From Auricularia sp. M13 (lineage: Eukaryota > Basidiomycota > Agaricomycetes > Auriculariales > Auriculariaceae): 64,000 nucleotides of DNA. Under the pieces are notes generated by a model, which was given only the letters and a program-made list of their open reading frames with translations, made no database searches and was not told the DNA's origin. Location of the stretch: positions 3,906,001 through 3,970,000 of the forward strand of contig CM073193.1 of assembly GCA_037042915.1 (NCBI GenBank). The letters run 5' to 3'. The number at the start of each line of letters is the position of its first letter. The stretch's first letter is position 1. The position numbers and the translations under genes are program-made. Below are positions 1 to 64,000 of the stretch, in pieces.

Positions 1-1363
1 TCCGTCATGTTCTCCGGTGAAGAGGCGTACGGCCGTTATCTCGACCTTTACAGCCATCATACCGCGTACAACAACTTGAAGAACATTCGTCGAACGACGT
101 ACATGCACTACCTCGGCGCCTTGATGACCGTTTCGAATCAACCAGTACACTCTGAACTGTCCATGGAGACCCGATTAACCAAGGAATACGAGTCGTACGT
201 AGCGCTCATTCATTCATGGGTCGCATTATACTCACATATCCTTCAGATACCTTCAGAACTTGCATACATATCTGCTGTCCTTCACAAAGCGTACACGACC
301 GTTGACGGATGTCGACAAAGAGCAACTCGTCGCCGAAGCCGAGTTTGCTGCCTTGTGGGATGCGGGCCAGACCGGAGATTGGCAAAAGTCCTCCAGTTCA
401 GGTGCCGCGAACGGCAATGGTCAGACAGGCATCTGGTGTTCAGCCTGTAAGTCGATTGTTGTTGTTTGTGGTAGGCCCGATCCTGATCAAAAGAAAACAG
501 GCAAGAAGTCCTACTCGAAACAAACTGTGTATGATGCGCATCTCACCTCGAACAAGCACCAGAAAGCGGCCGCCAAGGCCGAGGCGGCTGCCGCCACGAA
601 CGGTGAATCTGGAGGCGCAACAGCCAACGGAGGCAACTTCAACAACAGCGCACAAGAATCCAAGAACCGACGACTTGCGCGCTTGACACATCTCGTCACG
701 GCGCTCCTGCAGCCGCTGGTCAACACTTTGGGGGAGACGAAGTCAAATGTCGAACGACGTTTTGCGTTAACCGCTCGGGAACGTGAGCAGGAGTTGCTGG
801 ATGCACCAACGGCTGCTGCAACGGCACAAGGCGGTGACGAGCCGCCTGCCGCGGAAGAGGAACAGGAGGAGGAGAAAATCTACAACCCCCTCAAGCTGCC
901 GCTCGGATGGGACGGCAAACCCATTCCCTACTGGCTCTATAAGCTGCATGGCCTCGGGGTGGAGTACCGCTGTGAAATTTGCTCCGATCACGTTTACATG
1001 GGCCGGTATGTTCACTTCTTACCGAGTATCATTACTTCTCGCTTACCCCCTCTCGTTACCTTAGGAAAAATTTTGAGCGTCATTTCCAGGAGTCTCGCCA
1101 CGCGTTTGGTATGCGGGCACTTGGGCTGCCGAACACGAAGCATTTCCACGAGATTACTCGCATCGAAGATGCACTTGCATGTGCGTCGCCCTGACACCCA
1201 TTTATTTACCTGCTGACTTGTTTCAGTGGCCGAGCGACTGAAGCAGGAGGGTCGCCAGGAAGTCGTGCAAAATGAGACCACTGAAGAGCTTGAAGATGAG
1301 GATGGCAATGTCTACAACCGCAAGACATATGACGATCTTAAAAAGCAGGGTATCATTCGGTAG
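1..1363 (+). CDS. SF3A3: Splicing factor 3A subunit 3 (SF3a60/Prp9), 5'-truncated by window edge
   Basis: Subunit of the SF3a complex of U2 snRNP, acting in branch-site recognition in the nucleus. The reading frame is open from base 1 and the first residues (SVMFSGEEAYGRYLDLY) match the inner part of the family, so the N-terminus lies outside the window. Several short introns are needed. Near the C-terminus the U1-like/matrin zinc-finger region is visible: YRCEICSDHVYMGR, then an exon from about 1063 with FERHFQESRHAFGMRALG and NTKHFHEITRIEDA, giving the C-x2-C ... H-x5-H arrangement. Upstream is PLGWDGKPIPYWLYKLHGL, typical of SF3A3. The last exon ends YDDLKKQGIIR and a TAG at 1361-1363. Identity is secure; exact exon borders in the first 500 bases are not. 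Confidence 0.9.
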
Positions 1364-1634
1364 CCGAAGCATGGTAACTCCTTCGTGTTATGCTGTTTGT
1401 AAGATATGTCTGCGAAAGATATATAGTAGTCATTGGCCTGTGCTAAGGTGTCGGACTCGATGGCTGGCAACGAGCAGGGAGGCTGAACGGCAACTTGCGC
1501 CGGTCGATCCGGCTTAGACTTGTGGCTTGCTACGTACGAGCCACACCGCGACCTGCACGCGACGTTGGGACACAGCCTGCTGTGAGCCGTGTCCGCTCCC
1601 ATCACAGGCGCATTGAAGTGTAGCGCCGCAAGCG

Positions 1635-3209
1635 ATGCACCTTGCTCGGCACTCGATCACCAGCACCCAGCCCATCCAGGTATCCGACGCGCGCTTCGAC
1701 GCCGACCACCGTATCTTTACATGCGCGACACCCAATGGCTTTGCGGTCTACCAGACATATCCACTCAGACTCCTGCGCAAGCACGGTATGCACTGGCATC
1801 GTCGCTGGGATTGGCACAATAGATTGACCTGTTGTCGCAGAGCTGACGGACGCCACTCTTGCCATGGTATTGCCCATGCACTCGAGCTCTCTGCTATTCC
1901 TGCTCGGTGGAGGCACTATGCCACTGTACCCGCCCAACAAGGTCGTACTGTGGGACGAGTCTCTCAGCAAGGCTGTCGCAGAGCTCGAGTTCAGGGAGAA
2001 GGTGCGCGGCATGGCCGCTCGCAGGGGCTGGTTGGCCGTCGCGCTCCGACGGCGAGTCGTTGTGTTCGAGGTTGGCGAGCAGATCAGGCGACACGCAGAA
2101 TATGAGACCAATGAGAACCTGCGGGGTGCGTTGTCTTGCTCGTCATCGTACAATAGCATGCTGACACCGTCCGGACCAGGCCTCGTTGCAATGGCTACTG
2201 CTACAAATGCAACGCTCTTAGCGATACCCGGACGGCAGATGGGACATGTACAGCTGGTGCATCTGCCCCCTTGTCCCCCGCCCAAGCTGTCTACCCCAAC
2301 CGCGCACCCTCCACCTTTACCAGCTGCGCCGCCGTCCAAACACCCGACATCAATCATCATTGCTCATGAGACAGCGTTATCTACAATCGCTGTGACACCG
2401 AGCGGGCGGTTACTTGCCACTACTTCGGCGCGAGGGACACTGGTACGCGTGTGGGACGCGCACACAGGCAATCCCATCGACGCCTTCCGCCGCGGAAGCG
2501 ACCAGGCGGAGATATACGCTGTAGCATTCAGACCTGACGAGAAGGAGCTGGTAGTGTGCAGCGATAAGGGCACCGTACACGTCTTCGTGCTTCCCGCGAC
2601 GGATACAACATCGGGCGGGAGTGCTACGTGCGTCTCTTCGTCGTCCTCTCGGTCCATACTAACCATAATCACTGTAGAAATCGTGTCTCGATGTTTTCCC
2701 AACTTTCGCCATTCCTCAAGCTACCGAAATACTTCGACAGCAAGTGGTCCTATGCAAAGTTCCGCCTACCTGCGCCAAACGCACATATCGCATTGTCCTC
2801 GATGACTTCAGGCGCCCCACTGTCTGTTAATGCAGACCTTATTGAAGACGATCGATGTGTTGTCGGTTGGATTCAGGTTGAAGGAGGTGAATACCAGCTC
2901 GTAGCCCTTACTCACAGTGGAGGGTGGTATCGCCTCGCTTTACCTTCGCCGTCTGCCCCAGGCCCGACTCCAAAGTCGCCTACACAAGTTGCATCTCCGC
3001 CAACGAGTCCAGCTAGACGGCAAAGCGGTGGTGGTGGGTCGGTACACTCGAGTCCAGTTCCCGCACCGCGTGCCGCATCCCAAGCGCCGAGCATTGCGTC
3101 CAGCTCCGCCAGGGATCGGGACTCAGAGAGAGAATCGAAGGAGCACGTCGGCCGGGATTGCACACTTGTCGAGTTCCGACGTTATGGACAATGGGATGGT
3201 TGGGCGTGA
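1635..3209 (+). CDS. HSV2: PROPPIN beta-propeller protein, Hsv2/WIPI3-4 type
   Basis: A WD40-like beta-propeller that binds PI3P and PI(3,5)P2 and acts in autophagy and endosome/vacuole membrane traffic. The phosphoinositide-binding FRRG motif is present (DAFRRGSDQAEIYAVAFRPD, about base 2490). It is preceded by the typical blades SIIIAHETALSTIAVTPSG and ATTSARGTLVRVWD, and followed by FLKLPKYFDSKWSYAKFRLP. Introns: about 1786-1840, 2124-2178 and 2629-2678, the last with a CTAAC branch site. A low-complexity Ser/Pro insert precedes the last blade, which ends LVEFRRYGQWDGWA, TGA at 3207-3209. Start ATG at 1635 is the first in frame. The next gene on the same strand is also a phosphoinositide gene. 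It could be Atg18 rather than Hsv2; short spacing around FRRG and sequence feel favour Hsv2/WIPI4. Confidence 0.85.
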
Positions 3210-3440
3210 GTTAGGGTTTCGGATCGTCTCACTTGGATACGATGGATTGCTGTTTCGCGCTCTGCCTGTTCATGATCATGCATAATATGTGCCAGTGCCC
3301 TCTCTCTCCCATATGTACAACATCTGCATTGTTCTACCAATACATAGTCCATGATGATTTCTGGCAGCGCGCCGTTTCCGGATGCGGCCCCTCGGGTCCG
3401 CGGCTGCGCGTGGCGTCGGCGTTACCAACTTGTGTCTGCC

Positions 3441-6400
3441 ATGCACCTCTACGTACGCGACTCGCCGCGGACGTTGCTGCTTGTCACCACCTCTGAGGAG
3501 GAGCGACGAGGCTGTCCTAGAAAGGCGCTTGTGTTCCGCGTCGCAGAGGGCTCGAATAACCAGGTTGTCGTCGAGTTCTTGCCCAAAGAAGAGGTCTCGC
3601 TGTCGGGCGTGACCAAGCTCACCAGTAGACCCGTCATCGGCTGCCTGGGTGCGCCCAGATGTCCCATATTGAGTAAGGCTGCTAATGCACCTCACAGGTC
3701 TGATTAATGTGCAAAACGGTGCTGCTCAGTCTGTGCGGCCTGCGCGGTGACCTGACGCGCTTTGCAGATGTGTTTCTCGTCGTGGTCACTGCGGCACTCG
3801 AGATCGGGAACCTGATACCATCGTCCTCCAACTCGTACACTGTCTCGCGAATACTGGAGACGGCGTTCTTCAGCCTCACGGCATCCACGTTCGATGAGCT
3901 TCCCTTAGCAGGCGACGCGCTGCCGAGTCCCATCGGATACGAGCACCCAGACGCACGCAATGATTACATATCTGCTGCTGGCCAGAGCGGGGGCAGCATA
4001 TACGAGCATCCTTGCGCTGCACTCACCAAGATATTCTCGAGCGGCACATTCTACTACGCGTCCGACCCGCGCCACTGGGACATTTCGACGCGTCTTGCGG
4101 AGCGTATCAAGCGCGATCGTACGCGCCATACGGAAGACGGTGGCCACGACGTTGGCGTATTCGATCCGCGGTTCGTGTGGAATGAGAATATCGTCAGCGG
4201 ACTGCTCGAGTTTCGAGAACGTCTGGAGCCCAGCGAGCGTCAGGAGTTCGATCGGTGCAAATTCTTGGTCGGTCATCGCGCTATCTGGGATACCTTGACC
4301 TGATGAGTTATAGATTCTGGTCATTCAAGGCTACGTTGGTGTCTTCACGGTCCCCCTACCCACTGCGTCGACCAAGGGCACGCCCAGCGTGGCCACCCTC
4401 GCGCTGATCTCCCGTCTCGGCTGGAAGCGTGCTGGCACGCGTTTCAACACGCGTGGCGTCGACGATGATGGGAATACTGCCAACTTCGTGGAGGTAAATT
4501 CTCTTGTTTGCCTCGTTTGCGCATACTCACCCCATCGCATAGACAGAAACTCTCTGTAGCACGGAACAAATCTGTTTCAGCTACACTCAAGTTCGTGGAA
4601 GTGTACCTTGTACGATTCATAACCTTCCTCTGTCACTACTCTGTCACTGATTGTACTCACAGTGTTCTGGGAACAGACCGGCCTGCAGACGTTCGTCCAA
4701 CGAATCCAAATTACCAGGTCCCAAGCTGCAGCCCAGCCCGCCTTCGAGCGACATTTTGCTGCACTGCTAGACGAGTATAACGCGGTTCACATCATCAATC
4801 TTCTGGGATCCAAGGAAAACGAAGTTGTCCTGTCCCAGGCATACTCCCAATTGGCTGCGCGTGGCATCGGGGGCACGAACCCTATTGGCATGACGAATTT
4901 CGATTTCCACCACGCCGTGAAAATAGGTGGACACGACTCCGTTCCGTTACAATTGAAGCGGAATGAGGGTGTCGTGGATGGTATTGATAGCTTTGGATTC
5001 ACGACCGTCGACTTGAGCATGGGCGAGATTATTCTGGAGCAACGGGGCGTGTTTCGCACAAATTGCCTTGACTGGTCTGCTTTCATTTTTATGCTTGGCC
5101 ATCTGCTCACTCGCCCCGGGCAGTTTGGACCGTACGAACTTCGTTCAGGACATCGTATCCAGAACTGTTTTAGAGCAATATTTCTTGCAAACGCGACCGG
5201 AGGCTGCATCATCAAATTCCTGTGGGGGTATCATCGCGAATTATGGGCTGAGAACGGCGACGCACTATCCAGGATATATGTGCGCATAGCATCGTGTTAA
5301 CGCTGATGGCTGCTAAGCTCCCTTGCAGGCCGGCACAGGCGCGCTCAACACTAGCTATACACGGAGTGGCAAGCGCACTCTTGCTGGTCAGAGCCTGATA
5401 GCTCATTTTGTTTTGTTTTCGTGTCGCTGATAGTTACCAGGGGTCCTGTCCGACGCTACCAAGAGCGTGTCGCGGGCATATATCAACAACTTTCAAGATA
5501 GGAGTAAACAGACCGCCATCGACCTCCTCCTGGGTAACTTGTCAAATAACAAGGCTGTTGCCATATTCGATCCAATACATGATTCCGTCCGCCAGCTGTT
5601 GGCAGCCAGGTCCGTCCTCTCCCCGTACACAGGGTGCTGGCCGCTGAATTTGTCGAAGGAGATCGGAATATTCGACGACTTACCACATTTCGATCTTTGT
5701 TGGCACCTGGAATCTGAATGGAAGGGTAAGTTGGTCGTACTGTCCGGCTTTGTGGAGTTCTGAATTATGAGCAGCCTCCATCTGAGTCCTTGTTGCCTTG
5801 GCTATTTCCCAGACCTGGTATGCCTTGCATACAATGCTCTTCACCAGTCTGACATGGCAAATAGATATGCCAGAGTGCGTATGCTCATTATTTGTTTATG
5901 TTGAAACTCTGAGCTTTGCCTAGTCCCGATATCTTCGTCCTCGGCTTCCAGGTGAGTCATGGTCAATGTGACGAGCCCACCAACTCACCTTAATCCTAGG
6001 AAATGGTCCCCCTTACAGCGCAGCAGATAGTTCAAACGGATCCTGATAAGCGGCGAATGTGGGAGGTGGTACTGACAGAAACTTTCGAGCGTCGTCCGAA
6101 CAAGAAATCCAACTATGTGTTACTGCGCAGCGAGCAGGTGCAGCATGATGACCTCCGTGTGACCTATGGCTGAATCATTCATTTTTCAGCTTGTAGGCAC
6201 TGCTCTCATTATTTTTGTCAAGACTGCATTCGCGAGCGTAATTCGAAATGTCGAAGCGACAACGCGGAAGGTGCGCTTGCGCCCTTCTCCGCGTAAAGAA
6301 AGACTAAGACGCTGCAGACCGGGGTACGCGCTGGCAGCTGTCCGTGTCACGATGACCCCTCATGGCGCAATTCTTCTGCAGTTGTCCGGCATGGCAGGAA

Positions 6401-7564
6401 ACAAGGGTGCTGCCGCGATACGTTTCGACGTCGAAGACTCCTCTTACTGCTTTATTACCGGGCATTTGGCGGCAGGCCATATGGCCGTGGAAGAGCGTAA
6501 CAGTGACTATAGAACCATTGTCAATGGTTTGCACTTCTTGAAAGGGAAGACTGTCGGTAGCCATGAGTGAGTTTCTATTTTTCAGCGACACCATGTTGAA
6601 CTCGTTACATTCACGCAGGAACGTCGTATGGTTGGCCGACACGAACTATCGCATCGAACTTGACAACGAGACAGTGCGTCGACTCGCCGTGAGTGGAGAA
6701 TACGACCAGTTGGTCGCCGCGGACCAGGTGGGCTCTAGCATACTCGCCAAGCATGTTGGGCTCACAGAGTATAGCTCAAACGAGCAATGGATGACCAGCA
6801 AGTGTTCATCGGTTTGTCTTTTGTTCAAAATTTCCCACTTTCTCCACTAAGATCGTGTAGGCTTCGAGGAAGGACCGTTGCTTTTCGCGCCAACTTATCG
6901 TTACGACCTGCACTCGACCGAGTACGACACATCCGAAAAGCAGCGTATTCCTGCTTGGACAGACCGCATATTGTACCGCGGGCGCAGTCTAGACCTTGTC
7001 ACATATTCAAGAGCGGAGCTCCTTGGTTCAGATCATCGGCCTGTCTTCGCGATCTTCAGAGCAGAGATCCCCAAGGTCGACGCACAGAAGAAGGCAGCTC
7101 TGCGGAAACAGCTACTACAAATGGTGACTTCCAAGTCGCCCGGCGAGAATTTGGAGCAGCATTTGCAACGCCTTGTGCCAACTGATGATATGCCCGAAAA
7201 TTGTGTGCACGCTTCCCTTCAACCATTTTCGCGCGCTCATCCTTGCATAGTACCGCCTCCCAGTTCTGCCACCTCCGCATGGTGGGACACGCCACGTAAG
7301 TGAATCTCGTATCTTAGTAGTCGTCTGACTTGTGTAGAGCATCCCAATGGCGTGGTAGACCTACTGACCGCGGGCGGGGATTCCGACCTCTCGGACGAAT
7401 CGCCATCGTCCTCAGACGACGAGCTGTACAACGATGCACTACAACTACCCGCACCGTTGACACCGCAGCGAAAACCCGCACCTCCACCTCCTCACGTCCA
7501 ATATCGAGACAAGACCCCCACGGGTGATCTGCTGTTTGTCGCTGTGTATCATAGCTTGTTTTAG
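3441..7564 (+). CDS. Synaptojanin-like Sac1 + inositol polyphosphate 5-phosphatase
   Basis: Two-domain phosphoinositide phosphatase that removes 4- and 5-phosphates at plasma and endosomal membranes (yeast Inp51-53). N-terminal Sac1 domain from ATG 3441 ([15 protein letters not shown]). Its catalytic CxxCxDRT is complete once the intron at about 5075-5129 is removed, giving [14 protein letters not shown]. The 5-phosphatase domain follows: FVGTWNLNG (about 5700), FVLGFQEMVPL (joined across the intron near 5952-5999), [13 protein letters not shown] (about 6390), WLADTNYRI (about 6632), [11 protein letters not shown] (about 6951) and [11 protein letters not shown] (about 7025), so the metal and phosphate residues appear intact. 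The tail after an intron at about 7295-7336 is acidic ([18 protein letters not shown]) and then proline-rich (RKPAPPPP), which could bind SH3 domains. At least nine introns. The stop used is TAG 7562-7564; a further exon up to 7796 cannot be excluded. Confidence 0.88.
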
Positions 7565-8002
7565 TTCATCTGAAAGTTACACCAGTTCGCAAGTTGTGTC
7601 TGAAGATTGCTTACCAACCAAGTCTTGTCTTTCCACGACGGAGAGTGACAGACTCGGGATGTGTTCAAGCGTTCGGTCCGCGCCGAGCTCGGAGCTAAGA
7701 GCCCTACATACCAACCTGCTCTCGAGAAAGCTGCGCGATATCGCATTTGAGACCGGTACTTATTCTGACTGTCTGAAACTTTGTTCTGGACACTGAATAC
7801 TGAACGCTGGGCAAGAATGCCGAGTTATTCAACTTATCGGCGTTGAAATACGAAGCTCGATTGCGCCATGCGCGTCTCCGCACGTGAGGGCCGTTCATGT
7901 GGCCACCGCCGCTACCGCGTGCATCTATGGGATTCGCTATAAAATGACGATGCTGGCCAACGTGAACGAGCTCGAGTTCTTGCTCACGGTCGGCCGCCAA
8001 CC
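7565..8002. other. Intergenic, synaptojanin-like gene to GH43 gene
   Basis: No convincing gene. An open frame runs to 7796 and might be an alternative 3' exon of the upstream gene. The right half is the GH43 promoter. Confidence 0.5.
7938..7944 (+). promoter_or_regulatory. TATA box of the GH43 gene
   Basis: TATAAAA 59 bases before the start codon at 8003. Position and sequence fit a core promoter; no transcription start is known. Confidence 0.5.
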
Positions 8003-9358
8003 ATGAACCTGAAGCTTCAGCTTGCAGTGCTCGCGCAGACGCTCCTCGCGCTCCGCGTATCCGCAGAGCCGAATCCGCTCCCTGGCAGCGGTGCGTTGGC
8101 GAATTGGTCTCTCAGCCCCTATGTACCCTACTGAGCCCCTGTGCAGAGAACATTGTCGTCCGCGACCCTGCGATTTGGTACAACGGGAACACTAGGCAAT
8201 ACTATGTCTTCAGCACCGGCGAGAACATCAAGATCTTCAAGGCGCCGTCCCTCAGGGGTCCCTGGACTCGCTCCGGCTCGGTGCTCCCTAACTGCTCGGT
8301 CATTCAGCTCGATGGACGTTGCACGCTGTGGGCGCCAGATGTCAACTTTATCAACGGCTCGTATGCGCTGTATTACAGCGTCTCTACGATTGGCAGCCAG
8401 AATTCTGCCATCGGTGTTGCGACGAGCCCGTCCATGGAGCCTGGAACCTGGACGGACCTTGGCAAGGTCATTGGCTCCCAGCCCGGCGACGTTTACAATG
8501 CCAGTGCGTAATCTATACAGCAGATACGGAAAGTAAAACTCAAAGGTTAACCGCATGCAGTCGACCCTAACATCATCGACAACAACGGGCTAAAGCTCAG
8601 CTTTGGCAGCTACTGGAACGGTATCTACCAGATTGGTCTGTGGCCCGACGTGAAGACGCAAGCCTCGGTGCGTCGGCCCATTAGATTCGCCAGCGGTGTC
8701 GATGTGCATCCCTGACGCAGCCACCCTGCAGGCCCTCCCGGGCACCCATCTTGCGGGGGGGAACGGCCGCCCGGCCGAGGGCGTGTTCGTCTACAAACCG
8801 CGCAGCTCGCCCTACTACTTCTGCTTCTTCTCGGACGGCGTGACGCCTCTGGGCGGGGTGCGTGGCTACGATTTCCCCGCCCCCTTTTTTCTTTCCGCCA
8901 GCAGGTGACTGAACCCTTGGTCCCTAGAACCCTACGAAGCCGCCGGCGGGACAGGAGTACAAGGTGCGCGTGGGCCGTGGCGATAATGCGATGGGTCCCT
9001 TCTACGGTATGGACTCCAGTCTTTCAATGCGGACTCGAGCAGCGATTCATGAGGCCGATACCAGGTCAAGCCGGGAACCCGCTCACCGCAGACCTGAACC
9101 CGCCGACGGGCACCCTCGTGCTCGGCTCTCACGACAACGTCTACGCCCCTGGCGGTCTGTATTTGCCTTGCACGGGTGATCGCTGTGTACTGATTCGGTC
9201 TCGGCGCGATGACAGGTCAGAGCGTCTTCCTCGACCCCGTGAGCGGACGGGATGTCATCGTGTACCACTACGTGCGCAATAGCGACGTCGGCGGGGCGTC
9301 GTACCTGGGCATCAACTACCTCGACTTCTCGTCGGGATGGCCTGTGGTCGTCGCGTGA
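8003..9358 (+). CDS. Secreted GH43 arabinan endo-1,5-alpha-L-arabinosidase
   Basis: Five-bladed beta-propeller glycoside hydrolase that cuts the arabinan side chains of pectin outside the cell. ATG 8003 opens a signal peptide (MNLKLQLAVLAQTLLALRVSA, cut near Ala-21). The three GH43 catalytic acids are visible: base Asp in VVRDPAIWYNG, pKa-modulating Asp in VYNAIDPNIID (joined across the intron at about 8502-8560), and acid Glu in GRPAEGVFVYK. Further blades read CTLWAPDVNFINGSYALYYS and VYAPGGQSVFLDP, the latter across an intron at about 9158-9216. The protein ends YLGINYLDFSSGWPVVVA, TGA 9356-9358. Five introns. Length is about 320 residues, normal for the fungal enzymes. Neighbours are unrelated housekeeping genes, so this is a single secreted enzyme and not part of a carbohydrate gene cluster. 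Confidence 0.9.
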
Positions 9359-9594
9359 GGCGCCGCGGGACGCCTCGGAGGACACACAAGTTCACGCAAT
9401 GTACACTACCATGCTGTAACACGACCAACCCGGACTTCGATAACGGAAAAAGTGAACTGGCATCTGAAAAGGATGCATTCGTGAGCGTGGCCGGCGAAAT
9501 ACAACAGCAGGGTCGTGAGGGTGGTAGATCAACACAGCAAGCAGAGTTCGTATATCTGACGCGGACGCCGGTCGAAACCTCGGGATAGGATGGG

Positions 9595-9745
9595 GGATAG
9601 CCAGAGAGAGACAGCGAGAGAGAGAGAGGGAGTGCATGATGGTACATATTGCAGGGAGTCGCACGATGAGGATGCAGCACGTTCGTACACAGCGGCTTAT
9701 CTCTACACCCCGGACAGATACAGCGAGAGAGAGAGAGGGATCTTT
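9595..9745. repeat. Two GA-rich microsatellite tracts
   Basis: Two near-identical tracts share ACAGCGAGAGAGAGAGAGG, one near 9611 and one near 9721, about 110 bases apart in the space after the GH43 gene. They look like simple repeats in the shared 3' region of two convergent genes. Confidence 0.6.
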
Positions 9746-9847
9746 GCGCAACCTACACAGCGACCGACGAAGCAGGAAGACCAGGAGGGATAGATGGAAG
9801 GAGGGTTAGGGCGCGGAATATGTACTGCCAGCGCAAGGGAGGGTTCG

Positions 9848-11307
9848 TTAGCCGCCCCGGATGCGCGGCGCCTGAGGCTGGCGCGCTGGTTGGATGCCCG
9901 CGGCGGCCGCGCGATTCTGGGCCGCGATGGCACGCTGGATTTCGCTCACGGATGTCGTGACGCGCGGGACGGCCGCGGGGTTGGCCCCGGCCGCGGCCTG
10001 GGGAGTTGGGCGCGCGACGTAGGCCGCGGGCGCAGGCGCAGGTTTAGGCGAGGCTTGCTTTGTCGAGCCACCAGAGCCACCAGAGCCGTTGGAGCCATGG
10101 CGGGGACGCGTCGTGGCGGTGGAATTGGAGGCGGGCTGGGTGGGGCGCCACTCGATGGGCGGATTCGTGTCGACGGCGGCGAGGCGGGCGCGGGCTGCCC
10201 TGAACTCCTCCTCCTCGCGCTTGAGCTGGGCGCGCTCGAGCGCCAAGCGCTGCAGCTCGGCCTCTGATTCCTGCCGACGTCATGAGCACAGCGTGGCGCG
10301 GGCGGGAAGGCACGGGCATACGTCAGAGAGATAGTCGGTGAATTCAGACCGGACGGTGCTCGACGAGTCCGAGTCCGAGAAGACCTGGGCTGTCGGCGCG
10401 GCGCGCTGGGAAATGGAGAGCTGCTGGAGGGAGCCGCTTTTCTTGTGCAGCAGCGCGCGGGCGACGGCTGCGCTGTCGGGCGCGGTGTTGGCTCTGCGCG
10501 GCGCGGGCTGGCTGGGCGCTGCGGCGGACGAGACGGAGAGGCGGCGGGCGGGTGCATCGGCGGCGGGCGGCGGCTGATCGTCTGACGTGCGCGTCTTTCC
10601 TCCGGCGGGCAGGGCTGCTGCCGCGCGAAGCGATGAGCCACACGGGCCGTCGTCCCTGGCAGACGCGCGGGACTCACCGGTGCCAGTGCCAGTGCCAGAG
10701 CCAGGGCTGTGCGGCTTGGCCGTCGACGGCGGTGCGGGGCGGGCACTCGCCGCCTGATCGAGGGCGTGCTTGACGGCGTCGGGGATGGGCACGTCGTGCA
10801 GGCGGGCGATGATGGTGGCGACGGTGGGGTCCTTGACCATGACCCACTCCTTGCTGCCCGGCGCCCTGCAGCATCCCGGCCAGCCGCGGTTCTGCTTTGG
10901 CTCTGCGTCGGGGTTGGCCTTGGCCCACTGCGGACGGTGCGTGAGCTGCGGTGGCGGGCGGGCGCGGACAGGACGGTTTGGCGACGGACCTTGCAGTATC
11001 TGTGGCGCGCGATCGAGGCCGGTTGGCGGCGGACATTTAGCGGCAGAGCGAGCACAGCACGCACCCGCAGTGGTTCGTCCAGCGCAGCTCGGAGTTGACG
11101 TAGTGGCGGACGTCGAAGTCGGGGTGGCCGCTGCGCTGGGTGCATACCTGCAGCTCGTGCGGGCACGGGCCCCTGCGTCCAGCGGCCGTTAGCATTGTGG
11201 GTTGTGGGTTGTGGGGATTATCCAGGCACGGACCTGTTCTCGAGGATGCGGCAGACGCGACACTGGCCGCGCGCGGCGTCGTTTGGGGAGCCGACCGCCC
11301 AGCACAT
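9848..11307 (-). CDS. Cysteine-rich, probably zinc-binding protein with low-complexity tail
   Basis: I do not recognise the family. Reading from ATG 11305-11307, the joined exons give QCRVCRILENR, then PCPHELQVCTQRSGHPDFDV, then RWTNHCGYCKWAKANP and GWPGCCRAPGSKEWVMVKD. This is a run of Cys and His pairs that looks like a zinc-binding fold of about 110 residues. Exons: 11234-11307, 11065-11173, a 10-nt microexon 10990-10999, then from 10927 down. The rest is Ser/Pro/Ala-rich, with an acidic/basic coiled stretch ESEAELQRLALERAQLKREE joined across an intron near 10270-10325. TAA at 9848-9850. An upstream in-frame ATG at 11499 exists and would overlap the NCS1 start; the start at 11307 places the cysteine block at the N-terminus. 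Function unknown. Confidence 0.6.
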
Positions 11308-11497
11308 GAGAGGACAGAGAGGTCCGGAGTCCGAGGAGGACAAGCCTGGCACTGCTCCCGCCCGCGGACTTAGCGCACGCTCTGGGGATTGCCCGCTCCG
11401 CCACGCCCGTCCGTAGCAATCCCGCTCCTCCGACCGAGCCACACGCGCGCCTTTATCCCGCTCACCCATCGCATCCTTCTCCTGCTCCGCTGGCGCC

Positions 11498-12458
11498 ATG
11501 GTACGTCCCCCATCCCCCGCCCCCGCCCCCTCCGCGCAGCTGCCAACGCCCCGTTCCCAGGGTAAATCGCAGAGCAAACTCTCGCCAGAACAGCTCCAGG
11601 ACCTCCAGAAGAACACCCACTGTACGCGCACAACGCGATCTGCTGCTCGCTCTCAACCTGACTCGCGCCCACAGTCGACAAGAAAGAGCTGCAGCAATGG
11701 TCTGCCAGCCGCCCAACCACAGCGATCGCATCTCAACTCATGACGTGACGCAGGTACAAGGGCTTCCTCAAGGACTGCCCGTCCGGTCAGCTCGACAAGG
11801 AAGAGTTCCGCAAGATATACAAGCAGTTCTTCCCCTTTGGCGACCCTTCCTCCTTCTCCGAATACGTCTTTGACGTCTTTGACGAGAACAAGAACGGCAC
11901 AATCGACTTTAAAGAGTTCATATGCGCCCTCAGCGTCACCTCCCGCGGCCAGCTCGAGGAGAAGCTCAAATGTCCGTCTGCCGCGCCCCGTCGCCTGGCT
12001 GGCTGTTCTGACACCGCGCACAGGGGCATTCCAACTATACGACATTGACAAGGACGGCTTCATTACCTACGACGAGATGCTCCAGATCGTCCAGGCCATC
12101 TACAAGATGGCAGGCAGCACACACCGATTGCCGCCAGATGAGGACACGCCGGAAAAGGTGCGCCGTCACGTCCAACCATCCAGCCTTCTTTCGCCATGTG
12201 CACTCACACCCCGGCCCCGACCCGCCAGCGCGTCGACAAGATATTCAAGAACATGGACGTCAACAAGGACGCCCGCCTAACCTTCGAGGAGTTCGTCGAG
12301 GGCTCCAAGCAGGACCCCACCATCCTGGCGGTGCGTAATCCTTCCGCTGCGGCCTTGGCGCTGACAATCAACTCTGCGCTTTTCCCGGTCTCGCTCTATC
12401 GCTTTATCCCGCGTGTCGCCCCGATTAGGCCCTGCGGATTTATGACGGCCTCGTGTAA
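11498..12458 (+). CDS. NCS1: Neuronal calcium sensor 1 / frequenin
   Basis: EF-hand calcium sensor, N-myristoylated, which activates phosphatidylinositol 4-kinase at the Golgi and plasma membrane. The first coding exon is only the ATG (11498-11500). An intron of about 60 nt follows, and exon 2 starts [16 protein letters not shown], so the myristoylation glycine is encoded right after the splice. EF-hand loops visible: [12 protein letters not shown] (about 11880), [12 protein letters not shown] (about 12045) and [12 protein letters not shown] (about 12255). The first hand ([12 protein letters not shown]) is degenerate, as is normal for the family. The last intron, about 12330-12428, lies before LRIYDGLV and TAA 12456-12458. 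Full length of about 190 residues fits. Confidence 0.95.
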
Positions 12459-12743
12459 AGCTAATCTGCTGTGGGTGGTCAGTACACATCCTTTTCGCAG
12501 CCGTCTTCCGCGGATTGAACTGAGTTCTCTCGCGCAGGCATATATTAATATTTCCCTCTCTATCCCAAGCTTGTTCTCCGTCTCCGGGGCGCATGCGTGG
12601 CGTTTTATGTCGTCTTCGCCCCGTCTTGCTTGTTGGGTTTTGGACTTGCTTGCCGCTGTGTACATGTGTAGCTGTAATCCCTTCCTCCGCTGCTCAACTT
12701 TATCAGATGAAGTCTGCTTGCTGTGTACTGACGGCTAAGAGAA
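12459..12743. other. Shared 3' region of NCS1 and EMC3
   Basis: No gene. T-rich sequence, consistent with two convergent 3' untranslated regions. Confidence 0.5.
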
Positions 12744-13930
12744 TTATCTATCATTGACTGTTGTACCACTGCGACTGCTATTTACGCCGGGGAGCTTGCC
12801 GTACTTTTCGAGCACACGCGTCTCGACGTCGTCGCACGCCCAGACATACAGGCCGTCGGCGAGCGCGAGGTTCTCCTTCTCGGCGGTGAAGAGCTTGTTC
12901 ATGTCCTGCCCGATGGGCGCGGGCCCGCCTGTGCTGGCGCCGCCGAATGGGTTGCTCGCGAGGTCGCGCGAAGAGTCTGCAGCTGCAGAATTTTCAATGA
13001 AATTGCTGGGAGCGGTTGCGGGATACGTACCATTCTCGCCACCGAGAATCAGACGGTATACACCGTTGAGACCGAACAGGTTGAGGATGTACCAGCTGAG
13101 CGAGGACACCCAGCGGACGTCCATGTCCTGGGTGTCGATGCCGCGCTGGAGCATGGACTTAAAGCCCGTCGTGAGCGGGAAGGGGAGTTTGACTGCATGG
13201 ATTTCAGTATGTCTTGCCTCCTGTTCGTGTTCCACGCACTGAGCACGAAGCCCTGGAAGAAAAAGTTGATCCAGCCCATGATGACCATCTGGGGGACCAT
13301 CATGACCATCTGCTTTTTCATGCCGTCCATCATGCCCTCCATTTGCGCGGGGTCGTTGAACGCCTGCAGCGGGCTGGGCGCTGCCGCGGGTGCGCCGTCC
13401 GCGCCTGCTTTGGGCGGGCCGTCCTTGAGAAAGTGGCCTGCGGTGAAGGCATCCTGCAGGTACGACGAGAGCGCGCGGTAGTGGGCGGGCGGCACGGGCG
13501 ACTTGGACGCGGACGCGCGCAGGATTTGGGCGCGCAGCATCGCGCGTCTGCGAGCATGGAATTAATTGACGCTACATTCTGGCGACAGGACGCACTGCTC
13601 GCGTATCTGGGCGCGCGTCTGCTTCTTGGGCGCAGAGCCCAGCAGCTGCGTGACATAGTGCCGCAGGACGCCGACGAGAATCTGGCGCATGCGGTGGCGT
13701 CGGTAACTCCAGCATTCCACACGCGGCGCTCCAGTGCTGGCGCACCATGACTATTGTGATTGGGAAGAGCACCTGCGAGGCCGTCGGTCAGCGTCTGCCG
13801 CGCGCAACGGCATAGCAGACTGCGACGCACCCAATCTCGTATTTGGGGATCGAGATACAGCCTGCATGCGTGTATGCTTTAGCAAGAATAAATGCGCATT
13901 TATAGGTGATGCGCACGAGGACTGCGCCAT
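12744..13930 (-). CDS. EMC3: ER membrane protein complex subunit 3 (EMC3)
   Basis: YidC/Oxa1-type subunit of the EMC insertase in the ER membrane. The first coding exon is 14 nt (13917-13930, MAQS). It is followed by LYLDPQIRDW and, after another intron, VLFPITIVM, then ILVGVLRHYVTQLLGSAPKK, matching the conserved EMC3 N-terminus. Membrane segments around VMMVPQMVIMGWINFFFQGF and WVSSLSWYILNLFGLNGVY are visible, as is PFPLTTGFKSMLQRGID. The C-terminus ends GVNSSRSGTTVNDR, TAA at 12744-12746. At least four introns of 50-60 nt. Convergent with NCS1 across about 285 bases. Confidence 0.92.
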
Positions 13931-14039
13931 GGTGTACGCTCTACGGCCGGTCGGCGCGCCTGCTATTAGTATTGGAAAGAGCGTCGGGTCGGTAAGCGCG
14001 CGCCGGCTCCGACCTTTGACTCTCCCTTTCACCGTGACC

Positions 14040-17000
14040 ATGAGCTTTCTGCAGTCTCTGCGTGATTCCAGGTCTCTGTCGGCTGGCACGGATGTGGGCG
14101 ACGTTCTCCGCGCTCTGGAGAAGTGGGAGTCGTGCGTGGCCGTCTATGTGCAGCGTTGGGGAAACTAATGAGTGCTCGAAGGCTGGCGGCCAAGGAGCCC
14201 GTCCCTGGTGCGCATGCTCTCCAATGTTTCGTTGCTTTCACTGAGAGCATGGGCTTTTAGATACGCCAGATGCCGGAGACGATGATTTCGACAATGAGCC
14301 GGCTCCACCGAGCGTGCTGGACGCCGTGCGCGCTCGATCCAACGCCGAGGAGTCAGAGCCGAGGCGCTGCACGCGCAATTGCTGAGCCTCGAGCACTCCG
14401 ACACCATCCTTCCCTCCGTGAGCGCGTTGCTTGCCTCGTCCAAGTCTGCGGACGACATTTCGTCCGATCTCCTGGAGTTGCTGGGCTTCGACCACATCGA
14501 GCTCCTCTCGGCCGTTCTCGCGTCCCGCGACGCGCTCACACGTCTGCTTTCTGCACGTGATGATGCCCCGGCGTCGTCATCGAAAGCCCGACGCGAAGAG
14601 CGCGATGCTCAGCTGTCCAAGGGCGTCATTCCGCAGAACAAGGAGGAGGCGCGTCGCAACATGGCTGCATCGCTCGAAGCAGCTGCGAATCGCCCGCTCT
14701 TCTCGTCAGACGCGAAGGCGCACGTGCCCGAGATGCTGCCCAATATCTACACCTCGACTTCGTTAGGATATGGTGGCATATTGTCCGCAACGGGACACAA
14801 GTATATGCTGCCCGTCGACACCACGCGCGAAGAACACGACACGTTTGTGGAGGTCGTCATCCCTCCCGCGAAGACGGTGCCGCCACGCGCGTCGGAGCGT
14901 CTGATCCCCATTACCGACCTGGATCCAATCTGCAGAGGCTCATTCCCAGGCTACACTTCGCTCAACCGCATACAGTCGATCATTTATAACACTGTCTACG
15001 GCACGAACGAAAACATGCTCATCTGTGCACCCACGGGCGCGGGAAAGACGGACGTCGCGATGCTCTCCGTTTTGCGCGTCATCCACCAGCATCTGTCGAC
15101 AACGGCGTCCAACGCCGCCTCGCTCGCGGCGTCCATCCAGAAGAACCAGTTCAAGATAATCTACGTGGCGCCGATGAAGGCGCTCGCAGCGGAAATCGTG
15201 CGCAAGCTAGGAAAGCGACTAGAGTGGCTCGGCATCGCCGTGCGCGAGCTCACGGGCGACATGCAGATGACGCAGGCGGAAATTGCGGCGACGCAGATTA
15301 TCGTCACGACGCCGGAGAAGTGGGACGTTGTCACGCGCAAGCCCACCGGCGAGGGCGAGCTCGCGAGCAAAGTCAAGCTGCTCATTATTGACGAGGTGCA
15401 TTTGCTCAATGAGGAGCGCGGCGCCGTCATCGAGACCATCGTCGCGCGCACGTTGCGCCAAGTCGAGTCGACGCAGTCGCTCATCCGCGTCGTCGGCCTA
15501 AGCGCCACGCTGCCCAATTATCGCGACGTTGCCGAGTTCCTCGGTGTCAACCCGTACCAAGGTCTCTTCTTCTTTGACTCGTCCTTCCGCCCAATCCCGC
15601 TGGAGCAACACTTCCTCGGAATCAAGGGCAAGCCCGGCAGCGCGCAGAGCAAAAAACCTGGACGCTGTCGCGTTTGAGAAGGTCTCCGAGCTCGTGCGCG
15701 CTGGACACCAGTGCATGGTCTTCGTCCACGCGCGTAAGGATACAGTGAAGACGGCGCAAGCGCTGAAGGATGCGGCAGTGGAAGAAGGCGTCATCGAAGA
15801 CTTCTCGTGTCAGGACTTGCCAGGATGGTACAACTACCGGCACGACGTCGGCGGGTCGCGCAACCGCGAGATGCGCGAGCTCTTCGACCACGGCTTCGGG
15901 ATCCATCATGCTGGGATGTTGCGCGCCGACCGCAACATCACGGAGCGCCTCTTCGCAGCGCGCGCGATCAAGGTGCTCGTGTGTACCGCGACGCTTGCGT
16001 GGGGTGTCAACTTGCCCGCGCATGCTGTCATCATCAAGGGAACGCAGGTGTACGATACCGGTCGCGGCAAGTTCGTCGATTTGAGCGTCCTCGATGTCTT
16101 GCAGATCTTTGGTCGCGCTGGACGACCTGGACTTGAAAGCAGTGGCGAGGGCTACATTCTGACTACTGAGGACAAGCTCACGCATTATCTCGACGCCGTC
16201 ACTTCGCAGCATCCTATCGAATCCAAGTACGCAGTCTGTTGGCATCGATGCGTCTTCTGACCACTTGCAGATTCGAGGGTGGACTCGTCGACTCGCTCAA
16301 TGCGGAGATATCTCTCGGCACGGTGTCGAATGTCCCGGAAGCCATGCAGTGGCTCTCGTACACCTACCTCTTTGTGCGCATGCGGCGCAACCCCTTCGTC
16401 TACGGCATGCCGCATGACGAACCCGCCACCGACCCAGACCTCGTGCAGAAGCGCAACATTCTCGTCACTGCTGCAGCGCGCAAGCTCGCGGAGGCGCGGA
16501 TGATCACGTTTGACCAGTCAACTGGGAAGTTCACCATCGCGGACCTGGGACGCATTGCTGCGAGATACTATATCCGCCATGCCAGCATCGAAGTATATAA
16601 CAAGGAGTTGCGACCGGTCATGTCGGAAGCTGACGTCCTTGCTGTGGTCAGCATGAGTACTGAGGTTCGACCGCAGCGATAAGTTTAACTGCCCAAAGTC
16701 CTGACGTTCCGCGCAGTTTGACCAGATTCAACTACGCGAGTCGGAAGTCAAGGAGCTCAAGGTCTTGATGGAAGAGGTCATTCCTTGCGAAGTCAAGGTA
16801 CTTCATCGTCTTGGCCCTTGTGCTTTTACTAAAGCAAAGCATACTTTAGGGTGGCACGGATACCAGCCAGGGCAAGGTCAACATTCTGCTGCAAGCGCAT
16901 GTCTCGCAGGCGTACATTGAAGACTTCGCTCTTGTCTCCGACACTGCTTATGCCGCCCAAAACGGCGCTCGTATTCTTCGCGCCCTGCTAGAAATCGCGC

Positions 17001-19129
17001 TCAGCCGCAAATGGGCTACTGTTTGCGCTGTGATCATGTCACTGAGCAAGGCGGTCGAGAAGCGCATGTGGCCATTTGATCATCCACTGAAGCAGGCCGA
17101 CCTCTCGCGCGAGCTATTATACAACCTGGAACGCTGGGCGGAGGACGTACCTATTTCGCAACTGGCTGCACATACGCCCGCTGAACTGGGCGACATTCTG
17201 CACATGAACGAGCGGCATGGCGCCGCGCTGCACACCGCCGCAGCGCGCTTCCCCGCCGTCGACTTGACCTATGACCTGCGTCCTCTGAGCTTCGACCTTC
17301 TGCGCATTGTAGTGCACGTCCGTCCCACATTTGAGTGGGCGGTCAAGGTCCACGGTGGCCTCGAGCCATGGTGGATCTGGATTGAGGACGAAAAGGGCGT
17401 CGAAATCCTGCAGTGGTCGAACCTCCCGCTACGACAGTCGACCAAGACGGTCGATCTCAGCTTCGTCATCCCCATTCGTGAAGCAAAACCGCCCGCGTGT
17501 GTCCGTTTGCGCGCCGTCTCGGATCGCTGGCTCGGTGCTGAGCACGAGGTGGACATTCCACTCAAATCGCTCATTATGCCGCCTGCATCGGTCGATCGCA
17601 CCCCACTGTTAGATCTGCCTTTCTTGCAGGTATCTGCGTTGCGAGACGCTACGGCTCAGAACTACTATTCAGGACTCTTTCGCAATTTTAATGCCTTGCA
17701 GACCCAGGCCTTCTGGACTATCTACAACACGAAGGTCAACGCATTGCTTTGTGCGCCAGCGGCCAGTGGAAAGTCTACGCTTGCTCAAGCCGCAATATGG
17801 TGAGCAGGTTAGTCATGCTGCATGGGCGTTTCTGACTTGTGCCGTAGTAAAGCGGTGTCAACGGCATCGAGCTCAGACTCGTTAGGGCTGATCGTTGTGC
17901 CAAGTCGCAGTGCCGCGAAGGAGACCATGTTCAGCCTGCGCCGCCTCTGTCATGTCAAGGATATATCTCTGGAACTTGCCACGACTCCTGATGTCCTCAC
18001 AAGACGAGTTCAGCGTCGTGTCATCCGGGTCGTTACCTCCTCTTGCCTCTTTTCTGCTCTTCCTCTTCGACCTTCTGAATTCTCTGCGCTGAAGGTTGTG
18101 CTCTGTGATGATCTCCATCTTCTGGACAGCAAATACGAATTGGGAGTTTCTATGCTTCTGCATGCGACGCAGAGTCAGCCTGTCCGCGTCCTTGGTCTTT
18201 CCGAATCGCTCGACGATCCTTCTGGCCTTGCTCGCTGGCTGCACGTCGACGACCAAAGTTTGTATTGCTTTAGACCGAGTGACAGAGACCAAGCACTTGC
18301 CATCAGCACAAAAACTTTCAGCATACCTCATTCGGCGGCATTATTCAAGGCGATGGCCAAACCTGCACATTCTGTGATTATTGCTCGGCCTGTGGACGAA
18401 TCTGCCATCATTTTCGTACCCTCTCGCTTTCATTGCAGAGCGGTGGCCACGGATCTCATCACACAGTGCGCTGCGCAGCTTAATACCAGCGGCTTCCTCG
18501 GACACACAGCCCGAGAAGGTCTGGAGCCTTATGTCGCTCGCCTGGTGGATGAAAATCTCGCAGACCCACTCTACAATGGCATCGGCGTGTACCACGATGG
18601 CGTCAACAAGGGTGACCAGACCCTTATACTTCAGCTATTCCTAGAGGGCGTAGTGCGCGTGTTGATCGCCCCTCGCGAGGCGTGTTGGACGATACCGGTG
18701 CGCGCTGGCACGGTGATTGTCATGGGCACACAGTACACACGCGTTGGCGAGGGAGACGATAAACAGGTGGCGGACTATACGCCACACGAAGTCATGCGGA
18801 TGCTCGGACGGGCGATAAGACATGGTCGCGCTGGCCAATTCCACCTGTTCTGCCAGGCGGAGGCGCTGGATACGTTCATGCGCTTCATCAACCACGGTCT
18901 GACCCTCGAGTCGCAATTGGCCGGTGGAGACGTACTACGCAACTGGATGGCAGAGCGGCGAAGAGACGGCAGTTTTACCGGCAAACAAGACGCGATGGAC
19001 GCGCTCTCATCGACCTATCTTGCCCGGCGCCTTCGTACAAATCCCGCGTATTACGATGCAGCAGATAACGCGCGGGACGACAGCTTGTCCAGGGTAGTAG
19101 ATGCCGCCTGGGAGGTCGTTCCAACATAG
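14040..19129 (+). CDS. SLH1: Ski2-like dual-cassette helicase SLH1/ASCC3 (RQT complex)
   Basis: Helicase of the ribosome quality-control trigger complex that splits collided ribosomes. Cassette 1 is canonical: motif I CAPTGAGKTDVA (about 15025), TTPEKWDVVTRK, motif II IIDEVHLLNEERG (about 15385), motif III GLSATLPNY, IHHAGMLRADR, and motif VI QIFGRAGRPGLE (about 16100). A Sec63 module follows (about 16240-17620). Cassette 2 is degenerate: CAPAASGKSTLA, DDLHLL, GLSESL and RMLGRAIRHGRAG. The protein stops at TAG 19127-19129, soon after YLARRLRTNPAYYDA, so the second Sec63 module is missing. It is about 1,600 residues against about 1,970 for yeast Slh1. NLPAHAVIIKGTQVYDTGRG and NRIQSIIYNTVYG favour Slh1 over Brr2. 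The N-terminal exon needs an intron (about 14131-14260), and a one-base frame change near 14358 separates NAEESE from AEALHAQLLSLEHS. Confidence 0.88.
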
Positions 19130-19248
19130 ACTCGCCTTCTACACAGCAGTTTCAACCGAGCACGCATGCGCTAAGAAAGCTGGCACTGTTTCCGAGGGGC
19201 CTCTAAAGGCTAACCAACATTGAATCACACACGCGAAAACCTTGACGG

Positions 19249-21081
19249 TCACCGTTTCAAGAGTTTACGCAGACCCTGCAACTTAACTGCTGCCTGACGC
19301 AGCGTGTCGAGGTCCTTGCAGAACGCGAAACGGATGAACTTCTCTCCAATCCCGCAGTGTTCCTCACAATAGAACTGCGCGGTTCACTGAGCAGTTTCTC
19401 CGGCGCAGCAGCCACATCGTCATACCTCGCTTACGGGTATCCCAGAGACACCGACCTCCTGCGCCATGACCCAGCCAAATCTGGCGCAACAAGATTAGAC
19501 AAGATAACCAGAGCGGATCTAAAGACTCACTTGAAATCTTTCCCACGCCCCACAATGGTGTCCGGATATGGGTAATCTTCTGGGATTTCGAAATCGGAAA
19601 TGTCCTGGAAAAGCTCGTGGGGGGAACGCCTTTGGTCATGCAAGCAACAACGTACAAGTAACAAGAAGTAGGTACCCTCAGGCAGGCTATACTTCAATCC
19701 CATGCTATCAAAAACATCGACAAGAATCTGGCGTCGCTCTGCGTAGGCTGCCACCTCATGCTTGAAATAATTGCGGTCCCTGGCCTGTTCTAAACCCGCT
19801 GCTGCGGCTTCCTGCAGCGGGGAGTTGGTGCAGAAAATGATACGAGTCTGCGCTGCCAAGGAAGGGCCAATGATCGATGCTGGAGCAATGAGCCAGCCGA
19901 CTCGCCAGCCCGTTGCGGCGAACATTTCTGCGTATAAATGAGCAGCTGAACAAGGGCATCGGCGATCAACCTACTGCCGGCAGAGCCAACAGTCACGGTA
20001 CGTTCCCACATCCCAGGCAGGGTTGCGATGCGTACGTGCTCTTTACCGTCGAAAACAAGGCTCTCGTACTGAAACAAGGTCGATAAATCAATCCTGTATG
20101 CATGCAGTCGGTTCGACGAACCACTTCATCTGACATCACCAGGAGGTCAAACTCCTTTGCCAGCGAGGCGATTTTTTCCAGCTCTTCGCGTGTGAAGACC
20201 TTCCCAACGGGATTATGCGGCGTATTCACAATGATCATCTTTGTACGCGGAGTGATCGACCGGCTGCACAATGGCGATTAACAGCTTCACCTGCACCAGA
20301 CTGATCGCCTACCGCAGTTCGTCGAAATCAAGCTTCCAATCGTCACTCGTTGGCTTGGCCTTTTGGGCCGCAGGCGGGTGTAGAGGCACATAGACGGGGA
20401 CGCCCCCATTGAAAGTGACGGAAGGCAGATATTGGTCGAAGAAAGGCTCAAACATGATAACCTCATCGCCTGGGTTGAGGAAAGCGGTGAATACTGAATA
20501 CTGACCTATGGTTGATTCAGACTAAGGAAGAGTCTCATCGGTCTGCGCTTGACGCACCCTCGTTTGCCCCGCTCGACACGAGGATTTCTGAGTTAATGTC
20601 CAAATCGCGATGAAAGAGCGGTTGGTAATATGCTTTAATCGCTTCCCGAAGCCTCACTCGCCCACGGGGGTGCGAGTAGTGGTTGGCTGCAACGGATGAA
20701 AGCGCTTCATTCGCAGCGTCTGTAACCCATTCCGGAGGGGCGAAATTCATGTATCCTTGTCCCAAGTTTATGCAATCAGCAGGGAGATTCGCCTGACTGA
20801 ACGCTCCGCGTCACACGCGAGTCCGCATGAAGGATGTCCGGCACGTACTTGAAGATTGACCAGACATCGAGTGCCAGTGCTCGCCCAGTTTTGAGCCTAG
20901 ACGCGTAGGTGGTTGCCTTGCTTGTAGGAGGACCGTGTAGTGCAGCCATTCTTCTAATGCTGGTAATAATCGATTGGTTCTGAATGGAGGCACCGGCGCG
21001 AGTGAGTCGCCCGGCACGATTGCTGCCCAAAAGCAAGGATCGAAGACAACGAGCACGTAGGCTGTGGCAGGGCGGAGTCAT
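19249..21081 (-). CDS. BNA3: Kynurenine--oxoglutarate aminotransferase (class I, PLP)
   Basis: Fold-type I PLP aminotransferase of tryptophan/kynurenine breakdown (kynurenic acid formation). Visible: ALDVWSIF, then joined across an intron QANLPADCINLGQGYMNFAP, HYSHPRGRVRLREAI, IIVNTPHNPVGKVFTREEL, LLVMSDEV joined to YESLVFDG, and GSAGKMFAATGWRVGWLI. The PLP lysine codon is split by an intron (A at its 5' side, AA at 3'). C-terminus: IRFAFCKDLDTLRQAA ... LRKLLKR, stop 19249-19251. About eight introns. Two starts are possible. ATG 20949 gives MAALHGPPTSK. ATG 21081 adds about 45 residues that are rich in Arg/Ser/Leu with no acidic residue, like a mitochondrial presequence. The feature shows the longer form. 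Confidence 0.9.
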
Positions 21082-21294
21082 CGCGTTTCGGTCTCTTTTT
21101 GCCGTGGCCAACTTTCGGACATCGTCCCCGACGGCTTCACCTGGACTATGCAGACGCCGACCACAGCGCTCAGACCTTCTGGACTGGTTTACATACTGGC
21201 TGCGGCGCTTGGCGCTCATTGATTCATCTCTTGATAGTCAGACGAATACGATGGCCTTGCAATATTGCAATCCCGGACCCGCTCGCGATGAATT

Positions 21295-22079
21295 ATGCTG
21301 GACGTCGGCTGCCAATCGCACTCGCAGCTTGACGCCATGATGACTGAGGTGTGCGCATTATCTTTTGCTCTATGTTTATTTGCCGGTAGCTCTCGGGCGG
21401 CGGTGCTGCGCGCGTGGTTCAGAAGGATTCGCAGCACTATCTGTTCTTCGAGGCGCTAGCAGGGCTCTGTCCAGGTTCTGTGCCGCATGTATAGTGGAGT
21501 GCATTGCAAGGTTCTCACCTTAGAACACAATAAGGTGCATACTTGCACGAAACACTGCACTGTTTGTGGGCTCGCTTGCGGCGACGGGTCGCTTTCAGGC
21601 CTGCCAACTCGGGCTTCTTCGCGGGCATTTCGACGGCGACAATCATCATGACTGGTGCATCGGGCCCGGGATGTTACGCCCGCTACACGATCTGCGTCGG
21701 TGGCCTCGGCGACCCTGTTCAGACGCCTTCACGTGAGCCGGCGGCGTTGCTGACGTTTCCGCCCGCGTCCCACTTCTGCACATACCTACATCATACCTGG
21801 TCATGCTATGTGTGTTGCTGGCTCTGGTGCTCGAGTCGGTGGCGCCTGCAAATATCGTCCTGTTGCCACGAGGATGACGTGCTTATCACTATCCGACAGT
21901 CGATGATAGCCACAATCATCCTGTGCAGAGCCATGCTGTACATCCCTCGGTATCTCGATCATTCCTAGCAGGATATCCCCTTCTTCTCCTTCGAAAAAAT
22001 CAGCTCCGACGTGGTCCCGTCACCGCCCGGGTTCAAACCGAAGAGGCTCCGCCATTCCTCAAACGGCCAATTGTCGTGA
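21295..22079 (+). other. Possible small unresolved gene between BNA3 and the reductase
   Basis: No family recognised. Two parts read like spliced coding sequence. First, ATG 21295 (MLDVGCQSHSQLDAMMTE), then an intron about 21349-21391, then LSGGGAARVVQKDSQHYLFF and LAGLCPGSVPHV with TAG 21492-21494. Second, a hydrophobic stretch SYLVMLCVLLALVLESVAPA (about 21800), which after a possible intron continues QDIPFFSFEKISSDVVPSPP and stops at 22077-22079. Whether these belong to one gene, two small genes or neither cannot be settled here. The open frame 21543-21968 is an alternative reading. Confidence 0.25.
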
Positions 22080-22390
22080 ATGCCTCGTAGCGCGTCCCCA
22101 GACTGTGCGGGGCTCGTGCCTGACCTTCCCAGCCCTCGATCGCAGAAGCCTTGCCCATGGGGTCACGGAGAGTCGACTTTCGCCGCGACGTGGAGAGGTT
22201 GTGGCTTTTTTCAGCCAATCTCTGCCACTTTGACCTCCGTTCCGGCGGCTAATTGCAGTACGCATGGCCGTCACGCGTCATCTTCCGTTTGCATGTGCAG
22301 TTGCAGGGTGCGCAGAATCAGATAAAAGGCAACTTCATGCACCGATGCTTAATCGCTCGTCCCCTGCTTGCCTTCCAACCGTCGTAAGCC

Positions 22391-24835
22391 ATGTCCGCTC
22401 ATGCACCAGCCCCCCCATCTGCCTCAATGAACGGCACTGCGCCTGCGGGCGGACCTGCGAAGGACCCCGCCATGGTGGCCGCGCGCATGCGGAGAATATG
22501 GCTAAACCACGAGATCACCAAGGAAGTGTGGTATGGAGTGGTACGTCTGCATTGACTGTTAAGACTCAGAGTCTCATCTAATTTGCCGGTGTCTAGCGTC
22601 TCCCCTGCCCATGCAATACGATCTCGGTCTAATCCGTGCACGCAGGTCGCAGCGTTCATTTTCATCCTCACTTTTTGTCGCATTGCCGACCTTCTGGTTA
22701 CACGTTACCGCAAGTCCAAGGTCTCCGATGCTCTCCGTACTGCCGATGAAAAGGTCGAGGCGGAAGCACCGGCAACCGGCGTGCAACGTCGCTTCTCTCT
22801 GCGCCGCCTCCCGCATGCAGTCGTCGCCGCATTTCGTATCGTGGCGTTCCGCAGCACTATTCCAATCGGCACACAATCCGTTATGACCGTCGCCGACGCA
22901 GGGATCATCATTGGCTATATAGTCGGTGAGTCTTCCTGCCTATGTAATATGTATCCGTGGACGTTGAGGCTCACTTACCACCGCAGCAATTCTCACTTGG
23001 GAATTCACACGTAGTTCGTCCCCTCGTTGATGGCCTGGCCCCTCTTCTGATCATACCTACAGCTGCATTCCAGAACGAGAAACTCTACGTCCGCAACTGG
23101 CACGACCGCGCCGCGCATGTCGGCGGTGCGCAGATCAACCTCATCGTTGCATTGGCAGGCAAAAATAACATTATTTCTTGTACGTTCTCCGCAGCGGATT
23201 CTTCCGTCGTGCCAGTTACTCATTCCATTCAGTCTTAACTGGCATTTCCCACGAAAAGGTGACCTAAGCTGATTCCGGATCCTATCGGTAGTTGCTCACA
23301 ATTTCTTTCTAGCTAAATGTGCTTCACCGTGCCTGCGCGCGCGCAATCGTTTTGCTTTTCTGGATTCACGCTATGGGACGCTATTCACAAGGGTATGCCC
23401 ATATTCAGTTTCTCAGAATGGTACTGATGGGATATAGGCTGCAAATGTTCCATGGGCTTGAGACAACTTGGATGAAGGCTGGTGTTATGGCTCTCACAGC
23501 CTTGACATCGGCGTTCTTCCTTTCTCTGCGGCCTATTCGTAACGCGGCGTACGAATTCTTTCTCATTACCCACATCATCTGGTGCGTTGTTTCCAACTGC
23601 GATTTATTGCCTCCAAGTGCTCATTGGGGTGCAAGCATCATCGTCTTCATCGCAGGCGGCATGATACATCGGCCAGAAACCATGGACTACTTTTGGCCGG
23701 GATTCCTCGTTTGGGGACTTGACCGCGGCCTGCGTGTTGGACGTATTTTCTTCTACAACTTGCGATGGTGGCGCAAGGACGACAAACTAGTCACAGGTCA
23801 CGTGCAACTCATTGCAGACAACACCGTTCGTCTCACCATTCGTCGCCCGATGAAGTGGAAGGCGGGGCAGCACGCCTATGTCGTGATGCCCTCCGTCTCT
23901 ACATTCCCATTCGAAGCGCACCCCTTCTCTATCGCGAGCATCTCGGACCCAATCGATGGTGGCGTTCCAGAGAGTGATGAGAATGACTTGGTGTTCCTCA
24001 TCCGCGGCATGAGTGGCTTTACGAAACGTCTTCGCGAGCACGCCAACCTCAAGGGCCACGGCTCTGTGGCCTGCCTGGTCGACGGCCCTTACGGATACCC
24101 TCCAGAACTTACGATGTTCACGACTTCTATCTTCGTTGCTGGCGGAACGGGCATAACTTACACTCTCCCCCTCCTCCTTGACGCCATACGGTTCGTCGCC
24201 TATCATCTTGCATCCTTCTCGCAAATTGGATCTGAATTGTTACTCTTTTCCAGAAATGCCAAAGCTGGCAAGTCCGCTGTTCGGCGTATTGTCTTCGTCT
24301 GGGCAATCCGCGATTCTTGTGAGCATTTCATCTGAAATATGATTGCGAATGCTCAAAGTAACGTAGCCGACTTGAAATGGATAAGCTCTGCTCTCGCAGA
24401 TGCGCTGTCCGTAGTACCGCCTCACTTGGAGATTGAGCCGAGGATCTATGTTACGCGTGCCAGCACGAATGGGGCGTTGCAATCCCTGAGCTACAGCGAA
24501 GAGGACCTCTCATTTCCCAATGACGACCTGGAAAAGAAGAAGGGCACGGAGACGCTCCTCAATCTCCTTCGCGCAGAGGCCGGTCGCCCAGACATTTCCG
24601 CATTCTGCGATCCGAGATTGAGGCTGCCAGGGGTGGTCGCGTATCTGTCGATGGTGAGGAATTTTGTCGGTTTACACCTGCGTCTCTGATCATGTCTACA
24701 GTGGCTGGACCCGGTGGATTAGCCAAGTCCGTCCGTGCAGCACTCAGGAGTGATGTTGTTGGTCCGTCCGCGGTGCTCAAAGGCGGCGCTACCGTCTCGC
24801 TTCACGTGGAGACGTTCGGCACAGTCGGTCAATGA
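22391..24835 (+). CDS. Ferric/cupric reductase, FRE family, transmembrane
   Basis: Plasma-membrane flavocytochrome that reduces Fe(III) or Cu(II) outside the cell using cytosolic NADPH. ATG 22391 starts MSAHAPAPPSAS. Transmembrane segments are seen at AAFIFILTFCRIADLLVTR, VADAGIIIGYIVAILTW and GVMALTALTSAFFLSL, among others. Candidate haem histidines lie in NVLHRACARAIVLLFWIHAMG and FFLITHIIW. The flavin-binding HPFSIAS is at about 23919 and the NADPH-binding GGTGITYTLPLLLDAIR at about 24140, just before an intron. Seven or so introns. The last exon begins AGPGGLAKSVRAALR and ends HVETFGTVGQ, TGA 24833-24835. A GATA-type site (AGATAA) lies near 22320 upstream; iron control through a GATA factor is plausible but not shown. 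Confidence 0.88.
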
Positions 24836-25223
24836 TATCAGACCGACGCGCTGTAGATGTGACGAAGATCGCTTTCCCTGCATGAGGCTCAACAGGCTGT
24901 ATCGATTGAATGCTCTCTGACTTAGACATGTGTCGTGCCAATGTATACCTCTATTTATCTCAGGCGCCAATGAATCAACCTCGAAAGTCATTTCTATGCG
25001 CTGTAAACCGAAGCCTTGCAGTTGAGTTCAACCAATTCTGGCGCGCGCGAAGGCCTGATCATGAACACTCGAGCGGAACCAACACGGAACCAATTGATTC
25101 GAAACGCTTGCTTTAGACGCGTCCTTGCGTCGGGCGTGCTTGGTGGTCGTCTATACCATTAGTTCGCGTGAGGTGTGCCGCTTGTTGCTTGACATCTTTT
25201 TCGTCTTTTAACCTTATTTCAGG
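24836..25223. other. Intergenic and 5' leader of the ankyrin-FYVE gene
   Basis: No gene seen. The last 60 bases look like an intron end (pyrimidine run, ATTTCAG just before the ATG at 25224), so the leader of the next gene may be spliced. Confidence 0.4.
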
Positions 25224-28200
25224 ATGACTGACGCGCCACGTTCGCGGAGATCCAGCGACGCGTCGGACGGCGAGCGGTTCGTGTACCCTGGCGCATCCAG
25301 CGACAACGAGGAAGAGGAGCAAGAATTCAAGTATCCGGGCGCGGCGCAAAGTGACGACGACGACGAACCGTTTGTCTATCCAGGAGCAGAGCATTCCGAG
25401 CAGCACGAGGCGAGCTCACCGCCAATCACGCCGGCCATTGCGTCCGCGGCGCAGCCTTCGCCTGCTCAACTCGAAGCTCTCTATGCATCTGCCGCCACGG
25501 GAGACCTTGAGCTCGTACAGACGCTGTTCCAGAAAGCGATATCTGCGTATCAGATTGCGGCGTTCGTGCTCGCCAACGATGCCAGCACCCGGACTGGTCT
25601 GACTGCTCTTCACGGCGCGGCTAGCCGTGGCCACCTCAATGTCGTGAGCTGGCGTATGTGTCCTATTTTTCTATCTTTCATACTGCATGCCGTGCTCAAG
25701 ACTGCCTAGTTATAGAAGAATGCGGCGCCATGGCCGATCTTGAAGATAGGGAAGGAGAGGTACGTAAATCGTATTTTTGCTAGCTCTTGCTCAAGGGTTC
25801 ATAGACTGCCCTCCATAAAGCGGCCTTGCAAGGCCGTCTGAATATCATCAGTTATCTATTGTCGCTCAATGAGGGCCGCGCAGACGTGCACGCCACCGAT
25901 CATGACGGTTGGACCGCATTGCACAATGCTTGTTCTAAGGTTAGCATCTCAACACTGAACACTTTCCAAGTATGATGACACCTATAGGGCTACCTGGATA
26001 TTGTGAAATGGCTTTGCGAACGAGGTGGCGCTGCCGACGTTGTACAGCTTTCGTCCGGTTCAGTGCGCGGTGTCGACCGGAAAGCGAAAGGCGGCTGGAC
26101 ACCTCTAATGAACGCTGCCTCCAAAGGGCATCTACCCGTCGTCCTTTACCTCCTCGCAAAGCAGGCGGCAGACCCACTTGTTCGCAATGACTGGGGAGAA
26201 ACTGCCTACGACGTAGCGGCTGCGGTCTTTGAGGTATACATAGTGCAGGTGATTGTTGACGTGCTTTGCGGTCACAACGCTGCTAAAATATGTTCAGGTT
26301 CTGCAAAAGGCGGAGGCTGAGCGTTGGCGGAATTCGCTTGCGCAGTATAATCCACTGGCAGTTCACACAACCGTACCGCTCATCCTCCATGAGAACCAAC
26401 GTCTCGATGCCAAGTTCAAGACGCTTGCTGTATCAGCGGGCAAACCCAAATTTTCCGCTTCTGGGCTCGGTCGCAAGGGACGTCACAGTCCATTTGAACT
26501 ACGCCTTCCCCCTGCAAACTATGATCAGGCAAGGCTGACATTCCAGCATGGCGGAGTGATGTGCAGCTGCCTCTACTCGAGGACCCATTCCAGGTCCCCA
26601 AACCTAAAGGGGCCGTTCGCGAAGGAGCTGAAAGAAGTCATTTCTGGCTGTATGATGTTTTTCTCGGCGCTTCTTCGTCCACTGACATGTCCATACAGGT
26701 CCGACTGGACCTTGGATCTGACGCATCCAAAGGTCGATGTTGAAGAAGGCTGGCAATACGCTCGCACCTTTGATGACCCGGACGATCAATGGACCGCCGA
26801 GCCTCCCGCGATGCTGGAACGCATACTTGCCGGCTCAGGAGTTCTGTCGCCAGCGATGGGAAACACAGTTAATGGCGAATCGAGCGCCCGGTCTCGCAAC
26901 TTGCCACCGACAGCCTGGGTGCGGCGGCGTCGATGGGTACGAGTAATGCGTCGGCGGCTCGACATCGCACCACTTTCGTTTCTCCAACCGGATGGCAATA
27001 TGTACGCGCTTTCTGAATCCGGTGCTCTCGTACTGGTGCAGGGCAATGCCGACGGTCAGGAATTGGGGGCAATGCCAGCGTCTTTCCTGTCGCATTCTAA
27101 AGATTATGTTGCCCGCGCGAGGTACCTTGCGGGTAGCTCGGCGGACCGCGACGCATCTACCACCCCCGCTGACGTGCGCCGTGGGATCGCCAAACTGGAG
27201 CGCGCTGTTCTCGAGCTCCGTACTGGCATGCTTGGTACGTACATTGCCTTGTCTGGGGAATGGACGCAGGCTGATAAATGATAGGCGATGAAAATGATGA
27301 ACGGAAAACTCAGGCTGAAGTGCTCCTGAATGCTTATAATCGTGAACTTGAAAGACGAAGGCTGGCCGCTGGTGCGCAGGGCATAGTGTTGCGAGACGAA
27401 GACGGTTACGACGACGACGGAGTGGATTCGGACGATGAAAGCGTCCGCTATCCCAGCTCTGAGCCTTCGACTACGCGACCGGAGTCAATTCGCTCTGGGA
27501 CAACACCTGATTATTTCAGCCGCCCGTCGTCCTCACGGCTACCCGCGGATTTGACGCCGCAACTTCAAGCAGCACCGGAATTCCGGGTCCCCACCCACGA
27601 GGCACCTCAGAAGGTCGTCAACTCACGCGCGAACATCCCTACACCGCATCAGGTTGACGCGCAGTGGGAACGGGATGATACCGTGCAGATCTGCAGAGGG
27701 TGCAATCGCCGTTTCACGTTGTTTTTCCGTAAAGTGAGCTTTTCCAATGTGCTTTGTACGAAACTAGACCTGACATTCCCTCTATAGCATGTGCGCGAAA
27801 CGTTCTTATAATTTTATTCAAAGGCTGATAGTTGCTTTAGCATTGTCGCCGATGTGGCCGCATATTCTGCGACCGTTGTTCATCTTTTAGAGCAGCGTTG
27901 GATCCGGCAGACGTCGTCCAGGATCCCCTCGCCGCGGAATTCATCCCCCCAGGAACGCTTCAACGCGTCTGCCAACCATGCTATGACCAGGCGAATTCTA
28001 CGGCTCCTCGTCCCTTGCAAGGTGCACGCACGGGCTCGTTAGAACGCATCGTGCTCGACCAAGGCCGCCTGACTGCTCCGGCTCATAGCCGCGATGTCAG
28101 CTCACAAATCTCGGACCTCGCAGACTGTCCGGTGTGCAGCCAAAACCTCGCAGAACTCGGTCCGGTTGCTGTACAGGAAGCGCACGTCAAGAACTGTCTC

Positions 28201-28528
28201 GATGGGGGAGGAGGTCGTACGCCCCACGCGGGCGCGAAGTACCTCGTGTACCGTCTTCCTCCTGAGAGCCCGCTCATTGGCATAGAATGTGAGTTGACTA
28301 TTTCCTTGCCCCAGCTCGGTCTAAGGTCATTTCGTCATTCAGGTGTAATTGCCTTGAGGAATTTGCGAAAGGGTCCCTAATCGCTCGTTTGAGCTGCCTA
28401 TGCACATTCCACAACTGTACGCAATTTGATCTGCTCACCGTTCGGTTCTCATTGACGTTCGCCTAGCCTGCCTCTCTGCTTGGTTGCAACGAGGTCGCAG
28501 TTGTCCTGTGCATGCCCGTGATGCATAA
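25224..28528 (+). CDS. Ankyrin - DysF-like - FYVE - RING protein (apparent frameshift in RING)
   Basis: Multi-domain protein probably acting as an endosomal E3 ubiquitin ligase. The acidic N-terminus carries three copies of an F-x-YPGA motif (FVYPGA, FKYPGA, FVYPGA). Ankyrin repeats follow: GLTALHGAASRGHLNVV, GETALHKAALQGRLNIISY, WTALHNACSKGYLDIVKWL, WTPLMNAASKGHLPVVLYLL. The middle part (GWQYARTFDDPDDQW ... WVRRRRWVRVMRRRLD) resembles the DysF/peroxin domain. FYVE: [29 protein letters not shown], complete only if CAT at 27788-27790 is a 3-nt microexon. The last part reads CPVCSQNL and, after an intron ending at 28342, a RING: CLEEFAKGSLIARLSCLC, then NSCLSAWLQRGRSCPVHARDA after an intron about 28411-28467. 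The frame needs one extra T near 28350. As written, the frame stops at 28378-28380. Confidence 0.75.
27788..27790 (+). other. 3-nt microexon (His of the FYVE RKHHCR motif)
   Basis: CAT flanked by CTATAG on its left and GTGCGC on its right. The two introns are 27734-27787 (54 nt, GTGAGC...CTATAG) and 27791-27840 (50 nt, GTGCGC...TTTAG with a CTGAT branch). Including it gives RKHHCRRCG, the FYVE signature; skipping it leaves a single His with the frame unchanged. Confidence 0.7.
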
Positions 28529-29155
28529 GTGCAACTTCAAATTGCAACCTCCGAATCGTGGTCCATCGATTCACCGTATCATTGCCCATGAAATATGTCG
28601 GATCAGTCCTCTTCATCTCGCTACACGAACCCTGCTTTCGTTTACATATTCAGCATGCACACATGGTTAATAGGATCTTCTGCGGCCTGTTATCGATAGC
28701 CGGCTCTGGATGAAACAAGCTTCACAGGCCTTTTCAAGTCTCAGTCCGACATTCGCACGATTCAAGAACCTGCCTCGTGTCATTAGCCTTGAAGCTTGCC
28801 GCACAGAGTACAACATTCTGCGAGAAGCCAAGAGGTCGCGGGCGTCCCCGTTGTTTCTGCTGCGAAACCTCGGCCCCCAAACTCAGGATGGAACGGCTAT
28901 AAGAAGTTACCGGCTTGCTAGAATATTACTGTGATGGCTCGAGATATTCTCGCGCGAACCGGAAAACTGAAAATACACTACGACGTTACGGCGCAACTCT
29001 CGATTGCCCCATCATTCAACTCAAAAGGATGCGTGCGAATGAGTAGGTGTGCGACGACGTATCGAACATCGGACACTGTTCTCAACAACACATAACATGG
29101 GCCTGGTTAGCAGTGTGCATTGACGATTCGCGGTTCGATGTCTATCTCTTGTGGG
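28529..29155. other. Intergenic, convergent 3' regions
   Basis: About 630 bases between the RING gene and the 3' end of PRP5. Only short open frames (for example 28710-28934) without family resemblance. No RNA gene seen. Confidence 0.5.
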
Positions 29156-32100
29156 TTACACGACGCTGTAGCGTCCAATGGTGCCTGATGGATTCCTTGC
29201 CTCTGCCTGCAGCGCGGCAGTCGAGGCTTCGATGAGGAGGCGCTTAATCTCCCGCACGGCCTGCTCCACACGGAACTCCTCGTTCGATTCAATGAGCAGA
29301 TGCAGCTTGGGCGGACCTTCGACGGGAGGCTCCTTGCCAGCCTCGTAGTAAATACCTGCAAGCAGACATAAGTCTATGCTATAGAAAACAAGCAGGACCA
29401 GAAGTTCACCTTTGTTCGTAACAGAGGCTCCAGTCAGCTCTACGAGATGTGACATCGTTTCCTTGTTCGTGACCCTCCACCTCGCCTTCTGCGGGTAGTC
29501 GTTGATAGGCACGATCGCATGGAAGTCCGTTGCGTCGGGATTGTTGCTCTTGCGTAGCAGAGAATCGTCCCCGCTCAACTGCTGGTGGCTCTGAATCATC
29601 AGCTTTGTCGCGCGCAATTGCGCATTGAGTTTAGCGACTACGCTCTGCGCCTGCTTGTACGCCGGCGTGTCCTTGCCCGCGCGCGCAGCAGCCTCCTCGG
29701 CCACCTTGATCTGCTGCGCCGCAAGTTTCTCCTCTTCCCTCGCACGCGCCAGACGCTGCGCGATGGACGCTGCCATGCCCTTGTCGGGCGCGGGGCCGCG
29801 CCGGATCTCGACTTTGAAGTCGCCGAATGCGACGTCGCCCTTCTTGGCTGCATCCGCTGCAGCTCCTGCAGCCGGCTCGGCCTCCTCTGTGGCCGCCGTG
29901 GTAGCCGCAGGTTTCTCTTCCAGTCCTTCTCCATACGCACTGCGCTGGGCCTTGTCCTTGGCCTCGCGCTCCTGATCGAGTCGATCCAGGCCTTTGCCGC
30001 GGAAGCCAGAACCAGCATGATGAGCCTTGCCCGCCTTGACTTTGTCGAGGAAACCTGCAAGAGGGTTTCAGCATGCAGTTCGATGTTGCCAGCTATAAGA
30101 CTTGCCATTGGACAGTTCCTCGAGCTCCGGCGGCACCTTCGCATTGCTCGCCTTCAGCGCGCGGTAAATGTCGACCGAGTACTGCTCCTGCTCGGGCGTG
30201 ATGAAGGTCACGCAAGTGCCCTTATTTCCAGCACGGCCCGTGCGACCCGCCCGATGCACATAGTCCTCCATGTGATTCGGCGCGTCGTAGTTGACGACAA
30301 GCTTAAGCTGCTTGACATCAAGTCCACGCGCCGCAACAGACGTCGCGGTGATAATGGGCACAACGCCGTTCTTGAAGTCCTGGATGGTCGAGTCGCGGAT
30401 CCACCTGGTCCTTGCCGCCATGGAGCGACATGACAAGGTAGCCCTTGCGAATGAGCTCCCTGAGCAGATTGTCGGCGCTCTCCTGCCGGTCGACGAAGAT
30501 GAGCGTCCTACACTCCGGGTCCTCGTTGTACATCTGGCCGAGGATCTCGAGGAGCCGGTTGAACTTGGTGTCCTCGGAGCGGACCTCGACAATCTGCTCG
30601 ATCTCGGGCGCGACGACGCTCTTGCCGCCCACGGTGATCTCGAGCGGCTTCTTGAGGATTTTGCGCGCGAGCGAGTCCATTTGCTTCGGGAACGTCGCGG
30701 AGAACAGCACCGTCTGGCGGTCTGGACGAATATTGTTCACGATCTTCATCACCTGCGGCTCAAAGCCCATGTCGAACATACGGTCCGCCTCATCGAGGAC
30801 GAGGTATGTGACACGCCTGAGGTTCGTCACGCGCCCCGAGTTAGCAGTGAGCAGGTCGATCATGCGCCCCGGCGTGCAGACCACGATCTCCGCGCCTTTC
30901 TTCATCTCAGCAATTTGGTCTTTGATGGGCGAGCCACCGTATGCGCAGACAGCCTGCAGAATAGATTAGCGCATGAGTCCGTGAACGCGGATGATGGGGA
31001 ACGTACACGAAGGCCGAGAACCTTCAAAAAGGCTTGCACTCCCTGTGAATCTGGACGGCAAGCTCGCGCGTCGGTGTCATGACGAGTGCCATGGGCCCTT
31101 CCATGCTCTCCAGAGGCCGCTGGTCCTTGATATGGCGGAACAACGGCAGGAGGAAGGCAATAGTTTTGCCAGACCCGGTCTTCGCGATACCAATGACATC
31201 GCGCCCAGACATGATGGCAGGTATTGCTTGAGACTGGATAGGCGTCGGTCGCTCAAAGTTGAGGCGCTTGATGACATCGAGACTGTAAGAAATTTCAGCC
31301 GTGCATAGACCATGGGAGAGATATGCTCACCAGCTCGCCGGGAGACCACAATGTGCCCAATTTGTAATCGGCTTCGGGCAGTCAACGCCACGGATTTTGA
31401 TACCATCGAGCTCGAGACGAAGAAGGTCAGCCTCCTCCTCCGTCAAGTCGGCTACGTCTGGCGGTGGATGGTAGAAGGCCTTGCGGAAAGGCTCGTAGTT
31501 GATCTTGGAGTGGTCGACAGCAGCGATATCCTTTTTCTTTGCTTTCTTGGCGGCGAGCGCGAGGATGTCCTCCGGATTGAGGCCTGTAGAGTCTATTTCA
31601 TCTTCGGGCACTTCGTCGTCACCGTCTTCGTCATCTGGAGGAGCTGGAAGGGCGCTGCGCTTATCGCCCATCTTCTTCAGGTCTTCTGCATCGACCTTGG
31701 TGACCTGCTCATTGACGCTGGACATGAACGCCTCCAAAGGGTCAAACTCCTCGTCCTCCTCTACAGGCTTCGCATCTACGTCCATCTTGTCGTCGTCGTC
31801 ATCATCGTCCGCTTCCAGATCGCCAACGGCTTTAGCGTCAGCCATGGAGAGGTCAACAGCGGGCATATCGGAGAGCTTCAGCAACTGTCGCTTGGACTCA
31901 GTAAAGTCGTCCATGGCGGCAGCAGCTGTCTTTGCATTCTTCAGGGCATCCTGCTTAAGAGGAAGGCCCTTCAGCCCCAGGCCTCCGAGGGCGGCACGGT
32001 TGAGCGTGCCGAGTTTTGGAGGGGCCGCGGAGGAGGCACCTGCAAAAGATCAAGCGTTGTTATATCTTGAAGTCGAATGAGGGTATTATGGACATACCTG

Positions 32101-32591
32101 CTCCGGACTTGGAGGCGAGTGCGAGAGCTTTGGCTTTAGCTTCGTCGAGAGCTTTCTTCGCCTCGCGCTCCTTCTTCCAGGCTTCCAGGCGCTCGCGTTT
32201 CAGACGCTGCTTCTCGTCCTCGACTGGCGCAGCAGATGGCGTGGCTGCTGGACTTGTCCTTGTCCTGGGCGGCGGCGGCGGCATTGGGCGCTGGCGATTG
32301 GGCAGCTGGGCGGTCTCTGTCGCGCGAACGGGACCTGCGGCGGTCTCGTTCGCGGGAGGGCGAGCGGCGCCTATTCCTGTCTCTGTCTCTGTCTCTGTCT
32401 CTGTCGCGGTCGCGATCCCTGTAGTCCCTGGAGTCACGATAGCGGTCCCGGTCTCTGTCCCGAGCGTAGTCCCGGTCGGTGTGTCTGGAGTGCCGCCGCG
32501 TCGGCGACGGGGACCGCGGAGACGGAAAGTTTGGCTTACTCCGTTTGCGCGATGCGTCTGGCGAACGACTGCGCGACCGTCGGGGTGCCAT
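29156..32591 (-). CDS. PRP5: DEAD-box ATP-dependent RNA helicase Prp5 (DDX46)
   Basis: Spliceosomal ATPase that remodels and proofreads U2 snRNP binding at the branch site. ATG 32589-32591. The N-terminus is an Arg/Ser/Asp region with long RD/DR dipeptide runs ([19 protein letters not shown]). It is followed by a Lys/Glu-rich coiled part and an acidic region with [18 protein letters not shown]; this DPLE matches the DPLD motif with which Prp5 contacts SF3b. Helicase motifs: Walker [48 protein letters not shown] in [18 protein letters not shown], and [10 protein letters not shown]. The C-terminal KH-like part reads [18 protein letters not shown] ... [10 protein letters not shown] and ends GTIGRYSVV, stop 29156-29158. 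About 1,050 residues, with several short introns. Divergent from PI31 across 236 bases. Confidence 0.93.
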
Positions 32592-32827
32592 CCTGAGGCC
32601 TGAGGCTGGTGTGGTCGTGCCGAAAAGGCGTGCGGCAATGCCCGATAGACAGCCCACTGATCTCTGACTCTTGCTCAGCGCTCAGCGCCGCCTCTGGATC
32701 TGACTGCCTGTACTGTGCACTCGACCCACTGTACTTACCCCACGCTCTGTCTGACTCTTATTCTTCTAATCGGCGCAATAGGACTAGTTACAGCACCTAA
32801 CGCTACCTGTTCTGCCAGCGACGCGTC
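32592..32827. promoter_or_regulatory. Shared promoter region of PRP5 and PI31
   Basis: 236 bases between two divergent start codons. No TATA box stands out. Its size and position imply that both genes are driven from it. Confidence 0.5.
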
Positions 32828-33984
32828 ATGTCTTCACCTCTGGACCCGTCAGCCCTCCTCAGCCTCCTGCCGTCGCTCCTGCCCCATGACGGCAAAAAGC
32901 TGGCCACACCCACAGACGCTCTTGCCGTGCTATTCCATGCCATGATGTCTGCGCTCGAGTTCCGCCTGGTGGCCGTCGACGACGACTCGCCCAGCACCAA
33001 CGCAGAGACCAACGTTCTGCCCGCTACCTGGAATGCGCACCCAAACCACCACACGTTCAGATACAAGCACAACCAGTCCAGTCTCGAGTTTACTCTCAAG
33101 GTCTTCAAGCTGTCCGCCCGCACTGTCGTGAATGCCATTACCAACGAGGTCAGGATTCGCGCTTTCAGCGCACGTAATCCACAGGAGCACTGATTCCTGG
33201 GACACTAGACTGACAAGGTGGCTTCTCTCGATATCCAAACCAAGGATTGGACTTCGGAGTCGTTCTTCCCATACGACTTTACGTCCGCTAGCCCGCTCGT
33301 CCATGGATACATTTCCTCAGCTCGTGTCGCGGACTTGGCTGCCGCCTTCAAGACTCAGATCATCCAAAAGATTCTGCCTGGTCTAAGGAAGGAAGGTTAC
33401 CAGGACTCGTCAGAAGCGTATGCGCATAATGCAGCACAAAATAATCTAAATGTCTGACATTTGCTGCAGTGTAGTTGCTCCATCAACATCCCAGCCTCAG
33501 CGCCCGGCACCGGCTCAACCGCGCCAACCTACTCCTCCTCAGCCATTCGACCCGGGTCATCCATTTGGACAGCCCATTCACGGCGGCCCTCGTAATCCGC
33601 TCGAAATCGGCCGCCGCGACCGCGAGCCCTTCGGAGGCGTCGACCCATTCGCGCCTCCGCAGCTGCATCCTCCCCAGGGAGGAGGCATGTTTGTCAGCCC
33701 TGACGACCCTCTCTTCCAGCCCGGCTGGGGCGGGCCCGCGAGAGGCGGTCCGTGGGGAGGAGATGGTTTCCTGCCCCCGATGGGCGCACCGCCGGGTGCC
33801 AGGTTCGATCCTGTAGGTCCGTTCCCTGGACCTGGTCAGGGAGGACCGCGCCCGATGAGAGGCCCTCCGCGTGGCGACAATGATGAGTTCATGCCGCCTG
33901 GCTTTGGAGTACGCCTATTTTCGAATTCAGTTCACTTGATATGCTGACTCGCTCAAACAGGGACCGAGCGACATGTTCATGTAA
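32828..33984 (+). CDS. Proteasome inhibitor/regulator PI31 (PSMF1, Fub1)
   Basis: Binds the 20S proteasome and affects its activity and assembly. The N-terminal FP domain runs from ATG 32828: DPSALLSLLPSLLPHDGKKL, FRYKHNQSSLEFTLKVFKL, KDWTSESFFPYDFTSASPL. The C-terminal half is Pro/Gly-rich and disordered: NPLEIGRRDREPFGGVDPFA, a conserved PI31 element, then FVSPDDPLFQPGW and GGPRPMRGPPRGDNDEFMPP. It ends with an acidic-hydrophobic tail PSDMFM after an intron about 33908-33960; TAA 33982-33984. Two or three more introns lie at about 33147-33216 and 33414-33474. A proteasome alpha subunit gene lies 7.7 kb away. Confidence 0.9.
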
Positions 33985-34239
33985 GCTGCCAGTCTGTAGG
34001 ACATTGCGCAAGGCCATGTAACTCCATGTACAACAAATTCTGAATGTGAAACATGCTGCGCGGATGTGCGCACTGCAATATATTGTACTCTGCCTACCTA
34101 TGCTCAATCGACCGACTGTGTGAAACTGAACGGTGAACCGCGCGGACGCAAACATCCGGAACCGCACCCACAGTAAGTACTGCAGAAGTTCGAACATAAG
34201 CTCAATTTTAGCAGCGCAACAGCGAAGAGAACAATCGCC

Positions 34240-35233
34240 ATGTCCTCGCCGAACGACGAGATGGACCTATCGCCATCGACGAGCCCACGACGCACCGCGC
34301 GGCGCAGGAGGAGCTCAGCAGCGTCACCAACGATGGCTAAGAGTGTGCCAGTGGGCTTCCGCGCGCCGCCCAAGCTGCACGAGCGTCCGCTGCACACGCT
34401 CAGCGCGCGCGAGCTTGAGGACCGGTACGCCATGAACGAGGGCATCCTCGCGCAACCGTGCGTAGCCCGCCACTGCACCTGCTATCGATCCGGTCCGACT
34501 CACCCGCGTGTTGATGTGCGCAGGACGAGCAGCCAGTCGACGTACACGACCAGGATGGAGGCCGAGCAGATGCAAATTCGCGCCAGGCTGCTCGAGCTCG
34601 GCGTCAACTCGCTCGGCCAGCAGCTCGACGACGTGCATATACACTCGCACGAGGCGCCAGGCCAACCGTCCAGTCCTCAGATGATCCCTGCCAAACGGCG
34701 CGCACTGGAACGTTGGGTACATCTTTTGCTCTTCTTTTCTGCAAGCTTGGTGTTGACCGCTTGCCCTGCGCAGAGTCAGACGCACCGCGGAGCGCCCGGT
34801 TCGCTGTTCATGCCCGCCGAGGAGGCGGAAGCCATCGAGCAGCGCGCGCACCAGGCGCAGCTGGAGCGCGAGAAGCAGCAATACGAGAAGAGCATACAGC
34901 GCGGCCGCATCATGCCCGGCGAGCAGCTTACCCAGAAGCAGATCAACGAACGCCTGTGGGCCTTCATGTGCGTTTCGTTCGTCGCATCATCGCATACTTA
35001 CTGCGTGACGTGGCCACAGGAATTACAAGCCGTCAGAGTCTGACGAAGAAGATGAAGACGACTATGATTCAGACGAGGACGTTCCGCATAAATTCGACAG
35101 CGAGGACCCGACCACATGGTTCGACGACTACGACGAGGACCAGGGGCACCAGGTCATTGAGCCCGACGAACTGGAGGGCATCATACAGGTTGAGCAGCCA
35201 GGAAACTGGGGAGTCATGAAGATAGACGATTAG
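34240..35233 (+). CDS. Hypothetical protein, charged, acidic C-terminus
   Basis: Family not recognised. ATG 34240 opens MSSPNDEMDLSPSTSPRRTA with an Arg-rich patch. Then VGFRAPPKLHERPLHTLSA, an exon from about 34530 (MEAEQMQIRARLLELGVN), and a predicted helix rich in Glu/Gln/Arg (EEAEAIEQRAHQAQLEREKQ). After an intron about 34969-35020, the tail is strongly acidic: SDEEDEDDYDSDED, TTWFDDYDEDQG, and ends NWGVMKIDD, TAG 35231-35233. Three introns with good borders and a clean frame across four exons make the gene likely real. No membrane segment or signal peptide. Helical and acidic content suggests a nuclear or RNP-associated protein, but that is a guess. Confidence 0.7.
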
Positions 35234-36408
35234 CAAAGGAGCCTTTAATACTCATGACCCACCCCGTATGATGTGCTTCATCTTGCTGTGCGTCGATGCT
35301 ATCCCATTATTACCTGTTTAAATAATGCTTGCTACATCTGTATGTACTTGTACTATTTGCTGCGCAAGATGAGGAAACCGGACTTGGTCGTATTGCGGCT
35401 GGCAAAGGCTGGTTCAATATCTACACTTCAATCAGACGGTATGTTACTCAAGCCAAGTTAGCCAACGCGGGAGAAAGTCTTCAGTCAAGTGCGCTTTTGC
35501 GCAAAGCAGTAATTCGATGTTTGGAAAACTAGAGCGTACAGAAGAGCAAGAGCGACAAAATCAAAGATAGAGACAGAGAGATTGGCACGCCTCACTGCCA
35601 GACCAGCGTGTATGGGGCCGAGGGATAGATCGGAGAATGTGAGCAAGACGGAGAGGCCAGGCCTATAACGTGTACGAGGCGAGGGGGTATAAAAATCTGA
35701 GATGGAAACGAGACGAGACGAGCGAACGACGCGTACAGAACAAGAAAAAATGGAGCTCATAGGTTGGGTACGATGCGCGGGAGCGAGGGAGCGAGGAACA
35801 CAACGATGGAGGAGACGGCAACAGTGGGAAGGGAGACGGCGACGGCAGAAAGGCAGGTTATGGCGACGACGATAACAACGACGACGAGGAGGATGACGGC
35901 GGCGACTGCTTATGACAAGGAGAGTGCAACGGAGGATGGTGGGTGCAACGCGACACGGCTGGCGCGGGAATGTGGGCGCGATGCGTGCCGTAGAAGCTGA
36001 TGTTCTTTCCGTGCTTGGATGAAACTGGACAGCGACTAGCGGCACCGCACACCACACGACTGGAAGACCGCGACGCGTACCATATGAAGCCAGCACAATT
36101 TCTTTCCGTGCTTGGATGAAATTGCACAGCAACTGGCGGCGCCGCGTTCCGCGCGAGTGCAAAGACCTGGCAAAGTGCTTGCATGGTCTGTCGCACGTTG
36201 CTCCTGCAGAGAGTGTGTTACTCTGACGGCGGCACCGCAAGCGCGTGGTGCAGGATACCAGCTGCAGTCTGGTACCCAGCATCGCGCACCGCGGTAACGC
36301 CAGAGCGCGCACGCCAGGAATCGCCGCGCGGCCGTGTGCCAGCAGCGGCAGGAACAAAACGCGCAGGGATTCAGCACAAAGCGCGATCACTGCGCTGTAT
36401 TGTGATGC
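35234..36408. other. Intergenic, low-complexity and repeated sequence
   Basis: About 1.2 kb without a supported gene. The open frame 35485-36390 on the minus strand has no family resemblance and spans the direct repeat at 36003-36150. GA-rich and CGA/ACG triplet-like stretches lie near 35700-35930. Confidence 0.5.
36003..36150. repeat. Imperfect direct repeat, 97-base period
   Basis: TTCTTTCCGTGCTTGGATGA starts at 36003 and again at 36100. The similarity continues downstream (TGGACAGCGACTAGCGGCACC against TTGCACAGCAACTGGCGGCG). Two copies are clear. Confidence 0.7.
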
Positions 36409-38049
36409 TCATGCCCTCCTGGTCTTCTTCCTGGGCGGCGCAGACTTGGTCGACTTGTTTGTGGTCGACTTGGCCCGCGTACGACTTGTGGACGTGCTTG
36501 GCTTGGTGTTATCCTATGCGCAGATAGGTGAGTGCGGCTTGGGATTTTGTTGAGCTACTTACCGATGTCTTCGTCTCGCTCCGCGGCTGCCGCTTCCGAA
36601 GCATGCTGGCCCACGCATCGATCCACGCTTTCGACTTTGAATCGTCAGCGACCAGTACCTCGTACTTCTTGTTGCATCGACGTGTTTCCGTATGCCTTAG
36701 GAGAGAGTCTGAACGACCCGCCCACAGCGTGTTGCACTTGTGACAGATCAGCTTATTTATGACAATGATGGGCTCCTCGGTGTCAGGTCGCGAGACAAGC
36801 TGAGGCTGCGAGTCTGCGTGGCGCGCCGCCTCGTTCATTCGGACGAAGGTCTTGGTGCAGATGCCGACGCATCGATACAGCTATGGTGGATATTAAGGCG
36901 TCTGAGATGGAAGGACCTTTGCTTGTGCTCACGTTATCATTTTCACCCTTGAATTTGGGGCCAGGATCGTTGGCTGTGGCCAGGACGTAAACATGGTGAG
37001 AGCAATATGCCCTCTGGCTCCCATCCTCAACCAACCACTGAGCTGGCCAACGGCCCACGCAATGACCACCCTGCGGACAGCCTTCAGAGAAGTACTGTGC
37101 ATTGACCTTCTCAGCGCATTTAGACTCGGGCCTGTGCGGCGGTGAAGGCTCGGGCGCGGCTGGGTCGCGATGACTGTCGTCCCGGTCGTTGTGGTTTGCC
37201 GTCTTCGTCGTTGTGGTTGCCGTCTTCGTCGTCGTGGTTGCCGTCTTCGTCGTCGTGGTCATCATCGGGATCAGCGGTGGCTTTACGTTTCAGCGGTCTC
37301 AGGCCCAAAAGCGTACGATCCCGGATGATGGGTGCAGAAGAGAGTCCAGCAGTAGGTGGCGGCCGAGTGCACGACGTCGACGACAATGTGGTACGAATCG
37401 ATCCTTGAACAGCGGCACTCGAGGCTGGCGAGGCGGCGGCGGTAGAGCGGGTGCAGCACCGTGACTTGCGGGAGGACTTGGCCCGCCCCTGCGCCGAGGG
37501 AGGGCTAACCGCGGGCAGGTTGACGACGGCGCACGGGGGCGTCTGCTCGGACGAGGTGGCCGAGGTCGATGGCGATAGCTGATTCTCAGAGGACCATGCC
37601 GACACTGGGGATGAGAGGCTGGAGGACGACAAGCTGCTGTCCACAGCGGGCGACGGGGTGCACCAAGGGACATGTGTCACCTCGCTCAGCGAGACATAGG
37701 GTTTCGGGGCCGGCTCATTGTAACGCAGCAGGGCGGGATTGCCAGCGTATTGGAACCAACCATGCTGCGCGGTCTGTTGAAATCTGAGAAAGAGCCATAC
37801 TACGGATGCTCAAGTACGCACCTGGCTTGGCTCGAATGGGGGTTTGGGGCCCAGCGTTGTGTCGAACGCCGGCCCGGGCGTGGTAGTCGGGATGGCATCC
37901 AGCAGCATGGAGACCCCGAGGCCGTTGTCCGTGTCAGGAGCACCGAACGAAGGCGACATATCGAGCGACGGGGTCGAGTTACCGTCGATGTTCATGTACT
38001 GATCCATGAAGCGGTCGCAGTCAAGAGCCTGTTGCGCGGTGTAGTCCAT
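36409..38049 (-). CDS. Zinc-finger nuclear protein, putative regulator (apparent frameshift)
   Basis: Probably a transcription regulator. ATG 38047-38049: MDYTAQQALDCDRFMDQYMN, then Ser/Thr/Pro-rich sequence. Exon 2 begins TAQHGWFQYAGNPALLRYNE after an intron 37784-37830. A basic patch RPLKRKATADPDDDHDDEDG precedes a 21-base tandem repeat. Next come ESKCAEKVNAQYFSEGC, WLVEDGSQRAYCSHHVYVL and, across an intron about 36889-36940, YRCVGICTKTFVRMNEAARH and LICHKCNTLWAGRSDSLLRH, two Cys/His fingers of C2H2/BED appearance. After an intron about 36492-36540 the C-terminus ends APPRKKTRRA, a likely nuclear localisation signal; TGA 36409-36411. The frame changes by one base inside the tandem repeat at 37195-37197, so the gene is only whole if one A on the coding strand is extra. 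Confidence 0.6.
37184..37262. repeat. In-gene tandem repeat of about 18-21 bases
   Basis: Three units containing GTCTTCGTCGT(C/T)GTGGTTGCC, the leftmost with TTT instead of TT. On the coding strand it encodes DEDGNHD-type units. Confidence 0.7.
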
Positions 38050-41000
38050 GCTAGAGTGCGACTGCGTGAACGGAGGACGCGACGAGGGGGGCTGGCGGGA
38101 TGGCTCAAAGAGTTGGCGACCAGGTGAGGTGCTAACGATGGGAATACAAAGCGAAGGAAGATTCCTTTATACGAGAACGCGATGCAGCCAAATAATAGCC
38201 TACAGTCACGTCGGAACGGAGTCGCAGATAAAGAACAACCAAAGCGAGGTGGCGATGCCCAAGAAGGGGAGTGAGTACCTTTCCTCGGCAATAGGTAGGT
38301 CGTTGCTCCGCCCATCCGAAAGTACCACCATTGGAACCGCACGCTCACAGCGCCCAAGACGCGCCCGCCACGAAGTACGAAGTGAGCTGGACGGCTGGGA
38401 AATGACCTCCGCGGCGCAGAGGGCTCCAGGTTCCATTGAGGGCGTGATCCACGTGTGAGCTTATCGCTAGTAACCGAACGAGCCCCGAGCTCAGTTCGGA
38501 GTGATCCCGCGCGCAACACCGTCATTCATACCCCAGACGCATTTGTGATCGCTCAAGCGAGGATCGACGAGACCGAGATCGCATTATCTGCCTGAAATTG
38601 TCTATTAGTGCATGCAGGCACGCAGTAAAGTTGCAAGTGCAATGATACATGACTATGCAAGCTACGATGCCAGTGCGCGCACCCACGGTCAGACGCAGAC
38701 AATACGAAGCCGACGAGACACTGACCTAGATAGCCCGAGAACGTACGGCAAGCATCGATGGGGAGGACGAAACTTGCGCCGCCGTCTGATGTGCCGAGAA
38801 GGTAAATTTCTCGGCTGCATAAGACGCCTGCACGCGGGTCCCGTCGACCGCAAATGAATCACTAGGCGGGTCGAGGACCGCCTGATGCAGTGGGAGAAGG
38901 AAGGTACACGGGCGGAACATCGTCAGCCGCACCCAGGGCACGGATTGTCCGTCGGAGAACAATAAATCATATTTTCTGGGACAATAGCGTGCAGCGATGC
39001 TGCACAACGAGCAGCAATAATGGAGCACATACATCTGCACGGCCTGCAGCATTGTCTGCTCCATGAACAAGGGGACTGAGCTCCTGAGACGATAACTGAA
39101 TGTGCGAGAATCCACATGCTCGAGGCACCGCGAACCAATAAAAAGCCCAATACGCATGCGCACAACGCCGAGAGATGGAGCTATGCAGTTTTGGGGCGTG
39201 TTTACAGCGCGCGTAAGCCCTTCCAGATACCAGGAAATAGTTTGGAAACGAGACGTGGAAGCGCAGGGAAGCTACCCCAAGATGTCATAACCAGGATTCC
39301 GGGAATGCTACGCGGCAGCCAGCAGTAGTTAGGCACAAGCCGGGAGGAGAGGCATCAGCGAACCAGGGAAACAGGAGCGGGCTGCGTGCTGTCGGGATCA
39401 TTTTGTGCATGTTAGTGGTTGCCGAATCAGTCGTCCGACTTGTTCGTCCAAACTCGTAGGCCAGTTCACAGCTCCCCACACCAGACACCGAGCTTTCAGC
39501 AGATATGATACCCAGTGGCGACACAGCCCAAAGACGGATAAGACAACAGGGACACTGAAAAGCAGATGAAGCTGGGCGCCAGTCGCGGGTTGCAGAAGGT
39601 CGATCTACGCGTGGGGTGACAGATCGGCGACCTTGCCTGGTCTGTGCGTGTCCAAATCGATGCGCCCAAGCGCAAATAGAACCGGTACGTACCAGATGGT
39701 CGACGCGCAGCACTGCACCTCGACGTGACCCGAGGCGGCCGAGCGCATGGTCGGCGGCAGCTGTAAGAAGCGCGAGCGGCGGTGATGAGGGGGAGGACGA
39801 AAACTTGGAGTAGTCAGGTCTGGCCTGGATTGATGCTGCCGCCGCCGCCGGCGCACATTGTTCTTTCCGGCCACGGTGGGCCGGTCGAGGGCGTGGGAAG
39901 AAGTTGCCCCCTTGGCGCACAACCGCACTCATAAGCTGCAAGCAGCCATTATCCCGCGGGGCGGCTTCGGCCGGTGAGTTCCAGCGTTCCGAGTCTGCTG
40001 GAATATCGAGTGACGGGTACATGGTGGGCACAAAATGCTGATTAAATATTGCGAGGTGGACATGCATTGTGTGTGGGTGTGGTGTGGGGATGTTGGGCCT
40101 TTTAAGTCTGCACAGTGAAGTTTAGGTCAGTCGGAAGCACTGGAAGAAATTGATGTAACAACCGGAAAAGAAACGTACGAGTGCTGCGTGGCGTTCTACA
40201 GCAGCCAATAGTTGCCCAGCGGCGTATGACAAAGGCTGCCGAACATTTTTATTGGCGCTGAACCGGGATGATGGTTGTTCGACGGCGCAGACCATTACAC
40301 GGCCGTCGCAGCTGGAAGAGATTCAGCGAAGATAATGAGAAGAATGGAGAGACAGACAGACCATGGGGTTTGGCTCAATTCATCCCAGATGGAGGATTGG
40401 GATCCGGCTGCATTTATATTAGATGGAAGATTGGATCCGAACGCATGTCGTGGCTAAGAGGGAGACGGTGGCTAAATAACTGGCGTTGTCGAAACAGTCG
40501 ACTTTGTGTGTTCTTGGTTGATAACAACGCAAAGAGCCAAGCCTGTGAATTTCAGGTTAATAGCTGCAGTGGAAGGCTTATCGGACGACGTACATGACCG
40601 AGGTAGCCACCATGGCAGATACTTGCTTGCGGCCGATCTAACGCGGTCTGAGCTATGTACTACGTTGGACTAACGAATACGACGGTTTTTACGCACTGTG
40701 GCAGAGGGATGTCTCATCGTTGTGCCCTTTCGTCGAGCGGACAGCCGAAAGCAAAATCCGCGGCATTACCGACAGGCGCCTGCACGAACAAGGCTGGGCT
40801 TGACGGGCGCATCGCCGACATGCGTATGTTAGATATTCTGCGTCGTTTTCGTGGGTTTTGGAAGGTAAAAGGATGGCGAAGAGACGGGACCATCAAAGAA
40901 AGCGGGCAACGTGTGACCGCCGCATCTGCACTCCGCCCCGCACCCGACCACACACACCCAAGCCTCTGGCTGCAGTATGTAATCAAAGTCTTTTCGCGGT

Positions 41001-41641
41001 TCCTGCGGCCTGTGCGCGGGAGCGCTACGGGCTGTCTGCGCGTTCCGGGTCGTGCGACGGCGGGGCCATCATGCAGTGTAAAGTCTAATGCGTTCGCCAC
41101 AGACCACGGTGTTCGCGACTTCGTCGCCACAGGCCCATCAAGCGGACGCTTTTAATTTCGGCTGACGCCTGCGACGAGAGAAGTGATGGATCCCGCTGTA
41201 CACAACCACATCCATGCGCACACAACCATAAGCGCCCGCGATGCGCTCAGCGCCGCGCTGGTGCATCGACTCTGAGCATGGTTCGCGCTCAGACATTCGT
41301 GCCGTACTCAAAGAGCCGTATATTATCTATGCACTTCATCCTCCCAAGGAGCGTTTTTGAAACAAGTCAACCTCGAAAGCACCAAGGCCGTTTGATTTGT
41401 CCATAGGTGATCCTCGGAGCGTACTGACGAGGGCAGACAGTCCCGACTGAACCAATCGCAAGTGCGACCTTGAGTGGTGAGTACGCTTGTTGACGTTGAG
41501 CCCCATATGGGCAAAGACAGATGGGCATCTGTCCAAGCACCAGGTCCGAAGGATCAATTGACGCTCTGAGCATGCCTGGTTTCGACTGCATCGTGGTACG
41601 GTCTTCAAGCGAGCGAAAATCGAATTGCATTACTGTCGGTA
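38050..41641. other. Gene-poor region
   Basis: About 3.6 kb in which I can support no spliced gene. It holds many short frames on both strands without recognisable domains, plus a small internal duplication near 40385-40440 (ATGGAGGATTGGGATCCG and ATGGAAGATTGGATCCG). A minus-strand frame at 39285-40067 is listed separately. It may hold promoters for the zinc-finger gene, a non-coding RNA or decayed sequence; none can be shown. Confidence 0.5.
39285..40067 (-). CDS. Long open frame, doubtful hypothetical protein
   Basis: A 260-codon uninterrupted frame in a region otherwise without genes. It has no recognised domain, signal peptide or membrane span, is unusually rich in Arg/Ser/Pro/Ala, and has no introns, unlike nearly all genes here. 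It could be chance in GC-rich DNA. The first 50 residues (MYPSLDIPADSERWNSPAEA) look more protein-like than the rest. Confidence 0.2.
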   Translation of the reverse strand: MHVHLAIFNQHFVPTMYPSLDIPADSERWNSPAEAAPRDNGCLQLMSAVVRQGGNFFPRPRPAHRGRKEQCAPAAAAASIQARPDYSKFSSSPSSPPLALLTAAADHALGRLGSRRGAVLRVDHLVRTGSICAWAHRFGHAQTRQGRRSVTPRVDRPSATRDWRPASSAFQCPCCLIRLWAVSPLGIISAESSVSGVGSCELAYEFGRTSRTTDSATTNMHKMIPTARSPLLFPWFADASPPGLCLTTAGCRVAFPESWL

Positions 41642-42847
41642 TCACGACTCGAAGCCCTCCTCCATTGCGTCCTTCGCCTTCTGCTCGGCCTCCGCCATGA
41701 GGTCTTTGGGTATGATCTGGTGCTGCCCGCCCGTCTCGTCGCCAATCCAGGTGATCTCGAGCTCGAAGTCCTTGTCCTTCGCGTCATCATGCACAAGATA
41801 GATTCTGCAAAATGCTCAGCGGCGTGTCCGTGGAGGTTGGAACAAGCAGAACGTACATGCGCGCCGCCTCAAAGACAGCCTGGCGCGTCGTAAGCTCCGC
41901 CAGCTTGAGCTTCTCGAGCTCGGTTTTGGCGAGTTGGCTCCCCTTGCCGACTGCTGCTCCGTGATATCCCTGAGATTGTTGACCGGTCAGTAACGAAGGT
42001 GCAAGCACAGGAGAAGCCAATAAGAGAATAAGAGTAGAACTCGTTGAAATTGAAAGTCAAATATATGACCAAGGTTGTGCACCGAGCCACCGCGTCGACA
42101 ATGCATCGCCAACCGAGCCGCCAACGTTGCACAATGGTTTTCTTATAATGGAGAATGTACGCACGTAAAAGACACCACTAGGCTCGACGACGAACATAGT
42201 AGGGCCGTCTTTGTCGACCGCGCCGAGGATGGAGCTGATACCGAACGGCCGTACGGACGAGTAGAGCGTGTACGCCTGCACATATAGTCCTAGGCGGTCG
42301 GCAATCGCCTGAACCAAGGTCAGCCAACGCGAATCGCGATACGAACAAGCTGTAGACGCGCTTTGAGCGGAGGCGGGGCCTGGTAAGTGTCGCGGTAACT
42401 CTGCGACTCGTCGCGCGCACGCGCGGCCAAGTGTCTCGCGTCCGCTGCGAGGCCAGATGTTGCCTGCGGTGGGACTGTGAGTGTAACAGATTGAATAGAA
42501 AGCTCAAGGCCGCACCATGCCGATGTGGCGATCAATGGTCTGAATTCGTCTGTTGGCTTCGGGGACGAGCAGTTTCGAGTGCACGAGCTTCTCGACGGCG
42601 AGCACGACGCCGTCCTTGACGCGCAGCCCAATCGCAGTTCTGGAGGCGAGCAATGAGACGGTGAGTATACACGAGGACGCGTCACGGCGGACCCAGAGTT
42701 CTCTACGGCCTTGTTCGCGTACTCGACCTGGATGCAGGCAATGAGGAGCTGCGTCCTGTTTGCGCTGGCACTACGCACCTGGAATATTCTCCCGTCCGGC
42801 GAGTAGGTGCTGGCGGAGAGATCGTAGCCGGTGCCAATGGAGGTCAT
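41642..42847 (-). CDS. PRE10: 20S proteasome subunit alpha type-3 / alpha-7 (Pre10)
   Basis: Structural alpha subunit of the 20S proteasome core. ATG 42845-42847 opens [20 protein letters not shown], the N-terminal signature with which alpha subunits gate the channel. The next exons read [11 protein letters not shown] ... [12 protein letters not shown], then [76 protein letters not shown], and [40 protein letters not shown]. The C-terminus [19 protein letters not shown] ends at TGA 41642-41644. Seven or so short introns. The FGIS... and [10 protein letters not shown] features point to alpha-7 (PSMA3 type). Its start codon is 66 bases from the divergent NUP82 start. Confidence 0.9.
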
Positions 42848-42913
42848 GTCGAGGTCAGAGGGTACGCGCAAGCCACGGAAACTCCGACGCGTTGCAAGTT
42901 CTCCGAGACGATC
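42848..42913. promoter_or_regulatory. 66-base divergent promoter, PRE10 / NUP82
   Basis: The two start codons point away from each other and are 66 bases apart, so promoter and leader sequences must overlap the opposite gene. Confidence 0.45.
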
Positions 42914-45752
42914 ATGGATATCGTCAAGACGCTCGGCACCCACCCAGTCTTTGCCCCTGCAGAAGCCGGCAATGGGGACCCGTCCTCGTCGACGATGTCC
43001 CTGCTGTCGCTGAGCCAGAGCTACTCTGGTGCCGAGTCCAGCGCGACGCGTCCAAAGCGCGTCATGTGCGTCCGCGATGGGGATATCATACTCGCGGCAG
43101 GCGCCCAGATACGCATGGCACCCGTGCAGGACGGCGCGTCCTCAAAAAAGACCTACAAGGTCCGTCTAGTCACGCTCAACCCAGCCTCGGCTCAATCCCT
43201 CCAGGTCCTCGACGCGCCATGCCTCGGCTTCACTGTCTACCAGCTTCTGCCCAGCCCAAACGGAAAATTTCTTGCTGTGGCTGGACTGCATCAAGTTGTT
43301 GTCCTCGTCCTGCCACGCCCTGGCTACTGGAAAACCGAGACGCCGAAGGTCACCGTCAAGTACGCATTCTGCCTGCGGCGTTCGATATCGGTTTTGACAT
43401 CCAACTAGGCATTTGATATTCGGAGAACGTTTCCATAGACGGAAGGGCTCTGCAAGGGTTGTGAAACTCGATTGGCATCCATGGGGCGAACACAGTGCGA
43501 CGCTCCTGGTGGGCACCGCAGATGGCATCGTAAGGTTCGTATTCCTCTCGCAGCATAGAGAGTCTCCAACCACGTACACACAGGGAATACGACGCGTCAC
43601 AGAGCCCGGACGAGCCTCAACAAACCATATCGTTCATGCCGCCACAAACACGTAAAACCTTTCTCGCCGACGCGTCGACGCGCGAGCTCGTGTCTTTCAC
43701 TCTGGGAGGCGGAAGTGCAGACTGGGGCCCTTTGACGCTGTACGGTCTCATGAAGAACGGCGACGTTTATGCTGTCGCGCCGTACATACCTGCCAAGGCG
43801 TTAGTCTTCTACCTCACTTTCCTCCAACAATATCTAACGCGAACAACAGTGCTATACCAGCCTCGTACCTTTGGTCACTGCAGTACTATGTCCAGGAAAA
43901 ACTGGAAGCAGCGCATCGACGGCCGGGCTTCGCCTCTCTCTACGAACAACAACTCAAATATGTCACGGCGCTCACAAGCCAGCTCCCAGCACAGAAGGTT
44001 CTAGCCAACACGAAACCCGCTGTTGTGACAGCGCCGCCTCCCTCACGATTTCAAGTTGCGCGACAAGGCCCGTTCCTGCTGCAGCCCGAACCGCATGAGT
44101 TGACAGGGTCCGCATCCGACGACGCTGTGGACATCATGTACATCAACCTGCGAATGGAGGCGGGTCAACCGGACCCAGAAACGTCTTCGGAGCAGCTCGG
44201 TGTTGTTTTAATTTCGTGGCAGGACGGCAAGATTGATGTCTGTCTTGACCTGGACAAGGTCGAGGCGCGGTGGGAACATGGCCAGGTGCGCCCGGCTCTT
44301 GCTGTGTATCAAACTTTCTAAACTATGTCACAGATCTCAAGCGACGAATTACCGCTGTTCACCGTATTTGAAACGATAGACCTTGCGCTGATACCAATGC
44401 TGAAGAAGGCTGGTGTGAGCAACCTTGACGATGTCCTCTCTGCCAACTTTCCGCTCTTCCATCTTGATCCTCTCTACAACGACACAATCTTCGTATATCA
44501 CGCTTTCGGAGTGCACTGTCTCTTGTTGCGGAGATGGGTAACCACGCTCCTCAATGCGCTTCATGGCGAAGAGAGGGGCGAGGAGGCAACACGCATCGAA
44601 TCCACTGTCGAAAAGGCACGTGGGACAGACGCGTTCTGCATTCTGGATTCCTTTTCCCCATCCGAGAGGTATGCTGTTCACGACTGTTATTCTTCTATTA
44701 CTGATCTTTGTTGGCAGGAGCTCCGAGCCCATTGTTGGAATTGCACTGCCGAACAACATTTATCTGCCCTATAGCCTGCTGGCCGTGACGTCGTCGCTGC
44801 AATGTAGTTCCTTCGAGCTTGCACTACGCGTCGACACCAGGCAGCCACCCCTTCGCCAATCCGTCCTGGCCCCTGCCGAATCGACCAGCATTACAGCAAT
44901 AGCGGGTCAACAGCCGTATGTCTCCTCGTTGCAGCCCTGGTCGATCCCAGCGGTTTTCGTGCGCCCCGGCGGGCTCCCCTCTGCGCCGCGCATTGCTCTC
45001 CCGAATCTCGGTGCGAATGTCGGTAAGGAGCTGCAGGTGAACCCGGAGACGCTGCGTCTGCTGGCAAGCACGGTGGAGAAGTTTATGGGCGAGCTCGCGC
45101 AGATCCGGTCGGGCATGCAGGAGGTGCAGATGCGCGTCGGGCTGCAGCGCGTGGAGCAGCAGCGCCAGGTGCAAAGACGCTCGAGTTGTCCGAGGCCATC
45201 TTGAAGCTCCGCAGCGTCGGCTCGAAGCGCGTCAAGGAACGGCTCGAGGGCGTCGTGGCTCGGCAGCAAGAATTGCTAAAGAGGTTGGACCGCACTGTCC
45301 AGACCTACATGGATGCGGCGTGCCCTGTGCTGAGCGAACATGAGACGCAGTGGTTCGCGGAGCTGCGCAGGATGGACAAGCAGGTTTCTGGTGCTGACGA
45401 TGGGAGGACATTGGTTGGCCGTGCAGAATCGGTGAGTGTTTCTCAAGAGGACCTGCAGTGTATTTTGATCAGGAATTCCAGCTCGAGAACCATCTAGAGC
45501 AATTACTACCTGGTCTCCAACTCCTTGCTCAGCAAAAGCAACAGAAACCTAGTGCGCCTATGGGCAGCTCTCAGGCTTTTCGTGTCGGTCGACGATTAGG
45601 GGAAGAGTGCGTCACCTCGCTTGTCGTGCTTTTTGAGTGCCAAATTGATCGTTTTCGACAGATCGAAGCAGATCGAGGAGCTCACAAGCAAATTGAAAGA
45701 CCTGTGCGTGCGCGTAGGCATAGAACCACAACCGTCGGCGCGAAATGCGTGA
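42914..45752 (+). CDS. NUP88: Nucleoporin Nup82/Nup88
   Basis: Cytoplasmic-face nuclear pore protein that anchors the mRNA-export platform. The N-terminal beta-propeller starts at ATG 42914: [80 protein letters not shown]. It continues [40 protein letters not shown] and [20 protein letters not shown]. The second half is helical and coiled-coil: [60 protein letters not shown]. The end is [23 protein letters not shown] 45750-45752. About ten introns. This plan (propeller then coiled coil) and the LDWHPWG sequence fit the Nup88 family. NSP1, its partner, is 1.4 kb away. Confidence 0.85.
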
Positions 45753-45961
45753 CGGCTGACACGTTGCACGTGTCGTTGGGAGTACAGTACTGATACACAT
45801 GTATTACTTGCGCGAACATCGTGGCCGTGCGTGCCACACCTTTCCTTCTCTTTCTATCGCGACTGCCAGCAAAGTCCAACACGATCCTCCACATCTTCTC
45901 TTGCTGCCTCGCTGGTCACGAATCCGAGATCGATTCGCCGGTCAACACAAAGCTCGACGAC

Positions 45962-47102
45962 ATGTCTGCCATCACAGTCAATGCATCCCGTCATGGTGGC
46001 CGGTCGCGCGCCGCATCTCAGGATGGTGCGCGACGAATTCAGGCTGGCGGCGATGCTGCGCCACGGGAGCCGAAAGACACGCCCGAACCGAAGCGCACGG
46101 TGTCGATGGACTTCTGTTCAAGCGATGCGGACCTCATTCTGCGCTGTCGCGACCCAGAGCACGTCGATTTCTACGTCTTTAAACGCATCCTCATCGAAGG
46201 CTCCGCGGTGTTCCGCGACATGCTGAAATCTCCCGATTCAGCAGGCTCTCTATTGAAAGCGACACCGTCCACACGGGTGGTTGAGCTCACAGAGAGCCCA
46301 GAAGTGGTAGATCACCTTCTCCGATTGCTGTATCCCGTGAGGAAGCCGGATTTTGGTTCTCTCCATGAGTTGATACTCGTTATGAAGGTGTGATCGTTTA
46401 CTCTCTCTAACGTCCACACAGTATTTATGACTACCTGATCCCCGAAAGGCCGCAGAGAAGTTTCAGATGGAGGGAGTGCTGTACCAGCTTCGCGAACTGC
46501 TCGTCTCACCCAAATTTTTATACGAGTCCCCTGCGAGGGTGTACGCAGTGGCTTGTATGTTCTCTTGGGAGGCAGAAGCAAAAGCAGCTTCGCGCGCTGC
46601 CCTCTCAGTCGATGTGCTGCACTGCGAGCCCTTCCCCGAGCTAGGGGACATTTCTGCGCGTGCGTTTCTTCGATTACTGCAAATGCATCAGACGCGCGGA
46701 CAGCTGGCGATGCAGCTGCTCAATAACTTCTCTCCGACGTGCACCGGTACACCCGGAAGCGCATGTAGCTCAGCTGCGCCGTTGTGGTGGACGGAGTTCA
46801 AGAACCGAGCTCGAGAGGAATTGAGGACGTCGCCCACGACTGCGCGTATTTTCAAGGCGTATGTACCATAAGTTCACTCTGGCACTTACGAGAACTAACA
46901 TCAAAAGCAGCAGCTTCCTCGCACGTTGCGTATCCGACACTCTCGCCAAGTGTTCAAACTGCGGCGCAAGTTATCTCAGCTCTGCAACGCAAGCACGTCT
47001 ACAGCAGGTTTGTGCATTGCGGTCCAAAGCGTGATGTACTGTACATGCTGAGTGCGCTCCCAGCTGAAAGAGATGATCGACGCGTTACCCGACACGATAT
47101 GA
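45962..47102 (+). CDS. BTB/POZ domain protein
   Basis: ATG 45962 opens MSAITVNASRHGGRSRAASQ. The BTB fold is seen in FCSSDADLILRCRDPEHVDF, FKRILIEGSAVFRDMLKSPD, VVELTESPEVVDHLLRLLYP and, after an intron about 46388-46448, KAAEKFQMEGVLYQLRELLV. After it come ARVYAVACMFSWEAEAKAAS and a Cys-rich end, CVSDTLAKCSNCGASYLSS, then LKEMIDALPDTI, TGA 47100-47102. BTB proteins of this single-domain kind form a large family in Agaricomycetes, mostly of unknown role; substrate adaptation for Cul3 is a possibility only. Its stop is 23 bases from the convergent NSP1 stop. Confidence 0.8.
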
Positions 47103-47125
47103 ATAGCGGAGACTCGAAGCCTGGC

Positions 47126-49132
47126 TCAGCGCAGACCAAAGCCTCTAGAGCGCGACGCGCCGAGCCCAGGGTTACTGCCCGCCGCGTTCGTTGCTTTTGC
47201 ACCTCCGGCGTCTTCGATTTTCTTGGACACTTCCTTGACCTTAGTTTCTACATCTTTGACTGCGTAATCGATCCATTGTAGACTTGCTAGATGATGGTCG
47301 AGCACGGCGGTGATCGTTTGCATGGGATCGTCCGCGGGAGTCGTAGAGGACGAGGGCAATTCCAATCCGTTGACCGTGTCAATCATCTGGATGAGCGACT
47401 TGGACAGGTCGTCCAGTTGCCCATGTAACGAGGCCGCGAGCGTATAACTATCGCATGTAGGTCAGTGCCGGGAAAAGGCTAGGTCTGGGTGAGATGGCCT
47501 ACTTTTTGTCGCGCTCAGCGTCGGCCGGTCCGGCGTCAAGAGCGCGCAAACCGCCCCCTTGGCCCTCAAGAATATTCTGGGCCTCTTTTTCGTACACATC
47601 CAACGTCGCGGCAAGCTCCTTCTGCTGGAGCTCGATGTGGTCTAGCGCTTGCTCAACTGCACTCTGCTTTGACTCGGCGTCGAGCACAGTCGCATGCAAG
47701 GTTGAAATCTGTAGGTCCTAATCAGCGAGAGAGATCGTGCGCTTGTCATGGATGCGTTACATAGTTGCTGTTCTCGATGAGCGCGCGATCCCATGAGGAC
47801 ACTTCATTCGCAAACTTGACGAATTCACGAGTTTGTGTCTCAAGCTCCGAGCTCCATCGATTGACAATTTCTTCGATCGTTTTCCCGCGCAACAATGAGG
47901 GAGCCGGTACCGAAGGTACTGCGCCAGCCCCGGGAGCCGGCGCAGTTTTCGCGCCTGAAGCAGGCGTTGCACCAGTGGCATTGGTGGTACCGGTTGTAGA
48001 TGCACCTGCTGCAGGCGCTGTACCGCCGAACAAGGGGGCGGGAGTTGTTCCTGTCGGAGCGGTTCCAGCAGCAGGTGCAGTCGTGGAGGCCGGAGCAGTG
48101 CCAGAGGTGCCAGTTGCTGCCGGTTTTGGAGCACCAAACAGACTGAAAGCTGGAGTGCTTAACGTTAGAAGAGAGGCAGCGAGACTTGGTACAAAGGTCG
48201 TACGGGCAGCAGCAGGTGCGGCAGCTGCAGGAGCAGTTGAAGCACTAGCATCCTTCGAGGCTGTAGCCGCAGAGGCCAGGCTGAACATTCCACTTGAGGG
48301 AGCCGCCGGGGTAGCAGTCGCCGCTGGCTTTGCAGTGTCCTTGTTTCCTCCAAGGCCAAACATACTCGGTGCTGTAGCGCCTAGTAGATTTGAGACCCGA
48401 ATCCATTCTCACATTTCACAAGCTCACTAGTAGCACCTCCGAAGAGACTGGGAGTGGAAGTCGCTGTAGTGGTAGGCGCAGTCGTCGACGCAGTGGTAGC
48501 AGTTGTTGACGCTGGTGTCGCTGTGCTACCGAAGCCACCGAACAGCGAAGCGCCTGCTGGTGCAGGAATCGACGACGATGCAGTTGCTAAAAAGTATGAG
48601 CGGTTGGCTTGTATATGATGAGAGAGAGCAGTATAGTACCTGACGTTGTCACAGCTGGCTGCCCGAACAAACCGCCAGTTGTGGCACCTGCGGCCGGCGC
48701 GGTTGAACTCGCATCTATTCTCTATCAGCATCCTGAAGGGTCTACAGCAAGCCCAAAGCACATGCCTGCAGGCTTAGCTCCGAACAAAGATGTTGCAGAC
48801 GCTGTTGGACCAGCGGGCGCAGGGGTAGTTCCGAATAGGCTCGTTGTCGCAGGCGCGCCAGTCGTCGCGGGCACTGTGCCGGCTGCTGAGGCGCCAAAAA
48901 GGCTCGGTGTAGTCGTAGTACTGGTGGTTGTCGGCGGTGCACCAAATCCACTAAAGAGCCCACCAGGCTTGGGCGCGTCTGCGGGCTTGGGCGCGCCGAA
49001 AAGACTGGTTGTTGCGCCGCCTTGCGCAGTCGTGGACCCGAAGGAAGGCGTGCCAAAGCCGGCAAAGGCAGGGGGCTTGTTCGCATCGCCAGAGCCGGAA
49101 TTGGTACCACCGCCGCCAAAGAGGTTGGACAT
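47126..49132 (-). CDS. NSP1: FG nucleoporin Nsp1 (Nup62)
   Basis: Central-channel and cytoplasmic-side FG nucleoporin that binds transport receptors. ATG 49130-49132 opens MSNLFGGGGTNSGSGDANKP. The N-terminal half is FG-rich, with many SLFGA, GGLFSGFGA, SLFGGATS and Ala/Thr/Pro spacers. The C-terminal Nsp1 coiled coil reads LRGKTIEEIVNRWSSELETQ, TREFVKFANEVSSWDRALI, TLHATVLDAESKQSAVEQAL, HIELQQKELAATLDVYEKEA, LQWIDYAVKDVETKVKEVSK, and ends ASRSRGFGLR, TGA 47126-47128. Exon borders in the FG part are uncertain because the repeats read open in several frames. It is a known partner of Nup82, whose gene is nearby. Confidence 0.92.
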
Positions 49133-49222
49133 GTCGGGCCTGCACGCGCTGTCGGAGAACAACTTCTCAAGACGCGTCTCGGCCAACAGCGAGCTCGCCA
49201 CCGCTCTACACCCCTGCCAGTC

Positions 49223-50990
49223 ATGAACCACCAAAGCTCATCGGCGATGTCGTCCTACCCAACGCTTGCAGCAGCCAGCGCATCCCAGAATTCTCTGGGC
49301 AAAAAATATGTCGACGATCGGCTGTTGTATGGCTCACCAGCAGTGACTGCTCAGCTCCCCCCCGGCTGGACGCTCATGGTCCATCCTAGTGGCTGGATTT
49401 ACTTTGTGCACTTTGCTTCCAGCATTGTCACAGACGATGATATCAGGGATCCTATCGTCCTTCATGCTCTCACCGTTCAGATTGAAGCCCTCCCAACGAT
49501 TCCCTCGGGTTGCGAGGTGCATTTGCACTCAAAGGCCTTCCTCACCATTTTTGTCAACCATGACCGCGCTCTAAGTGCCCATTCTTTGGAAGCCGTGCAC
49601 GGGGCGCATGCAGAGAACATGGACCCGGAGTCTCTATTCCGCCTCCGTCGTCTCTACTGGTCGTTCATGGTGAAGATCTCGCGCCTCAGGCGACAAATTC
49701 TCTGATCATTCGAACAGCAACAACATCCGTGCCACAGACAACTGCCACCAAGCGCTGAGGATGAACTTCTGGAAGCTCTCACCAATTTTAGGACAGGTAT
49801 GCACATCCACAGCCGCTCTTCTATTCACTAACCACTGCACAGAAAATCTTATGTTCGACCAATCAAGTCCCAGCCCCTTCTCTGAATCAGAACTCGACTC
49901 GCTGCTCAATGTTCTCACGACGTATCGCGGTATGCGCAGTTCCTCCATTCTATGTCGTGGAATTTCTCACCGCTTTTGAGGGATCGGTGCACGGCCACAA
50001 TCGCCAGCCAAGACAACCTTCGTTGCTTGGGTCCTCCGACGCATCAGCGGCCACCGCGAAGCAACTTCATATGGCAAATGTACCCGCAAGTTCTATGACG
50101 ACCTCATGCTGTCCAAACAGTCACAGCCAGATCCCGCCCAAGAGTCGTCGCGAAGACGGCATAAAATCCTTAACGCAATTTCCGACGTTTTCCTGACCGT
50201 TGGCCTGTGGTCGGTTCCTTACAGCTATCTAGCCCATGTTCGCTCAGCGATCGCATATCGCGGACGGCTGTCAGCAGTGCAGAAGCGTTGGGAAGCTTAC
50301 ATATCGAAATTGGTGAAAGAATGGAACGACTTCAACTTGGTGGTGCGTTCAAGTACCTTACTGAATAAAGGAGACTCAGGATAATGAAACTTTCAGGCTA
50401 CCGTGTTGCTCTCGTATGCATCGGTCAACGCTGTCTTTTTTTCACTGACTACAAGTCGGCAGCGCAACCGTGTCTTTCTTAGCTGTCCCAGGGCTCGATG
50501 AAATCTCCTCCCTGCTATGCATGGTGTCCATCCTATTATCTCTGGGCTCTCTGGTGATCGGGGTCTTTTGCGTCTGGAAACACCAATCCAACATTCGTGC
50601 CAACGACTCGGTCCGTCCTCAACTTGATACTGTGTCTTAGAGCCCTTAAACTCACTGCGGACAGTTCCGATACATGCATAACACGCAAAACAGTTTCTTC
50701 GGTCTGCGCGGCCTGGCGATCCTTCTCAGCCTCCCCCTGGTGCTGCTCATCTGGGCCATCATCTGCTTCTCTTGTGCAGTGGTGTATACGCGTTCCGCGC
50801 GCTCCCCGAAGGCGAGACGGATCATTTAGAAGGCGCCGCAAGCCTCCCATGGGGCATTGCAGGTGCAGCAATGCTCGTCGCTTCTGTCGTTATAATGGCG
50901 GTGTGGTCATTTTCAAGAATATGGGTGCTGCACTCGACGTCTGGCCTTTTTGCACGTATCTTCTCGTTCGTGAGGAGAGCGGGGCATTGA
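49223..50990 (+). CDS. WW-domain protein with C-terminal membrane spans
   Basis: ATG 49223 (MNHQSSSAMSSYPTLAAASA). A WW-like domain follows: LPPGWTLMVHPSGWIYFVHF, with the L-P-x-G-W start and Y-F aromatic block. Spliced exons then give FSESELDSLLNVLTTYR, RRRHKILNAISDVFLTVGLW, YLAHVRSAIAYRGRLSAVQK, and hydrophobic spans VATVLLSASVGFLAVPGL, LCMVSILLSLGSLVIGVFCV, GLAILLSLPLVLLIWAIICF and IAGAAMLVASVVIMAVWSF, ending FARIFSFVRRAGH, stop 50988-50990. Proteins with this layout are common in Agaricomycetes and have no known role. The start codon is 90 bases from that of NSP1 on the other strand. Confidence 0.75.
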
Positions 50991-51421
50991 TGCTCCTTGG
51001 CACTCAGTGGCGGCAATCGGGTCAAATGTACGTGTAGAATCATTTATTGTGACTGTGGGGTATTGTATCTATTATGTATGTATATTTTTAAACGCCATCT
51101 ATAGCATATGTGTAAAATATAAGACTTGACATCTTTGCGAAAGAAATCGGTTTGTGCTTTGCTGAGGCGGCGGGAAATGAGTGCCGCTGCACAGCAGTGC
51201 GAAGGCAGTGCTCTCGGCTCTATAAGAGTCTTCACCGCATTGCTGAGAGGTAGTTGCTGAAGTGCTCGACTACGAGAGAGCCAACGAGAGCTCCGCCAGG
51301 TGGGTGCGGTACGCGTCAGTCGAGTAGCTTACGTAATATCCGCTGGAAAGCTCGCGACCTACGTGACACTGACACTCATTCGAAGCCAGCGTCGCCGCTT
51401 TACCGCTTGATCGCCAGCAGG
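50991..51421. other. Intergenic, 3' of the WW gene
   Basis: AT-rich stretch (about 51055-51120) likely to be the 3' end of the WW gene, then the promoter of the hydrolase gene. No gene seen. Confidence 0.5.
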
Positions 51422-52902
51422 ATGACGCACCTTCACCTGATATATATTCACGGGTTTCGTGGTACCTACGCTCACTCGCTGTTCCTGCGTTATCTAATGA
51501 GTGTCGGGCTCCGAATCTAGGGGACCACACATCCTTCCAAGCATTCCCGACAGACGTTTACCATGCCGTTCGCGCCAAACTACCACCGGAATTCGAGCTA
51601 TCCAGCTACCTGTATCCGACATACCCAAGCGTCAGGCCAATTGCTTACGCGACACAGCAATTTTTGCAATGGTAAAAACCTGTTCTATGAATTTGTCTGC
51701 GCTGCGTCTTTACGATCCTGCTTTCCAGGCTAGATAGGCAACAGCCTGGTCCTGTAATTCTCTTCGCGCACTCCATGGGTGGCCTACTCGCTGCAGAAGC
51801 CGCAACGTCTTCCGCCGAATCGTCGAAACGCATTGTGGGGCTTGTCGGTCTGGATGTGCCTTTCCTAGGACTCCATCCGCATGTCATCATCTCTGGTCTT
51901 GCGTCTTTACTCCCTAAGGACGACCCTCGCGTCTCTGGCGAAAAGGAACTGAACGGGCGACAAGTGAATCTCGTCCAAGAACACGACGCCTTTCAGCCGC
52001 AGGAGAAAGGCATGCTTTTCATTTTCGATGCGCGCCACCTTCGCTAATGCACTGCCCTTCGTGCAGATAGTGCTTCGGATGCTAGCAGTACCCATTCGGG
52101 ACGCTCTTCCCTGCTCTCGACCATTGATCGGGCTACGCAGTTCGTCGACCGCCATATTGACCACCCTGTGGTCGAGTTTTTCCAGCGGCACAAGGACGAT
52201 CCTCTCGGCGGTGTACATCGCTGGATTGTCAAGAACCTTGAATTTGGCAGTAGCATGTATGATGCGCGCGGCCTCCTGCAACGCTACGATGCGTTGGTTC
52301 GATGGCGCGGCCGCTGGGTGAACTACTGGACCACGACGGTGCCTCTGCCAAACATAGACTATTCTGCTGCCCCGGAGCTTTTCGAACTACCTCCATCCTC
52401 TCCTGCCCTGACTCCCGGACTGGGCCAGCAGTCCAGCTCTCCTGTACTGACGCTCCCCTTCGGGCAGCTGTCGAAGCAGGATTCGGATGACCCCAAGGCC
52501 GCTCCAAAGTGGTGGCACAGCGCCCTCCCCGCAGAACACGAGATCGTATCGAAATTTGCATCGTTTCTCTCGGGCAAAAGGGGTGGCCATAGCGATGGTT
52601 CGTCGCCCACCCTGCTCGCCCCTGCCAACGCGCAGATGCGCCCTTCGAGCCCGTCATCCTCCAGTGCTTCCAGCAGCACATCTACCGGTTCTAGCTCTGG
52701 GCGTTCACCGCATCATTTCATTGTCCTTCCATACAATGGAGGTGGCCGGCGCGCAAAGTGGCACAGTATTGTGGTCACAGGAGCGACGGATGAGGTCGTT
52801 GCTCATCAGGGCATCTTTATGCGGCACATAAATCCGGACTATGACCTTTTCGTTGAACGCGTTGCCCGATTAGTGGAACTTTGGAGCCGCGGCCTTCAAT
52901 GA
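51422..52902 (+). CDS. Alpha/beta serine hydrolase, lipase-like
   Basis: ATG 51422 opens MTHLHLIYIHGFRGDHTSFQ (joined across an intron about 51456-51520), the oxyanion-side HGF motif. Then PFAPNYHRNSSYPATCI in one frame or FPTDVYHAVRAKLPPEFELS in the spliced frame, YATQQFLQWL, and the nucleophile elbow VILFAHSMGGLLAAEAA (A-H-S-M-G, Ser about residue 100). Further on are RIVGLVGLDVPFLGLHPHVI, TIDRATQFVDRHIDHPVVEF, VHRWIVKNLEFGSSMYDARG, a Ser/Pro-rich linker, FIVLPYNGGGRRAKWHSIVV and a candidate catalytic-His region ATDEVVAHQGIFMRHINPDY. TGA 52900-52902. It resembles the DUF676/PGAP1-like lipases in its early His-Gly and Ser motifs; substrate unknown, probably a lipid ester. Confidence 0.8.
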
Positions 52903-53790
52903 CTCTTTCTGTCGGGCTTGCCTGGATCTACTCTATCAATACTACTTGTGGATTCGCTCCCACTAGACCCCACGCTCCAGGCACGCCCACACGATAGCGA
53001 AGACATGCTCCCCACCGTCCTGCCTAGTTGCGTCTGGTTCTCGAGCAATCTGCACCACTCAACCGAGTTCAGACGACCGAGTATTGGCGATGCACGGCCC
53101 TGTTTCTCCCGTCGTCTGCCTCGTGCCGATGTGATGATTGGCGAGTTCGCACTGTCGCAGGCCCTGCGTTCTATACTAGTCCTCTGCTGTATCTCCCGCC
53201 GAGTTCTTACCGCAGCGACACTCCTCTGTAATTCGAGCAGTCCGTCCCGATAAGGCTAAGACGGTTGCACGTCGGCGATATCCTGTGGAGGCTGTCTGCG
53301 GCACCAGCGGCTGGTATGCGCACTTATTCCTCGCACGAACGTTTCACTCCTCGCGTCAACGTCGGATATCCTGAAACCAGGCAGTTGCCTGCATCTGTGG
53401 TCGCACGAGATCCTCCTGCCGATACCATCTCAGTGGGCTATGCTAGAGTCCTCACCGCGCGATTTCCTCTGGATTCTCGCAACTTCTTTCCCTACACCCA
53501 ATCGGTTTGTTACTCGGATTGCTACACAAAATCACTGCCATGGATTCTTTGCCTCATACAGGTGATTGGTTCGGACATTTGCGGTTCCTGTCGATGAACG
53601 CGATGAATTGCGCTGGATCCAGTATCCCGGCAGTAGAATCCTACGCAACTAGTCCCTCAGCATCGGCCGCGGATTCCTCGGCGGTTTCTTGGAACGCGGC
53701 ACTGGTCCTCGTCGTCGCTGCCCGGTCTGCAGACGTCCTCGGTCCCAAATTACTGCACCGCGGACGCATCCGCCGCAGAGTAGTCGCGTG
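52903..53790 (+). other. Possible decayed or unresolved gene
   Basis: Protein-like runs occur in all three plus-strand frames but no splice scheme joins them: RAVRPDKAKTVARRRYPVEA with CGTSGWYAHLFLARTFHSS (about 53240-53360), FAVPVDERDELRWIQYPGSR (about 53575-53640) and GRGFLGGFLERGTGPRRRCP (about 53670-53730). This could be a gene with frame-breaking changes or a real gene with unusual introns. No family recognised. Confidence 0.25.
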
Positions 53791-54529
53791 ATCTAATGAG
53801 ATTCCTACGCCGGTTCGGGCGCCCCCGCCCCCCGTCATGCGGGGCGACTCGGGATTGTGGCGACAATCCCATGCGTTGAGCCCCAAAAGGGCACGTGCAT
53901 CGTGCTGCCATAGTTCCTAGTTGGGAGCCCGTGCGCGCGGTGCTGTTCTTTCGAAGCGCGCTCAGACCAGGAAGAGCGCGTGTTCTGCCGCCCAATTGCG
54001 CACAGGCTGCCTGTCGCCGAGCATCACATGACGATATAATAGCCCTCAGTCTCCGACCCTTGGGCAACGACGAAATTTATGTCCCTACAACTGCGTCATT
54101 CGCTCTGTCGCTCACGCGAGATCGGCGGGAGTGCTCTGCATCGTAACGGATCAGCGAGCGTCAGGTCCCGTAACTGATCTTTGTTTGGGCAGTGATCACT
54201 AGAACCGACGACACGGTTCACGCGGCCACTCACGGGTAACCGCGCGCGAACTTGAGGGAAGTCACCGGGCGCTTTATGGCTGAACATCGATGTTCTCCAG
54301 GCCCGCCGTGGCCCGTGCGGAACGGGCACTTGTCGGACAGTCACCTGTCGCGGTTTCTTCGGCGTGCGATAGTCCCACGCAAACAGGAAGGTATGGCTCG
54401 CAACAGAGGCCGTCTGCCTGATCTGGGAGTCGATGGCCATGTGCACATCTGTGCCCGATTCATACTTAACGGGAACACATGCAGGCAATGTCTGGCTAAG
54501 CGATCTCTCACAGACACCATCCTCCTGCG
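53791..54529. other. Upstream region of the bZIP gene
   Basis: No supported gene. Short upstream frames occur close to the bZIP start (for example ATG 54433) and could act as uORFs if transcribed. Confidence 0.4.
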
Positions 54530-56016
54530 ATGTTCTCGTCCACAGCGTCCTCCTTCAGCGACGATCTCGACCCGGTCCTGTCGAGCTGCTACAACCTCAA
54601 TCAGCTCAACCGCTTCCCCATCCTGCCACTTTCCTCATCGATGCCCACGATGACCAGCTCCTTCGGGGCTTCGCCGTTCGCGCTCGACGATCTGAACGAG
54701 GGATTCTCGCCCCACCCGATGCCAATACGACGCCTGAGCTCGTCTTCGACAAGCTCATCTTCATCCGAGCTCTCGATTCCGCCGTCCTGCCTGCAGACGA
54801 TACCGCCGAAGCTCATGGAGATCGAGTTGTCTCCAAGCCCGTCTCCCATTGACGCGGGGCAGCTCGCAATGCCAGAGACACCTGGCTCGCCGACGCAGCT
54901 GCAGGCGTCCTCCGACGCATTGGGCTCGGGCAAGAAGAGCCGCGCTCCTCCGCGCGAACGCGTCTCTCTCAAGGACTTCCGGCCACCTGGTAAGTAAGAC
55001 GGTGTTGGATACCTCTCAAATGCTCATGCTAGCTGCAGATGTGACCGGCTTGTCGAAGCGTGAGGCGCGATTGGTCAAGAACCGCGCTGCTGCTTTTCTC
55101 TCTCGCCAGAGAAAGCGCGAGGAGTTCGAGGCCATGGAAATGTACGCAATTAGTATCTGAGACACGCGTTCTAGTCTGACATTGCGATAGTCGCGTTGGG
55201 GAACTTGAGAAGGAGAACTCCCGTCTTCGCAACCACCTTTCGTCGACAGGCCGAGACGTCTCAATGACAGAGCAAGTGTTCCACGCAGAAATGGCGGCTA
55301 TGCGCGCCCAACTCGCCTCCACCGAGCAACGAGCTGCCGAGTTGCGCAATGAGCTCATGCGGACGCGTTCCGTACAAGCAATGGGTCAGTTCCCCGGCAA
55401 CCACGTCAAGCAGGAGACCATGGACTTTGGGTTCGCTCGCAGTCCGTCGCCTTCTTCCTCCGACGAAGGCTCCCAAAAGGACACGGAGCGCACAGCAACT
55501 AGGCTGGGACTGATGGTGAGTGGCTATTGAGCAATCCGCCACAGAGAGCATAACACTGACGTCGTCTCAGGTTCTCATGTCCCTTTCCAGCGTCCTTTCT
55601 AAATCGTCAACGTCGTCATGGGGCTTGCCTTCGAAATTCAGCCTATCCACGGATAGTGACGCTGTTCTCGGCGAGCACTTATTCGGGGAGCCGCAACGGC
55701 GCGCATGGGATGCGTTCACAGGCGACATGAATGTCGTGGGAACGACGGATGCCGAGTTCGACGTCGCGTTCACACCCTCCACGGAGGCGGGAAAGACGCA
55801 TGTGCGGCTCTCCATGCCGGGTCGCCAGGACCCTGCGCGCTTCCGTGGGCCATGTCGCCCTCCTCGCCGGAGTTTGCGTTCGACATGCCAGTAGGCATGG
55901 ACATGGGTCTCGACGCCTTTGGTCAGACCTTCGGCGCCGAAGGCATGAAGAAGCGGCTTCGCGTGTCGATGAAGAACCCAAATGCAGCCGGCGATTGGGA
56001 CGTGGAGATTCTCTAA
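54530..56016 (+). CDS. bZIP transcription factor (frame change near C-terminus)
   Basis: ATG 54530 opens MFSSTASSFSDDLDPVLSSC. Ser/Pro-rich activation-like region (SPHPMPIRRLSSSSTSSSSS). Basic region from about 55041: TGLSKREARLVKNRAAAFLS and RQRKREEFEAME, followed after an intron about 55141-55191 by a leucine zipper VGELEKENSRLRNHL, then EQVFHAEMAAMRAQLASTE and LRNELMRTRS. The N-x7-R signature (NRAAAFLSR) is complete. It resembles ATF6/CREB3-type basic regions more than typical Hac1. The last part runs DAFTGDMNVVGTTDAEFDVA ... HVRLSMPGRQDPARF in one frame and WAMSPSSPEFAFDMPVGMD ... NPNAAGDWDVEIL in another, TAA 56014-56016. The junction near 55843 needs one missing base, a short unconventional intron, or a 71-nt intron (55821-55891) that removes good coding sequence. 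Confidence 0.75.
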
Positions 56017-57407
56017 ATGTGGTCGTGGCCTCCCTATCGCGTCGCTTATGCCGACAAGTATGCAATTTTCCTTGCATTACGATGTTACGACGTTCGCGCA
56101 TCGCACGGAATAGCGCTTTGAAGGCATTCCCTGCCCTGTGTCGAGCACTTTCCTTGCGTCATCTGTCTCTGTATCGGTACCTGTACTTGTACGTATTTTT
56201 ATTGTATTGAATTTCTCGTACCTCGCATTCGGATTCTTGCACCGCACGAGTTTGTTGTTTGGTTGTTTGGCCTGCAAGGAGACTGTGGGGAAAACCTCGG
56301 TGCGTACCCAGTCTATGCAAGACTTAGATCCCGCGCAGAGAGACCGCTACAACCTTCGGTGAATCTCCTTTGTTTCTCCGGCACTCGCCGTAGGACGATT
56401 GCAGACAGACTTCGAAGCGGCCCGGATGGGGTCTGTGCGCACACCTGACGTGACCGTGGGAAGGGCACTGGCCTCCTACAGTTTCCGCAACCTTCACGAG
56501 GACGACGGAGGGCCGGAAACAGGTGCACGCAAGCTTCCTCATCATTCTTGCACATTGCGCAGTGCGTCATTGTGAAATAAGGGCAAGTGTAGGGTGCAAA
56601 GGATTTCGGCCGTGCGGGAGTGAGGCGGGCTGAGGAACCGCGGAGAACTTTACCATGCAGGCGAGTCTGAGTTACGGCGGAAAACAACAATTATGACACA
56701 ATACACGAGAAACTTGAGTCCAAGGGCATATGACAATGATCTACAGACGATTGAATCGACAGGCAGTCTTAGCGGCCGCCCTGCTGTTGCCCATCTCGCC
56801 GCGGGAGTCTGATGGCGGCATGTTTCGCGATGTTCGCATGTGCCTCTTGCGTCGTTACAAGGCACTGTCCAGGGCACCCACGCGTCATGACACAAGGGAA
56901 GATGCCGGGCTTCGTCTTCGCCGGCTGACGGTGCAAGCAGACGTTGCAAATGGCCATGTGGATCTGAAAAAGAACGAGCAAAGTCAACGACGTCACATGA
57001 CCGATATCCTCGGCGCCACATACAAGACTTTAAACGTTTCCTGAGGCTACTAGGTTGGAGTGTGGATTGGAGCTTGCGCAACAGCGTTCGGGAGTGCGCG
57101 AGAGTGTACGACGACGGCTGAAAGTGTGCGACAACGTTTGGGAGTTGACACTGGCAACAAGCTACCCCGTTCAACAACGACTTATAAGGCGAGCCGAGAG
57201 CACGGATTTGTTGGGTAGACCGCGATGCCAGTGAAGCCCGAGACCCAGAAGAAGAATCATGCTGGGGATCTCGAGCAAGGCATCGCTTATTGTGGGATCT
57301 TGAGGCCTTGCGCAAGGAGCATTCGGGGATGCCATTCTGAGGCCTCGTAGCGCTGATGTGCCTGGATCGATTATGGCCTGGGTCGCTCGTCTCGGGGAGA
57401 AGCATGC
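56017..57407. other. Intergenic, bZIP gene to membrane-protein gene
   Basis: About 1.4 kb. A minus-strand frame (56650-57405, 251 codons) is open but has no domain, is rich in Arg/Ser/Cys and lacks introns; I do not support it as a gene. Pyrimidine- and T-rich sequence near 56160-56270 suits the bZIP 3' end. Confidence 0.45.
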
Positions 57408-57828
57408 TCAGCCACTGCGTGCATAGTACAGTCGCAAACTATTGAACACCAGAATCATGGTGTTGATCAATGCCAGGACCAACGGAAAAGCGTTCAGGAT
57501 CTTTGTAAGGTATTGGCAGTAGCTGAGCGCTCTAGAAGAAATTTAGCGACGATTATGTTATGAACGTATAAAGACCACGGTTCATCATGCATTGTGCGCA
57601 TTGCAGACAGCAGGGCCACAGAATATCCGGAGGCGCCAAACACGGTAGCAGTCGCACAGGTGTGTTTCGGGCAGTGACTGTCAAACCATACATGAGCCAG
57701 CCAGAAGTGCACCCAGGCCAGTGCAACTGTGTAACGCGGGCATTGCGCGTCGGGTCGAGTTGGGCGGGGTTAAAGTTGATGGTGGCGGTCAGAGGCAGGA
57801 AGCGAAATCGCGGAATGTGAATTTCCAT
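57408..57828 (-). CDS. Putative small membrane protein (tentative model)
   Basis: ATG 57826-57828 opens MEIHIPRFRFLPLTATINFN and PAQLDPTRNAR. Then, in the next frame, YTVALAWVHFWLAHVWFDSH and ASGYSVALLSAMRTMHDEPW. After a likely intron (about 57541-57586, with a CTAAA branch site) comes SYCQYLTKILNAFPLVLALI, NTMILVFNSLRLYYARSG, stop 57408-57410. The last exon is a convincing membrane segment. The first junction needs one base more than is present (AA at 57733-57734), and the second junction does not join in phase, so the model is tentative. No family recognised. Its start overlaps that of the divergent Nop13 gene. Confidence 0.4.
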
Positions 57829-59398
57829 GTCTTCTTCGGCCACCTCAAGTTCGAGCTCGGATGCGAGCAGTGACGAGGGTTCTCGCCCCAGTACCAATCT
57901 CAAGCGCAAGCGCGTCGCGGAAGATGATAGCTCGTCGTCTGAAGACTCTGCTAGCGAGGGCGAGCAAGAGGTAGAAGTCCTGTCGCACGCCGCTCAACGG
58001 AAACGCAAGAAGGAGCTCGCAAAGGCCGGGGCGCGGGGAAAACTGCAAGCTGGCTCATCTGGCAACAAGACTGTGTCTGCGACCTCGTCCAACACAGTGA
58101 CGGACGTTCTCGCGAAACGGCAGAATTCTGTCTGGGTTGGGAACCTGTCTTTCAGGACGACGCCAGCCTCCCTCAAGGCATTCTTCGAAGGCGTCGGCCA
58201 GATTACGCGCGTGCACATGCCTATGAAGCTCGCAACCAGTGCGGGAGACGCCGCAGAGGGCAAACGGCGGCTCGACAATCGCGGGTGCGCAGAAATTTGC
58301 AGCCCTGCTCCTATGACCATCATACTCACGCGTGGCTGCCTCTGCAGTTTTGCGTATGTTGATTTCGCATCGGCCGACGCAAAGCAGGTTGCAATTGCCA
58401 TGTCTGAACAGGAGCTCGAAGGCCGCAAACTGCTGATCAAGGACGGTGAGCACTAGCGCCCTTGCGCATATCCCTGAAGCTCACGTGAACGACCCAGGCG
58501 ATGATTTTACTGGCCGCCCTGCTCCGCCTGCTGCACCCACCAATAGTGCAGCTGCGGGCTCAGGCGACGCTACGAGCAAGTCGATCACGCACTCGAAGAC
58601 AGCGCAGAAGATCCTTGCCTCCCAAAAACAACCACCAGCGCCTTGCCTTTTCTTCGGAAACCTAGGCTTTGAGGCTACGGTCGAGTCTATAAAGGGCCTG
58701 CTAGATGCGCATGCTCAGGCGCAATCCAAAATTAATAAGGACCCTTCGGCAAATCCGGACACTTCAGAGGATACATTGACCAAAAGCGCAGCAGGAATCA
58801 GGAAGGTTCGGATGGGCACCTTTGAGGATTCGGGACTATGCAAGGGGTTAGTCGCGGTGCTATCGCATTCCTCCCGCCCGCGGTAGCACTGACTCGTGTC
58901 TGCTTTTCTTGCATTGCCTCTGCCAGGTTCGCATTCGTCGACTTTCACACTATCGAGCAAGCCACGGCCGCTCTCATCCAGCCGCGCAATCACCACCTCG
59001 ACGGCCGCAAACTCGTCGTCGAATACGCAAGCGCGGACGCGGTGCGGAGAGGCGGTGGAGGCGGTCCGCGGCGGCAGCGCGAGAACTCTGGCAGCAAGTC
59101 GGGAAAGCGAGTAGCGGCTGCGGATGGCCAGGGGCCAGCGAAGCGTGCGCGAGTGGACGCGAGCGAGGATGCAGAGATGCAGGACGACGAGGATGCCGCC
59201 CCGCAAAAACGCAGCGGCAAGTCACGGCCCGGGAAAACGGAAAGGATGCTGGCAAAGGGTCTTATTCCCCCTGCAGGAGGAGCTGCGAATGGGAAGGTGA
59301 AGAGTAGGCCACGACCGAATCCTGGTGCAGCCCTGGCGGACGCCCCCAGGGCAAGTGCAGCCATTGTACCTAGCAAGGCTCAGAAGATTGTCTTCTGA
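57827..59398 (+). CDS. NOP13: Two-RRM nucleolar protein, Nop13-like
   Basis: Pre-ribosomal RNA-binding protein of the nucleolus. ATG 57827 opens with a Ser/Asp/Glu-rich acidic tract (MSSSATSSSSSDASSDEGSR) and a basic signal LKRKRVAEDD. RRM1: SVWVGNLSFRTTPASLKAFF (RNP2 VWVGNL), then, across an intron about 58286-58347, FAYVDFASADAKQVAIAMSE (RNP1). RRM2: PCLFFGNLGFEATVESIKGL and, across an intron about 58848-58927, FAFVDFHTIEQATAALIQPR, LDGRKLVVEYASADAVRRGG. The C-terminal tail is basic (RRQRENSGSKSGKRVAAADG, KRSGKSRPGKTERMLAKG) and ends SKAQKIVF, TGA 59396-59398. Architecture matches yeast Nop13 and fungal relatives; a nucleolin-like name would also fit. Confidence 0.85.
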
Positions 59399-59617
59399 AG
59401 AGCCGCTCCTGCCTCTAGCTGTTCTTGGCAAACAACGCCTTTGAGGATGAGCTCGAGACTGTTCTGCATCGCTGAGGGCTGAGTGGTTGAGCATAGCGCC
59501 CGTTCTTCTCGCACATGTCTTAACAAAGTGGAAGTTTTTCAGTTTTCGATCGCGTCGTTATGATGCGAAACGTCCAAGAGATTAAGCAACGAAGGCCCAA
59601 AGAGCGTGGTACTGGGA

Positions 59618-61850
<2,233 letters not shown>

Positions 61851-62089
61851 TTTGGGTAAGTGCTGGAAGAAAAAGTGGAAAGAGGTCGAGGCCAGATGGC
61901 CGGGCTGGGCCGTGACACGAACAGCAGATTATCTTATCATATTTGCTCAAAGTAGAGTTTGAAGTTGAGTACCATGTTCTGTATGATCATGATGTCGTGA
62001 AACGTCGACTGCAATTACTGTATGCGACAATGTGTGCTATAGTAGATACAGATGTAGTGTGTGAGTGTGATGCGTCCATGCGCGCGCGT

Positions 62090-62848
62090 CTAGATGGCTT
62101 TGCCCTCTGGGTTTTCCTCGATCTGCCAGGCCACAGCAGCGGTTAGTTGTGAACGTCCGGGCTACACCAAGTAACGCACCATGGTCTTCCAGGAGTGGTC
62201 GACTGGATGATGGTCGCGCACTGGCGACCGGGAAAGCACGGCAGCGCCGACCACCAGTGCGATTGTCCAGCCTTGAGCCCACATACGCGCCTGGACGAGC
62301 TTTTGCGGGAATGTCTGCAAAGGGTCGCGCATGATGATGCTCATAGCTGTGCCCATGCCAGCGACCCATCCACCGCCCACGAGGCCGAACTTGTGCCGGG
62401 ACGCCCAATCCTTAAATTTGTCGTAGTCGTCCATGCTCGCCCACCGGCTCTGCGCTTGCAACTCTTGCCGCTGCAGCTCCATCTCCCCGAGACCCTTCCT
62501 ATACACAAAAAGGTAAATACGGTGCAAGCGTAGTGGAGTGCAGTGACGTACCATTGCGCCTTTTCAAAGGCAAGGCCCGCGCGCTCCGCCTGGATGACGG
62601 CGGCGGGCACAATGATACCAATGGCAGCCATGGCTTTCAGCGATACAGGAAGGGCGCGGTAGGCAGGAATAAAGCGATTGGCGCCGTATAATGTGGGTGC
62701 AGCGATCGCAGAGCCCACTGCGAGGCCTTGCAGGCCGCCGGTCATCGTTGCGCGCTGGTGCGCTGCGAGCTCTTCGGGAGTGACGATCTGAAGGAAGCAA
62801 GGCCTGATAGGCGAGGCTAGGATGTGTCGCTGTAAGACGCACCTTCAT
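62090..62848 (-). CDS. RCF2: Respiratory supercomplex factor 2 (HIG1 domain)
   Basis: Inner mitochondrial membrane protein that associates with cytochrome c oxidase in supercomplexes. ATG 62846-62848 gives MK, and after an intron about 62791-62845 comes IVTPEELAAHQRATMTGGLQ, GLAVGSAIAAPTLYGANRFI, SLKAMAAIGIIVPAAVIQAE. After an intron about 62495-62552 come KGLGEMELQRQELQAQSRWA, DYDKFKDWASRHKFGLVGGG and the HIG1-like membrane pair WVAGMGTAMSIIMRDP and WTIALVVGAAVLS. The last intron (GTGCGT...CTAAC...GGCAG, about 62122-62180) gives the end SWKTMIEENPEGKAI, stop 62090-62092. If it is retained, the protein ends SWKTMVRYLV at 62162. Length of about 215 residues fits Rcf2. Confidence 0.88.
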
Positions 62849-62889
62849 TGTTAGCTGCTGCTGGCGGAAGTGGTAGTAGATGAGCTCCG

Positions 62890-63174
62890 TCAGGTCTCGA
62901 CTGCAGTATTTATACGGCCTTCGGCATCATCATCCGCCGTGTCATCGGCCGCTCCGACGGGTCCCGACTGCTCGAGAGCCGTCCCGGGGACATCCGGAAC
63001 AACGTTTGCGGAAACGCTGACAAAAAGTCGCTGGAAAAAGACGCCTAGAGTCACGAAAATAGGGATAAATGGGTCATGAAAAAGTCTGAGAAGCTCTTGG
63101 TTGGCGGTGGAAGTATCAGGAGCCAGGAAAGGGAGTCTTCGACGGCGCTGGACCTCTGACTGCGCGTCCTCCAT
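62890..63174 (-). CDS. Small open frame upstream of RCF2, doubtful
   Basis: ATG 63172-63174 opens MEDAQSEVQRRRRLPFLAPD, with ELLRLFHDPFIPIFVTLGVF (a possible membrane segment) and an acidic end. No family recognised. It overlaps the possible RCF2 TATA box, which argues against it. A further frame at 63182-63364 begins with a hydrophobic stretch (APVTLILLLSLLVF) and might be an upstream exon. Confidence 0.25.
   Translation of the reverse strand: MEDAQSEVQRRRRLPFLAPDTSTANQELLRLFHDPFIPIFVTLGVFFQRLFVSVSANVVPDVPGTALEQSGPVGAADDTADDDAEGRINTAVET
62907..62913 (-). promoter_or_regulatory. Possible TATA box of RCF2
   Basis: On the minus strand this reads TATAAAT, 58 bases before the RCF2 start codon. 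Confidence 0.4.
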
Positions 63175-63521
63175 CCGCAACTTACGTTACCTGAGTAAAT
63201 TTTTGTTCGGCACTGCACTGCGAGTTAAGCACGTCGCCATCGCAGTTCTGAACGGAATTATTAGCGACAACTGGGTCTTGAGGACGGAAAACGAGCAGTG
63301 AAAGGAGCAGGATCAATGTTACGGGGGCAAGATCAGGTGCCCGGATGAAAGCGTGCGAGCGCAACGAGCCTGTTCCTAGGACAGTTATGAGCGAGGCGAG
63401 TTTCCCCGAGTCGGTCGCTTGGCGAAGCGGGTCACCAAGTCGGCATATGATACAAAAATATTCAGAGTATTACACTGGAACGAAGAGGTCGGAAGATCGA
63501 ATCATGACACCAGCGACAGCT

Positions 63522-64000
63522 TCAGTTCTGCGGCTCGCCAGTGACGGGATGGAATGGAGAAAACTTCCAGACACTACACGGCGGTCATTGGAAAGCTGTC
63601 AAAGGTTACTAGGACACTCACCTCTTCCTATCCGTTACGAACTCCTCAAGTATCTCCCTATCGTGGGGAGGGATAGGAGGCCAGTGAGCGTTGACGCGCT
63701 TGTCCGCGTGGGCCGTGAGCCAACTGTGGGATATGTGAGCGACCTTCACAGCCAAGTAGCAACACAACTTACGGGAGGTAGAGTGGGAAATAGTTCCCCA
63801 TAGTCTCAGCGATGAACACGACGTCTTCTATGTCATTCGTCAGCGGACGGGTGGAAGATCGAAGGTCTACTGCACGCACTGATTACGAGCTCCTTCAATT
63901 CACCAGGCGCAAGGTCGCACTTAGCCAACTGCTCCGGGGAGATGCTCTCGATCTGCATGCGTCGTGGCATGAGCGCTTGCAACACCCCGGGATCCTCCGA
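63522..64000 (-). CDS. C-terminal part of an unidentified gene, cut by window edge
   Basis: The frame is open from base 64000: SEDPGVLQALMPRRMQIESI and SPEQLAKCDLAPGELKELV. Then NDIEDVVFIAETMGNYFPLY, across an intron about 63723-63771 to WLTAHADKRVNAHWPPIPPH and DREILEEFVTDRK, and across an intron about 63577-63622 to SVWKFSPFHPVTGEPQN, TGA 63522-63524. Intron borders are good and the joined C-terminus looks sound, so the gene is real. I cannot name it. The plus-strand frame 63345-63803 is its shadow. Confidence 0.55.

Follow-up and report, generated by a model that had tools for sequence, protein, structure and literature searches.

The Upa1-like gene analysed here lies on the forward strand of a 64,000-nt stretch of the Auricularia sp. 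M13 genome (the window) and, in all probability, its mature mRNA contains an exon of only three nucleotides. The exon, a single CAT codon, would supply the first histidine of the RKHHCR motif in the FYVE domain of the protein. Judged from the sequence, CAT is most likely a constitutive exon that is included between two short introns. The features of the locus are as follows.

25224-28528, + strand: Upa1-like gene with F.YPGA motifs, ankyrin repeats, FYVE domain and RING-like end; 12 exons, CAT among them, hand-made model
25278-25388, + strand: three PAM2L-like motifs, FVYPGA, FKYPGA and FVYPGA, starting at residues 19, 35 and 50
27285-27733, + strand: upstream exon, first half of the FYVE domain, 3' end encoding ...CRGCNRRFTLFFRK
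27734-27787, + strand: intron 1 (54 nt), GTGAGC...CTGAC...CTATAG, GT-AG, phase 0
27788-27790, + strand: 3-nt microexon CAT, first His of RKHHCR
27791-27840, + strand: intron 2 (50 nt), GTGCGC...CTGAT...CTTTAG, GT-AG, phase 0
27841-28288, + strand: downstream exon, second half of the FYVE domain, beginning HCRRCGRIFC (HCRRCGRIFCDRC)
28289-28342, + strand: RING intron (54 nt), canonical GT-AG

The bases match the original prediction exactly with respect to the CAT codon, the two introns of 54 and 50 nt, and their coordinates. The branch-like CTGAC of intron 1 ends 13 nt before the end of the intron, and the CTGAT of intron 2 ends 11 nt before its end. Splicing across CAT gives the product ...NRRFTLFFRK-H-HCRRCGRIFC. 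Because introns 1 and 2 are both in phase 0, omission of CAT preserves the reading frame and converts the motif to RKHCR, and the proposal that skipping would leave the frame open is therefore borne out. Retention of intron 1 introduces an in-frame TAG, and retention of intron 2 an in-frame TAA.

Splice models across the FYVE core were enumerated as single introns (GT-AG, GC-AG or AT-AC) and as pairs of GT-AG introns, each of at least 35 nt, around an exon of 1-21 nt. The models were scored as the BLOSUM62 mean against fragments taken from three FYVE domains of known structure. Among the stop-free models, which comprised 74 with a single intron and 193 with two, the highest mean score (126.3) was obtained by introns 27734-27787 and 27791-27840 with CAT between them. 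The second-ranked model (112.3) was a single 107-nt intron that skips CAT, the best of the 74 single-intron models, while the third (100.0) was a double-intron model that includes CAT and five extra residues. None of the single-intron GC-AG or AT-AC models outscored GT-AG. The Pfam FYVE profile (PF01363) scores 72.4 bits with CAT, the match covering profile positions 1-66 of 67, compared with 61.8 bits without the codon, a value still far above the cut-off of 27.8. The Pfam scores, together with the ranking of the splice models, uphold the view that a 3-nt exon completes the R(R/K)HHCR motif.

FYVE domains are described as carrying three signatures, WxxD, R(R/K)HHCR and RVC (PMC3001460). The spliced protein contains WERD and RVC, and displays RKHHCR only when CAT is included. 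R(R/K)HHCR is found in all five of the PDB alignments (the best 5 of 15 hits) and in all of at least five other FYVE loci in the same genome (L001, L002, L003, L004 and, once spliced, L006). It is because this conserved motif demands the CAT codon that we regard an inference from a single genome as strong. Mutations of the EEA1 site that lies at the core of RRHHCR are reported to lower affinity for PI3P (PMC8491906), and it is plausible that the loss of one histidine would disable the predicted PI3P binding of the Auricularia protein.

A chance origin of the CAT architecture is unlikely. The 107-nt region was dinucleotide-shuffled 100,000 times with its first six and last five bases held fixed, and a strict form of the arrangement was defined as YAG-CAY-GTRNG, with a minimum length of 40 nt for either intron and a CTRAY located 7-20 nt from the end of each. 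This strict form arose in 0 of 100,000 shuffles, its equivalent with any codon in 2 of 100,000, and the bare AG-CAY-GT in 301 of 100,000. On the two strands of the window there are 641 stretches of 95-120 nt that run from GTRNG to YAG, nine of which hold the bare form and one the strict form; the sole strict stretch must be 27734-27840 itself.

The remaining introns of the gene were placed by hand, using reading frames and repeats, and the stop codon of the RING-like frame was taken as the gene end (28528). The 11 placed introns, introns 1 and 2 included, are 38 to 64 nt long. As the other nine occupy this 38-64 nt range, introns of 54 and 50 nt fit the gene, while one of 107 nt does not. CTRAY at 9-13 nt from the intron end occurs in introns 1 and 2 and in those at 26650 (12 nt) and 27235 (9 nt). 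The other seven introns lack CTRAY in this range, one having TTGAC at 10 nt and another CTGAC at 27 nt. With only 4 of 11 introns conforming, the CTRAY branch rule is not general in the gene, and the branch signal supports the microexon model without proving it. Exons usually end in AG before a donor. The second donor is preceded by CAT, a departure that counts against the microexon model. Elsewhere in the gene, a very short probable intron with GC-AG ends (38 nt; 26529-26566; CAG/GCAAGG...GTGCAG), also placed by hand, joins two reading frames.

In the prevailing view, a short intron in fungi is recognised as a unit. Introns 1 and 2 would each be recognised in this way across the intron, with donor, branch site and acceptor within ∼50 nt, and would be removed in turn, one at a time, since three nucleotides leave hardly any room for two splicing complexes together. 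Whichever intron was excised first, a usable site would remain for the other. CAT would need no exon-wide recognition, because a donor, a branch motif and an acceptor are present in both introns. Near-complete inclusion of the codon is to be expected, as skipping would require the first donor to bypass a near acceptor. In the resulting product the FYVE pocket would regain its conserved His-His pair and, by analogy with Upa1, the protein may be tethered to PI3P-bearing endosomes.

If 27734-27840 were instead a single intron of 107 nt, the mature protein would carry RKHCR and CAT would be a chance triplet amid chance splice-like signals. Such an intron is in frame, heads the 74 single-intron models and leaves a FYVE match of 61.8 bits. 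It would, however, break the histidine pair that is common to at least five other FYVE loci and to the five PDB alignments (best 5 of 15), and it exceeds the length of each of the other nine placed introns. In addition, the strict internal signals that it would contain by accident were seen in none of the 100,000 shuffles, though bare AG-CAY-GT appeared in 301. We therefore consider a single 107-nt intron very unlikely. Two adjacent short introns, such as introns 1 and 2, resemble a stwintron in layout. In a nested, stwintron-like arrangement CAT would leave with the outer intron once the inner intron had been removed; the conserved histidine would, however, be lost just as it is with the single intron, and this arrangement deserves almost no credence.

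That skipping keeps the frame underlies the idea, raised in the original prediction, that CAT is a regulatory switch. As a regulated cassette, the included codon would give an endosome-binding form of the protein and its omission a soluble or pH-blind form. A switch-like microexon has been described in Trichoderma Xlr2 (PMC11121469), and the two histidines of the FYVE domain are described as a pH-dependent switch (PMC3001460). Against this, the one structural test applied, which looked for local RNA folding able to mask or expose the CAT exon, gave an ordinary value (z 0.41). Both introns also come with a donor, a branch motif and an acceptor, and skipping must pass a near acceptor equipped with CTGAC. 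These data do not support a switch, and a regulated cassette appears highly improbable. We likewise place very little weight on the proposal that CAT inclusion sets a paired-histidine, pH-sensing FYVE pocket, controlling the endosomal amount of an Upa1-like mRNA-transport adaptor. A constitutive CAT exon remains the preferred explanation.

The CAT exon belongs to a rare but known class, as exons of 1 nt, 3 bp and 6 bp have already been published. Three nucleotides had been put forward as the lower limit of exon size, a claim that does not stand in view of the 1-nt exons reported in Arabidopsis APC11 (PMC4674806) and Fusarium CYP621A (PMC12940212). The Fusarium example resembles CAT in being a fungal, ultra-small exon between two introns, which was inferred from an incomplete conserved motif (PKG in that protein) with an over-long apparent intron as a clue. 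It differs in belonging to another gene family, in its length of 1 nt, whereby skipping breaks the frame, and in being present in ∼20 orthologues and confirmed by reads (PMC12940212). The APC11 exon is, like CAT, constitutive and only a few nucleotides long, but it is a 1-nt plant exon that was tested experimentally (PMC4674806). Drosophila homothorax has a 3-bp micro-exon that, as with CAT, brings about an in-frame change; this micro-exon, in contrast, is alternatively spliced, forms the opening 3 bp of an exon of 48 bp and lies between conserved domains, whereas CAT is inside one (PMC7392893). In the white-rot basidiomycete Phanerochaete chrysosporium, P450 microexons are described as spread genome-wide; they are likewise small exons between small introns, frequently of 45-55 bp, but encode 2-10 residues, the shortest exon being 6 bp (PMC1184071). 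Two further papers considered as microexon precedents, PMC3990503 and PMC4014442, were rejected, as the single use of 'microexon' in each refers to an aligner setting. No prior report of the CAT exon emerged from the literature searches, which covered open-licence papers. Exons of this kind tend to escape both gene predictors and read aligners, and CAT, lying midway through a lipid-binding motif, is a clean case. Where CAT is missed, the annotation silently acquires the wrong FYVE pocket.

Upa1 of Ustilago maydis is described as an endosomal adaptor for mRNA transport that is localised via its FYVE domain. The C-terminal part with FYVE and RING is enough for movement, which is abolished by deleting FYVE and RING together but not by deleting RING alone (PMC4466420). 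By its predicted domains, the gene with the CAT exon is of the Upa1 layout. The 870-aa hand-made model matches Ank_2 at 175.5 bits and FYVE at 69.4 bits in Pfam, and a comparison of layout shows that ankyrin repeats, FYVE and acidic F.YP motifs are common to the two proteins; in the Auricularia gene FYVE is followed by RING-like sequence, whose frame conflicts with that of the preceding exon. Upa1 has two PAM2L motifs and one PAM2 (PMC4466420), whereas the Auricularia gene has three F.YPGA motifs, all near the N terminus. Acidic residues precede these motifs, most densely at the second and third. The published PAM2L core is [D/E][D/E][D/E]FVYP (PMC4466420), and the match to this strict core is partial, as the residues directly before the F are GER, EQE and DEP, in no case three acidic residues. 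Rrm4, the partner of Upa1 with MLLE domains, did not emerge from an MLLE profile search of the genome: the one match lies in a gene whose RNA-recognition-like repeats and proline-rich linker suggest a poly(A)-binding protein. Between the ankyrin repeats and the FYVE domain (26640-27000), the protein reads SDWTLDLTHPKVDVEEGWQYA...WVRRRRWVRVMRRRLD, a stretch that we take to resemble domains of the DysF/peroxin type; Pfam returned no match to such a domain in the protein model at E 0.01.

The RING-like end of the gene presents a conflict of frames. After the intron at 28289-28342 the exon runs ECVIALRNLRKGP-stop; the RING-like CLEEFAKGSLIARLSCLCTFHN lies in a different frame, and with the canonical junction the reading frame ends before 28528. 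Thirteen single GT/GC-AG introns leading into the RING-like frame were tested, and none puts a C-x2-C pair ahead of it. The RING matches in Pfam came from a joined sequence that has no single-frame counterpart in the window. The conflict at 28289-28360 possibly reflects an assembly error of one base, a genuine frameshift by which the RING is lost, or an unusual junction; part of the sequence or of the hand-made gene model may be wrong, which weighs against the microexon model.

The other FYVE loci of the genome bear on the history of the two introns. In L001-L004 the two histidine codons are contiguous. In L006, which is a different FYVE gene, a phase-0 intron of 65 nt (L006:1442-1506) falls exactly between the two histidine codons, the position within the motif that intron 2 occupies. 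This shared position would reflect either common descent or a favoured site for introns. The intron sequences share no similarity that would discriminate between these origins: the score of intron 1 against intron 2 was reached in 329 of 500 shuffles, that of the L006 intron against intron 1 in 106 of 500, and that of the L006 intron against intron 2 in 62 of 500. Apart from the gene itself, a search of the Auricularia genome for a second copy returned a single hit, a weak FYVE match (E 0.19). Searches for an orthologue with a 151-aa query yielded 11 pattern matches in viral_contigs and 88 in genome_contigs, both non-fungal sets, with no relatives in either. There is an even chance that intron 1 is a later insertion one codon upstream, which created the microexon. 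Together with the L006 intron at the same His-His site, the CAT exon may illustrate the birth of a microexon through the arrival of a second intron one codon from an older one.
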